From Bacteroidales bacterium (GTDB lineage Bacteria > Bacteroidota > Bacteroidia > Bacteroidales > ML635J-15): 47,214 bases of DNA. Below the pieces are notes generated by a model. It had not been told where the DNA came from. It did no database searches and saw nothing but the letters and a program-made list of their open reading frames with translations. Location of the stretch: positions 1 through 47,214 of the forward strand of contig JAQIBY010000072.1 in assembly GCA_027858835.1 (NCBI GenBank), written 5' to 3'. This document shows positions 1 to 47,214 of this stretch, one piece after another. Each line of letters starts with the position of its first letter. Positions within the stretch are counted from its first letter, which is position 1. Both the position numbers and the translations under genes were made by a program.

Positions 1-189
1 TCATTAATTGATGCTTTATAAATTGAATATTCGCCAGTTTTTCTTTTTTTTCTTGTTCCCCAGAAAACAGCATCGCTCTCTTCGACCCAAAAGTAAAAAG
101 CGTTACCAAGCCACGCATCTTCTTTAACACAAAATATCGGTTCTGCTAATTCTCTTTCCCTTTTTTCTTGTGTGTGATAAAAGGTCATA
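1..189 (-). CDS. Partial gene cut by the window edge, possible ADP-ribosyltransferase-like N-terminus
   Basis: An open frame starts with ATG at 187-189 and runs off the left edge, giving 63 residues. The visible part is polar and then aromatic (LGNAFYFWVEESDAVFWG), a pattern reminiscent of the G-x-x-Y-F and A-x-x-W elements in small ADP-ribosyltransferase-like or DUF3990-like proteins. That resemblance is weak and the fragment is too short to assign. It is read in the same direction as the genes that follow to 4.9 kb. Confidence 0.55.
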
Positions 190-319
190 TTGCTCTCTAT
201 TATTGGTTAAAACAAAGAAAGGTAAAAAATGTTTAATCTCAAAATATTGTATTTTACAATAAGCTTTGAGTATGGATGATAAAATTTTACAACAGTATTA
301 CAATGCGGACATCTCATAA

Positions 320-751
320 TTATAAAACTTTTAATACAATAGGTAAAACAATAGACCCAATAAGAGCTAAAATGCTTACCAGTATTGCCCAATTTGATTT
401 TTTAATGGAATTCTCCATAAGTAAAACTTCTAATCTTTTTTTTGCTCTGGAATATTCTTCATCTTCGGATAGACGATTGAAAAAATCATTCCAGGATGTT
501 GCTATAATTTCATTCCCTTTTGTAGTGATGTGCAAAATTTCAATTTTGGCATAAGTAGCTCGCTCTAAAATACCTAACTCATCAACAAGGATTTTTATTA
601 CTCCCAGGACTAAACGAAAATCATATTTATAATCATTGACAAGGTCAGCAGATAATTGGCGTTCATACCATGATTGCCCCGTTTCTTTAAATTTAGAAAG
701 TATAACTTCGGCTACCTCAAATTGTTTTTCGTTCAGATATTTTGTTTTCAT
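320..751 (-). CDS. Small C-terminally membrane-anchored protein with winged-helix-like N-terminus
   Basis: The gene encodes 143 residues. Residues about 1-80 are mixed helix/strand with a winged-helix-like pattern (FRLVLGVIKILVDELGI followed by a short beta wing). Residues 80-115 are charged helix, and the last 25 form one hydrophobic span (ILVSILALIGSIVLPIV). It therefore looks like a tail-anchored protein with a cytosolic head. It lies 69 bp downstream of the specificity-subunit gene in the same direction and may belong to that defence island. I do not recognise a named family. Confidence 0.6.
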   Translation of the reverse strand: MKTKYLNEKQFEVAEVILSKFKETGQSWYERQLSADLVNDYKYDFRLVLGVIKILVDELGILERATYAKIEILHITTKGNEIIATSWNDFFNRLSEDEEYSRAKKRLEVLLMENSIKKSNWAILVSILALIGSIVLPIVLKVL

Positions 752-820
752 TATTTTATTTATTCCCTTTTGCTCTATTGTGAGTTTTGCATAACATTTG
801 GCAATTTTTAAATTATAGTT

Positions 821-2257
821 TTAACTTAAAAGTATTTGTTCTATTTCTTCACTCGCTTTTTTCAAAGCTTCCTTTGTTTTGTCTTTTAGTTGTTGTGCTT
901 GTTTTCTTATGCCTGTGATATGGTCAGCTATTTTTTGCTGTTCATTTGGAGCTGGTAAGACCAAAGGGAAGTTTCTTATGGTTGGTATTGTGATGTTTCC
1001 TTGAACAGCACCAATCTTATTTCTTTCAACTAATTTTATCATTAGTGAAGAATTCAAATAATAGGATAAAAAATTCTTTACAATGCCGGAATTTTCAGCC
1101 AAAGTGAACTTTATCATAAAGGACCCAAACGCAAAACCATCTATATTTTCAGGGACTAATGCAACAATTCCAATAGTTCCACTTCTACTGATTAAAAAGT
1201 CATTTTGTTTTACAAAGCAATTTCCAAGTAAATTTCTTGCACTCTCTGGTAAATAAACAACTTCATCAACGCAAATTTCATTTCGCTTTAAATCTTTTAT
1301 TCTCAGAAGTGGCACACCGCTTTCAACATACTCATTGTTAAACGAAGCACCATAAGTAATCTCAGATATGTGCAATCCTAATTTTGACTTTCGGGATTGT
1401 GAATTTTCCATGGATGTCAAAACTTCATTGAAATACGTTTGATGATAAAATGGGTCGTATCTATTTCCTGTTAGCTCATTTGCAGTTGTAGTAAAAATTC
1501 TATTTTTCAACGTGTTTTCAGGCGGTTCAGGCAATTTTATTCCTAACTCGTTCAATAAATAATCGTCAATGCTTGAAAGTATCTTGTCGGCTTCAGCTTC
1601 ATTCTCATTTTTCTGTTCAACAACTTTACTTGTAATTTCTAAAATTCGTTTGTCTTCAATGATTGGGATTGAGAGTAATGCGGGATAATCTAATGCAGGG
1701 CGTGTGCCGCCTGTCGCCCTGCGACTTGCTGATTTTTCGCCAATGTCAGTATTTAAAAACGCCGCAAGCGTTTCACTGATTTTTTTATTGCCAGTGCGAA
1801 TTACACAAACGTGCTGATTAATATTTCCTTCAAATCCTTCGGGAGCAACAGAAGCAACAGCCATACGGCCAACGCCTGTAATTTTAACCAACAAATCGCC
1901 TTCTTTAACTTGGCTACGTTTCAACATACCGTTGTGCGTTTCTTTGTTGATATATTTACAATCGTCAAATTCTAAAATTCCAGTTGATGATAGGTTTTGA
2001 ACTCTTAAAAAAGGTATGCCGTTTCCTTTTTCGGAATAATACTTTTCGCTCTCAGTTGTTTTTGGTGTTGCACCACTTGAAATCCCAATAACATAATCAC
2101 GTAACTTCTTTGGCTCTTTAGACAAAACTTTTTTTTCAAGCTCCAATAATTCGGGAACATAGTAAAAAGGGTCAAGGCGTTTTTCCAATTCACTTTTTTG
2201 TAAAATGAAAACACGGTTTTTGTTTATTATGTTGGATTGTATTGTGTAATTGCCCAT
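821..2257 (-). CDS. hsdS: Restriction-modification specificity subunit (HsdS)
   Basis: The gene encodes 478 residues with the classic two-repeat layout of an S subunit. Target recognition domain 1 is about residues 45-210 (SGATPKTT...GIPFLRVQNL) and is followed by a helical spacer. Domain 2 is about residues 275-440 (YGASFNNEYVESGVPLLRIKDL) and is followed by a coiled coil. The two recognition domains would read the two halves of a split DNA target. The ATG overlaps the stop of the upstream methylase gene (TAATG), which implies translational coupling and a complex of the two products. No separate HsdR gene is visible. Confidence 0.9.
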   Translation of the reverse strand: MGNYTIQSNIINKNRVFILQKSELEKRLDPFYYVPELLELEKKVLSKEPKKLRDYVIGISSGATPKTTESEKYYSEKGNGIPFLRVQNLSSTGILEFDDCKYINKETHNGMLKRSQVKEGDLLVKITGVGRMAVASVAPEGFEGNINQHVCVIRTGNKKISETLAAFLNTDIGEKSASRRATGGTRPALDYPALLSIPIIEDKRILEITSKVVEQKNENEAEADKILSSIDDYLLNELGIKLPEPPENTLKNRIFTTTANELTGNRYDPFYHQTYFNEVLTSMENSQSRKSKLGLHISEITYGASFNNEYVESGVPLLRIKDLKRNEICVDEVVYLPESARNLLGNCFVKQNDFLISRSGTIGIVALVPENIDGFAFGSFMIKFTLAENSGIVKNFLSYYLNSSLMIKLVERNKIGAVQGNITIPTIRNFPLVLPAPNEQQKIADHITGIRKQAQQLKDKTKEALKKASEEIEQILLS

Positions 2258-4416
2258 TATTTCTCCGTTTCGTTAATGTGAGCAATAAATTTTGAGAGCT
2301 CTTTACTAATTTCAATTAGTTCGTTATTATTTGTATTCCTACCAGTTGCATCGTAGCCAATATCTTCGGCAATTGCCATAAAAATTGGGTAATCATCTAA
2401 TGTGGTTTGTTTTGCCAAAAAGTATTTTTCGGTTAATTCTTCCTTGAGCAAATTCACTTTGTCAGTAAATGAGGTTTGAATTGTTGATTTATCTGCTCGA
2501 ATAATTTCAGTGATTTCCTTTTTACTGGCTTTGGGATTTAATGCTTTTGCATCGGCTTCTAATTTCTTAATTGTTGTTGTTTTTTCTTTTTCCCATTTCT
2601 CAATAGTTTCAATATAGCTACTGTCTTTCTTTATTGACTCTTTGAGTTTGTTTTTTTTGTTGTTGATTTTTTCGGTTTGATTCTTATTATGTTTTCTCAG
2701 GAACAAAACAGAACTCTTTACACCTGCACCAGTGGCACTAAAAGCGGTTTGAGGCATAGAAACAACGGCAACAATACGAAACATTTCTTCAATGTTATCA
2801 CGTACATATTGCATACTACTGTTTGTCAGGATACCATCAGGAATTACAATAGCCAAATAACCGTGTTCAATTAAAAATTTATGGCATTGCTCCAAAAACA
2901 ATACTTCGGTACTTTGTCTATCTCGTAGGCTTTTCTTTTTGGTCACTTCGGCTTTAATATCTAACCAGTCAATTTCTTTTGTACCCAACGTGTATAAACT
3001 CAAATATGCTTTTTCAGAAAGCTTTATAGAACTGCCAAATGGCGGATTTGTAATAATAAAATTAAACGAATTATATTTAAACTCTTTATTATCCGATTTT
3101 TTTTGCATTTCAAGGTCGGTTAAAAGTCCGTCCGATGCAATTACGTTTGTGTGTCCGTCATCGTGAATAATCATATTCATTTTGGCTGTTCGGGCTATTT
3201 GGTCGTTTATTTCGATGCCAAAAAGGTTCTTTTCTGCAAAATTGTGCCAATATGTGTAATGGTCTTTTTCATCATTTACAGGGTGGTAATATTCATTTGC
3301 CTGTTCTCTAACTTTATCCAACGCATAAAGCAAGAAGCCACCGCTTCCGCAACTTGTGTCAAGTACCCTTGATTTGTGGTCTATGGGTAAACTGTCAACA
3401 ATAAATTTTACAATTGGACGAGGTGTGAAATACTGTCCAAACTCACCACGAAAGTAACTGCCCATAAATGTTTCAAAGGCTTTTCCTTTGCTATCAAGGT
3501 CAGTTTTATTCAGATTTATTCGCTGAAAATATTTTACAATCGTAAGGGTTTCTTGTGCAGTTAAAGAAATACCGTCTTTGAAAACTTCTGGCGCATCTTT
3601 TTCCCCAATTGCATAAATTTTTTTAATGCGTTTTAAAAGGTCTTCTGGTTCTTCGTTACGGAAAATCTGAAAATCGTAAGGGTCTCCATTTTTTCGTGGG
3701 TGTTTTTCGTCCCATATTTTACAGAAAATTAGTTTGTCCAATTCGTCAAAAGCAACACTTGGATTTCGTTGTCCACCGCCCCAAAGTGCTTGATGCGATT
3801 GTGTAAAAATCTTTGTAAGTTCACTTTCAGTAACAACTTGAAGTTCAAAAAACTTTTGCTTTGCATTTGGGTCTGGCTCGCCTATAATACCTATGTCCTC
3901 TGTGTTAATATGTAAAATTCCACCTTTAACATATTTGTATGGAGCAAGTTTTTTAATCCCAAATTGTGGAATATCGGGGATTTCAATTCTGCTTTTCGGC
4001 TTTTTGTCAGGTACTTCGTAATATTGATTTTTAATTCGGGAAGTCGTCCAAACATATTTTGCCCCTTCGGCAACAGCATAGCTGTAAGCTTGGTCAACTG
4101 CAATATTAAATTGTTGGTCAGTTAAATCTTCTTTTTTGCACTCAACTAAAATGTATGTTTCTTCGCACTCATTATCATTATAAACAATGATATCCGCTTC
4201 TTTGGTTTCCGAACCCATTTGAACGGAAACAAATTGTTTAATTCTGTCAACGGAATAGCCATAAATCAGAGCTAAAGTCAAGAAAGTTTCTGCTTGTACT
4301 TTCTCTTCAGGATTATTGTAATTCCTCTTTTTATTTTGATGAATATATGTGATAAAATCTCGGTTCTCGTCAAACCGTATTAGTCCTTTATCTATTCCTG
4401 TATTAATTAAATTCAT
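2257..4416 (-). CDS. Fused nuclease-methyltransferase subunit of a Type IIB/BcgI-like or Type I-like RM system
   Basis: The gene encodes 719 residues. The N-terminal part is a PD-(D/E)XK nuclease-like domain of the HsdR_N type, with D75 in EADIIVYN and E92-x-K94 in LVECKKED. A HsdM-type N6-adenine methylase follows, with the SAM motif DTSCGSGG at 353-360 and catalytic NPPF at 457-460. The C-terminal region is charged coiled coil. Nuclease and methylase on one chain, coupled to a separate S subunit, is the arrangement of BcgI-type enzymes, which cut on both sides of the site. That explains the missing motor subunit. Whether it cuts cannot be read from sequence. Confidence 0.88.
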   Translation of the reverse strand: MNLINTGIDKGLIRFDENRDFITYIHQNKKRNYNNPEEKVQAETFLTLALIYGYSVDRIKQFVSVQMGSETKEADIIVYNDNECEETYILVECKKEDLTDQQFNIAVDQAYSYAVAEGAKYVWTTSRIKNQYYEVPDKKPKSRIEIPDIPQFGIKKLAPYKYVKGGILHINTEDIGIIGEPDPNAKQKFFELQVVTESELTKIFTQSHQALWGGGQRNPSVAFDELDKLIFCKIWDEKHPRKNGDPYDFQIFRNEEPEDLLKRIKKIYAIGEKDAPEVFKDGISLTAQETLTIVKYFQRINLNKTDLDSKGKAFETFMGSYFRGEFGQYFTPRPIVKFIVDSLPIDHKSRVLDTSCGSGGFLLYALDKVREQANEYYHPVNDEKDHYTYWHNFAEKNLFGIEINDQIARTAKMNMIIHDDGHTNVIASDGLLTDLEMQKKSDNKEFKYNSFNFIITNPPFGSSIKLSEKAYLSLYTLGTKEIDWLDIKAEVTKKKSLRDRQSTEVLFLEQCHKFLIEHGYLAIVIPDGILTNSSMQYVRDNIEEMFRIVAVVSMPQTAFSATGAGVKSSVLFLRKHNKNQTEKINNKKNKLKESIKKDSSYIETIEKWEKEKTTTIKKLEADAKALNPKASKKEITEIIRADKSTIQTSFTDKVNLLKEELTEKYFLAKQTTLDDYPIFMAIAEDIGYDATGRNTNNNELIEISKELSKFIAHINETEK

Positions 4417-4511
4417 TCTTATTTGTCCTTATGTTATAATAAAAACACAAATGTATTAAATTTCGGTGGTGCGACGGCAAGAAAATGTCTTTTTATTCAA
4501 TACCAAATATT

Positions 4512-4907
4512 CTAAAAATCCTCATCCCTCAATTCCTCCATGCTTTTCTCAACAACCTTTGAAAGCTCCGGATTTTGATTATAGAAAAACATCCGGAAAG
4601 TATTAATGATAAAATCCTTTTTTCGATTGGCTCTTTCGAGCTGTTCAATCAGGGTTTTTAATTCATTTTGTCCACCTTCTTTTAAAATTAAATCATCCGG
4701 GAGAAAATAGGAAAATGGCGTATCTAACTTAATACAGATATCAATTATGGTCTCAACGTCTAATTTGGTTCTTCCGTTCAGCCAGTTTGCGACTGTTTGA
4801 CGAGTTATGCCCATAATATCTGCAAATTCCTGATGAGTTACTTTCTTAAGCTTAAGCAACCCTTTGATTTTCAGGTCAATAGAAAAATCATGTAAATTTT
4901 TTTGCAT
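4512..4907 (-). CDS. XRE-family helix-turn-helix regulator
   Basis: The gene encodes 131 residues. A HTH_3 domain covers about residues 14-68; the recognition region is FADIMGITRQTVANWLNGRT. The C-terminal part is helical and probably dimerises. The gene lies between the RM genes (same strand, 95 bp apart) and the divergent plus-strand gene train, so it could be the RM controller or the repressor of the element's early promoter. A direct repeat overlaps its own start codon, which suggests autoregulation. Confidence 0.88.
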   Translation of the reverse strand: MQKNLHDFSIDLKIKGLLKLKKVTHQEFADIMGITRQTVANWLNGRTKLDVETIIDICIKLDTPFSYFLPDDLILKEGGQNELKTLIEQLERANRKKDFIINTFRMFFYNQNPELSKVVEKSMEELRDEDF

Positions 4908-4933
4908 ATTATTGTATAATTTCTTGCATATTA
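4902..4933. promoter_or_regulatory. Candidate operator: 10-bp direct repeat at the repressor start
   Basis: TTGCATATTA occurs at 4902-4911, overlapping the start codon of the XRE gene, and again at 4924-4933. The spacing is 22 bp, two helical turns. Position and phasing fit an autoregulatory operator in the divergent promoter region. No binding data exist; this is inference from position. Confidence 0.35.
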
Positions 4934-5100
4934 AATGTTAAATAATTTACTTTGTTTTTACAATTTAACCAAAATTTGAACGCAATGCGAAAAATATTGC
5001 AAAAATCGTTAAAAAAAAATAGGCTTAAAACAGTAATATTGAAATATAAAGGAGCTATGGTTGGAATACTTCTTCGCATTGCTTATAATACAATCATAGC

Positions 5101-5123
5101 GGGTGGAGCTGGTTACTCCACCC
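5101..5123 (+). other. Perfect 8-bp stem-loop in the leader
   Basis: GGGTGGAG (5101-5108) pairs with CTCCACCC (5116-5123) across a 7-nt loop. It lies in the 336-bp gene-free stretch 4908-5243 between the divergent repressor and early genes. No T-tract follows, so it is not an ordinary terminator. It may be a structured leader RNA or a replication-associated hairpin. Confidence 0.45.
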
Positions 5124-5164
5124 ACCTTTCTGCAAAATCATCAATCTGTTATAATCAAGGAGGC

Positions 5165-5208
5165 AAGCGCAGCTTATTCCCATTAATAGGAATAGTTGCG
5201 CTTTTCTT
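5165..5208 (+). terminator. Stem-loop with T-rich tail, attenuator-like
   Basis: AAGCGCA (5165-5171) pairs with TGCGCTT (5197-5203), and an inner TATTCC/GGAATA pair stacks within it. The hairpin runs into TTCTTTT. It sits 35 bp before the first early gene, where it could attenuate readthrough from the leader. An origin-type structure is the alternative. Confidence 0.45.
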
Positions 5209-5243
5209 TTACCAAAAAAGTATTAACCAAAACCCAAGTTCCC

Positions 5244-5882
5244 ATGAGTGAAAATTCAAAAAAATTAGTAACCAAGTCAGGTGAAAGTAAACAAGCAAGC
5301 AAAAGCACTGATGGTAGTTTGGGTTGTCATAAAAAAGCCGAGGGGGTTCATAATCCCCCGGCTTTAATACCAAAGGCAGTTAGAGTAAAGTACAAGCATC
5401 ATCCAGAAAGAGGTGTGTTACTATTCAATGGTAAAGGCGAACATATCAAAACTGTATCAAATGATTATGCAAGTTTGATAAAGAGGAAATCAAATATTTT
5501 ATTTTGCTACTATCCACAAACTAAGCGAATCGTAGAGGAGGAGCTCAATCAATTTTTGTTATTTCCTAAGTTGAAGATATTGTGTGATCACTATAATACA
5601 CAATTATTCTACTTAACACCTCCTGATGAAATATTCCGAAATATTGTAAAAGATCGCGATGTTGATGGCAATATTGAAACCTATTTTACTGCAACACTTA
5701 ATTATATTGGCAATGCTTATACGATTAAAATTTCAAAGCCGGTATTTAAGAATTTAAAAGCACCTGCCCGCATTAATCATCGCTATATGGGTGATAAATA
5801 CACGCTTATTTCTGATCATTCTGTTACAAGGTACTTGTATGAGTTGCCTAATGAAGTTGCAATTAATGTTCCACAAAGATAG
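5244..5882 (+). CDS. Hypothetical early protein, 212 aa
   Basis: The ATG at 5244 follows the leader hairpins. The product is 212 residues with a Ser/Lys-rich disordered N-terminus (about residues 1-45) and then an alpha/beta body with many aromatic residues (residues 50-205). I recognise no family. It is the first gene of a co-directional train that continues to 31 kb. A strong GC-rich hairpin lies inside the coding sequence at 5334-5365, encoding the disordered linker, so the true start could be disputed; no other in-frame ATG gives a sizeable product. Confidence 0.6.
   Translation: MSENSKKLVTKSGESKQASKSTDGSLGCHKKAEGVHNPPALIPKAVRVKYKHHPERGVLLFNGKGEHIKTVSNDYASLIKRKSNILFCYYPQTKRIVEEELNQFLLFPKLKILCDHYNTQLFYLTPPDEIFRNIVKDRDVDGNIETYFTATLNYIGNAYTIKISKPVFKNLKAPARINHRYMGDKYTLISDHSVTRYLYELPNEVAINVPQR
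5334..5365. other. GC-rich hairpin inside a coding region
   Basis: AAAGCCG at 5334-5340 pairs with CGGCTTT at 5359-5365, and GGGG at 5342-5345 pairs with CCCC at 5355-5358, with one bulged A. Read on the minus strand it is followed by TTTTTT, so it has the form of an intrinsic terminator against antisense transcription from the early region. Confidence 0.5.
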
Positions 5883-5891
5883 ATAGCTATT

Positions 5892-6131
5892 ATGGACGGA
5901 CTTATTCAAACAGGAACTGCTGCTATCGGATGCCGAAAAAAATGGGTGTCCCATGAGCAAATTAACGATCTGTTTGGTGAAGTTTCAAAAACTACACTTG
6001 CAGATTTCCGACGGAATCGGAGAGTAACCTTTGCCAAACATCCATTCAAACGTGATTATATCTATTCACTTGAGGAAATCGAAGGAATTATTAATTCGAC
6101 AGTTGTCGAAAGAAGTATTACTCATCAATAA
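5892..6131 (+). CDS. Small excisionase/MerR-like DNA-binding protein
   Basis: The gene encodes 79 residues. The pattern WVSHEQINDLFG...TLADFRRNRR...YIYSLEEIEGII matches the winged-HTH layout of excisionase-like and MerR-like proteins: helix-turn-helix, short wing, then a Y-x-x-x-E-I helix. It starts 9 bp after the previous gene and is probably co-transcribed. It may regulate the early genes or act as a directionality factor; no recombinase is present in the window to pair it with. Confidence 0.55.
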   Translation: MDGLIQTGTAAIGCRKKWVSHEQINDLFGEVSKTTLADFRRNRRVTFAKHPFKRDYIYSLEEIEGIINSTVVERSITHQ

Positions 6132-6142
6132 AAATTCAAGTT

Positions 6143-6814
6143 ATGAACGAAAAATCAAAAACAATCAAAAACAATCAAGCCATGGAGTTGCTGAAATTCA
6201 TTGAAGAAAATGTAACAGTAAAAAAAGACCAGGCGCATTTAAAATCTGTAATTGAACAGGTGATCGAGTTGCCTGAAATTGTAAAAGCCAAAATCAATGA
6301 TGGTGGCCTTTTGGATGCAATTGAAGTTCTTACTGAGTTTGGGAGATTTGTAAAAATTACAGAATTTCGATTGGCATTGTTGGGTTTAACTCCTGAAGCC
6401 AGAATTATTGCAGAAACATCTTCTTTTCGAGTTTTTAACGAACTGATTCAGAACATTGTTGATGTTGCTGGAGAAGATATCATCGAGGCTCTTTTTTCTA
6501 AGTTTGCAATTTGGGATGAAGGTGAAAGCGAAGAATCCACTCGAATTATTATTGACGATGTCAACAAAAAGACAATTGTCAACCTTGAGAGTTATCGCAA
6601 AATTGAGATAACTGAAAATCTTGACTCACCAAATGATGCAAAAATAGAGTGCGTAACTCCATCTGGTTCTGTTGATACTTTCAACGTAAAATCCCCTTCA
6701 TTATTTATCAAAGGAACTTATGTGACAACGGATGAATTTGATAAAGCAGAGCAAGCTGAGTCTGAGAAAGCTCAGAAATCTGAGCGGGACAAAGAGACTA
6801 AAGCCGAGGATTAA
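6143..6814 (+). CDS. Hypothetical acidic protein, 223 aa
   Basis: The gene encodes 223 residues, starting 11 bp after the HTH gene. The N-terminal 120 residues are helical and acidic, the middle is beta-rich (TRIIIDDVNKKTIVNLESY), and the last 25 residues are a highly charged E/K tail. I recognise no domain. Its place in the early train suggests a role in replication or host control, but nothing in the sequence decides this. Confidence 0.6.
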   Translation: MNEKSKTIKNNQAMELLKFIEENVTVKKDQAHLKSVIEQVIELPEIVKAKINDGGLLDAIEVLTEFGRFVKITEFRLALLGLTPEARIIAETSSFRVFNELIQNIVDVAGEDIIEALFSKFAIWDEGESEESTRIIIDDVNKKTIVNLESYRKIEITENLDSPNDAKIECVTPSGSVDTFNVKSPSLFIKGTYVTTDEFDKAEQAESEKAQKSERDKETKAED

Positions 6815-6821
6815 TAATAAA

Positions 6822-6926
6822 GCCCGGACAGTACTTGATGCTATTGGAGGTCATGCTCCTTCCGGGCACACTGGGTTAGCAGAGGTTAACCAAAATGGCT
6901 GTCTGAGTTTACCAAGCTCAGGCAGC
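6822..6926 (+). other. Two adjacent RNA hairpins in an intergenic gap
   Basis: First hairpin: GCCCGGA (6822-6828) pairs with TCCGGGC (6861-6867), with an inner GGAG/CTCC pair at 6846-6859. Second hairpin: GCTGTCTGAG (6898-6907) pairs with CTCAGGCAGC (6917-6926), ten pairs including one G-T, followed by TTT. They fill the 142-bp gap before the next start codon. They may be a partial terminator, an mRNA processing site or a small RNA. Confidence 0.45.
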
Positions 6927-6956
6927 TTTCACCCCAAACTATTAAAATTAGAGATT

Positions 6957-7352
6957 ATGAGTAAATTAAACACAATTACAGCGTTAGCAAAAAAGTTGTC
7001 ATCAGAATTTGGTGAAACTGTAGAAGGAGCAGGATACAATATGTTGTATCAAATGCTTAGGGTTGAGCCTAAAAACAGCCCTAAAACACTTAAGTCAATC
7101 CGAAAGTCTATTAGCAATAAACTTGAAGAGGCAGGTATTACTAATAGTCGATTTAGGCTTGTTGCAGAGGTATATGCCGATAGCAACGAAGCGAAATTTG
7201 AACTTATGTTATTCGAATTTGAGACCGCAACACTAAACTCAGATAAGGTGTCCGACTTGCTTAAAAATGCATTTGAAGTAATTGAAGAAGAAGCCCCGGA
7301 AATCTTAAAACGTAGAGCAATTAAAGCTAATGAAAATGATGTAACGGTGTAG
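6957..7352 (+). CDS. Hypothetical protein, 131 aa
   Basis: ATG at 6957 lies just after the paired hairpins; the upstream in-frame extension overlaps the previous gene and the hairpins and is unlikely to be translated. The product is 131 residues, helix-rich at both ends with a central beta segment (NSRFRLVAEVYADSNEAKFELMLFEF). I recognise no domain. It is spaced 4 bp from the following gene. Confidence 0.55.
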   Translation: MSKLNTITALAKKLSSEFGETVEGAGYNMLYQMLRVEPKNSPKTLKSIRKSISNKLEEAGITNSRFRLVAEVYADSNEAKFELMLFEFETATLNSDKVSDLLKNAFEVIEEEAPEILKRRAIKANENDVTV

Positions 7353-7356
7353 GATT

Positions 7357-7584
7357 ATGGAAAAACAAGATGTAAAAGTAGGGGCTAAAGCAATTTACTA
7401 TCCGGTAATACTGCCAGATGGTTCAAAGCCTTCAAGATTTCGTACAACTATACTTTCAGAACCACGGGAAACCAGCAACGGGTTGCTTGTGTGTAAAATA
7501 GCGGGAATTTCAGGAGCAGTTTCAATCAAGCATTTAGAGTTGAGACAAAAAAAATCAGGGAGTAATGAGCTCCCTGGTTCTTAA
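7357..7584 (+). CDS. Small hypothetical protein, 75 aa
   Basis: The product has 75 residues, is beta-rich and basic, and starts 4 bp after the previous stop. The 3' end contains the inverted repeat CAGGGAG (7556-7562) / CTCCCTG (7570-7576). Read on the minus strand this is followed by a T-tract, like the hairpin at 5334. I recognise no domain. Confidence 0.5.
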   Translation: MEKQDVKVGAKAIYYPVILPDGSKPSRFRTTILSEPRETSNGLLVCKIAGISGAVSIKHLELRQKKSGSNELPGS

Positions 7585-7652
7585 AACATCTTGTTCAATT
7601 CTTAACTACAATACTAATCAAACAAAATGTCTGATAACAAACATTCAAAAGT

Positions 7653-9179
7653 ATGAATAAAAAGAAAACGAACCAAGAAAAAGTAATACAAAAATCATAT
7701 AATGAGATGCTGACAATCAATTTTAAGCTTTCAAAAACATTATTCGATACATTTTACAATGCTTACAATGAAACGAGACCATTGCGCAGCAAGCTTAAAC
7801 TCCAGCATCGTGAGTATTACTATACATTAATTCGAGTAGCACGCAACCAGATCATAAAAAAACAAAAAGAAGCCCCCGGTTCATTAAAGCCCGGAGCCGT
7901 TAAAATATCAGTTAATTCTGTGATGCTATCCAAGAAAATGTCCACAACGTCCAGAACAATCAGAAATTACAATAAAATACTCTTAAAATTAGGATTAATC
8001 AATAAGGTATTCCACGGTGTTAATCGAAATTACGAGATTTATTTTAACCCATTTTTGATGTTCTATACCGAGCTGAATAATCCCGAAAAATTGCCTAAAG
8101 AGCTTCAAAATTCTCAGGCTCTCTCAGAGTTAAATTCCCTTTTGTTACGGAAAAGGTTTCCCCAACTTACAGAGTTGAATAGACATTCTAATAAACAAAT
8201 AAACAATGCGGAGCATTCAAATCAGAACGATATAGCTGATAATTCAAATGCAAACACTGAAAATAGGCTGTATTCAAGCCCTTTAAGTGGGATTTATAGT
8301 ATTTCTGATTTGGATGCAATGTTATCACGAAGCTATCGCTTCGAATGCAATGACACCATATGCAGTGACACTGGGTTTGCAGATGCCAGCTGTAAAAATG
8401 CAGAAATCGATCAGTCGAATGTTGTCCCCGGAGATCAAAAACCACTCCGATCCAGCACCCCCAATTCCGCAGCCCCCCCTCAAGCTGATGATGCTCGAGA
8501 TAATTCCAGTACTGCATCCGTAATTGAGCCGATGTCCGCAGAGGCTGATGATAGCAAGAAAAATAAAGTGTTTAGAATTGAAAAAATTAACCAAAAAACA
8601 ATTAGGCAGCAACTTAAGCTGCAAAGCTTAGATGATTTGCGAATTGTTTACGCTCAAATCCTTTACAATTTTGCGCTGGATAGAATTCCAACATGGAAGG
8701 AACGTGTTTATGATGATACTGCAGGAGAAGTGATTTTGTACATTTCTGAAACATACTTTGGTCACTGCAAGTCAAAAGCCCAGATGTCTCGTGAGCTTGA
8801 ATTGTTTGAGAGAGCAGTTGAGACTGCTGCAAGATTTATCAGAAAAAAACTATTAAGTGGAAAATGGGCGCAAATGTGGCAAATGCCCGGTACTTGGTTC
8901 AATGAAAATTATAATAAGGGATTCCGTCAGCAGCTCAGGTACTTGAAGGAAAAGCGTGAAAAAGCTTATAAGCAGAATCTTAACAAACAGCGATTAAATG
9001 TTAATCAAAAACTCAATGAAATTTTAGTTGAGTATTTCTCAACAGATTATGACAATTACTACCAGTTACTTGCACGTGTTCGAAACACAATTCCATCACG
9101 TGAAAAGCAATTCAAATATTGCATAAAAAACAAAATACAAGAGGTTTCTAATCATTTTAAAAACTCTAAAATTGCTTAG
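7653..9179 (+). CDS. Winged-helix protein, candidate replication initiator
   Basis: The product has 508 residues. Residues about 75-135 form a winged-helix-like unit (VMLSKKMSTTSRTIRNYNKI, then a hydrophobic strand pair ending NYEIYFNP), typical of phage and plasmid initiators that bind origin DNA. Residues 180-310 are low-complexity linker rich in N, S, D and A. The C-terminal 200 residues are helical and basic with a conserved-looking WAQMWQMPGTWFNENY segment. It is the largest early gene and the only one that looks like an initiator; a general transcription regulator is the alternative. Confidence 0.55.
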   Translation: MNKKKTNQEKVIQKSYNEMLTINFKLSKTLFDTFYNAYNETRPLRSKLKLQHREYYYTLIRVARNQIIKKQKEAPGSLKPGAVKISVNSVMLSKKMSTTSRTIRNYNKILLKLGLINKVFHGVNRNYEIYFNPFLMFYTELNNPEKLPKELQNSQALSELNSLLLRKRFPQLTELNRHSNKQINNAEHSNQNDIADNSNANTENRLYSSPLSGIYSISDLDAMLSRSYRFECNDTICSDTGFADASCKNAEIDQSNVVPGDQKPLRSSTPNSAAPPQADDARDNSSTASVIEPMSAEADDSKKNKVFRIEKINQKTIRQQLKLQSLDDLRIVYAQILYNFALDRIPTWKERVYDDTAGEVILYISETYFGHCKSKAQMSRELELFERAVETAARFIRKKLLSGKWAQMWQMPGTWFNENYNKGFRQQLRYLKEKREKAYKQNLNKQRLNVNQKLNEILVEYFSTDYDNYYQLLARVRNTIPSREKQFKYCIKNKIQEVSNHFKNSKIA

Positions 9180-9181
9180 CC

Positions 9182-9460
9182 ATGGGAACTACTTTTAGTC
9201 GTGATAACAAACCGGGTCCAAAGAATAGTAAATTCAAGATGACAATTTACTTTCCACACAATCGCCAAAAACCGGAAACATGGTACTCATTTCCGAAATA
9301 TGACAAAGAAGGTGCGAAAGCACAATTTGACAGAATGAAGCGGACACTAATTGAGAATAGGCATCATGGAGACGTTACCTCATCATTTTTCCGTGACATA
9401 CAAACAGATGAGGTCATAGTCAAGATGTATGGCGGTGAAATCGTAGAGTCTAAACTTTAA
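9182..9460 (+). CDS. Small hypothetical protein, 92 aa
   Basis: The product has 92 residues, starts 2 bp after the candidate initiator, and is basic with an alternating strand/helix pattern (KMTIYFPHNR, then a KAQFDRMKRTL helix). It is probably translationally coupled to the gene before it. I recognise no domain. Confidence 0.55.
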   Translation: MGTTFSRDNKPGPKNSKFKMTIYFPHNRQKPETWYSFPKYDKEGAKAQFDRMKRTLIENRHHGDVTSSFFRDIQTDEVIVKMYGGEIVESKL

Positions 9461-9471
9461 TTCAAATAGAG

Positions 9472-9792
9472 ATGAAAACAACTGAAATCATTATCAATCT
9501 TCTCCGAATGCAAACTGCACCGATTAAAAATTCGGAAATCAGGAAGTATCTTAAGGAGAATCACAACATTGAAACCTCATCGGTTCAGATTCGCCAATTT
9601 ATTCACCAAATTAGAATTCTGATCGAACCAAAGCTTATTAGTAATAATCGAGGTTATTACATTTCTAACAATAGCGAAGAAACGCTTAAGTACATCAATT
9701 CACTTGAAGGCAGAGCAAATTCAATGCTCACAGTTGCTAATAGCATGAGGAAAAGCCTTTTTTCAAAACAACAGATGGAACTAAATTTTTAA
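9472..9792 (+). CDS. Small winged-helix DNA-binding protein
   Basis: The product has 106 residues. Residues 3-65 read as a winged helix: IIINLLRMQTAPIKNSEIRKYL forms the first helices, VQIRQFIHQIR the recognition helix, and LISNNRGYYIS the wing. A short helical tail ends in QQMELNF. It is 11 bp downstream of its neighbour and probably regulates transcription within the element. Confidence 0.6.
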   Translation: MKTTEIIINLLRMQTAPIKNSEIRKYLKENHNIETSSVQIRQFIHQIRILIEPKLISNNRGYYISNNSEETLKYINSLEGRANSMLTVANSMRKSLFSKQQMELNF

Positions 9793-9810
9793 CAAATAAA
9801 TCAAATCACT

Positions 9811-10332
9811 ATGAAATTTATCACACATTTAATCACCCGGTATTTCCGCTTTCACTTCAAAAAAGTATTCAGACGTGACTTTATTAAACAGCTTGAAAAA
9901 GTTCGTAAGTCAAATGAATTAAAGCGCATTAAACGTGCGAAAAAAGCGGTTAAGAAAAATCCAAATGTAAGTATTCCATTTCGGAAAGCATCTTATCAGG
10001 AAATTCATCAACAAGTTTTTAAAGGACTTGTAGGACTTTACACAGTGTTTCAACATGAAGGAATGAAGCAAGGGTTGCCATTCAAAAACAGAGTGCTTGT
10101 TAGTAATTGGAAAGATTTGCAAAAGGCGATTAGAAACATGAATTCAGGTTTAGTTCTCCCGAAAAACAAAATTAAGGAAGTGCTAAACACATTTATTGCT
10201 GATGAAATCATTGAAATGACATGGCAGCAATTGAAAAAGAAAGAATCAAAAGAAAAGCATTACAAGTTTAAAATTGAATTTTCCAATAAGTTTAAAATGC
10301 CCTTGGTATGGAAAGCAAGAAAATTGAATTAA
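9811..10332 (+). CDS. Hypothetical basic protein, 173 aa
   Basis: The product has 173 residues and is strongly basic, with Lys/Arg-rich helices at residues 10-55 and near the C-terminus. It could bind nucleic acid, but no family is recognised. Its last 25 bp overlap the start of the next gene in another frame, so the two are probably translated together. Confidence 0.55.
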   Translation: MKFITHLITRYFRFHFKKVFRRDFIKQLEKVRKSNELKRIKRAKKAVKKNPNVSIPFRKASYQEIHQQVFKGLVGLYTVFQHEGMKQGLPFKNRVLVSNWKDLQKAIRNMNSGLVLPKNKIKEVLNTFIADEIIEMTWQQLKKKESKEKHYKFKIEFSNKFKMPLVWKARKLN

Positions 10333-10634
10333 TGATAACCAAAGCCGGTTTTCAAAATTTTAGAACTTTTGAGAAGGCATTTTTAACTGCTGCTGCACGA
10401 AATCGAAACAAAGTGTTCAATATGCAATCAATGCAGGAACTGATTTTTACACTTCGTGAGCAACTCTATCAACCACAGTGGGATTATGTAGAGCCGGAAA
10501 CACTGGTTCTTGACGAATCTATATTTGAAACACTGAGGAACTGCATTAACTGGGCATGGTTTAAGAATTCCATTAATCCAAGCCTGAAATTGTACTTAAA
10601 AGCTAAAATCAAAGAAGGTGAAAAGCAATTATAA
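10308..10634 (+). CDS. Hypothetical helical protein, 108 aa
   Basis: The product has 108 residues, is largely helical, and has several aromatic residues in the second half (WDYVEPETLVL, INWAWFKNSI). The ATG at 10308 overlaps the previous gene by 25 bp and the end overlaps the next gene by 17 bp. I recognise no domain. The chain of overlaps supports a real translated gene. Confidence 0.55.
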   Translation: MESKKIELMITKAGFQNFRTFEKAFLTAAARNRNKVFNMQSMQELIFTLREQLYQPQWDYVEPETLVLDESIFETLRNCINWAWFKNSINPSLKLYLKAKIKEGEKQL

Positions 10635-11010
10635 TATTTTCTCAGGCTGTAATACTCTCGAAGAAGCAAAGAAGCTATTTCGTAAAGAGGCAATGAAATG
10701 TCATCCTGATCACGATGGTGATCAGGACGACTTTATCCAATTAAAACGTCAATTTGATGAATGGATCAGTAACAATAATAATAAAGCTGCCGGATCTGCT
10801 GATGTCGAAAATATGATTAATGAAATATTATCTGATTATCCTGAATTTGCCAACCATGTAAGAAAAATACTTAACAATTTACCCAAGGAAGTTATGGAAA
10901 TTGAAGGTTTATCCGAATTTGTTGGCTTTGCAAAGGACAATCCTAAGACAAGTCAGATTCTTAAGGTTGTTGATGGTGCTATTGGTCTATTTAAACAAAT
11001 AAAACAATAA
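10618..11010 (+). CDS. J-domain (DnaJ-like) co-chaperone protein
   Basis: The product has 130 residues and starts with GTG at 10618. Residues 4-48 form a J domain with H29-P30-D31 in the loop between helices II and III (FRKEAMKCHPDHDGDQDDF). This is the element that stimulates the ATPase of DnaK. There is no Gly/Phe or zinc-finger region; the rest is helical. Viruses use such proteins to recruit host Hsp70 to replication or assembly. A perfect 10-bp hairpin lies in the DNA encoding the HPD loop. Confidence 0.75.
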   Translation: MKSNYNIFSGCNTLEEAKKLFRKEAMKCHPDHDGDQDDFIQLKRQFDEWISNNNNKAAGSADVENMINEILSDYPEFANHVRKILNNLPKEVMEIEGLSEFVGFAKDNPKTSQILKVVDGAIGLFKQIKQ

Positions 11011-11014
11011 AACG

Positions 11015-11239
11015 ATGGTTCAAATTAGAAATGGAAAGATTTATGTTAACGGTGATAATACCGAGATTGGAGCAAAATTCACAATCAAAGAAATATCATC
11101 TCAATACGGCTGGTCATATTATCAGCGTAAAAAGAATTTAAATGATCCGGATTTTAGATCAATGCTGGATGTTTCAAATAAATCGAATTTAACACCGGCT
11201 GATGTTTGTGTTATTTATAACTGGTTTGGAGTGCCGTAA
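11015..11239 (+). CDS. Small hypothetical protein, 74 aa
   Basis: The product has 74 residues and starts 4 bp after the J-domain gene. The pattern GAKFTIKEISSQYGWSYYQRKK resembles a small HTH or Mu-type DNA-binding fold, but it is short and the call is tentative. Co-directional and tightly spaced, it probably belongs to the same transcript. Confidence 0.5.
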   Translation: MVQIRNGKIYVNGDNTEIGAKFTIKEISSQYGWSYYQRKKNLNDPDFRSMLDVSNKSNLTPADVCVIYNWFGVP

Positions 11240-11290
11240 CCGGGAGCCATAATCTGTAATTAATGCAATAACTTAAAACTAAACAGAAGT

Positions 11291-11530
11291 ATGGAATCAT
11301 TAATATTAAACATTTGGTTTGGAATCGCAATCCTTATTTCAGGGCTTATATTGAAGAAACGAACAAGGAATAATCCAGAATTGCTTAATCAAGGGTTTAC
11401 GCATCTGCTCAATTGGCTTTCTGCTCCTTTCTGGTTTATTGTCTATTTGTTAATTGGCATTTATACCGGACTTTTTAAAAAGTCAATGATTGAGCTTTAT
11501 CGTGTGTTGTTTTTGATTAAAAGTAAATAA
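11291..11530 (+). CDS. Small membrane protein, 79 aa
   Basis: The product has 79 residues with two hydrophobic spans: residues 4-21 (LILNIWFGIAILISGLIL) and about 44-62 (PFWFIVYLLIGIYTGLF), separated by a basic loop. It would sit in the inner membrane with both ends on the same side. I recognise no family; holin-like size and topology are notable, but the lysis genes lie 10 kb downstream. Confidence 0.5.
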   Translation: MESLILNIWFGIAILISGLILKKRTRNNPELLNQGFTHLLNWLSAPFWFIVYLLIGIYTGLFKKSMIELYRVLFLIKSK

Positions 11531-11541
11531 ATCATTTCCTT

Positions 11542-11970
11542 ATGAAACTTAGAACAATCGTATTAATAAGCGTAAAAGGCAAGTATTGCGAGTTATTTAT
11601 GAATGGAAGTAAAGATGTTGAAGTCAGAAAGTCAATACCTCGAATTTATCATAAATCAGGACAACGACTTTGGATTTACAATACCGAAACAAAAAAAGTG
11701 CAATTTGAGTGTATTATCGAAAAAGTTGAAAAACGAACAGTCCAAGATGTTTGCTCGATCAATGGGGAAAGCATAAAAACTGGATTGCAAAATTATGAGC
11801 TGAAAGAATATGCAAAAGGAAAAGAAATTGCATTAATCCATTTTAAGATTATTAAGCCAATTAAAAAAGAAATTAGCATAAATGATTTGAAAAAATTAAA
11901 CGTTCGACCTCCACAAAGCTATGCTTACATTCAAACATATCCTTATGTAATACCAGAAATAATTGTTTAA
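11542..11970 (+). CDS. ASCH-like domain protein
   Basis: The product has 142 residues. The opening VLISVKGKYCELFMNGSKDVEVRKSIPR matches the start of ASCH/PUA-like domains (S-V-K...G-x-K-x-x-E-x-R), which bind RNA or modified nucleotides. It is followed by strands with WIYNTE and VQFECIIEKVE. Such proteins are common accessory genes of phages. It is the last gene before the structural promoter. Confidence 0.6.
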   Translation: MKLRTIVLISVKGKYCELFMNGSKDVEVRKSIPRIYHKSGQRLWIYNTETKKVQFECIIEKVEKRTVQDVCSINGESIKTGLQNYELKEYAKGKEIALIHFKIIKPIKKEISINDLKKLNVRPPQSYAYIQTYPYVIPEIIV

Positions 11971-12028
11971 AAATGTTTCGAAATATTAGAAAATATTAAA
12001 AAATATTACGAGATGTTACGAAATGTTT
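11969..12028. repeat. Six tandem 10-bp AT-rich repeats before the structural operon
   Basis: Six consecutive 10-mers lie at 11969, 11979, 11989, 11999, 12009 and 12019: AAAAATGTTT, CGAAATATTA, GAAAATATTA, AAAAATATTA, CGAGATGTTA, CGAAATGTTT. The one-turn period puts A-tracts on one face of the helix, so the DNA is probably bent, or carries an array of activator half-sites. The array ends at the -33 region of the promoter at 12051. Confidence 0.7.
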
Positions 12029-12058
12029 AAATGCCCTTTCGTCCCAAATGTATGTTTG
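12026..12058 (+). promoter_or_regulatory. Bacteroidota-type promoter of the structural operon
   Basis: TATGTTTG at 12051-12058 is a perfect match to the TAnnTTTG -7 element. A -33-like TTTA at 12026-12029 lies 21 bp upstream and falls inside the last 10-bp repeat. The first structural gene starts at 12084. The repeats next to the -33 element suggest control by an element-encoded activator. Confidence 0.6.
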
Positions 12059-12083
12059 TCCCTGAGAAATTTAAAAATCTTGT

Positions 12084-12590
12084 ATGGGAAACAAAGGTTT
12101 GAAAATTGGTTTATTCGGTGCCGCAAGTATAGCTTGTGGCATCGCTATTTCAAAAAGTTTGAAATATAAGTCTTTTGTAAATGCGCTTAATATTGGTGTT
12201 GAACCAAAACTAAGGGGTTTAGAACAGTACAAACTTAATATTGATGCAACTGTCAAGTTGGACAATCCAAAGTCTTTAAGTCTTGAAATCCAAAAGCCAA
12301 CAATAAGAATATATACTGAGGATGACAGGCTGATTACAAAGTCTGAACCAGTTGATGAAATGATTACAGTAAAAAAGACAGGTGTTACCGAGGTTGATTA
12401 TAACTTCAAGGTCGGTGTACTTAGTCCTGTAATTACAAATCTTCTTTCAAATGCAGGTACAACACTTACATCAATAATTGCACAATTTGCATCTGGTGAG
12501 CCTGTGAAACTTGGGACAAACATCAAAGTAAAAGTGTTTCTGAAAGTCAAGAACATTGAAAAGGAAATTGAAATTCCGGTAACTCTATAA
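12084..12590 (+). CDS. LEA2-like membrane-associated structural protein
   Basis: The product has 168 residues. A hydrophobic segment covers residues 6-23 (KIGLFGAASIACGIAISK), then a beta-sandwich with the LEA type-2 pattern: NIDATVKLDNPKSLSLEIQ, where strands pair around an N-P turn. These domains are known from desiccation proteins and bacterial lipoproteins. As the first gene after the structural promoter, next to virion-type genes, it is probably a membrane-linked virion or assembly protein; that role is inferred. Confidence 0.6.
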   Translation: MGNKGLKIGLFGAASIACGIAISKSLKYKSFVNALNIGVEPKLRGLEQYKLNIDATVKLDNPKSLSLEIQKPTIRIYTEDDRLITKSEPVDEMITVKKTGVTEVDYNFKVGVLSPVITNLLSNAGTTLTSIIAQFASGEPVKLGTNIKVKVFLKVKNIEKEIEIPVTL

Positions 12591-12591
12591 T

Positions 12592-14802
12592 ATGGCATTA
12601 GCAAAACACATAGCATTTGGAAAGCGATCAATTAAGGATGGTTCAAAATACGATCAATATTTTGAAATTTCCACAGGTGAAAATATCCAGATGGGAAATA
12701 ATCCTATTCTTGACAATGTCGAAAACATAATTCCGGCTGTTGTAAATGAATTCAAAGATGAAGCAAAGGAAATTGCTAAAGTGCTGTATGATTCGGATAG
12801 AGAAACATTCCTAAGAAATATTTGGGAGTTTTTGTTTAATCAAATACAGTATGAATTTGATGAGCCGGGTCGCGAACAATTCCGTACTCCTGCAAGATCA
12901 TGGAATGATAGAAAATCAGGAATTGATTGTGACTGTTTCTCTATATTTATTTCATCAATCTTGACATTGAATGATATTCCACATTATTTACGTATCACTT
13001 CCTATGATTATAACCCACAGTTTCAGCATATTTACATAATTGCGGAGAAAGAAAATATCCCCTTTGATCAAAATAATAATTCGACTTATCACACTATTGA
13101 TGCGGTTGTTCACCGTTTTGATACTGAAAAAGTATTTACAAATCAAAAAACTTATTTTATGAAAAATGGACTTGGAATCGTTACAGAGGTTCTTAATGGT
13201 ATTGAAGGTCAGAACATTGTTAGCGGTATCTTGAATGGTACGGGTTTGTCTGGGGAGGTTAATAATCTTGATGAAATCTATCATCATTTAGTTTCAACAA
13301 AAAATTGGGCATTGAAAAATCCTGATTTGCTTCAGCAGCAAGGTCATAATCCTGAGGGATTTTTAAGAATGATTGACTATGCAATTGAAAACTTCTATGT
13401 TTCAGATAAAGCCAGAGACGAAGCTTTCAAAAATCTTGCACTTGCAGAGGCTGCAATGAATAAAGCAGATGGCTATACTGAGGATGATTTTGAAAGCGTT
13501 GATGGTTTTGAGGATGACATTGATAATTGTGTTGATGATGATGATCTATACGATTTTGATGGACTTGGCGAAATTGGTAGGCTTTCACGCAAAGAGCGTA
13601 AGAAAAGACGTCAACAACGTCGTGCAGCACGTAAAGGTAAACGCCAGCAAAGAAAAGTAGTAAGGAAAGATTCCCGTGTCAACAGAAAGCAAGAGCGCAA
13701 GGATAACCGTGCTTCCCGGAAAAAAGAGAGAAAAGAAGCAAAAGGATTCTTTCGGAAGCTTGGTGTTGCAGCGAAACAAGGTGGTAGAGCTGTCTTTGTA
13801 AAAGCAAATCCGGCAGTAATTGCATCCAGAGCTGGATTCTTAACTGCTGTGCGCTTGAATATGTTCAAGTTAGCATCTCGCTTAAAATATGCTTACAAAG
13901 GTGAGTCAGCAGCTCGCAAAGCTGGTGTAAATTACAGAGCAGCATTGGCAATGGGTAAGAAGGTTGAAGCAATATTTGTAAAACTTGGTGGTAAACGTAC
14001 TGCACTGAAAAAGGCAGTCCTTATGTCTAAAACGTCACTTAATGGCATTGATGAGCCAGATTGGGAAGGAATTGCAATGGAGTTTTCTGGCGTTGATGGT
14101 TTAGCCGGTGCAGCTGCGGTAACAGCCGTATTGTCTTCTGTTCCAATCTTAGTCAAAGTTATCAATGCAATTAGCGACGTTGAAGATGATTATGGTTTGG
14201 AAGGACTTGGTTTTGGAACAATTTACGAAGATGCGGAAGAGCTTGATGATCTCATGTTTGCAATGGACGGTGGAATGAATGGTCTTGCAGGCTTAGATGG
14301 ACAAAAAGTGTCAGCCGATATGATTATTGCTTGGATAAAGAAATTCTTTTCAAAAGTCAAAGAGCGTAGGGCGGAAAGGTCTATTGAAAAAGAAGGCATG
14401 TCAAAAGATGAGTGGAAAGATTATAAAAAGAAAAAACGGGTAATGAGGCGTGATGAAAAACGTCAGGCAACTGCAAATACAACGGAATTCAATCAGTTTA
14501 AAACTCGTGCCGCAGCATTCACAAAATCAATGCAAAATGAGGAGGATGGTATTTCAAGTGAGATTAATACATCAGATATAATGCCTCCGGATATTGAACG
14601 TGGTGGAGCTGATACCAGTAATGATACAGATGCTGCCGCAGCTAAAAAGAAAAAAACGATGAAAATTGTTTTAGGCGTATTGGCAGGTGTTGGTGTAATT
14701 GGTGGAGGCATTGCTCTTTCAAATGCACAGCGCAATAAAAAGGAAAAGTCCCTGAAAGGCCCAAGTAAAAGCAAAAAAACAACAAAAGTGCAACTAAAAT
14801 AG
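12592..14802 (+). CDS. Transglutaminase-fold protein with Arg-rich region and C-terminal membrane segment
   Basis: The product has 736 residues. Residues 75-180 carry a transglutaminase/cysteine-peptidase-like core: C113 in SGIDCDCFS, H146 in FQHIYII and D170 in HTIDAVV form the expected triad. An acidic stretch (295-322) is followed by a very basic segment (331-385) suited to binding nucleic acid, then hydrophobic patches and a C-terminal span at about 694-715 (IVLGVLAGVGVIGGGIAL). It contains four copies of a short hydrophobic-x-G-L-G/A motif also found in neighbouring virion proteins. It may be a maturation protease or an internal minor capsid protein; both are inferences. Confidence 0.65.
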   Translation: MALAKHIAFGKRSIKDGSKYDQYFEISTGENIQMGNNPILDNVENIIPAVVNEFKDEAKEIAKVLYDSDRETFLRNIWEFLFNQIQYEFDEPGREQFRTPARSWNDRKSGIDCDCFSIFISSILTLNDIPHYLRITSYDYNPQFQHIYIIAEKENIPFDQNNNSTYHTIDAVVHRFDTEKVFTNQKTYFMKNGLGIVTEVLNGIEGQNIVSGILNGTGLSGEVNNLDEIYHHLVSTKNWALKNPDLLQQQGHNPEGFLRMIDYAIENFYVSDKARDEAFKNLALAEAAMNKADGYTEDDFESVDGFEDDIDNCVDDDDLYDFDGLGEIGRLSRKERKKRRQQRRAARKGKRQQRKVVRKDSRVNRKQERKDNRASRKKERKEAKGFFRKLGVAAKQGGRAVFVKANPAVIASRAGFLTAVRLNMFKLASRLKYAYKGESAARKAGVNYRAALAMGKKVEAIFVKLGGKRTALKKAVLMSKTSLNGIDEPDWEGIAMEFSGVDGLAGAAAVTAVLSSVPILVKVINAISDVEDDYGLEGLGFGTIYEDAEELDDLMFAMDGGMNGLAGLDGQKVSADMIIAWIKKFFSKVKERRAERSIEKEGMSKDEWKDYKKKKRVMRRDEKRQATANTTEFNQFKTRAAAFTKSMQNEEDGISSEINTSDIMPPDIERGGADTSNDTDAAAAKKKKTMKIVLGVLAGVGVIGGGIALSNAQRNKKEKSLKGPSKSKKTTKVQLK

Positions 14803-14809
14803 TAGAAAC

Positions 14810-15490
14810 ATGGTAAAAAGTCAAAAACAAATCCGTGAAGAACGGAACCGAAACCTTGCAAAGGGACGTGCAGTGAAAGCTCGTAAAGCTGGAAAACGTC
14901 GGGGTTTGATGGGCTTAGGTCTTGGAAATCTTGATTTTTCAAAAACCAGCTCAATGGATTCTTTGAAAAGCACAGGCTGCATTGTTCTCGGTTATGCCGG
15001 TGGTCAGATTGGTGGAAAACTTATCGAAAAGGCTGTTGTAAAACCAGGAGATGAAAATGGATTTAAAAAGTTTATTCCGGCACTTGTACAGACTGGTGGA
15101 GGTTTCCTCATATCAGCTGCAGGTGGAAAACATCAAGTTGTAAAAGTCCTTGGACAAGGGATTATGGCATCGGGTGTTGTTTCAGCAATTGAATCTGGGA
15201 TGAAAAAACAAATCACAGACTTGGTAGGAGCAAAGAAAACCGAGGAACTCTCTGGGTTACAAGGTAGAGAATTTGAAAAGATTGATGAAGATTTAATGGT
15301 TAGCCGCATTTTGGATGAAAATCTAAATGAAATTATGCCAGAAGATATTGATGATCTTGATAATTCTGAGCGATCAGCAAAACGTGAATTTGAAGTCAAA
15401 GGCATAGCCGCAGAAATCGAAGAAGAAATTCAAGAACCTGAAATCGTAAAAGAATACGATGATGATCTTGATGAACAAGAAATCATTTAG
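14810..15490 (+). CDS. Putative virion membrane protein with basic N-terminus
   Basis: The product has 226 residues and starts 7 bp after the transglutaminase-fold gene. Residues 1-32 are strongly basic and are followed by LMGLGLG (33-39), the motif shared with the capsid candidate. Glycine-rich hydrophobic segments lie at about 58-75 and 90-135, and the tail after 150 is acidic. The layout (basic head, glycine-rich membrane segments, acidic tail) suits a small membrane protein of an internal-membrane virus. I recognise no named family. Confidence 0.55.
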   Translation: MVKSQKQIREERNRNLAKGRAVKARKAGKRRGLMGLGLGNLDFSKTSSMDSLKSTGCIVLGYAGGQIGGKLIEKAVVKPGDENGFKKFIPALVQTGGGFLISAAGGKHQVVKVLGQGIMASGVVSAIESGMKKQITDLVGAKKTEELSGLQGREFEKIDEDLMVSRILDENLNEIMPEDIDDLDNSERSAKREFEVKGIAAEIEEEIQEPEIVKEYDDDLDEQEII

Positions 15491-15584
15491 ACACTAAATG
15501 TAACACTTACCAATTTCTCAAATCTCCATGTCCCAACAAGAATTTTAGAACGAAAACTAATGTATCATTTTAAAATTCAGTAAC

Positions 15585-16370
15585 ATGGACGAACAAATTT
15601 TAGGTTTAATGGAGACAAGTGAATATGATTCACTTGAGCTTATGGATGATGTTCAAATCGAAGGATTGGGAGCATTATTGAGAAAAAATCCACGTCGTGC
15701 CCGTAAAGCACTTCGTAGAGCGTCAAGACAACGTGTCTCAGGTAGAAATCAAACTTCCAGAGACCAAATGGAATCCCGTTTCCCTCTGCTTGCAGCAGAC
15801 TTGAAAAAGGGTTTGTTGAACAAAACCCATCAATTGGTGGATGGAACTATCTACAACGTGAAATCTGTATCACAGATTAAACGTGTAATCTTCTTCGAAG
15901 ACGATGAGACCAAAGACATCGGTTTGCGTAACATCAGTAACGGAAAACTTGACAAAAGCGAAGTCTTTTTATTGTCTGGAATTCGTATCCTTTATGGTGT
16001 AGGTACTTCAAAAGAAGAAACTGCTACCGGAGTTGCTACTGTAACAGATTGGAGAGAAATTCCTGCCAATATGATTGGGGAAATCAACTTCCGTGCCGAT
16101 GGTCGCTTGGTATTTGACAAAATGGCTCTTCAAGATTACGTCCATTACGAACGTAATGAAGTAACTGTTAAAAATGCTGCCGGCACAGAAAATGTAGGTG
16201 GTTATGGTTTTGCAGCTGGTCAAGGTCGAATTGGATATCGCAAACTCGATAATCCAAAATTATTGCCAACCCAGACACGACTTGAAATGGAAATTGAATG
16301 GGGTTCAGCAGCTCCTGAGAATACTTTCTTGAAAGTAGAACTTGTTGGTTCCAAAGTGGCGAAATTTTAA
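15585..16370 (+). CDS. Candidate major capsid protein, jelly-roll type
   Basis: The product has 261 residues. Residues 1-24 are acidic, IEGLG is at 25-29, and a basic arm covers 32-54. From residue 65 on it is almost all beta: IYNVKSV, KRVIFFEDD, EVFLLSGIRILYGVG, INFRADGRLVFD, RLEMEIEWG, FLKVELVGS. The size is close to the 269-residue double-jelly-roll P2 of phage PM2, and the closing strand pattern after LPTQTRLEMEIEWG resembles tailless-phage capsids as I remember them. It has its own leader (15491-15584) and a strong terminator right after the stop, as expected for a highly expressed capsid gene. A single jelly roll is the main alternative. Confidence 0.6.
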   Translation: MDEQILGLMETSEYDSLELMDDVQIEGLGALLRKNPRRARKALRRASRQRVSGRNQTSRDQMESRFPLLAADLKKGLLNKTHQLVDGTIYNVKSVSQIKRVIFFEDDETKDIGLRNISNGKLDKSEVFLLSGIRILYGVGTSKEETATGVATVTDWREIPANMIGEINFRADGRLVFDKMALQDYVHYERNEVTVKNAAGTENVGGYGFAAGQGRIGYRKLDNPKLLPTQTRLEMEIEWGSAAPENTFLKVELVGSKVAKF

Positions 16371-16388
16371 GCAGTAATGAAATTTAAA

Positions 16389-16418
16389 AAGGCAAGGTAA
16401 TAAAGCCTTGCCTTTTTT
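16389..16418 (+). terminator. Intrinsic terminator after the capsid candidate
   Basis: AAGGCAAGG (16389-16397) pairs perfectly with CCTTGCCTT (16406-16414) and runs into six Ts. It separates the capsid gene from the minor genes downstream and so could raise capsid mRNA over them by partial termination. Confidence 0.85.
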
Positions 16419-16436
16419 CAAATTCAAAAAATCATC

Positions 16437-16796
16437 ATGAAAAAGTTTCAAATATTTGAATTTCCATTCGAATCTGGCAAGCCAGTCGATGTAGAGATTG
16501 ATCGAGAAATTGACAAAGGCTACAAAAGTCTTAAGTCATTAAGCATTTTTACAGACCCAGATTACGATAACAGTCTAAATCTGGAAGTTGAAACTCAAAT
16601 TACAGTTGATACTAAAGAGGTATTTCCAAGAGGTTTCGACACTAAGTTGCTTCACCCAATGAAACAAAATGAAGAGTTCACTCATTTTGACGAGCCAATT
16701 CAAATTGACAATTCAAAAGTCGAAGGTCGCTTAGTTAGCCAAGAAAATGCTGCAAAAAGCGGAATCATCAAAGTTTTATTAGTGCTTGAAAAGTAA
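16437..16796 (+). CDS. Small beta-rich putative minor capsid protein A
   Basis: The product has 119 residues, nearly all predicted beta strand with no transmembrane segment. It shares the signature I-x-x-D-x-K-E-x-x-P-x-x-F-D-x-x-x-L-H-P-x-K-x-x-x-E with the next gene's product (here DTKEVFPRGFDTKLLHPMK) and ends in an exposed strand, KVLLVLEK. Size and beta content suit a single jelly roll such as a penton or spike-base protein. The stop overlaps the next ATG. Confidence 0.6.
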   Translation: MKKFQIFEFPFESGKPVDVEIDREIDKGYKSLKSLSIFTDPDYDNSLNLEVETQITVDTKEVFPRGFDTKLLHPMKQNEEFTHFDEPIQIDNSKVEGRLVSQENAAKSGIIKVLLVLEK

Positions 16797-17197
16797 TGAT
16801 TAAAGTTTTCAAACATACAAAAGAGAGCTTTGAAAAGTATGGCTATGTAAAAGGTGGCTTGCTTACACCAGCAGGATGCACAAAGCTTGTAGGAGCTTAT
16901 GTAACATCATCAACCGTAATGAATAACGATTTTGATGAGTCGCATGAAGGTTTCAATCTTAAGTTGCAGATTGACAACAAAAGCGAAAATCCTATTAATA
17001 ATCATTTTGATGGTGGTAGAGTGTTGCATCCTTTTAAAAACTTAAGCGAAATAAGAGTTTTGAAACTTGATTGCGATTTAAGAAAGTCGCAAAAATTGAT
17101 TTACACCCTTGTAACCAATAGCGAAACTATACACTCAAAGAATGCTGAAGGTGAAACTCCCTCAGTGGTTTTAAAAATCTATTTAATTTTTGAATAG
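16796..17197 (+). CDS. Small beta-rich putative minor capsid protein B, paralogue of A
   Basis: The product has 133 residues. It aligns with the preceding protein through IDNKSENPINNHFDGGRVLH and ends in a matching last strand, VVLKIYLIFE, so the pair arose by duplication. It is beta-rich with no membrane span. Overlap of the ATG with the upstream stop shows translational coupling, consistent with subunits made in fixed ratio. A role at capsid vertices is inferred from context. Confidence 0.6.
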   Translation: MIKVFKHTKESFEKYGYVKGGLLTPAGCTKLVGAYVTSSTVMNNDFDESHEGFNLKLQIDNKSENPINNHFDGGRVLHPFKNLSEIRVLKLDCDLRKSQKLIYTLVTNSETIHSKNAEGETPSVVLKIYLIFE

Positions 17198-17200
17198 CAT

Positions 17201-17548
17201 ATGTTTGACTTCATAAAACAACGCATAGAATCAAAAGGCTTTGATGTTGAGAAATGTCAAATCGAACCTGTATCTATTAAAATGCCATTAGTGCCTGTAG
17301 AAAAAATCATTGAGGCAGATAATGAGTTGTGGTTCTTGCATGATGTGTCAAATTATGAAAAAGCATTTACGATCATTGATGATAATACAGTTTACAAAAA
17401 TGATGATTATATCATTGATAAAGCCGTACCCTTTGGAATAGTTGAACTAACAGGCAATATAAGAATTGTAACTAACGACACTGATCCTTTAACACTGCTT
17501 TTTTACAAAGTAGTGCCAGGTCCTCAAAAAACCCAAAACAATGAGTAG
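17201..17548 (+). CDS. Small beta-rich putative minor capsid protein C
   Basis: The product has 115 residues, starts 3 bp after its neighbour, and is again strand-rich (ELWFLHDVS, GIVELTGNIRIVTND, PLTLLFYKVVPG). It has the same overall length and closing-strand layout as the two paralogues, but the signature is not clearly kept, so common origin is only possible. The 3' end overlaps the next gene by 8 bp. Confidence 0.55.
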   Translation: MFDFIKQRIESKGFDVEKCQIEPVSIKMPLVPVEKIIEADNELWFLHDVSNYEKAFTIIDDNTVYKNDDYIIDKAVPFGIVELTGNIRIVTNDTDPLTLLFYKVVPGPQKTQNNE

Positions 17549-18638
17549 TAAATATGCCCGTGTCCATAACGAGACAATTGAAGATATGCATGGCGTTGTA
17601 ACAACGCTTATAAAAGATACAATTCCGGGATTGAGATTAACCAAAACCGAAATTGCATGTATGATTGAAATAGCATCTCATTCAGATAATGCATGGCAAA
17701 CATTTATTCCACGAACAAATATTAAAAACTCAGAGCAAGTAAAGCGATTTGTTGAACAAACAATTCAAATTACAAAACCTCATGCTGTTCGGGTAACAAT
17801 TTGGCAATCTGCCAGTAAAATTCACTCAGCTTATATTGTTAAGCTGGTGGATAAGCATGTTAAACTTGTCGATGATGATGCAAACGAATTGCAGGAGAAA
17901 GTTGAAAAGGGTATTGTCAAAGAAGAAGTTTATTCAGAACCCGGTTTGGGAGCTTTCGGCACATTGCAAGTCAATATGCTTAACCGTGAAATTGATAAGC
18001 TCAAAGAAAAGCATCAGGAAGACTTGTCAAATTTTGAAGACCGCATTTCACAGCGACATGAAATGGAAGTTTACAAACTGAAATCTGAAAAACAAAGTGT
18101 CGAAAAGGAATTAAAGCTCAAAGAAAAAGAAGTTGAAGACCTTGAAAATGATTATGCTGAACTGTATCAAGAATCTGTAACGCTTCAAAAGCAACTTGCT
18201 GAAAAAACACAAAAGGAGCAATCCGGCTTAAATGGTTTAATGGCTGCAGGCGTTGCTGGTCTTGCATCAAAATTCCTTGGCGTAGATATTAGTTCTTTTG
18301 AAGGACTTAACGCTTTAAATGGTGATACTCCAGATCAAACAAAGCAAATCGAAAACGCAGGCAAAGTTGAAATTGAAGAAGCTAATGAACGAGATGAAGA
18401 AATAGCAATTATCAAAGAATTTTTAAGAGAAGCAGAAGATGACGATTATCTAAATATCATCACAATACTACAAGCTTTCAAAGAAGTCCCGAGCTCAATT
18501 GATTTGGCGATGAGCATATTTACATCACAAGAAACTGCAAGGCTTGTCAAGTACTTAAAAAAACACCCAGAAAAAGCAGAAACGTTACTTGAGCTTGTAG
18601 AAGATCAGCAGGAGCAAGAAAATGAAGAAAACGATTAA
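17541..18638 (+). CDS. Coiled-coil structural protein, 365 aa
   Basis: The product has 365 residues. Residues 1-120 are globular. A long coiled coil of E/K/L heptads covers about 140-225. It is followed by NGLMAAGVAGLASKFLG, an amphipathic or membrane-touching segment, with FEGLN in the same motif class as in the capsid genes. The last 90 residues are acidic and helical. A rod-shaped structural or scaffold protein of the virion fits; no family is recognised. Confidence 0.55.
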   Translation: MSSKYARVHNETIEDMHGVVTTLIKDTIPGLRLTKTEIACMIEIASHSDNAWQTFIPRTNIKNSEQVKRFVEQTIQITKPHAVRVTIWQSASKIHSAYIVKLVDKHVKLVDDDANELQEKVEKGIVKEEVYSEPGLGAFGTLQVNMLNREIDKLKEKHQEDLSNFEDRISQRHEMEVYKLKSEKQSVEKELKLKEKEVEDLENDYAELYQESVTLQKQLAEKTQKEQSGLNGLMAAGVAGLASKFLGVDISSFEGLNALNGDTPDQTKQIENAGKVEIEEANERDEEIAIIKEFLREAEDDDYLNIITILQAFKEVPSSIDLAMSIFTSQETARLVKYLKKHPEKAETLLELVEDQQEQENEEND

Positions 18639-18649
18639 AGCCCAATATT

Positions 18650-18856
18650 ATGAAATTCAAAATTAACATAACAACCGAGGCAAAAGATAAAAATGAAGCA
18701 GGTCAAATAGCAGAAGCCTACAGTACAATTAATCGGTATTTGCCTAAAGAAGACCTGATTCACATTTCAAAAGAAATTGAAAAAGACCCAGGAGTTATTT
18801 CGAAAATCAGGAAGATATCTAAACTTCCCGTAGTTAAAGGTTTTTTCAAAAAATAA
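18650..18856 (+). CDS. Small hypothetical protein, 68 aa
   Basis: The product has 68 residues in a strand-helix-helix pattern (KFKINITTEAKDKN, then helices) with a basic end. It sits 11 bp after the coiled-coil gene and 5 bp before the next. I recognise no domain. Confidence 0.5.
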   Translation: MKFKINITTEAKDKNEAGQIAEAYSTINRYLPKEDLIHISKEIEKDPGVISKIRKISKLPVVKGFFKK

Positions 18857-18861
18857 ATCTC

Positions 18862-19812
18862 ATGAATAATAAGCAGTTAGGAAACCCCGCCCTTGTAGCA
18901 GTCGCTAAGAAAGCAGCTACAAGTTATGCAATTAAGAAAGGACAAGAAAAGGCCCTTGCCACACGTGATAATGTAGTTAGCTACAATCAATCAGAAAACG
19001 GCAGAAAGTTTCGCAAGGGATTACGTACGATTGCTATCGCTGGCGTGGTTTCCTTTGCTGCTTATAAATCATTTCAAATTATACGTAGAAATCAATTAAA
19101 GAAAAGAGCAGCAACTGATCCGGAAGTAAAAGCCGCTGTTGATATTTGGTCATCAATTCCTGATGCATTTAAAAAGAAATTCAAATTTATTGACATACTG
19201 TTTTTACCATTTGCAATGCTCGGAAAAGCTTATGATTCGGTTAAAGCACTTTGGGATAAGACGAATACACAACGTATGATGTCAATTGCGCAAAGCATTT
19301 CAAATAAAAACCTTAGACCGGAGAAAATTAGCAAATACTTCAAAGCCCTGTATGGAATTGACTTTATTACATTGCTCAATCGGGTAATGTCAAATGAGCA
19401 GATTGATATGTTTTTCTCATACATTAATGGTGGTACAGGATCTCAAACATCAATAGTAACACAAGGAAAATATGCTGTAGCGATTGAAGATGTAAAGCTT
19501 CGGGATGAACCACAAATTTCAGATTGGTACGGAAAGACTAACGTTAGAAAAGTGTGTACTGCAGGTTCTGTTGCTGGTCAAGTTACCGGTAATGAGCGAG
19601 TTTTCAATAAAGGGAAAAAGTCAACAGTTTTCATTGAAATAATGGCTTATGACAGTTCAAAGAACAAATCACGATTGTCACAACCAGTATGGGCATGGAA
19701 AGGAGCATTTGAGTATATGGAAAAGTCAGAAATCATTCGCAAATATGGCTCTATGAGATACTTCGATACTAAATTGACTTTAGCTGATAAACTAAGACGT
19801 AGCGGAATATAA
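18862..19812 (+). CDS. Single-span membrane protein of the virion cluster
   Basis: The product has 316 residues. A basic N-terminus is followed by one hydrophobic segment at about 56-72 (TIAIAGVVSFAAYKSFQII). The C-terminal 150 residues are mixed alpha/beta; GKYAVAIEDVKLRDEP looks like the start of an SH3-like or bacterial-immunoglobulin-like region, but not clearly enough to assign. It lies 11 bp before the lytic transglycosylase gene, so it may be a partner in genome delivery. Confidence 0.55.
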   Translation: MNNKQLGNPALVAVAKKAATSYAIKKGQEKALATRDNVVSYNQSENGRKFRKGLRTIAIAGVVSFAAYKSFQIIRRNQLKKRAATDPEVKAAVDIWSSIPDAFKKKFKFIDILFLPFAMLGKAYDSVKALWDKTNTQRMMSIAQSISNKNLRPEKISKYFKALYGIDFITLLNRVMSNEQIDMFFSYINGGTGSQTSIVTQGKYAVAIEDVKLRDEPQISDWYGKTNVRKVCTAGSVAGQVTGNERVFNKGKKSTVFIEIMAYDSSKNKSRLSQPVWAWKGAFEYMEKSEIIRKYGSMRYFDTKLTLADKLRRSGI

Positions 19813-19823
19813 TAATCATAACG

Positions 19824-20465
19824 ATGAAATTGATACAAGAGTTCACAGATAAGATCACCGGGCCCGACAAACTTTCATTTTTGAAAAAGCTTGTTGCAAT
19901 TTCTCGTAAATTAAAAATTAATCCGAATTGGTTGCTTGCAGTCATGAATTCAGAATCTGGAATTAATGCTCAAGCTGTAAATCAAAATGGTGGAGCGACA
20001 GGCTTAATTCAATTTATGCCAGCTACTGCGGAGTGGTTGGGGACATCTACCAGCACACTCTATCGAATGTCAAGAGTGCAACAACTTGATTATGTGTACA
20101 AATATTATCAAAAATGGTTGCAGAGTGGAAAACAAATTAAGTCTTACGAGGATTTGTACATGTTGACATTTTACCCTTATGCCACAAATCAAGGTAATTC
20201 TTATGTTTTCGGTTCTGAACGATCATCCGATTATGCAAAGATAGTTTCAGATCACAATCCCGGTATGGATTTGTCAAAAGATGGTCTTATTACCAAAGCG
20301 GAGTTCAAACAATGGATTTACAAAAATAAAATCAAAGGTAGAATTTCAAAAAAATCACAAAAACTTCTTGATCCCAATAATCGGAACCGAATACTTTTAG
20401 CCTTTGGCATTGGTGCACTTGCAATTGCAGGAGGTGCTTTTGTTTACGACAAATTTAGGAGATAG
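19824..20465 (+). CDS. Lytic transglycosylase (SLT fold) with C-terminal membrane anchor
   Basis: The product has 213 residues. Residues 33-140 are a Slt-type domain with catalytic E44 in MNSESGI and the GATGLIQFMPATAE block. It would cleave the glycan strand of peptidoglycan. Residues 147-172 contain an EF-hand-like loop (DLSKDGLITKAEF) and residues 192-208 form a hydrophobic anchor. No signal peptide is present, which fits a virion membrane enzyme that opens the cell wall during entry rather than a secreted host enzyme. Confidence 0.82.
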   Translation: MKLIQEFTDKITGPDKLSFLKKLVAISRKLKINPNWLLAVMNSESGINAQAVNQNGGATGLIQFMPATAEWLGTSTSTLYRMSRVQQLDYVYKYYQKWLQSGKQIKSYEDLYMLTFYPYATNQGNSYVFGSERSSDYAKIVSDHNPGMDLSKDGLITKAEFKQWIYKNKIKGRISKKSQKLLDPNNRNRILLAFGIGALAIAGGAFVYDKFRR

Positions 20466-20469
20466 TTAT

Positions 20470-21696
20470 ATGATTCAGAGTGTGTTTAAATATGGTTTTT
20501 CAATTATTGAAGCATTGAAGTCGCAAGGTTCGAATGCTGCACTTGATACAAACTCATTATATATGGCTGATTATGATATGCCGGAATTGCATATTTTCTC
20601 AACCTTTCATAAGGCTAAAAAGTATCTACAAGAAAATCACAATCCTTCACAAACAAATCAATTTAGATTTGTGATTCCTGCCGGCTTAATTGACGACACA
20701 AAAGCAGGGAATGAAATAGAAGGTGAGGAAGGGAAAATTATAATTCCTCGTTGGACAAGGCTTGAGTGTAATGATGCAACTTATATAGAAGCTACTATTT
20801 CAAGTGAGGCAACTATGCAGGATGTTGCAGAATTTGGATTAGATGCATTGTTTATGTGTTATATTTCAAATGGTCAAATTGAAAGCGTTGAAGGTAATGG
20901 AATGTTCATCGCATTTTATAATTCAATTATTCGTAAAATTCAAATGACAAATGGAGGTATTTATTTGTCTCAATGCATTCTTAATCTATCAGACACATCA
21001 ACATATTTGAACAATCTTTTTTTTATAGCAATACAAGACGTTGCAATGTTAGGTGAATATCCAACTGTTTCAATTGACGAAAATATAGCAGGATTTAACA
21101 TCAAAGGTTCAAATATTCATGCATACATAAACTCTGTTGCTGGTTCTAAAATTGATCTTGATAATTCGCTTTTGACTTTAGTGCCTATTGATGATAATCC
21201 GATAGTGATTAATTGTGATATAACATTGGAGTCAAGCAAATTAAGTACTGATAGTAATTCACAACTAAATGGTTCTATAAATGGTAAAAATGGCTTTGTG
21301 ATGTCAGGCGGTACAATGGATGTGAATGGTGAAATCTTAAATGATATTAGTTTTAACGGCGGTGGCATACTGAAATTAAATAACGGCAGTATAGTTACAT
21401 TGACAGAAGCAGAATGTCAATTTGATCTATACATAGGTTCTGTTCTTAATTTGCCTTTTGTAAGAACAATTGATGTAACGTTAAAGCCTGATTCGCCAAT
21501 TTTAACTGGAAATATAGATTTGTCAATACTTGTTAATAAAGGAACACCTAATCAGTTAAGTGAAGTTTCAGTATATAATAATACAAAATCAAAATTTCTT
21601 TCAATCATTCAAATTATAGGAGTAGTAGTAACAGTAGTAACCATTGATCCTGCCACAATTGACATAGGAGATGAATTAATGATATTTTATAAATAA
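20470..21696 (+). CDS. Beta-helix spike or receptor-binding protein
   Basis: ATG at 20470 is preferred because it follows the transglycosylase stop by 4 bp; the in-frame extension upstream overlaps that gene. The product has 408 residues. After a short N-terminal adaptor (1-100) come repeated strand-turn units rich in N, G, S and I (GQIESVEGNGMFIAF, SKIDLDNSLLTLV, NGSINGKNGFVMSGGTMDVN), the pattern of a right-handed parallel beta-helix in phage spikes. The C-terminal 60 residues form a separate beta cap. It probably contacts the host surface. Confidence 0.65.
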   Translation: MIQSVFKYGFSIIEALKSQGSNAALDTNSLYMADYDMPELHIFSTFHKAKKYLQENHNPSQTNQFRFVIPAGLIDDTKAGNEIEGEEGKIIIPRWTRLECNDATYIEATISSEATMQDVAEFGLDALFMCYISNGQIESVEGNGMFIAFYNSIIRKIQMTNGGIYLSQCILNLSDTSTYLNNLFFIAIQDVAMLGEYPTVSIDENIAGFNIKGSNIHAYINSVAGSKIDLDNSLLTLVPIDDNPIVINCDITLESSKLSTDSNSQLNGSINGKNGFVMSGGTMDVNGEILNDISFNGGGILKLNNGSIVTLTEAECQFDLYIGSVLNLPFVRTIDVTLKPDSPILTGNIDLSILVNKGTPNQLSEVSVYNNTKSKFLSIIQIIGVVVTVVTIDPATIDIGDELMIFYK

Positions 21697-21699
21697 AGT

Positions 21700-22776
21700 A
21701 TGAGTATGGAGAAGATTATAGGAAGTATTTTTGGAGCTGCAGCATCTGCAACTAAGATGTTGTCAATTGGCATCGGATTAACATCTGAGGAGATAACAGC
21801 GAGATTGATTTTAGCAGCAATTGTCGCTATTCCGGGGGCTGTTGTTGGTTATCTTGTTACTGTGTTTATGAAAAGTTGTCATAATCGTTTAAAAACAAGA
21901 GCTGAGCTAAAAAGAGAAACTCAGGAAGAATTTATTCGACAGCGGTTGTCTCCCCAAAGCCGTAAGCGTAATTTGAGGTTTATTTTAATCGTATTGTTTT
22001 TTGCACTTATTGGATTTAGTGCTATTAATCAAGTGAAATTAAGTAAATTAAAAGCAAACATCTCATTTGCGCATCGTGATAAAATCGAGGAAAGTCAGAT
22101 ACGTGTTGCAGTTATTGCCGGTCATGGTTCAATCATTAATAATGTTTATCAAACAAAAGGTAAACAAAGTCCTGAGTGGCAGGATGGAACAAAAATATAT
22201 GAGGGTTATTCTACTCACATGTTAGCAAATGATTTAGTGTCGGAATTGCAATATAATGACATTGAAGCAGATATATTGACATGGAATGCAACGGATATCA
22301 GTCTTTATCAACGTGTATTTAAAACAAATAGCATATATAATCAAGATCAACGATTATTACTTATATCCTTACATCATAATGCTCAGCCATATTCAAAAAC
22401 AGCAGATTATGTTGATAATGAAGCGTTATATGGATGGTACAAAGGTGGTGCATCCGGAACAGAAGTATTTACATCACCCGGCAAAACAAAATCTGATGAT
22501 TTAGCAGAATTTGTCATATATGAAATTAGCAAGGCTTTCCCGGAAATGAAAATGCGAGTTGATTTAACAGACGGCGATAGAGACAAGGAAGCTGGATTTT
22601 ATATTCTCACAAAAACAAAATGCCCAACAATACTAATCGAGTGGGGATTTATGACAAATTACGATGATTGCAAAATGATAATCAATCGTGATTCTCGAAA
22701 AACTTTTGTTGAAGCAGTAACAAAAGGAGTTGTGAAATATAATCAGAGTATTAAACAAAAAAATATTGCAGCATGA
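21700..22776 (+). CDS. N-acetylmuramoyl-L-alanine amidase (Amidase_3) with membrane segments
   Basis: The product has 358 residues. Hydrophobic segments lie at about 35-57 and 93-108. The catalytic domain starts near 134. Zinc ligands are H142 (AGHG), E168 (YEGY) and a His in SLHHNA (about 225), and the catalytic Glu is in LIEWGFMTN. It would cut the bond between MurNAc and the stem peptide. The membrane segments in place of a signal peptide again suggest a virion-membrane enzyme, though a lysis role with the next two genes is equally possible. Confidence 0.85.
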   Translation: MSMEKIIGSIFGAAASATKMLSIGIGLTSEEITARLILAAIVAIPGAVVGYLVTVFMKSCHNRLKTRAELKRETQEEFIRQRLSPQSRKRNLRFILIVLFFALIGFSAINQVKLSKLKANISFAHRDKIEESQIRVAVIAGHGSIINNVYQTKGKQSPEWQDGTKIYEGYSTHMLANDLVSELQYNDIEADILTWNATDISLYQRVFKTNSIYNQDQRLLLISLHHNAQPYSKTADYVDNEALYGWYKGGASGTEVFTSPGKTKSDDLAEFVIYEISKAFPEMKMRVDLTDGDRDKEAGFYILTKTKCPTILIEWGFMTNYDDCKMIINRDSRKTFVEAVTKGVVKYNQSIKQKNIAA

Positions 22777-23288
22777 ATAAAATAATTTCAAAAGCTAAAG
22801 AGGTTTTTAAAAATCCAGTTGTTAAAATTTCAGTAATTGGTTTGCCTGTTGTAATTGGTGGTGTGTTGGGATATAAAAAATACACACAAAAAAAGCAATG
22901 GGAATCCTATGGCACGTCAAAAGCTGAAAATGGTTCAGGTTCTTCTGTCAACACAACAACGACAGCAACAACTACATCATATGATAATTCAATTGGATTG
23001 AAGACATACAACGGTTATCAATATGACATAAAAACGTTGATGATTGGACGTTCACGTTATGAATTTACAATGAGAGGGGTTGAGAAATTACAACGATTTA
23101 TGGCAAGTAAAAGTCGTAAAGCAGCGGAGCATATTGCTAATAATGGCGGATTTGATGGACAGATTGGAAAGGGATTTATCAAAGCTTTGGATGCTTATTT
23201 ATCTGAGGGCTCATCTAAACTCATTGCATTAAAGGCTTTGCTCAAAAATTCCGGATTAAAAAGTAGTGAATTTAAAATTCAACAATAA
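22773..23288 (+). CDS. Small membrane-anchored protein, 171 aa
   Basis: The product has 171 residues and overlaps the amidase gene by 4 bp (ATGA). One hydrophobic span covers residues 18-33 (ISVIGLPVVIGGVLGY), then comes a Ser/Thr linker with a run of Thr and Asn and a helical basic domain. It is the middle gene of an amidase/anchor/spanin-like group, so a lysis accessory role is likely but unproven. Confidence 0.55.
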   Translation: MNKIISKAKEVFKNPVVKISVIGLPVVIGGVLGYKKYTQKKQWESYGTSKAENGSGSSVNTTTTATTTSYDNSIGLKTYNGYQYDIKTLMIGRSRYEFTMRGVEKLQRFMASKSRKAAEHIANNGGFDGQIGKGFIKALDAYLSEGSSKLIALKALLKNSGLKSSEFKIQQ

Positions 23289-23908
23289 TGAAAAAGGATT
23301 TAAGTGTATTCGTAATTATCGCAGGACTGTTTATTTCCGTTTTAATTGTTGGAAATCAAATAGTGAAAAAGAATCGGATTATACATGAAAAGTCTGAATC
23401 GATCACGAATCTGCTAACTGAGAATAAACAGTACAAAAGAACATCAGGAAAACAGGCAATGATTATTAGGATTATAACGGTTTCTGCAAATGAATTGAAA
23501 AACAGTAATGATACTCTGCTTGACGTTATAGATGATCTTAAAATACGGTTGAAAGATGTAACGTCTATTTCGCAGACAGTAACACAGACTAATCTCAATC
23601 TTCAACTACCTCTGCATGATAGCACTATTATCGTTTATGATACAATTCATAAGCAATATGTAACTGATACGCTAAAAACATTTGAATTTGAAGATGAATA
23701 CATTGATGTCATTGGAGTGATTGATTTACGCAATGATAGTGCTTTATTGGCTTATGATTCTTGGGACAAGACTACAATAGTCCTGAATAAAGAAAAGCGG
23801 AGACATTGGTGGAAAATATGGAAAAAGCGAAAACTGGTTCAAACGATAACAAACGAAAATCCACGCAATACAATAGTTTATTCAAGATATGTAGAGATTA
23901 GTAAGTAA
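23288..23908 (+). CDS. Spanin-like (DUF6549-type) lysis accessory protein
   Basis: The product has 206 residues. One N-terminal span (residues 5-21, LSVFVIIAGLFISVLIV) is followed by a periplasmic coiled coil (25-100), a beta domain (LHDSTIIVYDTIHKQYVTDT) and a basic aromatic tail (RRHWWKIWKKRK). This matches DUF6549-like proteins that I know from Bacteroidota phages, where they stand in for Rz-type spanins. It is the last gene before a strong terminator, a usual place for lysis genes. Confidence 0.65.
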   Translation: MKKDLSVFVIIAGLFISVLIVGNQIVKKNRIIHEKSESITNLLTENKQYKRTSGKQAMIIRIITVSANELKNSNDTLLDVIDDLKIRLKDVTSISQTVTQTNLNLQLPLHDSTIIVYDTIHKQYVTDTLKTFEFEDEYIDVIGVIDLRNDSALLAYDSWDKTTIVLNKEKRRHWWKIWKKRKLVQTITNENPRNTIVYSRYVEISK

Positions 23909-23938
23909 ATCTTTGTGAAAAGGAGGATGAGTGATGGG

Positions 23939-23978
23939 AGAGGTGTGTGGTTTTTGGGTTTACCGCACACCTCTTTTT
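23939..23978 (+). terminator. Intrinsic terminator ending the structural/lysis operon
   Basis: AGAGGTGTGTGG (23939-23950) pairs with CCGCACACCTCT (23963-23974), twelve pairs with one T-G, and continues into TTTTT. It closes the virion and lysis genes; the DNA-processing genes start 14 bp later. Confidence 0.88.
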
Positions 23979-23991
23979 AAAATTTTAAGGC

Positions 23992-25239
23992 ATGGGAAAA
24001 TTTATCGAAATAGGGCTTGGGGTTACTGAAACTGAAATAGAATTCCTAAATGAAATCCGGAATGCAATAACCAACAGTAGTAAGCTAAATAAGTTGCAGG
24101 TTGAAAAACTCGCTGCAAAATTCAATATTTTCAACAAAAATTATGTAAAAGAACTTACAGAATTAGTAATCGTTCAAATTGCAAGAGAAATTGCACATTC
24201 AAAAAATCTTTCATTCAGAGAAAAATATGATAAAATTGTTGACGTATATTATAACCAGGTTAATCTTTCACATCGCACAAGTCGTAGCATGATGCTACAA
24301 CAATACTCAACACCTGCACCAATTGCGTTGCTGGCCAGCAACTATATTTTTAAAGGTGGGCCCGGATTATATTTTGAGCCATCCGCAGGAAATGGATTAT
24401 TGACAATTGCAATTCCATACAATCAGGTTGAAGTTAATGAAGTTGATGATATTCGTTTAAGCAATCTAAAATCACAGCCATTTCGTGAAATCACTAACAA
24501 AGATGCTTCAAAGTCTTTTCACAAGCCAAATACTTATGACGGAATAGTTACTAACCCGCCATTTGGTACTTTGGATGAACCACAGCTTTTTGGGAAGTGG
24601 AAAATCAAAACTCTCGATCATGCAATGGCCTTACATGCTCTTAACACAATGAAAGATGCCGGTAAGGCTTCAATTATTATCGGTGGACATACTAAATGGG
24701 ATGAGCAGGGCAGAATTCAAGCCGGGAAAAACCGTATTTTCTTTAACTATCTATATTCTCATTATAACGTTGAAGATGTTATTTTGATTGACGGACATAA
24801 ACTATACTCCAGACAAGGGACTGCATTTGATACTCGCTTAATATTGATTGACGGAAGAAAACCAAAAGCAGAAGGTGTTGCACCATTAAAAACAATGGTA
24901 GGATCCACCGTTGTAAAATCATTTGATGAACTATATGATAGAATTGTCGGGAGAAATGTAAGTGAGATAGATAAAGCTGAATATAATGAGTTTAAAAACA
25001 AATACTCTTTAATCAGTTATCCAAATAAAAAAGGCATTCAGGAATTTCAATTATCAATTTCTAACAAGAATGGATATCAAACATATTTTGCTTCTGAAAA
25101 TGCAAAAACACCGCAGGAGGCAATGAGAGACATTTTCTTGCAATATATTTCCGAGAGAGAGAATAAATCTTTTATGAAAAACGAATTGCAATTAAAGTTA
25201 AAGCTCCAAAAACAGAAATTGAAATTAGTAAAAGTATAA
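23992..25239 (+). CDS. N6-adenine DNA methyltransferase-like protein
   Basis: The product has 415 residues. A SAM-binding motif EPSAGNG is at 129-135 and the catalytic N188-P-P-F191 (TNPPFGTL) follows, typical of TaqI/Type I-like adenine methylases. The C-terminal 20 residues are an amphipathic Lys/Leu tail (KLKLQKQKLKLVKV) nearly repeated in the helicase encoded next. Adjacent methylase and strawberry-notch genes recur in phages and plasmids, where they are thought to act on the element's own DNA. No cognate nuclease is nearby. Confidence 0.85.
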   Translation: MGKFIEIGLGVTETEIEFLNEIRNAITNSSKLNKLQVEKLAAKFNIFNKNYVKELTELVIVQIAREIAHSKNLSFREKYDKIVDVYYNQVNLSHRTSRSMMLQQYSTPAPIALLASNYIFKGGPGLYFEPSAGNGLLTIAIPYNQVEVNEVDDIRLSNLKSQPFREITNKDASKSFHKPNTYDGIVTNPPFGTLDEPQLFGKWKIKTLDHAMALHALNTMKDAGKASIIIGGHTKWDEQGRIQAGKNRIFFNYLYSHYNVEDVILIDGHKLYSRQGTAFDTRLILIDGRKPKAEGVAPLKTMVGSTVVKSFDELYDRIVGRNVSEIDKAEYNEFKNKYSLISYPNKKGIQEFQLSISNKNGYQTYFASENAKTPQEAMRDIFLQYISERENKSFMKNELQLKLKLQKQKLKLVKV

Positions 25240-25266
25240 ACAAGTTTAAACGCAAATACTAAACAA

Positions 25267-28200
25267 ATGAAAAAGATGAATTCAACAATACTCAGAGGCG
25301 ATAAAATAGATTTTGAAGCGGAATTAGGCGCACCATATATTCCGACAACCGAAACATGTAATGTGTTAAATGTAAGCACTCCAGATAGCATGGAGTTTGA
25401 AATCCATATTGCCGCAAGAAAGATTAAGCAAAAGGTTGGGAATTTTGGCGAATATGTGTGTGAGAAATTGAAATACACAAAAGAGGAGTTATGTCGTTCC
25501 TTGTCGGCTGAGCAAACAGATGCAATTGCTTTGTCGATTTACAACATTGAGGAGAAAAAGCAAGCAATGATTGTTGGAGATCAGACCGGTATCGGGAAAG
25601 GTCGAATTGCAGCCGCAATGATACGCTATGCCGTCAAGCAAGGGAAAAAGCCTATTTTTCTTTCTGAAAAACCAAACTTGTTTTCTGATTTATATCGAGA
25701 TTTGGTTGACATTGGTTCTGATGATTTAGTCCCTTTCATTGTAAATGCAAAAGATGCAAAAACGAAAGTCAAAGATAATTACGGAAATGTAGTGCATGAA
25801 GCACCGGCTAAACCAGTACAGGAAAGAATACTGAACAACCGAAAATTATCCAGAGATTACGATTTTGTAATGGCAACCTATAGCCAGTTTAATCAGCCAG
25901 AAAAAAAACCAATGAAACCCATGTTTCTAAGTGCAATGGCCGAGGATAATATTCTTGTTATGGATGAAGCTCACAATGCAGCTGGAAGCTCGCAAACAGG
26001 GGCTTTTATGCAAGAAGTTTTGAGAAAATCAAAAGGTGTAATTTATTTATCAGCCACATTTGCGAAACGTCCAGATAATATGCCAATTTATGCCATGAAG
26101 ACTTGTTTAAACGAAGCAAACATGACGGATGAGGATATGATTAATGCCATCCAAAAAGGCGGAATTGCTTTGCAGGAAATTATCAGCTCACAACTTGTTT
26201 CTGAGGGACAAATGGTAAGGCGTGAGAGAACTTACGAAGGGATTGAAGTAAATTATTTCACACTCGCGGAAAATCGAAAAAAACATCGACAAATATCAGA
26301 TACAATTACTGATGTACTAAGGCGAATTATTGAATTTCAGGAAAACTTCATTAAACCTGTTGTTGGGGAAATGGATAAAATCGCAGCAGCTCAGGGAAAA
26401 GAGGTTCAAGAAAGGAAAGGGACAAGTAAAGCCGGAGTTGATAATCAACCATATTTCTCAAAGGTTTTCAATGTAATTAATCAGTTGTTATTTAGCGTAA
26501 AGGCTAAAGAGGTCGCTGAACATGCAATCAAGCGGCTAAAAGAGGGCAAAAAGCCCGTAATTGCCTTTTCATCAACAATGGGGTCATTCCTTGAAGAACT
26601 TGCGTCAGAGGGCGAACAAATCAATGGGGATTTTGCACTTGTTTTACGAAAAGGGATTGAATCTGTTCTAAAGTATTCTGTTGTAGATGTTGACGGACAA
26701 CGAAGCAAAGAAATGATTAAAGTTGCAGAACTGGGCGAAGATGCACTTGCTGAATACAATGATATTATTAATACGATCAATCAAACTACATCGGGTATTA
26801 GTATTTCTCCTATTGATTATTTAACTCAAAGAATTGAAAGTGCCGGATTTTCGGTTGCCGAAGTAACAGGCCGTAAATTAAGAGTTAAATTCACTGAAAA
26901 AGATGGAGGCTTAACTACAATTGGAATAGTTGAAAATCGAAAAAAACTTCCTGCAAACGATGCTTTCCGTATGTTTAATAATAATGAGTATGATGTATTG
27001 CTAATTAATCAGGCAGGTAGCACTGGAGCTTCTGCTCATGCTATTCCCACGGATAATGTACCAGCAGATCAGGTTAAACAGCGTGTAATGATTGTACTTC
27101 AACCCGAACTTGACATTAATAGGGAAATACAGAAGCGGGGACGAATAAATAGAACCGGGCAAATTATATTACCAATTTATGATTATATGTCTTCTGATAT
27201 ACCGGCTGAGCAACGATTGATGATGATGCTCAAAAGGAAACTAAAATCACTTGATGCAAATACAACCTCAAATCAAAAAAGTGGAGATGATATAATGCAG
27301 TCAAATGATTTTCTGAATAAATACGGAGATAAAATTGTAACTGAATATTTGATTGAGGAACCAGAATTTGCTGATGCATTAGATGACCCGCTAAATTTTA
27401 AAAGTACAAATGAAAATATGAATGTACTTGAAAATGCTGCTTCAAAAGTTACTGGTCGTGTAGCGGTTCTTTCTACAGCTGAGCAGGAAAAGTTTTACAA
27501 TGCGATGATTGAAAGGTATCAGGATTATGTCCGTTTTCTTATTGATAAAGGCGAGTATGACCTTGAAATGGAAGCGATGAACCTTGAAGCCGAAACACTT
27601 GAAACAAAAGTGTTAATAGCGGGTAAAGGGGGAGATACTGATTTTGGGAAAGACACAATTTTAGAAAAATGTGATTGCAATAACATTCGGAAACCATACA
27701 CACAAGAAGAATTACGAGCAGAGTTATTTAAGTCATTAAATAATGCCAATCCAGAAGATTTAAAAGAAGAGTTGAGAGCAAAGCATAAACAATTTATGCT
27801 TGATAAATATGAACAGGAAAAGCTTTTGCTCCAACAAAAGTATGCCAAGTTGATAAAAAACATTGCAAACGAAAAGAAATACAAAAAACTCGAGAAAAGT
27901 GGTGAGAAAGAGCTTTACATAAAATCACGGACAGACGAATTGAATGCAGCACTTATTGATGATGATAAAAAAACGCAAGAGAAGCTTAATAATATCTTTT
28001 CATACCTTGATGGGTTCTTCAAGTTTTTCTATATCGGTCGTGCTATCAAGTATCCAACAATTAATTTAAGTGCAGGAGTAAATACAAAAACATGGGGTGT
28101 ATTTCTTGGGTTTCATATTGACGAAAGAAAATCAAGTCCATTTGCACCATCAGCAGTTAAGGCACGATTTGCCATTGCAGACAGTAATCGTTATATGGCT

Positions 28201-29013
28201 TTAACATGTTCTGGAGATCAGGGGGCATTAATACAGCAAATTGTCGGAATATCTTATAATGAGGATTGGTATTCAACAAATATTGTATCAGAATGGTCTG
28301 AATTGGTAAAAAACGGCACGAGTGATAGGATTGTTCGCTATATCATTACCGGCAATATTTTACAAGGCGCAGGAAATGGCGGAAAACTCATTGATTACAC
28401 TCTCAAAGGGGGTGGGACTAAGAAAGGAATATTAATGAGTGAGGGATGGTCGCCTGATAGCGGATCGAGTAAAGCAAACAGCGAGGTCGTTGTACCAATC
28501 ATTAAAGCGTTAAAGTACATCAAATCGCTACGTGAAGGACAAACAGTTAAAACAGAAAACTCAATCGGATTTACTCGGAGTTATCTTGGTTATCAGATAA
28601 TAATGCCTAAAAACAGAGCATACAAGGCAATTTTCACAGATGCTGACATTCTGAAATTGATTGATAGTGATGATGGTTTTAATATGCAATCTGGAAATAT
28701 GGTTGGTAGTATTGTTTGGGGTAATATTGAAACGTTGATAAATATTTTACAGCAAAAATATTCATTGTCTGTTAAAATTCCCCGGACAATTTTCGATATG
28801 TACTTTGAGAAAGACACACAGAGTGATAATGTTAATCAGATTGATAAGGCTGAAAAACGTGCAATGGAAATGTATGAAGCGGACAAAAAGAAATTTCCGG
28901 CTCGTGTAAAAAATAAAGTTGTATTTGGCAAAAAGCAAAACACAAACAATACAGATAATTTGAAGCTCAAGCTGAAATTGCAGAAAGCGAAATTAGCACT
29001 CTTAAATATTTAG
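25267..29013 (+). CDS. Strawberry-notch-type superfamily 2 helicase
   Basis: The product has 1248 residues. Motif I is DQTGIGKGR (105-113), the DEAH box is 233-236 (VMDEAHNAAGSS), and motif III is YLSATFA. The second RecA-like domain carries LINQAGSTGASAHA and EIQKRGRINRTGQ, the Sno signature. A long coiled coil near 790-910 and a Sno-type C-terminal domain follow. The last 18 residues (LKLKLKLQKAKLALLNI) mirror the methylase tail. The family is an ATP-dependent nucleic-acid remodeller of unclear biochemistry, common in large mobile elements. The start is the first of two nearby ATGs. Confidence 0.9.
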   Translation: MKKMNSTILRGDKIDFEAELGAPYIPTTETCNVLNVSTPDSMEFEIHIAARKIKQKVGNFGEYVCEKLKYTKEELCRSLSAEQTDAIALSIYNIEEKKQAMIVGDQTGIGKGRIAAAMIRYAVKQGKKPIFLSEKPNLFSDLYRDLVDIGSDDLVPFIVNAKDAKTKVKDNYGNVVHEAPAKPVQERILNNRKLSRDYDFVMATYSQFNQPEKKPMKPMFLSAMAEDNILVMDEAHNAAGSSQTGAFMQEVLRKSKGVIYLSATFAKRPDNMPIYAMKTCLNEANMTDEDMINAIQKGGIALQEIISSQLVSEGQMVRRERTYEGIEVNYFTLAENRKKHRQISDTITDVLRRIIEFQENFIKPVVGEMDKIAAAQGKEVQERKGTSKAGVDNQPYFSKVFNVINQLLFSVKAKEVAEHAIKRLKEGKKPVIAFSSTMGSFLEELASEGEQINGDFALVLRKGIESVLKYSVVDVDGQRSKEMIKVAELGEDALAEYNDIINTINQTTSGISISPIDYLTQRIESAGFSVAEVTGRKLRVKFTEKDGGLTTIGIVENRKKLPANDAFRMFNNNEYDVLLINQAGSTGASAHAIPTDNVPADQVKQRVMIVLQPELDINREIQKRGRINRTGQIILPIYDYMSSDIPAEQRLMMMLKRKLKSLDANTTSNQKSGDDIMQSNDFLNKYGDKIVTEYLIEEPEFADALDDPLNFKSTNENMNVLENAASKVTGRVAVLSTAEQEKFYNAMIERYQDYVRFLIDKGEYDLEMEAMNLEAETLETKVLIAGKGGDTDFGKDTILEKCDCNNIRKPYTQEELRAELFKSLNNANPEDLKEELRAKHKQFMLDKYEQEKLLLQQKYAKLIKNIANEKKYKKLEKSGEKELYIKSRTDELNAALIDDDKKTQEKLNNIFSYLDGFFKFFYIGRAIKYPTINLSAGVNTKTWGVFLGFHIDERKSSPFAPSAVKARFAIADSNRYMALTCSGDQGALIQQIVGISYNEDWYSTNIVSEWSELVKNGTSDRIVRYIITGNILQGAGNGGKLIDYTLKGGGTKKGILMSEGWSPDSGSSKANSEVVVPIIKALKYIKSLREGQTVKTENSIGFTRSYLGYQIIMPKNRAYKAIFTDADILKLIDSDDGFNMQSGNMVGSIVWGNIETLINILQQKYSLSVKIPRTIFDMYFEKDTQSDNVNQIDKAEKRAMEMYEADKKKFPARVKNKVVFGKKQNTNNTDNLKLKLKLQKAKLALLNI

Positions 29014-29023
29014 AATTAAAGAT

Positions 29024-31177
29024 ATGAAAATCACAAGAAAAAATTATTTTGATGAGTTCAGCAAGGCTGACAAATCAAAGCTCCCGAAAGCAATCGTTGA
29101 AACACACGAATTAATATCACAGGCAACATCAGACGGGAAAACATGGGACTTTTTCGATTCTGATCCTGAGATGAAAGAAGTTGAATTATTGCAGCTTGAA
29201 AAGTTTGAACAAGCAATAAATTCAATAAAACAAACTAATTATAAAGGTAAAAAAGTTAGGATTCAACCTGCTACAAAAAATGGTAAGGTTTATATCGTCT
29301 GGGATATTGATACAAACCAGAAATTTGCAAATGAAAACTTCAATACGATTTCAGAAGCTAAAAAGTTTGTGGCTGATAATAAAATGGATTTAAAGGATGT
29401 AATTTATTCCAAACCTGAAGTGAAAAAGATGTTGAATAAGTATGCTTTTGACCCTAAGCATCCGCTTATGGTTATTGATATGGATTCGCCACAATTTCAG
29501 TCCGCATATAAGGAATTTCTGCAAGAAGTTGAAAAATACGATGAAAAGCGTGATGGCTACTGGGAATTGTTAAAGGGAAAAATATCAAAATCAAAACCAA
29601 TCTTATATGCACGAAAACATGTTTTAAAGGACGGTTTTGAGTGGGCTATTATTTCTTCTACGAAAGCAAAATCATTATTTGACAAAGACTTATTGGAGAT
29701 TTTTCTTTTAGACCTTAATGATGACACTGAAAGCCTGGTTGAAAGTGCTGATGAAATGAAAAAAGAAGATACAATAGCTGTATCAGCTAAGGATGCCATC
29801 AAATATTATAAAATTGTCTATACAGGGGAAAAACAGTCTCGCACAACAAAGCCAAAGAAAAAATCACAAGCCAAAAAAACAGATGAGAATATCAAATATG
29901 TTGAGAATATTGATGTTGAAATTCAGTTGATTAACCGCTATAAAAACTTGCATGGTAAAACTAAAACAAGACATGCAATAGTATTGTTGTTACGTGCAAT
30001 TCAGCGTGCTATTGTAAAACGTCAAATAACCAAGAAATCAGTTTATGCCAAAGAAATATCAATTATGCAAGATGAACTGATTAAGGTTATACAAGAAATA
30101 GATAAGCTTAATCTCGAAATTGTTGAAGTCGAGCTGGAAAACATTAACAAATACGAAGAAATTGCAAGGAGTGAAAAGCGAATGTTGTCAGTAACTTATA
30201 TCTTAAGATATATTGCTATATCAAAGCAACATGATGTGTTTGGTAAAGCTAAACGATTGCTTGATAACATCAAAAGTGCAATTGAAAAGAGGAAGATCAC
30301 AAAGCGTGATAAGTATTATGATGACCTTGATGAAATTAAACGGCGTTTATCCTCATACGTAAAGAAAGAGGCAAAAACACTTGCAATTCAACCAGCAGAA
30401 TTATCAGGATTAAAAAAGCGTATCCGTGAGGATGTAGATGATTCAGGATTATCAGGTGGAAATAACTTGACAACCTATGCAGCTGGTATATTGTCCTCAA
30501 TTGCTGCAAGATATATTTATGATAATATTAAACCTGCAAATTCATCCGGCCCCACCTCTAATAATAATGTTACTGCAGAGAAACAACCTCCAGTAGAGAT
30601 TAATAATGCAAAGTCAGCTCAAGTATTAAACTCCGAGAAGTTAAAAACGATGAAATTTGAAACGATCAAGCTTGATCCAGAGTTTGCAGAGTTAATTGGA
30701 GAACCATCAGAGGGGGCAGCTATTATGATTTATGGCGGGCCTGGTTCCGGAAAGTCAACCTTTGAAGTTTTATTTGGAAAATCACTTGCTGAATACAATG
30801 ATAAGAAGGTTCTTATAATAACTGACGAGGAAGGTTTTTCAAAAACAATGCAGGAGAAACTCGATAGGTTGGATGCTTATCATAAAAACATATTTATCGC
30901 AGAAGAGATTCCGGGAGATATCAAGAGTTTTGATGTTGTGTTTTTTGATTCTGTTCAATCTTTACAACTTACTCCAGAGCAACTTGAAAAATTCCACAAA
31001 GATCATCCCCGGACATTAATGGTATTTGTTTTTCAGGTTACAAAAGATGGGAAATTCAAAGGCGAGGAAGAGTTTGAGCATATTGTTGATGTCGTTTTAC
31101 ATGCAGACCAGGGAATAGTAACCAGCATAGGCAAAAAGAACCGATTCGGTGGGAGAGGAGAGTTACAGGTTTATTAG
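29024..31177 (+). CDS. RadA/RecA-like ATPase with internal helical repeats
   Basis: The product has 717 residues. A repeated helical unit occurs twice (AIQRAIVKRQITKKSVYAKE and IKSAIEKRKITKRDKYYDDL, roughly 325-450). After a linker with a hydrophobic stretch comes a RecA-fold domain: Walker A G571-T579 (GGPGSGKST), a Walker B-like DVVFFDSVQS, and a RadA-like KNRFG near the C-terminus. From memory, similar helical-plus-RadA proteins occur in Bacteroidota plasmids and ICEs. It completes the methylase-helicase-ATPase trio, spaced 10 bp from the helicase, and may drive recombination or DNA handling in replication. Confidence 0.75.
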   Translation: MKITRKNYFDEFSKADKSKLPKAIVETHELISQATSDGKTWDFFDSDPEMKEVELLQLEKFEQAINSIKQTNYKGKKVRIQPATKNGKVYIVWDIDTNQKFANENFNTISEAKKFVADNKMDLKDVIYSKPEVKKMLNKYAFDPKHPLMVIDMDSPQFQSAYKEFLQEVEKYDEKRDGYWELLKGKISKSKPILYARKHVLKDGFEWAIISSTKAKSLFDKDLLEIFLLDLNDDTESLVESADEMKKEDTIAVSAKDAIKYYKIVYTGEKQSRTTKPKKKSQAKKTDENIKYVENIDVEIQLINRYKNLHGKTKTRHAIVLLLRAIQRAIVKRQITKKSVYAKEISIMQDELIKVIQEIDKLNLEIVEVELENINKYEEIARSEKRMLSVTYILRYIAISKQHDVFGKAKRLLDNIKSAIEKRKITKRDKYYDDLDEIKRRLSSYVKKEAKTLAIQPAELSGLKKRIREDVDDSGLSGGNNLTTYAAGILSSIAARYIYDNIKPANSSGPTSNNNVTAEKQPPVEINNAKSAQVLNSEKLKTMKFETIKLDPEFAELIGEPSEGAAIMIYGGPGSGKSTFEVLFGKSLAEYNDKKVLIITDEEGFSKTMQEKLDRLDAYHKNIFIAEEIPGDIKSFDVVFFDSVQSLQLTPEQLEKFHKDHPRTLMVFVFQVTKDGKFKGEEEFEHIVDVVLHADQGIVTSIGKKNRFGGRGELQVY

Positions 31178-31186
31178 ATTATGGAT

Positions 31187-31234
31187 ACGGGTATTTATAC
31201 CTGTTTTTAAAAACGGGTATAAATACCTGTTTTT
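31187..31234 (+). terminator. 22-bp terminator hairpin closing the plus-strand block
   Basis: Arms 31187-31208 and 31209-31230 pair along their full length with two wobble pairs, and TTTT follows. Each arm is itself nearly palindromic (GGGTATTTATACC). It lies 9 bp after the ATPase stop and marks the end of the 26-kb co-directional block. Confidence 0.9.
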
Positions 31235-31300
31235 CTTATCTTCTAATATATTAATTTTGTACCAATTCGTATTTGTTTATTAAACTAAAAAAATCTGATT

Positions 31301-32167
31301 ATGAAAGAATTAAAGATTAAGCTAATTGTTTTATTTATTACAATTTCTGGAGTTTTCCTTTTATTTAGCTGTGAAAAAGAGCAATTAACTCCGGGTATTG
31401 AAACCCAAATCAATGATGTCAGTTACACAAAAGGCATACCAGACTATAGTCATATTGGACACGGTCATAATATGGCTTTAAGACACTCTTATACAGAGAT
31501 AAAAGAGGTGTTTAATAATAATTCAAATATAAGTAGAAGTGAATTATTTGAGGAAGTTGCTGATATTTTGCATGATTTTTATTCAACTTCAGATGTAACT
31601 AAGGTTGATGTTGACATGGCAGATAGTATTAGTAATAACTATTTATATTCATTAAAAGATTATTATGCAAATGACAGCGTAAATAATAATGATGATTTTA
31701 TTGATTCTTGCATTAATTATGGTAACTTTACATTAACACAAAAGCAACTATTAACGGAATTAGTAAATAAAGTTGATACTGCGACAAGTTTAAATAGTGT
31801 TTATGCAATCACATCAACAATATCAAATAAAGCAATGAGTCAAATTGCGGATACAATAGAACGGACTGTAATTTTAATGGGAACATCAGTGATGGACTCA
31901 TCTTGCACTTATTGGTATCACAATTGCTCTGATTGGGATGAAATGTTTTCTAATGCTGCAAAGGGAGCAGGAGGTTGGTTTGATTGGAATTCTATAGGCA
32001 AGACTGATGCTATAGGTGCATCAGGGGGCGCTGTAGCTGGTGCAATAACCGGGGCATTTGTTGGTGGTGTTGGAGCTTTACCTGGTGCAGGAATAGGAGC
32101 ATTATCTGGTGGTGCAGGAGGCTCAACTGGAGATGCCGTTGGTCAATTGTGGGATCATTGGTTTTGA
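31301..32167 (+). CDS. Lipoprotein with glycine-rich C-terminal segment
   Basis: The product has 288 residues. A type II signal (FITISGVFLLFSC) places the lipidated Cys at residue 24. The middle is helical and Asn/Asp-rich. The C-terminal 55 residues are a Gly/Ala-rich, hydrophobic glycine-zipper-like stretch (ASGGAVAGAITGAFVGGVGA) that resembles membrane-inserting bacteriocin or colicin-type segments. It stands alone between two terminators with only a small two-span membrane protein. It could be a toxin-like or superinfection-exclusion protein; this is speculation from layout. Confidence 0.7.
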   Translation: MKELKIKLIVLFITISGVFLLFSCEKEQLTPGIETQINDVSYTKGIPDYSHIGHGHNMALRHSYTEIKEVFNNNSNISRSELFEEVADILHDFYSTSDVTKVDVDMADSISNNYLYSLKDYYANDSVNNNDDFIDSCINYGNFTLTQKQLLTELVNKVDTATSLNSVYAITSTISNKAMSQIADTIERTVILMGTSVMDSSCTYWYHNCSDWDEMFSNAAKGAGGWFDWNSIGKTDAIGASGGAVAGAITGAFVGGVGALPGAGIGALSGGAGGSTGDAVGQLWDHWF

Positions 32168-32185
32168 TAAATAATAAATTGCAAT

Positions 32186-32368
32186 ATGAAAAAGAAAGCT
32201 TTATTTATTTCGTTGATTTTCTCATTGGTGAGTATGTTTTTAGTTAACATAGCTTCAGGGATAGAAGAATTCTCCATCGTCAAATCATTTGTAGCATTTC
32301 TTATTACATTTTTAATAGCGTATTTTGGATTAGTCATCTTATTAAGGAAAAGAGAAAAAAAAGACTGA
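32186..32368 (+). CDS. Two-span small membrane protein, possible partner of the lipoprotein
   Basis: The product has 60 residues with hydrophobic spans at 5-22 (ALFISLIFSLVSMFLVNI) and 34-53 (FVAFLITFLIAYFGLVILL) and a charged C-terminus. It begins 18 bp after the lipoprotein stop and is followed by a strong terminator, so the two form a bicistron. Size and position resemble immunity proteins of membrane-active peptides. The family is not recognised. Confidence 0.6.
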   Translation: MKKKALFISLIFSLVSMFLVNIASGIEEFSIVKSFVAFLITFLIAYFGLVILLRKREKKD

Positions 32369-32383
32369 AATAATTGATCAAAT

Positions 32384-32435
32384 GTTTAACCCCAATAAAT
32401 CAGACAAATTAATTTACGTTTTATTGGGGTTAAAC
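32384..32435. terminator. 16-bp inverted repeat terminator between convergent genes
   Basis: GTTTAACCCCAATAAA (32384-32399) pairs perfectly with TTTATTGGGGTTAAAC (32420-32435). It lies between the plus-strand bicistron and the end of the minus-strand block and probably works both ways. The 3' end of the decayed PAPS-reductase copy overlaps it. Confidence 0.8.
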
Positions 32436-32603
32436 TAACAGCCTGGTAATCTCCAGACCTGTATATTTCTCCACCTTATTAAGATGAAATTTCATTTCTG
32501 GGAATTCCCACGTGCCAGCATCAAAATAAACAACTTCATCAATTCCTAATATTTCAACTCTACCTGTAAAGTATGTTCCTGAAAAAATCATTCCTATTTG
32601 CAT
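32430..32603 (-). pseudogene. Truncated copy of a PAPS-reductase-family gene
   Basis: A 57-codon frame (ATG at 32601-32603) matches the intact protein at 34152-35150 only in one block: GIDEVVYFDAGTWEFPEM here against RIDEVVWFDAETWEFPEM there, followed by KVEKYTGLEITRL. The SGGKDS loop and the C-terminal two thirds are missing, so it cannot bind ATP and is a remnant. With the C5-methylase fragment at 32905-33048 it keeps the gene order of the intact pair. Confidence 0.75.
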
Positions 32604-32654
32604 AATATTCTATTTATAGTTTTGTGCTCGCAACGATTTTATAGCCTCGGCACG

Positions 32655-32918
32655 TTATGCCCTATTTCGGGCTTTATCTCGTATTTTTAAAAACATTTTT
32701 CTGACACCGTTACACCATGCAACTGATCCTTTACCTGCAACATATCCTAAACCTTCAGCGCATTTGTTGCAAATATTTAAATCTTCTTTACCACCTACTC
32801 CTCTTGATTTACTACAATCAGCTTCATATCCAACACTTGCCTTAATCTCTACGTGTATAAAATCCCATTCAGGATGTTCTGTTTCGCACAAGTCACAATA
32901 ATATTTATACTCTTTCAT
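32655..32918 (-). CDS. Small zinc-ribbon-like protein, 87 aa
   Basis: The product has 87 residues. CDLC near the N-terminus and CNKC in the middle form two C-x-x-C knuckles that could bind one zinc ion; extra Cys residues lie at about 35 and 69. The tail is basic. The start overlaps the end of the C5-methylase remnant. It may be a DNA- or RNA-binding accessory protein; no named family is recognised. Confidence 0.6.
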   Translation of the reverse strand: MKEYKYYCDLCETEHPEWDFIHVEIKASVGYEADCSKSRGVGGKEDLNICNKCAEGLGYVAGKGSVAWCNGVRKMFLKIRDKARNRA

Positions 32919-33048
32919 AATATTTATTTTGTTTGAAGAATTTATTCAGTAATATTTTGAATGCTAATTCTGCGGTTTGTGGTACAACTCCATTGCCAAG
33001 GGCACGAAGAATGTCGATTCTAAAGTTATACCCATTAGCTGTGCAACC
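32905..33048 (-). pseudogene. C-terminal remnant of a C5 DNA methylase gene
   Basis: The frame reads NGYNFRIDILRALGNGVVPQ and then TAELAFKILLNKF, nearly identical to the end of the intact methylase at 35147-36133 (NGYNFRIDLLRALGNGVVPQ). DNA similarity ends abruptly near 33048 and nothing upstream encodes the catalytic domain. This is the second half of a decayed PAPS-reductase/methylase duplicate. Confidence 0.8.
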
Positions 33049-33357
33049 TCTTTTTGTTAAAATGATATACTGTATCATTGTTTTTAATGCTTATGGCCAT
33101 AAATATTAAATAAACACAGCTTCCTCTTTTAGCATCAAAACTTTTAACCTTTATCCCCTTAGTTTTTAACCTTCGGTTAACCCTAATAGAATTCCAGTCA
33201 TATTTAAACACCTAACATGCAGCATTATAGCACTTATTCGATTAGCCCTTTTTTGGCGATTAAACTAAAGCTGTTCCTTTTGGGTTTAGCACCAAAATAT
33301 TGCCATCTGCGCCAAATCCAATTACAGGGTAAGTTTTACCAATAAATTCATCAGGTC
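33049..33357. other. Gene-poor stretch with a small relic frame
   Basis: No complete gene is visible. At 33260-33361 on the minus strand an ATG-less frame reads FIGKTYPVIGFGADGNILVL and ends in TAA at 33260-33262, looking like the tail of a small degraded gene. The rest is AT-rich without clear hairpins. Confidence 0.4.
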
Positions 33358-33669
33358 TTATAGCCTTGTGTGATTTTTTGATTTTTCATCTTCTATAAGG
33401 TTTTTGATCAAGATTTTTATCACCGGGTTGTTTAACATCTTTTTATGTATGTTGAATATTCGTTGATTTTCTTCAAGAATTCCGAGTTTCCTGTTTAGTT
33501 CGTCAATGTTAAGTTTCTCAATCTCATTCAGCTCGACTGAATATGGGTTGTGATTAATGCTGCGATTTAATTTATGAATTTCATCTCTTAAAGTTGTTTC
33601 AGCCATACTAATTGCTTTATTAAATAAGTCGCAGTCTTCGCTGTATAGTTTTAATCTACGTTTGTCCAT
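33358..33669 (-). CDS. Helical hypothetical protein, 103 aa
   Basis: The product has 103 residues, is almost wholly helical and charged, with leucine/isoleucine spacing typical of a short coiled coil (LNEIEKLNIDELNRKLGILE). It is 11 bp downstream of the next minus-strand gene. The relic frame just beyond its stop may once have been a C-terminal extension lost by frameshift. I recognise no domain. Confidence 0.5.
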   Translation of the reverse strand: MDKRRLKLYSEDCDLFNKAISMAETTLRDEIHKLNRSINHNPYSVELNEIEKLNIDELNRKLGILEENQRIFNIHKKMLNNPVIKILIKNLIEDEKSKNHTRL

Positions 33670-33680
33670 TTTTAATTATG

Positions 33681-34076
33681 TTAAAATTGTTCATGTTGCA
33701 AGAATTTAAGAGCTTTATAATCTGAGTATTTATCAAAAATCTCAAATAATACATCAAGATCATAAGCATAGTCTTCAATCAAATCACGTGGTGCTGCAGT
33801 TCTCTCAATTTCATTTTGAATGAAAAACTCTTTTGCTGTTAATTGAGCTTTGTTGTCTTTTTGTATTCGATTTGCTAAATCTTTAATCTGATCTATAATT
33901 AACTGGTTGTGAGTGTTAATGTCAACTGGTTTAATTCTGATTTCATCACAATGTTTGGCGCACGATTCAGCATGTTCTTGTGGATAAGCACCAGCATCTA
34001 AAATATTGCTGGTGTATCCGGAATTGTTGGGGCGATAATACAAGTTGCCTTTTAGTATGTAATATAATTTATTCAT
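33681..34076 (-). CDS. Hypothetical protein, 131 aa
   Basis: The product has 131 residues. The N-terminus has a short beta hairpin with aromatics (LYYILKGNLYYRPNNSGY) and the remainder is helical and acidic (AKEFFIQNEIERT, YDLDVLFEIFDKY). It is probably co-transcribed with the gene at 33358. I recognise no family. Confidence 0.5.
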   Translation of the reverse strand: MNKLYYILKGNLYYRPNNSGYTSNILDAGAYPQEHAESCAKHCDEIRIKPVDINTHNQLIIDQIKDLANRIQKDNKAQLTAKEFFIQNEIERTAAPRDLIEDYAYDLDVLFEIFDKYSDYKALKFLQHEQF

Positions 34077-34151
34077 GGTCAGTATTTGATTTGTTAAATT
34101 TGCTAAATTGCATGGCAGAACAAACTATTCTGCCATACAATTAATTTACTC

Positions 34152-35150
34152 CTACAAGCGATTGTGCTTAGCAACCTCTTTAAGATACCGTTCATTAGAA
34201 ACAAAAGACACCATTTTACCAGTACGTTTTTCAATGAAATCAGCACAACTCTGGCGTGTTTTGCCAACGTGTGCAACACGATTTGTACGTGAAGAAGTAA
34301 CTGTCCAGTTGCGTTCCCAATCATCTTTGGGAATGTAAGCATTGTCATAGTTTTTACTAATGCCATAAACGCATGGTTCGGCACTTGAATAAAAACATTC
34401 ATCTACTTCTGTGTAGTGAAGCGTTTTTACGCTTTTTTTCTTTCTGTTAGGATATTTTTTCATATCATTAAATTGTTTAGTGAAAGTTTCAACACGTGTG
34501 TAATCCATTTTAAATGAGTTCCAACTTTTGTTTTGCATTTCCTGTAAGCGTTTCCATAATTCTGGTTTATAGGTATATAGATTCATAAGTTCTTCTCGTG
34601 ATTGGTTAGGGCAGTTCCAACAGCTTACACGAGAAAATAACTCGTATAATCCATCCCAATTAAAGCCATGTTGCTTACAAATTGTTAAAGCTTGATCTTC
34701 TGTGATTTTAGCTTCAATAAGTGGATATAAAATATTTTTATTATTTGAATTATTATTTTTTACTCTATCAATTTCATTGAATGCGTATCCTAAATAAAGA
34801 GTATGAGCTCCGTTTAGGTATTTGTCAATTGTTCTTATTTTCTCACGTGTACACCATCTTCGGGACATTGAGGGAAAACCATAGCCTTTAGTGCCTTTGT
34901 TTTTCCCTTTCGTGATAATATGATCTGAGAACCAATAATCAAAGCTCTTTTTAGGTTTCAGTCTTGTTATCTTTAAACCTGTATAGACTTCGACTTTATC
35001 AATGTGTCTTTGCATTTCTGGGAATTCCCAAGTTTCAGCATCAAACCAAACTACTTCATCAATTCTGCGTCCTTGCTCAAGTAACAATAAAAGCATTGCT
35101 GTACTGTCTTTGCCTCCGGAAAAACTTACAATATGTCTATCTGATTTCAT
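34152..35150 (-). CDS. PAPS-reductase/DndC-family PP-loop protein
   Basis: The product has 332 residues. The PP-loop S11-G-G-K-D-S16 binds ATP, and a Cys-rich SCWNCPNQSREELMNLY segment near 180-200 and the MSRRWCTREK block follow, as in the PAPS-reductase/DndC superfamily. Such phage proteins activate sulfate-like or nucleotide substrates by adenylation; the substrate here cannot be told. The ATG overlaps the stop of the C5 methylase gene by 4 bp, so the two are made together, and their decayed duplicate kept the same order, which points to joint function in DNA modification. Confidence 0.8.
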   Translation of the reverse strand: MKSDRHIVSFSGGKDSTAMLLLLLEQGRRIDEVVWFDAETWEFPEMQRHIDKVEVYTGLKITRLKPKKSFDYWFSDHIITKGKNKGTKGYGFPSMSRRWCTREKIRTIDKYLNGAHTLYLGYAFNEIDRVKNNNSNNKNILYPLIEAKITEDQALTICKQHGFNWDGLYELFSRVSCWNCPNQSREELMNLYTYKPELWKRLQEMQNKSWNSFKMDYTRVETFTKQFNDMKKYPNRKKKSVKTLHYTEVDECFYSSAEPCVYGISKNYDNAYIPKDDWERNWTVTSSRTNRVAHVGKTRQSCADFIEKRTGKMVSFVSNERYLKEVAKHNRL

Positions 35151-36133
35151 AAAAATTTCTTTAGTAATGTTGTAAAGGCTAATTCTGCGGCTTGTGGTAC
35201 AACTCCATTGCCAAGGGCACGTAAAAGATCGATTCTAAAGTTGTACCCATTAACTGTGCAACCCATGCCGGATTTAGTCGTTCTGGGTTCTTCCCATTCG
35301 TATTGATTTGAGTTTCGTGGAGCTGGGAATTTAATGCCATTTTCGAAAGTGAGTTCTGACTTTGAGTTTTGGATGCTTTTGTCGATTCTGAGGCTATTGG
35401 AGTTGGGTACATTACAGCCATTGCCAAATTCATTCCACAACCGTTTCCGGTATTCCCTTTGTGCCGTTCTTTCAGTCTTGCTTGTCTCTTTTTGAATGTT
35501 GTCAGGCTTTGTTCTTGAACCATTGTGGTTGGTGTTGGAAACTGGACTTGAACTTCCAAGGTTGGAGAGTGTCGCATTAGCTCCGTTAAAGATTCTCTCG
35601 ATCGTGGTAGCATTGGAGTACTCCATCTTGATGGCGAGGATGTACAAACGTTTTCTTCTGTGTGGTGCGCCCACTTCTTCCGCTGAGAATATTCCTGCCT
35701 CAATATTGTAACCCAGGTTTTGTAAGCTATTGTAAACTTCGTCAAATCCGAGTGTGATATGTCCTTCCACGTTTTCGAAGAAGCACCAAATAGGGTTAGT
35801 TGCCTTGATTGTTCGGAGTATATCCGGGAAAATGTGTCTTGGGTCTTTTTCTCCTTCACGTTTACCCGCATTTGAGAAAGGTTGGCATGGATATCCGGCA
35901 GTAATTCCGTGTATTTTGTTATGAAATCGTTGTGCAGGGAAGGTTTTAATATCCGCCCAAATAGGAGCTGCATCCAACTGTAGCGTTTCCATCGCAGCAA
36001 CCAAGTTCGCAATGATGAAGGCTTCGATCTCCACAAAAGAGACAACTCGAAGCTTGATTCCTGCTCTTTCAAGTCCAGCTTCCAATCCGCCTGTACCGGT
36101 TGCGATTGAAATAATGTTTTGGGTATGATCCAC
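35147..36133 (-). CDS. C5-cytosine DNA methyltransferase
   Basis: The product has 328 residues. Motif I is ATGTGGLEAGLERAG, motif IV carries catalytic C83 in GYPCQPFSNAG, motif VI is ENVEG, motif VIII is RRKRLYILA, and motif X is LRALGNGVVPQAAELAF. All key motifs are present. The start is GTG at 36133; an ATG two bases upstream is in the wrong frame. There is no matching restriction gene next to it, so it is an orphan methylase, probably for self-protection or marking of the element's DNA. Confidence 0.92.
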   Translation of the reverse strand: MDHTQNIISIATGTGGLEAGLERAGIKLRVVSFVEIEAFIIANLVAAMETLQLDAAPIWADIKTFPAQRFHNKIHGITAGYPCQPFSNAGKREGEKDPRHIFPDILRTIKATNPIWCFFENVEGHITLGFDEVYNSLQNLGYNIEAGIFSAEEVGAPHRRKRLYILAIKMEYSNATTIERIFNGANATLSNLGSSSPVSNTNHNGSRTKPDNIQKETSKTERTAQREYRKRLWNEFGNGCNVPNSNSLRIDKSIQNSKSELTFENGIKFPAPRNSNQYEWEEPRTTKSGMGCTVNGYNFRIDLLRALGNGVVPQAAELAFTTLLKKFL

Positions 36134-36137
36134 ATTT

Positions 36138-36311
36138 TTATATTTTAAGTGTCTTTAATAAATTCCCGGTGAATAGAGTTGTTCCGAAGAGCATATAAAA
36201 AATATAGTGCCATGAGGTTTCTAATGGATTATGGAAAAATAGTGTGCTAATTATTATCACGATGATAGTTATAGCACACAAGCTTACTAATGATACTTTA
36301 AGTGTTTTCAT
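36138..36311 (-). CDS. Small two-span membrane protein, 57 aa
   Basis: ATG at 36309-36311 and stop at 36138-36140 give 57 residues. Hydrophobic spans cover residues 6-26 (VSLVSLCAITIIVIIISTLFF region) and 34-50 (WHYIFYMLFGTTLFTG). It fits exactly between the adenine methylase (5 bp away) and the C5 methylase (4 bp away), which supports a translated gene in a four-gene operon. Function unknown. Confidence 0.6.
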   Translation of the reverse strand: MKTLKVSLVSLCAITIIVIIISTLFFHNPLETSWHYIFYMLFGTTLFTGNLLKTLKI

Positions 36312-36315
36312 GATT

Positions 36316-37083
36316 TTAATATTTAGCAGTTTGTGTAAGTTTTATTAGTTCATTTGAATACAGCGCATCGACAATTGCAGCCTTTTGTAGTTCTGGCATT
36401 GATATGAATTTGTTTACATATCGTTTAGCCTTTTGCCTGATTTGTTCCCGTTCTCGATAATTCTCCCCTGCAAAAGTGTATTCATGTTTGTTCCAGACTG
36501 GGTAAGGAAAGTTATAATAGAGTTTTTCTTCACGTAATCCATGCCTTGTCATTGACATGTATTTAAAGGAGTTGAAATTATTTAGCTTCCTATCATACAA
36601 TTTGTGTTCATAATGACTTACCATCACGTTAAAGCCACGGAGTGCAAGTTCAACTATAATACTTATAAGTCTTAAATGCTCGTCATTCGAGAGTTCGAAA
36701 TTGCGGCCGTAAAGATTGTTATCAGAGCGTGTGTCGTGCAAGTAAGGTGGGTCGAAGTAAATAACAACATCACAGTTTGATAAGTCAGGATACCAACTTT
36801 TGAAATTTATTATAAAGTCTTCCAGATAATCAAATGCAGATTTATGTATGATTTTTACATGCTGATTGATGAATATTTCTTTTAAGCGCAATGTGATTTT
36901 CTCATTTTTCTCAACAAGAATAGTTTTGTAATCGCATTGTTTTTTATGGTAGGAGACTTTAGCAAGCCCAGCAAATGGTTCAACAAACAATTTGTGAAAG
37001 GGAATTGTATTGCAAATCTTCTGGTATGTGCCGGAAGAGCCTTTTCCTCCCGGATAAGAATTTGAAGTGTTTTTTTTATCCAT
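36316..37083 (-). CDS. Dam-like adenine DNA methyltransferase
   Basis: With the start at ATG 37083 the product has 255 residues. The opening PGGKG is the motif-X-like loop of D12-class (Dam) methylases, followed by FVEPFAGLAKVSYHK (SAM-binding) and the catalytic YFDPPYLHDTR. The target may be an adenine in a short site such as GATC, but this is not readable. The start at 37083 is chosen over 37122 because a perfect 8-bp inverted repeat fills the bases just before it. No cognate nuclease is nearby. Confidence 0.88.
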   Translation of the reverse strand: MDKKNTSNSYPGGKGSSGTYQKICNTIPFHKLFVEPFAGLAKVSYHKKQCDYKTILVEKNEKITLRLKEIFINQHVKIIHKSAFDYLEDFIINFKSWYPDLSNCDVVIYFDPPYLHDTRSDNNLYGRNFELSNDEHLRLISIIVELALRGFNVMVSHYEHKLYDRKLNNFNSFKYMSMTRHGLREEKLYYNFPYPVWNKHEYTFAGENYREREQIRQKAKRYVNKFISMPELQKAAIVDALYSNELIKLTQTAKY

Positions 37084-37105
37084 GACTTTCAAATCATTGA
37101 AAGTC
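37084..37105. promoter_or_regulatory. Perfect inverted repeat at the adenine methylase start
   Basis: GACTTTCA / TGAAAGTC arms (8 bp each) at 37084-37091 and 37098-37105 abut the ATG at 37083. The hairpin or palindrome would either hide the start region in the mRNA or act as an operator. Regulation of methylase dose is a plausible purpose. Confidence 0.4.
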
Positions 37106-37146
37106 AGGTGAAGCGTAAACAAGCAACAGCAAATATAGGGATATTA

Positions 37147-37176
37147 AAATAAATTGCAAATAAATTGCAAATAAAA
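37147..37176. repeat. Short tandem repeat, 11 bp
   Basis: AAATAAATTGC occurs twice in tandem (37147-37157, 37158-37168) followed by a partial third copy. It sits 60 bp upstream of the tRNA 3'-half, in the place where integrase arm sites are often found. No recombinase gene is in the window to support that reading. Confidence 0.4.
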
Positions 37177-37235
37177 AGATGTAATATTAGTTAATAGCAT
37201 GGATAACAGTTTAATATATTATAATTAAAGTGTAA

Positions 37236-37278
37236 TTCATAATCACGAGGTCGGCGGTTCAAGCCCGCCTCTCGCTAC
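37236..37278 (+). other. tRNA 3'-half, probable attachment-site remnant
   Basis: The sequence reads as a tRNA from the anticodon loop onward: loop TTCATAA with CAT anticodon (37236-37242), variable loop, T-stem GGCGG/CCGCC around TTCAAGC (37253-37269), acceptor strand TCTCGCT and A. The 5' half is absent. A split at the anticodon loop is where many tyrosine recombinases insert elements, so this is likely one end of an integrated element. A proper terminator follows at 37281. Confidence 0.65.
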
Positions 37279-37280
37279 GA

Positions 37281-37313
37281 GAAAGGAAAGCAAAGCTTTC
37301 CTTTCTTTGTTTT
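37281..37313 (+). terminator. Terminator following the tRNA 3'-half
   Basis: GAAAGGAAAGC (37281-37291) pairs with GCTTTCCTTTC (37295-37305) around AAA and continues into TTTGTTTT. It is the natural transcription stop of a tRNA gene, which supports the view that chromosomal flank lies to its right. Confidence 0.75.
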
Positions 37314-37336
37314 CGGCTGTAATTGATTTATAAGCT

Positions 37337-37381
37337 GCGAGTAGGTTTTTAGGAAAGAGCGTCCCGATGTATATCGGGAAG
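37337..37381 (+). repeat. tRNA 5'-half-like repeat, copy 1
   Basis: GCGAGTA, then AGGAAAGAGCGTCCCGA, a 6-nt loop and TCGGGAAG. The same series recurs at 39238-39285. TCCCGA/TCGGGA form a hairpin. After GGGAAG the sequence departs from copy 2, which continues into the tRNA-like 3' half. It may be a broken tRNA-like gene or a dispersed Bacteroidota palindromic repeat. Confidence 0.45.
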
Positions 37382-37586
37382 TTATGGATAGTTTATCTAA
37401 ACGCCTCAATTATAAAAAGGATTACGAGAAATTAAAACGACTTGAGTTGACTTGTTTAATTAATAAATGTTTTATTCAACAAGTTTGTTGATAATTAATT
37501 CTTAGCTTGATCGAAAAATTGCCACGTAAATCATATATTTGGACTTTGGGTTATGTGTGTGTAGATTATAATTTCAAAAGAGTAAG

Positions 37587-38321
37587 ATGAGTTTATTGCA
37601 TTTTCCATTTCCAGAAAGGAGTAGTGAGCAGGAAAAAGATGTGTATTTTATAAAATCACAATCAACAAGTTATCTTTCCCAATGCTATTTGAAAAACACT
37701 TCTTCGGAAGCAATAATAATATCAACCCAATTCTTTTCAATTGAGGAAATATTTCAGATGTCATTTCAGTATGTTACACCAACTTATTTGAACCGGGATT
37801 CTTCTTCTTCTAGATTTGCGACAATAATTAGAGAGTCTTGTAATTTATATGAAATCTTGTGTCGTAAAGTTTATAGTGAATTGTTTAACCTTGACTTAGG
37901 TGTTAAACTCAATATTTTTAATTATCTGTCATTAGATTATTTTTTTAAATTAAGGACAGATGAACTTCGATCCCCAGTTTTTCATAGTTATATGCGACAA
38001 AATTCAATACTTAATCCTTTCTATAGTTTGTCAGGATGGGAAGGAAACAAAAAACTAGAAGGAAACAATATTCCTAAATGGTGGGATGCTTACAATAAAA
38101 TAAAGCATGATGTAAATGATAGTAATAAATATGCGAATTTAGATAATGCCTTTTATTCATTTGCGGCCTTATTTATGGTGATTAGGAAAGTTTATGGTGA
38201 TGGATTAATCTGCGGATATTTAAGAAAGCCGACCTCAAAGAAAAACATGTCATATGAAGTTTATCCAATTAGAACATCAAATATTTTTATTGGTGAAGTA
38301 TATTATGGTTCAAAAAATTAA
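37587..38321 (+). CDS. HEPN-like protein, possible abortive-infection factor
   Basis: The product has 244 residues, helical and soluble. The segment PKWWDAYNKIKHDVND followed by a long hydrophobic helix (NAFYSFAALFMVIRKVYG) resembles HEPN-type proteins, where a basic residue and KH cluster near a helix end form an RNase site. TATATTTG at 37534-37541 matches the -7 promoter element. The gene is one of two lying between direct repeats of the tRNA 3' end, a typical place for defence cargo. Confidence 0.5.
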   Translation: MSLLHFPFPERSSEQEKDVYFIKSQSTSYLSQCYLKNTSSEAIIISTQFFSIEEIFQMSFQYVTPTYLNRDSSSSRFATIIRESCNLYEILCRKVYSELFNLDLGVKLNIFNYLSLDYFFKLRTDELRSPVFHSYMRQNSILNPFYSLSGWEGNKKLEGNNIPKWWDAYNKIKHDVNDSNKYANLDNAFYSFAALFMVIRKVYGDGLICGYLRKPTSKKNMSYEVYPIRTSNIFIGEVYYGSKN

Positions 38322-38499
38322 AGGTTTTTAAAAATTGTTATCGACCAGCTCGTTGACTATGTCGAGCAGTAGATATGAGCTGATTTTTGAAGCGATAAAT
38401 CTATTTGAAATTCATTGGTAAAAAGTTTAAAAGCTTGATTAGTGACTCTATGTTAAGTCGTTGAAATTAAACCATTGAAACATTAATTATCAAAAATTT

Positions 38500-39198
38500 A
38501 TGATACTATTACAAATCACAGACAAAATTATCCTTGATCGACTTGTTGAAATTGAGGCAATATTAGAAACATTAAAGACAAGTAAAGGGTTATCAGCTGC
38601 TGCGGGAGCAATAATTGGTATGGTATTTACATTGTTAGTGAATATTGTTTGGACAGAAATAAGGGAGTGGCGAAAGAGAAAAAGAGAATCTAAAAAGCAA
38701 GTGGGAAAACTAAAAAAAGAAATTAGCGTCGTTTTTAATAATATTTATCGATATTATAGAGAGTGGTCAGGATATAGGCTGCAGTGGGTTTATATTGCCA
38801 AGGAATATGAAGTGAGTGGTAAAGAAAACTTTGTAATGGATGATTTCGCACAAATTTGTCATTCTCAAATTGAAATCTACAAAAATAAGCTCTACGATGA
38901 AGAAGCACGATTGTACAAGAATGTAATTATTATGCTAAATGAATTAAAAAGCATTTCAATTTCAAGCTTTAAGGATCAATACTCTTCTTTATTGGAATTT
39001 GACATTAACATTCATAAAAAAGTAAAAAGTGAAAATGACCTAGAAAAAACGTATAAATTATTAAAAGATGAAACAATTAAGAACCAAGAGAAATTGAGAT
39101 TGATTTGTGGGACAACTGAAGTGCAATTACTATCTGCATTAGATAAAAAGAATCAGTTTAATAATGAACTAATCGATTTATCAGTGGTGGGAAATTAA
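38500..39198 (+). CDS. Membrane-anchored coiled-coil protein, 232 aa
   Basis: The product has 232 residues. One hydrophobic segment covers residues 32-52 (LSAAAGAIIGMVFTLLVNIVW), then a basic stretch (REWRKRKRESKKQ) and long charged helices. The topology is an N-terminal anchor with a large cytosolic helical part. No catalytic motif is visible. It follows the HEPN-like gene after a 178-bp gap without clear signals, and may be its partner in a two-gene defence unit. Confidence 0.55.
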   Translation: MILLQITDKIILDRLVEIEAILETLKTSKGLSAAAGAIIGMVFTLLVNIVWTEIREWRKRKRESKKQVGKLKKEISVVFNNIYRYYREWSGYRLQWVYIAKEYEVSGKENFVMDDFAQICHSQIEIYKNKLYDEEARLYKNVIIMLNELKSISISSFKDQYSSLLEFDINIHKKVKSENDLEKTYKLLKDETIKNQEKLRLICGTTEVQLLSALDKKNQFNNELIDLSVVGN

Positions 39199-39236
39199 TA
39201 TTTAGGATTAGTTACTGATGTTAAAGGTTGACAAAT

Positions 39237-39314
39237 AGCGAGTAAATGTTTACAGGAAAGAGCGTCCCGAACTTGCTTCGGGAAGGTCGGCGGTTCAAGC
39301 CCGCCTCTCGCTAC
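39237..39314 (+). repeat. tRNA-like pseudo-element (5'-half copy 2 plus 3' half)
   Basis: The stretch is tRNA-sized: AGCGAG (39237-39242) can pair with CTCGCT near the end, an anticodon-like stem TCCCGA/TCGGGA encloses ACTTGCT, and the T-arm GGCGG-TTCAAGC-CCGCC is perfect. The D-arm does not fold and the loop lacks the universal U33, so it is not a working tRNA. Its last 31 nt (39284-39314) repeat 37248-37278 exactly. Confidence 0.55.
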
Positions 39315-39322
39315 AGGAAAGG

Positions 39323-39351
39323 AAAGGGTTGCAGATTTGCAGTCCTTTTTT
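39323..39351 (+). terminator. Terminator after the tRNA-like element
   Basis: AAAGG...TGCA pairs with TGCA...CCTTT around GATT and ends in a run of six Ts (39346-39351). It matches the arrangement after the first tRNA fragment: 3' half, then terminator. Confidence 0.6.
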
Positions 39352-39524
39352 GTTTTGTCATTTTTATACCTGAAAATAAGCGAGCCCCCTCCGGCGAAAA
39401 TTCCGAAAATATAAACGGAGGTTGATTACAATAGTAATTCATGTTAGTTGCTGTATGTGTGAAATTTAGCTTGTGGGATTCAGGCGTGAAAATTCACAAT
39501 TTTAGTAAGAATTTGTAAAATGTC

Positions 39525-39553
39525 TGTCGCAAATTTAGGAGATATTTGCGACA
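39525..39553. repeat. 10-bp inverted repeat downstream of the division-module operon
   Basis: TGTCGCAAAT (39525-39534) and ATTTGCGACA (39544-39553) are perfect arms around a 9-nt centre. It lies 13 bp past the stop of the last minus-strand gene of the module. A weak terminator or a recombination or binding site are possible. The rest of 39352-39566 shows no gene. Confidence 0.45.
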
Positions 39554-39566
39554 ATATTCAATGTGC

Positions 39567-40226
39567 TTACTTGGCAGTGTATGTTGGCTCCCATTGAATT
39601 GGATAAACCAAAGTCTTATGAAATTCATTTTTAAGCTCATAAATATCAAGTTCGTTTTTGTGGATAGGATCTCCGTTTTCGTCCATAGTGAAGCCATTGT
39701 AAAATGGTCGAAAGATGCCAAGTACCTGATCGCATTTATTTGCGATATGCCGTGAGGAATTAAAGTCCTTGAGCATTGGATGTTTTCTCGTAGTTGTGGT
39801 TTTTTGAGCGATGTTTACAGTGAAAACAAGCCTTATATTAAAATGAGAAGCAAGAAAAGCCATTGCATTCACAAATTCGTCAACATCTCCGTATGCCATA
39901 TCCCATGGGTTATATTTATTGAGGAAATCACTGTTGTCAATAAACACAGTTGAAATCGGATTGCTCTCTAAAAGCTGCATTAACTCAACAAAAGCACCGA
40001 CTCCAAAGTATTCAAAATCAGTATTGATTGACAGATTTTCACTCATGCTGCCGTCAAAGTTTTCAATCAAACGTTCAAGTTTTTCTTTGTATTGCTGATA
40101 ACTAATAAGTAATACATTTTCTGTTTTTGCTAAATCGTTTGCGAGTTTAAGGCAAACACTGGATTTTCCTTCTCCTTCTGATCCTCCGATTGCAATTAAG
40201 CCATTTTGTAGTTTAATAGTTTCCAT
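39567..40226 (-). CDS. DnaB/RecA-like stand-alone ATPase
   Basis: The product has 219 residues. Walker A is GGSEGEGKSS (13-22), a Walker B-like strand is ISTVFIDNSDF, and the late segment KHPMLKDFNSSRHIANKCDQ matches the DnaB-helicase pattern of P-x-L-x-D-L-R-x-S-x-x-I-x-x-x-A-D. Only the RecA-fold core is present; the DnaB N-terminal domain is missing. It is the last gene of a five-gene minus-strand module with FtsA- and FtsZ-like products. Its role there is unknown; a ParA/MinD-type function is possible. Confidence 0.65.
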   Translation of the reverse strand: METIKLQNGLIAIGGSEGEGKSSVCLKLANDLAKTENVLLISYQQYKEKLERLIENFDGSMSENLSINTDFEYFGVGAFVELMQLLESNPISTVFIDNSDFLNKYNPWDMAYGDVDEFVNAMAFLASHFNIRLVFTVNIAQKTTTTRKHPMLKDFNSSRHIANKCDQVLGIFRPFYNGFTMDENGDPIHKNELDIYELKNEFHKTLVYPIQWEPTYTAK

Positions 40227-40266
40227 TTTCGTGATTTTTATCGTTAAAACATTTTAATTTTATTCT

Positions 40267-41373
40267 TTATTGATATTGTAATAAACCAATTGCAGTCGCG
40301 TAGGATGGGGCATTTAGTCTGTCAAACTCTTTGATATTGTCATTGCATCGGGGTATGCCAATACGTACTTCATAACCTGTCATATCCTTAATCAATAAGT
40401 CCAAATGCTTTAATTTTGCTGCTCCGCCGGTAATGACAATGCCCACATTCAGTCTGTCTGCATAGCCGGATTGCTCAATCTGAAATTTAATGGCATAAAT
40501 AATATCTTTCATCCGTTCCTGAATCACAAAAACCAGATCATTCAGGGAGATGGTTTTTTCTTCCCGCCCTTTGAGCCCCGGCACCTGAATAACGACACCT
40601 TTTTGGGTTTTAGACTGTAAGGCGGATCCATACTGAATTTTCAATTCTTCGGCTTGTGCCTGCAAGACGGAAAAAGCCTGTTTGATGTCCGAGGTAACCG
40701 TATTACCGCCTATAGGGATGACAGCTGTATGTTGCAGGACTTCGTTGGAGAACACTGCCAGGTCTGTTGTGCCACCACCAATATCAACAAGCACAACACC
40801 TTCTTCTTTCTCTTTTGATGATAAAACTGAATGAGATGCCGCCAAGGGGTCAGGAACCAATTGATTTATTTCTAGACCAGAAAGTTCAATTACCTTTTTA
40901 AGATTTTCGATTGACGTGCTGTGTCCGGTAATAATATTGAAATCAATAATAGTTTTTGATTCAGAAACGATAGGTTTAGAAGTAGATATTGCCTGAATGA
41001 TTTCATCTCTGTTCTCAATCAAAGTAGGATATGTACGTTTTATCAAGCTTATGTAATCAAGCTGAGCAATTTCAAATTCCTTTGGTTTCAAATCAAAAGC
41101 TAATCGCTTTTTTATCATTTTAATGTGTTGTCCATTGCAGTTGACGTTTACTGTTTTAATTTGTATGCCGGTTTGTTTAAAAATGTCAATAACAGATGCC
41201 TTGATTACTTTGACCGTTTCAGCAATGTTTAAAACAAGACCTCTTTTTATGCCATTGCTAGGCTGCTCGCTTATCGCAATAATTTCATTTATATGATTTG
41301 AATTTGAAGTGGCCAATACCATTACAAGTTTGCTGCCACCAAGATCAAGTACTGCTGTATAGTGCTTATTCAT
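40267..41373 (-). CDS. FtsA-like actin homologue lacking the membrane-targeting tail
   Basis: The product has 368 residues. The phosphate-1 loop is AVLDLGGSK (D10), phosphate-2 is VDIGGGTTD (D197-D204 region), and the adenosine motif is VITGGAAKL (about 314-322). Residues about 77-150 form the FtsA-specific SHS2/1C domain (VNVNCNGQHIKMI), which separates it from ParM and MreB. The chain ends at YATAIGLLQYQ, the point where cellular FtsA continues with a linker and an amphipathic helix that binds the membrane. So it should bind ATP and perhaps FtsZ, but not attach to the membrane by itself. Confidence 0.85.
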   Translation of the reverse strand: MNKHYTAVLDLGGSKLVMVLATSNSNHINEIIAISEQPSNGIKRGLVLNIAETVKVIKASVIDIFKQTGIQIKTVNVNCNGQHIKMIKKRLAFDLKPKEFEIAQLDYISLIKRTYPTLIENRDEIIQAISTSKPIVSESKTIIDFNIITGHSTSIENLKKVIELSGLEINQLVPDPLAASHSVLSSKEKEEGVVLVDIGGGTTDLAVFSNEVLQHTAVIPIGGNTVTSDIKQAFSVLQAQAEELKIQYGSALQSKTQKGVVIQVPGLKGREEKTISLNDLVFVIQERMKDIIYAIKFQIEQSGYADRLNVGIVITGGAAKLKHLDLLIKDMTGYEVRIGIPRCNDNIKEFDRLNAPSYATAIGLLQYQ

Positions 41374-41380
41374 GATTTGC

Positions 41381-42175
41381 TTATTTTTCTTTTGATTTTA
41401 AGAGTTCACTGTTTTTTATTAGTTCGGAAATTTCATCAAGCAAAACATCAGCCACAAGCATGCTTAGTTGGTAGGTATTGATGAGTAGTCTTGACTTGTC
41501 TTCATTCCAATGTATCCAATACGGTTGCCTTGATTTCCCACCTGCAATCTTCGGCTCATGGAATTTTACATTAAAATTTTTCTCAATTTCATTCAAGCCA
41601 TCAAGGGTGTTTTTGTTCGGATCAAAATAACCTACACCGGCAATAATTATAACCGAGAAATCATGTATGAATTCCGATGAAAACAAGAGTTTTTTCCTGT
41701 TATCCAATTTTTCAACATCAACTACAGCATCTTTCGTTTTAGGGCTTGGATTTGGGTTTACTTCGGTTATGAATACATCTTCATGAAAATCAATGTTTTG
41801 ATTTCCATTTTTATTAAAAATCCTGTTGTAGAGCTTTTGATAAGTAAGCCAAGTTCTGCTGGTGCCATTGTTTGTGCCATTATCTATTTTCAATACTTGA
41901 CCTTTGTAAGGATACAGTGGCGTCTGATATGCAATGGGCGATTGCTCCATAATCTTTGCTTGATCATAATCTTCCATTTCTTTCCATCCAGAAAAGTTGT
42001 TTGCAATTTCATTTTCATACTGATTAGGTTTGTCTTCTTTTGAGATTGAAGCTTCTTTCCCAATGATAAGAATGTCTGCAAATGGATTGCCGGTTCCAAC
42101 ATATTTGTATATGTCATCCAAATTTGAAACGTCAAGCTCATTCAATAAGTTGTTAAAGAGTTTTTTCCTTTTCAT
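41381..42175 (-). CDS. Uracil-DNA-glycosylase-superfamily-like protein
   Basis: The product has 264 residues. The order of motifs follows the UDG superfamily: GNPFADILIIGKEAS (29-43) for the water-activating loop, FITEVNPNPSPKTK for the strand-and-loop after it, VIIIAGVGYF for the central strand, and INTYQLSM (232-239) in place of the usual H-P-S segment. The usual His is Gln (Q236), so ordinary uracil excision is doubtful. It starts 8 bp upstream of the FtsA-like gene. A -7-like TATTTTTG lies at 42212-42219 (minus). Confidence 0.5.
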   Translation of the reverse strand: MKRKKLFNNLLNELDVSNLDDIYKYVGTGNPFADILIIGKEASISKEDKPNQYENEIANNFSGWKEMEDYDQAKIMEQSPIAYQTPLYPYKGQVLKIDNGTNNGTSRTWLTYQKLYNRIFNKNGNQNIDFHEDVFITEVNPNPSPKTKDAVVDVEKLDNRKKLLFSSEFIHDFSVIIIAGVGYFDPNKNTLDGLNEIEKNFNVKFHEPKIAGGKSRQPYWIHWNEDKSRLLINTYQLSMLVADVLLDEISELIKNSELLKSKEK

Positions 42176-42572
42176 AGTGATTTGTTTTGGGTTAATAGTG
42201 CTTTATTTTGACAAAAATATTTAAGTTAATTCGATTATGAAACCTGAAAGAAGGGTATTCTTGTTTTCCAGTGCATAAATGTTATTTGATACTGTATTGA
42301 TTATAAGTTATTGATTTTTTTTCTGACTCATATTTTGACTGTTTAGTTATCGGTACTTCTCAATTTTTGTTCCGCCAAAAGCTAATGCGTATTTCATTCC
42401 TATCCATGGGTTTAATTCGCCTTCGTCTCATTTCCCCATGCATACAATTGCTTGATATGTCAGCTTATTGGTCATTGGCTGCTGAAAATGATTAATTTGT
42501 GAAGATTTAGTTCGTATTTTCAGCCTTTTTTGTATTTGTGGTGTTAACTTGATATGTGTGTTTCCAATTGTA
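42176..42572. other. 397-bp intergenic region in the division module
   Basis: No gene is visible on either strand. It holds a -7-like element (42212-42219, minus) for the UDG-like gene. A CGCCAAAA octamer (42373-42380) recalls part of the operator found at 44683 and 45157 but lacks the TACG half. The remainder is T-rich without strong hairpins. Confidence 0.5.
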
Positions 42573-44636
42573 TTATGAAATTTCAGAATCAGTTGAATTT
42601 TTATTTAGAGAAATTGTGTTTTCAAAAGAGCGTATATTTGGTTGTGAGGCTACAATATTTTTGAACTGAGTTTTGAGATGATTTCTGTAGAACAGGTGGT
42701 CGCCTTTCTCAATGAAGTCAATGTTTTTAGTAAGCATTTTTTTTGCGATATTTTCTATCTCTTCCTTTTTTAGTTTTCGTTTATCGCTTAGGTGGTTGGA
42801 AAGGGATAGTAGCAGTTTTTGTTCGTTTATTAAAGTGTTTACAGCCAGTTTTTTCGCTTCACTAATTGCTGCTTTGATATCTTTCTCAATATTTTTGATT
42901 TGATGATATGTGTTATTGTTTTTTCTTTCGGGAATTTCATAAGTAATTGGAGCTCTTCCCATGCCATTGTTTTTATACATGTTTGATAAAAAATAAGTTG
43001 CTTTTTCAATATCACTAGATGCTCCGGCAGTCAAATTTTCTTTTCCGAAAATCAGTTCTTCTGCAACGTAACCTCCAAGCATCATTGCAACGCGGGGAAT
43101 CAATTCTTTACGAGAAATATAATCCCAAGGTATGCTTGAGAGAACAAAACCCTGACTGTCTGCATCGGTTGTTATTGAATATATGATATTTGGAATGACT
43201 TTTAATAAAACAATTGATAAAACTGCATGTCCACTTTCATGAACTGCTGTGATCGCTTGCAAATCATCTTGTTTGTTTTTACGGACATCTTCAAGTGTTG
43301 TTGATATTGTTGTGTCTAAGTAATACACAGATTCATTATCTTTGAGAAAATCACATGTCATTTTTTTATCTTGTATCGAAAAGTGTAAACTGTCAACAGT
43401 AAGGTTGTTTAGAAAGATGGCAGAATAGAAGTAGCTGATTTTACTTTTTAAAATCTGGTGCATTGAGGTAAATATAGGTCGAACGCCTTGGGTTGGATAG
43501 ACTCCTTCTTTGTAAATTAACTTGTGAATGGATTTGTCAAACACTATATTTAGTTTAAATCTTGCTTTGAGGTCTTTTGCATAATTTACTAATTCCTGCT
43601 CTATAATTTTCTGATATGAATTTTTGGAGAAAGCCGGATAAATAATATGAATATTACCTAATCTGGCGATTTGCTCATTTCTAAATCGCTCTTGCAGTGC
43701 CATTTTAATACATGGAACGGTAATTTTTTGTGATATCTTATTAAAATCATCTGCATCAATATCAGCACTGAAGTTATTACTCATAGTATAGGCTTCATCA
43801 AGGTTTCCAATGACAAATATTAAGGCTTTTGTGAAGTTTTTGAATGATGGAGTTTTTCCAATTTTAATGACTTGTTTTAAGAATTTTATTGTTTCATCTG
43901 CAGTAAGCTTTAATAATAAATTTTCAATATCTTTCTCCAGATGAATATCAAATTGTTCCCCTGCTAATTCAATAATTGTTATGTATTTATTTTCAGGGAT
44001 AAATCGTACTTTTTCATTTTCATTAACTGTTATTCCAATCTCATTGCAGAACAATTCTATTTTGTTCATAACAAAACCGTTTTCAACTTTAATGCCAGCT
44101 TTTAGTAGATGCGATAACTTCGTTGTGAAGTCCTGTAATGACCAAAGACCATGTTTCCATTCAAAATGCTGAATCTTTCCTGAGTCTATTAGTTCCCAAA
44201 TCATTCGGTTTTTGTCATTTTTAATTTCTTCTTTGAATGGTCCTGAAATTGTTCTACTGTGTTGAAATTCGTCGAGCGCAATAATGACAGGAGATGAATC
44301 TTTATTTTCACATAATTCTTCCAGGGATTCTTGAAAAGAAAAGCTACCTTCTTTATTGCCTAAATCAAACTTGTAGTAAATGTCCTGATAGTTAATTAAT
44401 TCAACCAAGCGATTAATTACAGAGGTTTTACCTACGCCTGTTAATCCCCAAAGGTTGATAATGGCAGGTCTTTCTTGTAATTCTGGGAAAAAGTACCAAC
44501 TACTAAGATTGTCAATAATTTCATCAATGATTTCATCAATTCCAACGAATTCTTGTTTTAAAGTGCTTCTAGCTTGGTCAAGTACTGCATGTTTTCTTAA
44601 AAAATCGTCCTTTATTTCTAAAAATTTTGCGTCCAT
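42573..44636 (-). CDS. Clp-type AAA+ ATPase fused to FtsH-type (M41) protease
   Basis: The product has 687 residues. An AAA+ module opens it: Walker A GLTGVGKTS (64-72) and Walker B IIALDEF (118-124). Near 370-395 comes a Clp-like small domain (YKEGVYPTQGVRPIFTSMHQ). Then follows an M41 metallopeptidase with H466-E-S-G-H470 and the FtsH-like MLGGYVAEELIFG and GASSDIEKAT blocks that supply the third zinc ligand. FtsH normally has its own AAA domain and two membrane spans; here the ATPase is Clp-like and no span is present, so it is a soluble protease. It has its own operator-promoter. Confidence 0.85.
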   Translation of the reverse strand: MDAKFLEIKDDFLRKHAVLDQARSTLKQEFVGIDEIIDEIIDNLSSWYFFPELQERPAIINLWGLTGVGKTSVINRLVELINYQDIYYKFDLGNKEGSFSFQESLEELCENKDSSPVIIALDEFQHSRTISGPFKEEIKNDKNRMIWELIDSGKIQHFEWKHGLWSLQDFTTKLSHLLKAGIKVENGFVMNKIELFCNEIGITVNENEKVRFIPENKYITIIELAGEQFDIHLEKDIENLLLKLTADETIKFLKQVIKIGKTPSFKNFTKALIFVIGNLDEAYTMSNNFSADIDADDFNKISQKITVPCIKMALQERFRNEQIARLGNIHIIYPAFSKNSYQKIIEQELVNYAKDLKARFKLNIVFDKSIHKLIYKEGVYPTQGVRPIFTSMHQILKSKISYFYSAIFLNNLTVDSLHFSIQDKKMTCDFLKDNESVYYLDTTISTTLEDVRKNKQDDLQAITAVHESGHAVLSIVLLKVIPNIIYSITTDADSQGFVLSSIPWDYISRKELIPRVAMMLGGYVAEELIFGKENLTAGASSDIEKATYFLSNMYKNNGMGRAPITYEIPERKNNNTYHQIKNIEKDIKAAISEAKKLAVNTLINEQKLLLSLSNHLSDKRKLKKEEIENIAKKMLTKNIDFIEKGDHLFYRNHLKTQFKNIVASQPNIRSFENTISLNKNSTDSEIS

Positions 44637-44661
44637 AATAAATGAGTTTAATGTTTTGTGC

Positions 44662-44697
44662 TAAAAGTATTTATGCATTTCGCCAAAACATGACGTA
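44662..44697 (-). promoter_or_regulatory. Operator-promoter copy 2, for the AAA-M41 gene
   Basis: Read on the minus strand: TACGTCATGTTTTGG (44683-44697), 13 bp, then TACTTTTA as the -7 box (44662-44669). TTTTGG takes the -33 place. The same arrangement with identical spacing precedes two other genes at 45136-45171 and 45197-45233. Confidence 0.7.
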
Positions 44698-44717
44698 GTG
44701 TTGTGGATTTTGATAAT

Positions 44718-45122
44718 TTAAGAAAATCCAAGAATGGAAATTTGATTTGTATCAGATAATGAGTCAATAAAAATAATTTCCGGTTTGTTTGATTTGTTGA
44801 CACTTAGGAATTGCTCAATTGTGTCAGCATAATCCATGAATTTAAGCTGTGTTTCTGTCGTTAAACTAATGTCCACCCAAATTGATTTTAGATTGTGATG
44901 CTTTGGAAGTGTTTTCAGCGTATCAATCAAGGGTTGCTTGGTTGTGATTTCGGTTTGCTTCAGAAGCAGTATAATGCGTGTTGCATTTTTTGTGTTTTGC
45001 AGGAAATCACGTAAATCAACACTGATAAACCCTGGTTCCAAAATATGTTCAATAAGGGTGTGCAAGGCACTGAATACCTGATTTTCATTTTTTATGATGT
45101 TTATAATTTGTGGTGGAATCAT
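44718..45122 (-). CDS. Stand-alone FtsZ C-terminal (activation) domain
   Basis: The product has 134 residues. It aligns along its whole length with the second half of FtsZ (about residues 187-316 in E. coli). SALHTLIEHILEPGFISVDL matches core helix H7-H8 and the T7 loop; D36 and D39 stand at the two catalytic aspartates (NVDFADV in FtsZ). LKSIWVDISL matches the GVLVNITGG strand, KFMDYADTIEQFL the following helix, and EIIFIDSLSDTNQISILGFS the final strands (VVIGT...VTVVATG). The GTP-binding half with GGGTG is absent. It could cap or activate host FtsZ at one end. It has its own promoter, so it is not a chance fragment. Confidence 0.8.
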   Translation of the reverse strand: MIPPQIINIIKNENQVFSALHTLIEHILEPGFISVDLRDFLQNTKNATRIILLLKQTEITTKQPLIDTLKTLPKHHNLKSIWVDISLTTETQLKFMDYADTIEQFLSVNKSNKPEIIFIDSLSDTNQISILGFS

Positions 45123-45135
45123 ATCTTACTTTTTG

Positions 45136-45171
45136 CAAAGATGTGGACGGATTGCGCCAAAATGTGACGTA
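45136..45171 (-). promoter_or_regulatory. Operator-promoter copy 1, for the FtsZ-domain gene
   Basis: Read on the minus strand: TACGTCACATTTTGG (45157-45171), 13 bp, then CATCTTTG (45136-45143) as the -7 box. The start codon lies 13 bp beyond. Copy 3 faces away from it, 25 bp to the right, so one regulator could control both directions. Confidence 0.7.
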
Positions 45172-45196
45172 GTAATTTGTTCATTTGATTTTTTTA

Positions 45197-45233
45197 TTAC
45201 GACATGTTTTGGTGGGCTTGCTGTGTATCATTG
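45197..45233 (+). promoter_or_regulatory. Operator-promoter copy 3, divergent
   Basis: On the plus strand: TTACGACATGTTTTGG (45197-45212), 13 bp, then TATCATTG (45226-45233) as the -7 box. It precedes a 23-codon frame at 45254. Conservation of the operator and the exact spacing in the opposite direction argues that this is a real third promoter. Confidence 0.65.
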
Positions 45234-45253
45234 TCTGTGAAAAAAATTGTATT

Positions 45254-45325
45254 ATGAAAACACAGGAAAAACAAATAGAGACTCCGAATCAGCAAATTAA
45301 AATGATTCGAAACAGTTTGCACTAG
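45254..45325 (+). CDS. Very short ORF under the shared operator, 23 codons
   Basis: ATG at 45254 and TAG at 45323-45325 give a polar 23-residue peptide beginning MKTQEKQIETPNQQ. It lies 20 bp past the -7 box of operator copy 3. It may be a leader peptide, an antitoxin-like peptide, or the surviving start of a longer gene cut by the rearrangement on its right. No family can be assigned to so short a chain. Confidence 0.4.
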   Translation: MKTQEKQIETPNQQIKMIRNSLH

Positions 45326-45373
45326 ATAGCAATGTTAAATGTTATAAATTAAAAGAAATTGGAATACTTATAC

Positions 45374-45679
45374 TTAAATTTTAATAACTATCTTTAAAAA
45401 TCTATACCAATTTGTTTCCATTAAGCAATGATGTTCGATACTGTCTCTTTTAATTATTTTTTTGTCTAAAGAATTCCAAGGCTGTCCGTAAATATCTTGC
45501 TCTCCAAATGAACTGTCAATTCCCAATGTAGCAGAGTAATTCTACCCGAGTTCAATCGTATCTTTCCTGTTAGAACTATCTGTTACAAACAGACGAATAC
45601 TAAAATCTTGTCCTTTTACTAAATTGAATAAAAGGCTTATTCCAAAAATTATCAATAGTGTTTTTTTTATTTCCTTCAG
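45374..45679 (-). pseudogene. Broken secreted-protein gene
   Basis: A minus-strand frame from about 45679 to TAA at 45374-45376 reads a signal peptide (KKTLLIIFGISLLFNLVKGQ), then DFSIRLFVTDSSNRKDTIEL, a TAG stop, and continues in frame with YSATLGIDSSFGEQDIYGQP. No ATG is present at the expected start (CTG instead). It looks like a Bacteroidota exported protein inactivated by a start mutation and a nonsense codon. Its start lies 15 bp from the attC-like element. Confidence 0.65.
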
Positions 45680-45693
45680 TTTTTATAATGCAT

Positions 45694-45823
45694 GGTAACG
45701 GTTTGCGTATATGACTTGTGGCGGTTTTAGAAGCACTTTCCTGTCAGTTTGCAACAAACTTAATTAAATGCACAAACCTTGAATTTACCACTTTACCCGC
45801 CATAAGTTATATACGCTGTTACC
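45694..45823. repeat. attC-like imperfect palindrome 1, 130 bp
   Basis: The ends GGTAACGGTTTGCGTATATG (45694-) and its partner ending in TATATACGCTGTTACC (-45823) pair, followed inside by GTGGCGG/CCGCCA. The unpaired bases on one arm, the 130-bp size and the place 17 bp after a stop codon are all as in integron attC sites. The outer GTTACC differs from the canonical GTTRRRY, so the name stays tentative. Confidence 0.5.
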
Positions 45824-45839
45824 TGCTGTGTATTCTTCA

Positions 45840-46865
45840 TTATAAGTTCGTATTCAACAAGTTAAAGCCTGCATTTAAGAGCATTTTTGAAAATTCTAAA
45901 CCGTCAATTAGTTGAATTTCATTTTCAGTCGCAATTTTCTCCGCTTGTTCATTGAAAGTGTCTGCTGATGTAATCACCCAAGCAATTTTATTGTAACCAT
46001 CGTCAATGCTCTCCTTGTTAGTTTTATAGTCCAAAATTTGATTTGTTCCCCATTCGTTGACGTTGCCTTTGTGAAACTTTGCTTGAATGTAGATTATCAA
46101 CTTTATATTCTCAAAAACAGCTACAATATCAGCATCTCCTTCTTTGTCTCTTGCGTTCTTGGCAGGAATTGTAACTTCATTTGCGCCAATAGTTTTAAAA
46201 TATGTCTTTACTAACTTTTCAAATTTGTCAGGGTTTAATTCTGTTTTAATAGATTCCAGAACATGGCTTGCTGTTTTTTCTACGATTATCGAATGGTGGT
46301 GTATTGGTTTGTTCTCTTCATAGTTTGTGATGCTTTTTTCAATATTCTTTTTCAAGTCATTAATTGAGCCATTTGTTTGGCGAATTTTCATTCTTGATGT
46401 CAGCTTAGCATCAGCAAATTTTGCTCTAGAAACATTTTTATATAAAACTTTCACTTTTCTGGCAAATCCCAAATCGTAAACTTTTCCACTTTCTGAAATA
46501 AGATGCGTACCATTTGTTTTAACTTTCTCATGGCTCCAAGTTTTAAGGTCATCGGAATAAGCATCACTAATCAATAAAGGCTTTTCATCAATAATTTCGC
46601 AAACAAAAAAGGTTCCCCAACTTGGCACTATTACAATATCACCTTTGCTGAATTTTAAAAATCGCCAAAGATTATGTCTAGTTCGAGGAACATCTCCCCA
46701 CTTCTCTTTAAATTTTCCATTAAAATAAGTCCAATCATCTTCGAGCACTTTGTGAATAAATTCTTTGTCTGTGAAATCAGAGAATCCAATTGTTAAAAAC
46801 CCTTTGTTAAGTAAAGGATAAGACAGCTTTGCTTTGTGCGAAATCCTGTGTAACCAATAATTCAT
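45840..46865 (-). CDS. Mrr-type restriction endonuclease with N-terminal reader-like domain
   Basis: ATG at 46865 is chosen (MNYWLHRISH); an in-frame ATG at 46910 adds 15 basic residues without support. The product has 341 residues. The N-terminal half is a beta domain (FSKGDIVIVPSWGTFFVCEI) like modified-base readers. The C-terminal half is an Mrr_cat fold: a helix with EKLVKTYFKTIGANEV, then GDADIVAVF and YIQAKFHKG, giving the D...Q-x-K site of Mrr nucleases. It would cut DNA carrying foreign modification (Type IV). The gene fills a cassette between two attC-like palindromes. Confidence 0.8.
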   Translation of the reverse strand: MNYWLHRISHKAKLSYPLLNKGFLTIGFSDFTDKEFIHKVLEDDWTYFNGKFKEKWGDVPRTRHNLWRFLKFSKGDIVIVPSWGTFFVCEIIDEKPLLISDAYSDDLKTWSHEKVKTNGTHLISESGKVYDLGFARKVKVLYKNVSRAKFADAKLTSRMKIRQTNGSINDLKKNIEKSITNYEENKPIHHHSIIVEKTASHVLESIKTELNPDKFEKLVKTYFKTIGANEVTIPAKNARDKEGDADIVAVFENIKLIIYIQAKFHKGNVNEWGTNQILDYKTNKESIDDGYNKIAWVITSADTFNEQAEKIATENEIQLIDGLEFSKMLLNAGFNLLNTNL

Positions 46866-46993
46866 AATTGTAAATTTTAAAAACCGCCTACTCTTTTCGG
46901 TTTTCAGCATTCCCGTTTTTCTATAAACTTATAATGTCAGTACGTCAAACCATGTCGTTGATGAATTACACGGTCGTTTTTTTTAACATAGCA

Positions 46994-47125
46994 GGTAACG
47001 GTATGCGTGTAAGTTGCGTGCCGCTTTTCCACTACCCCGCCGAAAACTATTTCCACTGCAAGATAATAAAATTATCTGTTTGGGGAAAAGCACTTCACTG
47101 CGGCATGAAATTTACACGCTGTTAC
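46994..47125. repeat. attC-like imperfect palindrome 2, 132 bp
   Basis: GGTAACGGTATGCGTGTAAG at the left end pairs with TTTACACGCTGTTAC at the right end; inside, GTGCCGCTTTTCC pairs with GGAAAAG...GCGGCAT. Size, end sequence and layout match the palindrome at 45694. The pair brackets the Mrr gene as in a cassette array. The last 90 bp of the window show no gene. Confidence 0.5.
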
Positions 47126-47214
47126 AGCCTGGTGCTTCTGCTCCGACTTCGAGTTCCGATCTTCACTTGCGGAAAACGCATCCCCGTTCAAATGGTTTTT
47201 TTATTTATTTCTCT

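Follow-up and report, generated by a model that had tools for sequence, protein, structure and literature searches.

A mosaic FtsA paralogue without a membrane anchor and a candidate FtsZ C-terminal domain beside an AAA+/M41 protease in a Bacteroidales genome

The window (the whole 47,214-nucleotide stretch of Bacteroidales DNA analysed here) carries a cluster of five genes, all on the minus strand. In order of transcription, these encode a 134-residue protein with an ATG start that is a candidate FtsZ C-terminal domain (44718..45122; Q134 below); a cytosolic 687-residue protein combining an AAA+ module (Walker A and B motifs) with an M41 metalloprotease (HExxH motif; 42573..44636); a 264-residue protein that matched no family and resembles uracil-DNA glycosylases by eye only (41381..42175); a 368-residue FtsA paralogue lacking the C-terminal linker and amphipathic membrane helix (40267..41373), which starts approximately 8 bp after the preceding gene and lies 3.3 kb from Q134; and a 219-residue DnaB/RecA-like ATPase (39567..40226), whose counterpart in the sister species G028 adjoins a half-FtsA. 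The host chromosome has a normal ftsZ (408 residues) and ftsA (448 residues), and FtsZ_C is matched nowhere in the genome except in this ftsZ, on contig C4.

A 43-bp attachment-site repeat that duplicates the 3' end of tRNA-Met borders the cluster (39284..39326, plus strand), and a second copy (37232..37291, plus strand) borders both a phage-like element and a 2-kb cassette of two open reading frames (244 and 232 residues; 37232-39326) that lies between the copies. Contig C49 carries the intact tRNA-Met, and after it, where that contig ends, comes a gene that by eye resembles a tyrosine recombinase. Because the cluster lies beyond the last of the repeats, beside what appears to be the tRNA's own terminator, and because the G028 cluster likewise abuts a tRNA-Met repeat, it more probably forms an accessory island of the chromosome than a part of the phage-like element on its left, although the contig break leaves some doubt. 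The description of Q134 as a mobile element gene, as implied in a previous sequence-only reading, is thus doubtful, the cluster being on the chromosomal side of the repeat. Elsewhere in the window, a phage-like or plasmid-like block (approximately 5000-32000) with almost no PHROGs matches encodes a lytic transglycosylase-like protein (by eye), an endolysin-like amidase, a 1248-residue helicase-like protein and proteins of 736 and 261 residues, and restriction genes are found near the window ends (821-4416 and 45840-46910), comprising some that by eye resemble type I restriction-modification genes and one for an Mrr-type restriction protein.

The FtsA paralogue is a firmer and more interesting object than Q134. 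It scored 261.5 bits against TIGR01174 (cut-off 175.85) and 1.6e-38 against PF14450, and it is 49% identical to the host FtsA over its length, with 11 residues missing near subdomain 1C. Its sequence ends at GLLQYQ (residue 368), whereas the 448-residue host FtsA includes an acidic linker and a membrane helix (KRGKFFEKIKNTIVKSL). Of the 262 genomes of the order in which FtsA was matched at E 1e-50, just this one and G113 had two such matches. Six annotated FtsA records inspected in plasmid and phage collections were rejected as accessory FtsAs, as they belonged to ordinary ftsQ-ftsA-ftsZ clusters, and our literature search found no mobile element described as carrying an accessory FtsA.

Within this protein, close similarity to the host is confined to one module. 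Residues 188-310, including subdomain 2B (40444..40812, minus strand), are 77% identical to the host chromosomal FtsA (81% in residues 216-290) and 77% identical to the chromosomal FtsA of G028 (the two chromosomal proteins being 76% identical to each other), compared with 54% between residues 191-310 and other FtsAs of the order; the rest of the paralogue is 31-48% identical and no nearer to the host than to other FtsAs. Relative to both chromosomal FtsAs of the genus, synonymous sites in the module are saturated and pN is 0.13-0.16, which argues that the module has long been under purifying selection. FtsA requires its subdomain 2B to interact with FtsZ (PMC4281207). In the G028 cluster, the half-FtsA (182 residues) has a different 2B, and DNA identity to this fragment reaches 95% only after residue 310, with a sharp breakpoint at 310/311; from these comparisons, it appears that the module corresponding to the FtsZ-binding part has been swapped. 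This module, which would bind the FtsZ tail, is the only host-like part of the cluster FtsA, and it differs in the sister species, where the truncated FtsA may simply be decaying.

Q134 is a real gene and a singleton. The minus-strand frame, whose 134-residue product the sequence-only reading had described, opens with ATG, spans 134 codons and is coding-like in this frame only (codon score of 0.148; the remaining five frames score -0.19 to -0.42), with codon use that is normal for the cluster; both of the T7-loop aspartates that the reading had named (D36 and D39) are present, within the string PGFISVDLRDF, and the GTPase domain with its GGGTGTG motif is indeed missing from the open reading frame. 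The conserved glycine-rich block MGxGxxxGxxRA is also absent, and the T7-like loop reads SxDxxD, with S34 replacing the asparagine of the NxDxxD found in FtsZ. The claim that the gene has its own promoter held in part: a promoter-like block lies just upstream (TACGTCACATTTTGGCG; 45151..45173, minus strand), but it duplicates that of the next gene, between Q134 and the AAA+/M41 gene (TACGTCATGTTTTGGCG; 44677..44699, minus strand). Divergent from the Q134 promoter is a 23-codon remnant (MKTQEKQIETPNQQIKMIRNSLH; 45254..45325, plus strand) of a 101-residue gene that is intact on contig C109 of the same genome (L126, 8946-9251). The paralogous intergenic region there (L126, 9330-9410) has a single promoter block and no Q134, next to the intact divergent 101-residue gene and the start of a protease gene. 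Given that Q134 is flanked by both copies of the block, comparison of the two regions indicates that it was most likely inserted as a unit of approximately 474 bp. The wider L126 region (6824-9410) encodes a WYL regulator, a 290-residue protein that by eye resembles uracil-DNA glycosylases, the 101-residue membrane-like protein and the first part of a protease gene; it appears to be a second, degraded version of the protease locus, set within a defence-like island.

Orthologues of the same length, for which the sequence-only reading had suggested a search, were not recovered: none was found in the genome itself, in 31 genomes of the family, 393 of the order or 375 of the phylum, nor in plasmids, phages, IMG/VR and GTDB contigs or approximately 85,000 species genomes, the contig scans being able to detect close relatives only. 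Weak matches within the order were rejected as orthologues, as their alignments revealed pieces of larger, different proteins, and a 172-residue open reading frame that follows the protease in locus L141 and looked FtsZ-like by eye was likewise rejected (HHalign P = 0.084). IMG/VR scans using the protease, the FtsA paralogue, a 717-residue element protein or the host FtsZ alone as queries returned nothing. Separately, approximately 12 viral contigs in IMG/VR (L219-L232; 4.8-66 kb) encode FtsZs of approximately 310 residues that stop right after the C-terminal domain (at ATGFDNE and similar endings), without a linker or tail peptide, and judging from these endings they are possibly phage FtsZs unable to bind FtsA. 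Several genomes of the order also have tandem ftsZ genes, two or three on one contig (for example, G061:C11:31233-34217 and G099:C83:8187-11399).

Whether Q134 derives from an FtsZ C-terminal domain was assessed by profile, pairwise and structural comparisons. Family searches detected no match at sensible E-values in Pfam, NCBIfam, PHROGs or PADLOC, and neither PF12327 nor any other Pfam family was matched up to E 10. Direct alignments were more favourable. Globally aligned to an FtsZ C-terminal-domain profile, Q134 outscored 1,496 of 1,500 shuffles and, in a same-length control, all 1,011 random 134-residue pieces from other translated frames; its local score was not outstanding, and semi-global scoring with free ends was discarded as yielding trivial alignments. 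HHalign against a diverse FtsZ C-terminal-domain profile gave a score of 20.96 over 99 collinear columns (its own P = 0.0074), reached by none of 300 shuffles and none of 224 decoys; with phage FtsZs added to the profile, the score was 21.5, reached by 1 of 400 shuffles and 1 of 407 decoys (Gumbel p = 0.003). However, 3 of 900 real, small, unrelated open reading frames reached equally high scores, over 19-30 columns. By BLASTP, 29 residues of Q134 aligned to the host FtsZ (E = 0.039, with that one sequence as the database), and in an unbiased search of 1,478 proteins (approximately 54 of them FtsZs) the top five matches were all FtsZs, at E = 0.14 and worse, from phages and Legionella, aligned in a single register and in part over the full length.

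Structure prediction was less supportive. From its single sequence, AlphaFold modelled Q134 with a pLDDT of 49.5, and the confident FtsZ C-terminal fold that the sequence-only reading would lead one to expect was not obtained; a Foldseek search with this model, which we judged meaningless, returned no match at E 0.001. The order of elements in the model, H-H-E-H-E-H-E-E, agrees with that of the FtsZ C-terminal domain. Adding nine phage FtsZ rows lowered the pLDDT to 41.0, again with no fold, and this loss of modelled confidence argues mildly against kinship with FtsZ. The proposed domain match is partly supported: it has the collinear alignment (p = 0.003-0.007), the FtsZ order of elements and the FtsZ-topped BLASTP list in its favour, and the lack of any family match against it.

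Two explanations of Q134 have to be weighed. It may be a small alpha/beta protein that belongs to the protease cluster and has no relation to FtsZ, with the T7-like string and collinear match arising from chance and selective reading, an explanation to which we assign a little under an even chance. Consistent with this, Q134 matches no family, the single-family p-values are only 0.003-0.007, unrelated open reading frames can equal its HHalign score, AlphaFold yields no confident fold even when given FtsZ rows, and the protease gene in other genomes is flanked by differing small open reading frames. Chance does not readily account for a score that none of 524 nulls reached over 99 columns, for several FtsZ lineages matching in one register or for an FtsA paralogue in the same cluster. 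Alternatively, Q134 may be a strongly diverged FtsZ C-terminal domain, which the data suggest without establishing and which we hold as a serious but tentative possibility; this estimate discounts the single-family p-values for the choice of one family among many, and is raised by the FtsA neighbour, as an FtsA paralogue without a membrane anchor makes an FtsZ-directed function of the cluster more credible.

Relatives of the AAA+/M41 protease are spread over many phyla and retain the HExxH and Walker motifs down to approximately 30% identity. A WYL regulator frequently accompanies them: approximately 12 of the 55 AAA+/M41 neighbourhoods screened contained a close relative of one such regulator. 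None of these 55 neighbourhoods contained FtsA or Q134, so the two division pieces are not constant members of the protease system.

Our best explanation, which we put forward tentatively, is that an accessory cluster at a tRNA-Met integration site holds partial copies of division proteins, next to a cytosolic AAA+/M41 protease, that engage the host FtsZ. In Escherichia coli, division is disturbed by FtsA that has lost its membrane helix. In the cluster, the unanchored FtsA would bind the tail of host FtsZ, and the bound FtsZ could be held off the membrane or presented to the protease, such that switching on the system would stop or slow division; if Q134 is an FtsZ C-terminal domain, its T7-like loop might engage FtsZ at the nucleotide face that is left exposed, where the sequence-only reading predicts that it would cap filaments or trigger GTP hydrolysis. 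Against this explanation, we count that Q134 has no family match or orthologue and fails to fold in AlphaFold even with FtsZ rows, that it has lost the T7 asparagine and the glycine-rich block, and that the screened protease neighbourhoods lack both division pieces.

Other roles for the cluster seem less probable. The division pieces could act as baits that lure phage proteins targeting FtsZ or FtsA, with the AAA+/M41 protein as the effector that is switched on, and a precedent for guarding FtsZ exists, in that CapRelEbc senses the complex of phage T7 Gp0.4 with FtsZ (PMC13423816). The variation of 2B between sister species is as an arms race would give, and the WYL regulators that accompany the protease elsewhere are typical of defence loci; however, the division pieces are absent from other protease loci, and we regard such a role as unlikely. 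Less likely still in our estimation would be a purely proteolytic arrangement, in which the unanchored FtsA is an adaptor that brings FtsZ to the protease for degradation: the same-strand cluster with its closely spaced FtsA gene, the conserved HExxH and Walker A/B motifs and the purifying selection on 2B agree with it, but FtsA and the protease are not known to make contact, and relatives of the protease work without FtsA. A broader conjecture, also improbable, is that the island makes a soluble partial FtsZ and an unanchored FtsA, with a host-matched and exchangeable module, beside the protease as baits or adaptors that couple divisome state to immunity or growth arrest. Finally, although FtsA is truncated in the sister species and Q134 is a singleton, we doubt that the two are functionless remnants of captured ftsA-ftsZ DNA, as the reading frame of the cluster FtsA is open throughout, with saturated synonymous change and low pN in residues 188-310, and Q134 has the codon use of its cluster.

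Foreign control of FtsZ has so far been known through small, unrelated inhibitors. If our best explanation is correct, an FtsZ-binding module that follows the host within a mosaic, unanchored FtsA would clearly exemplify molecular mimicry directed at the divisome and provide a ready tool for pulling FtsZ off the membrane, and Q134, should it prove to be a free-standing C-terminal domain of FtsZ, would offer a natural experiment on how the T7 loop alone affects filament ends.

Compared with known systems, the cluster protease is like FtsH and other M41 proteases in having an HExxH peptidase and an AAA+ module in one chain, but its AAA+ module is ClpB-like with a D2-small domain, it scores 67.3 bits against TIGR01241 (cut-off 600) and its relatives are often found beside WYL regulators. 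Q134 recalls the FtsZ C-terminal domain (the PF12327 region) in its length, predicted order of elements, PG-x-I-x-VD-x-x-D string with D36 and D39, and end at GF[S/E], and departs from it in an identity of 23-28% at most, the absence of a PF12327 match, the change of the T7 asparagine to S34 and the lack of the MGxGxxxGxxRA block, the GTPase domain and the tail. The paralogue shares with FtsA a TIGR01174 score over the cut-off, the DIGGGTTD phosphate site and a 2B close to that of the host, and differs in being a mosaic, in lacking the linker and membrane helix, in having lost the 11 residues near 1C and in not adjoining ftsZ. Like SulA, MciZ, Kil, T7 Gp0.4 and CbtA, the pieces encoded in the cluster would be predicted to act on host FtsZ; however, none of these inhibitors is described as a piece of FtsZ or FtsA in the literature searched, whereas the cluster contains a certain partial FtsA and a possible partial FtsZ.
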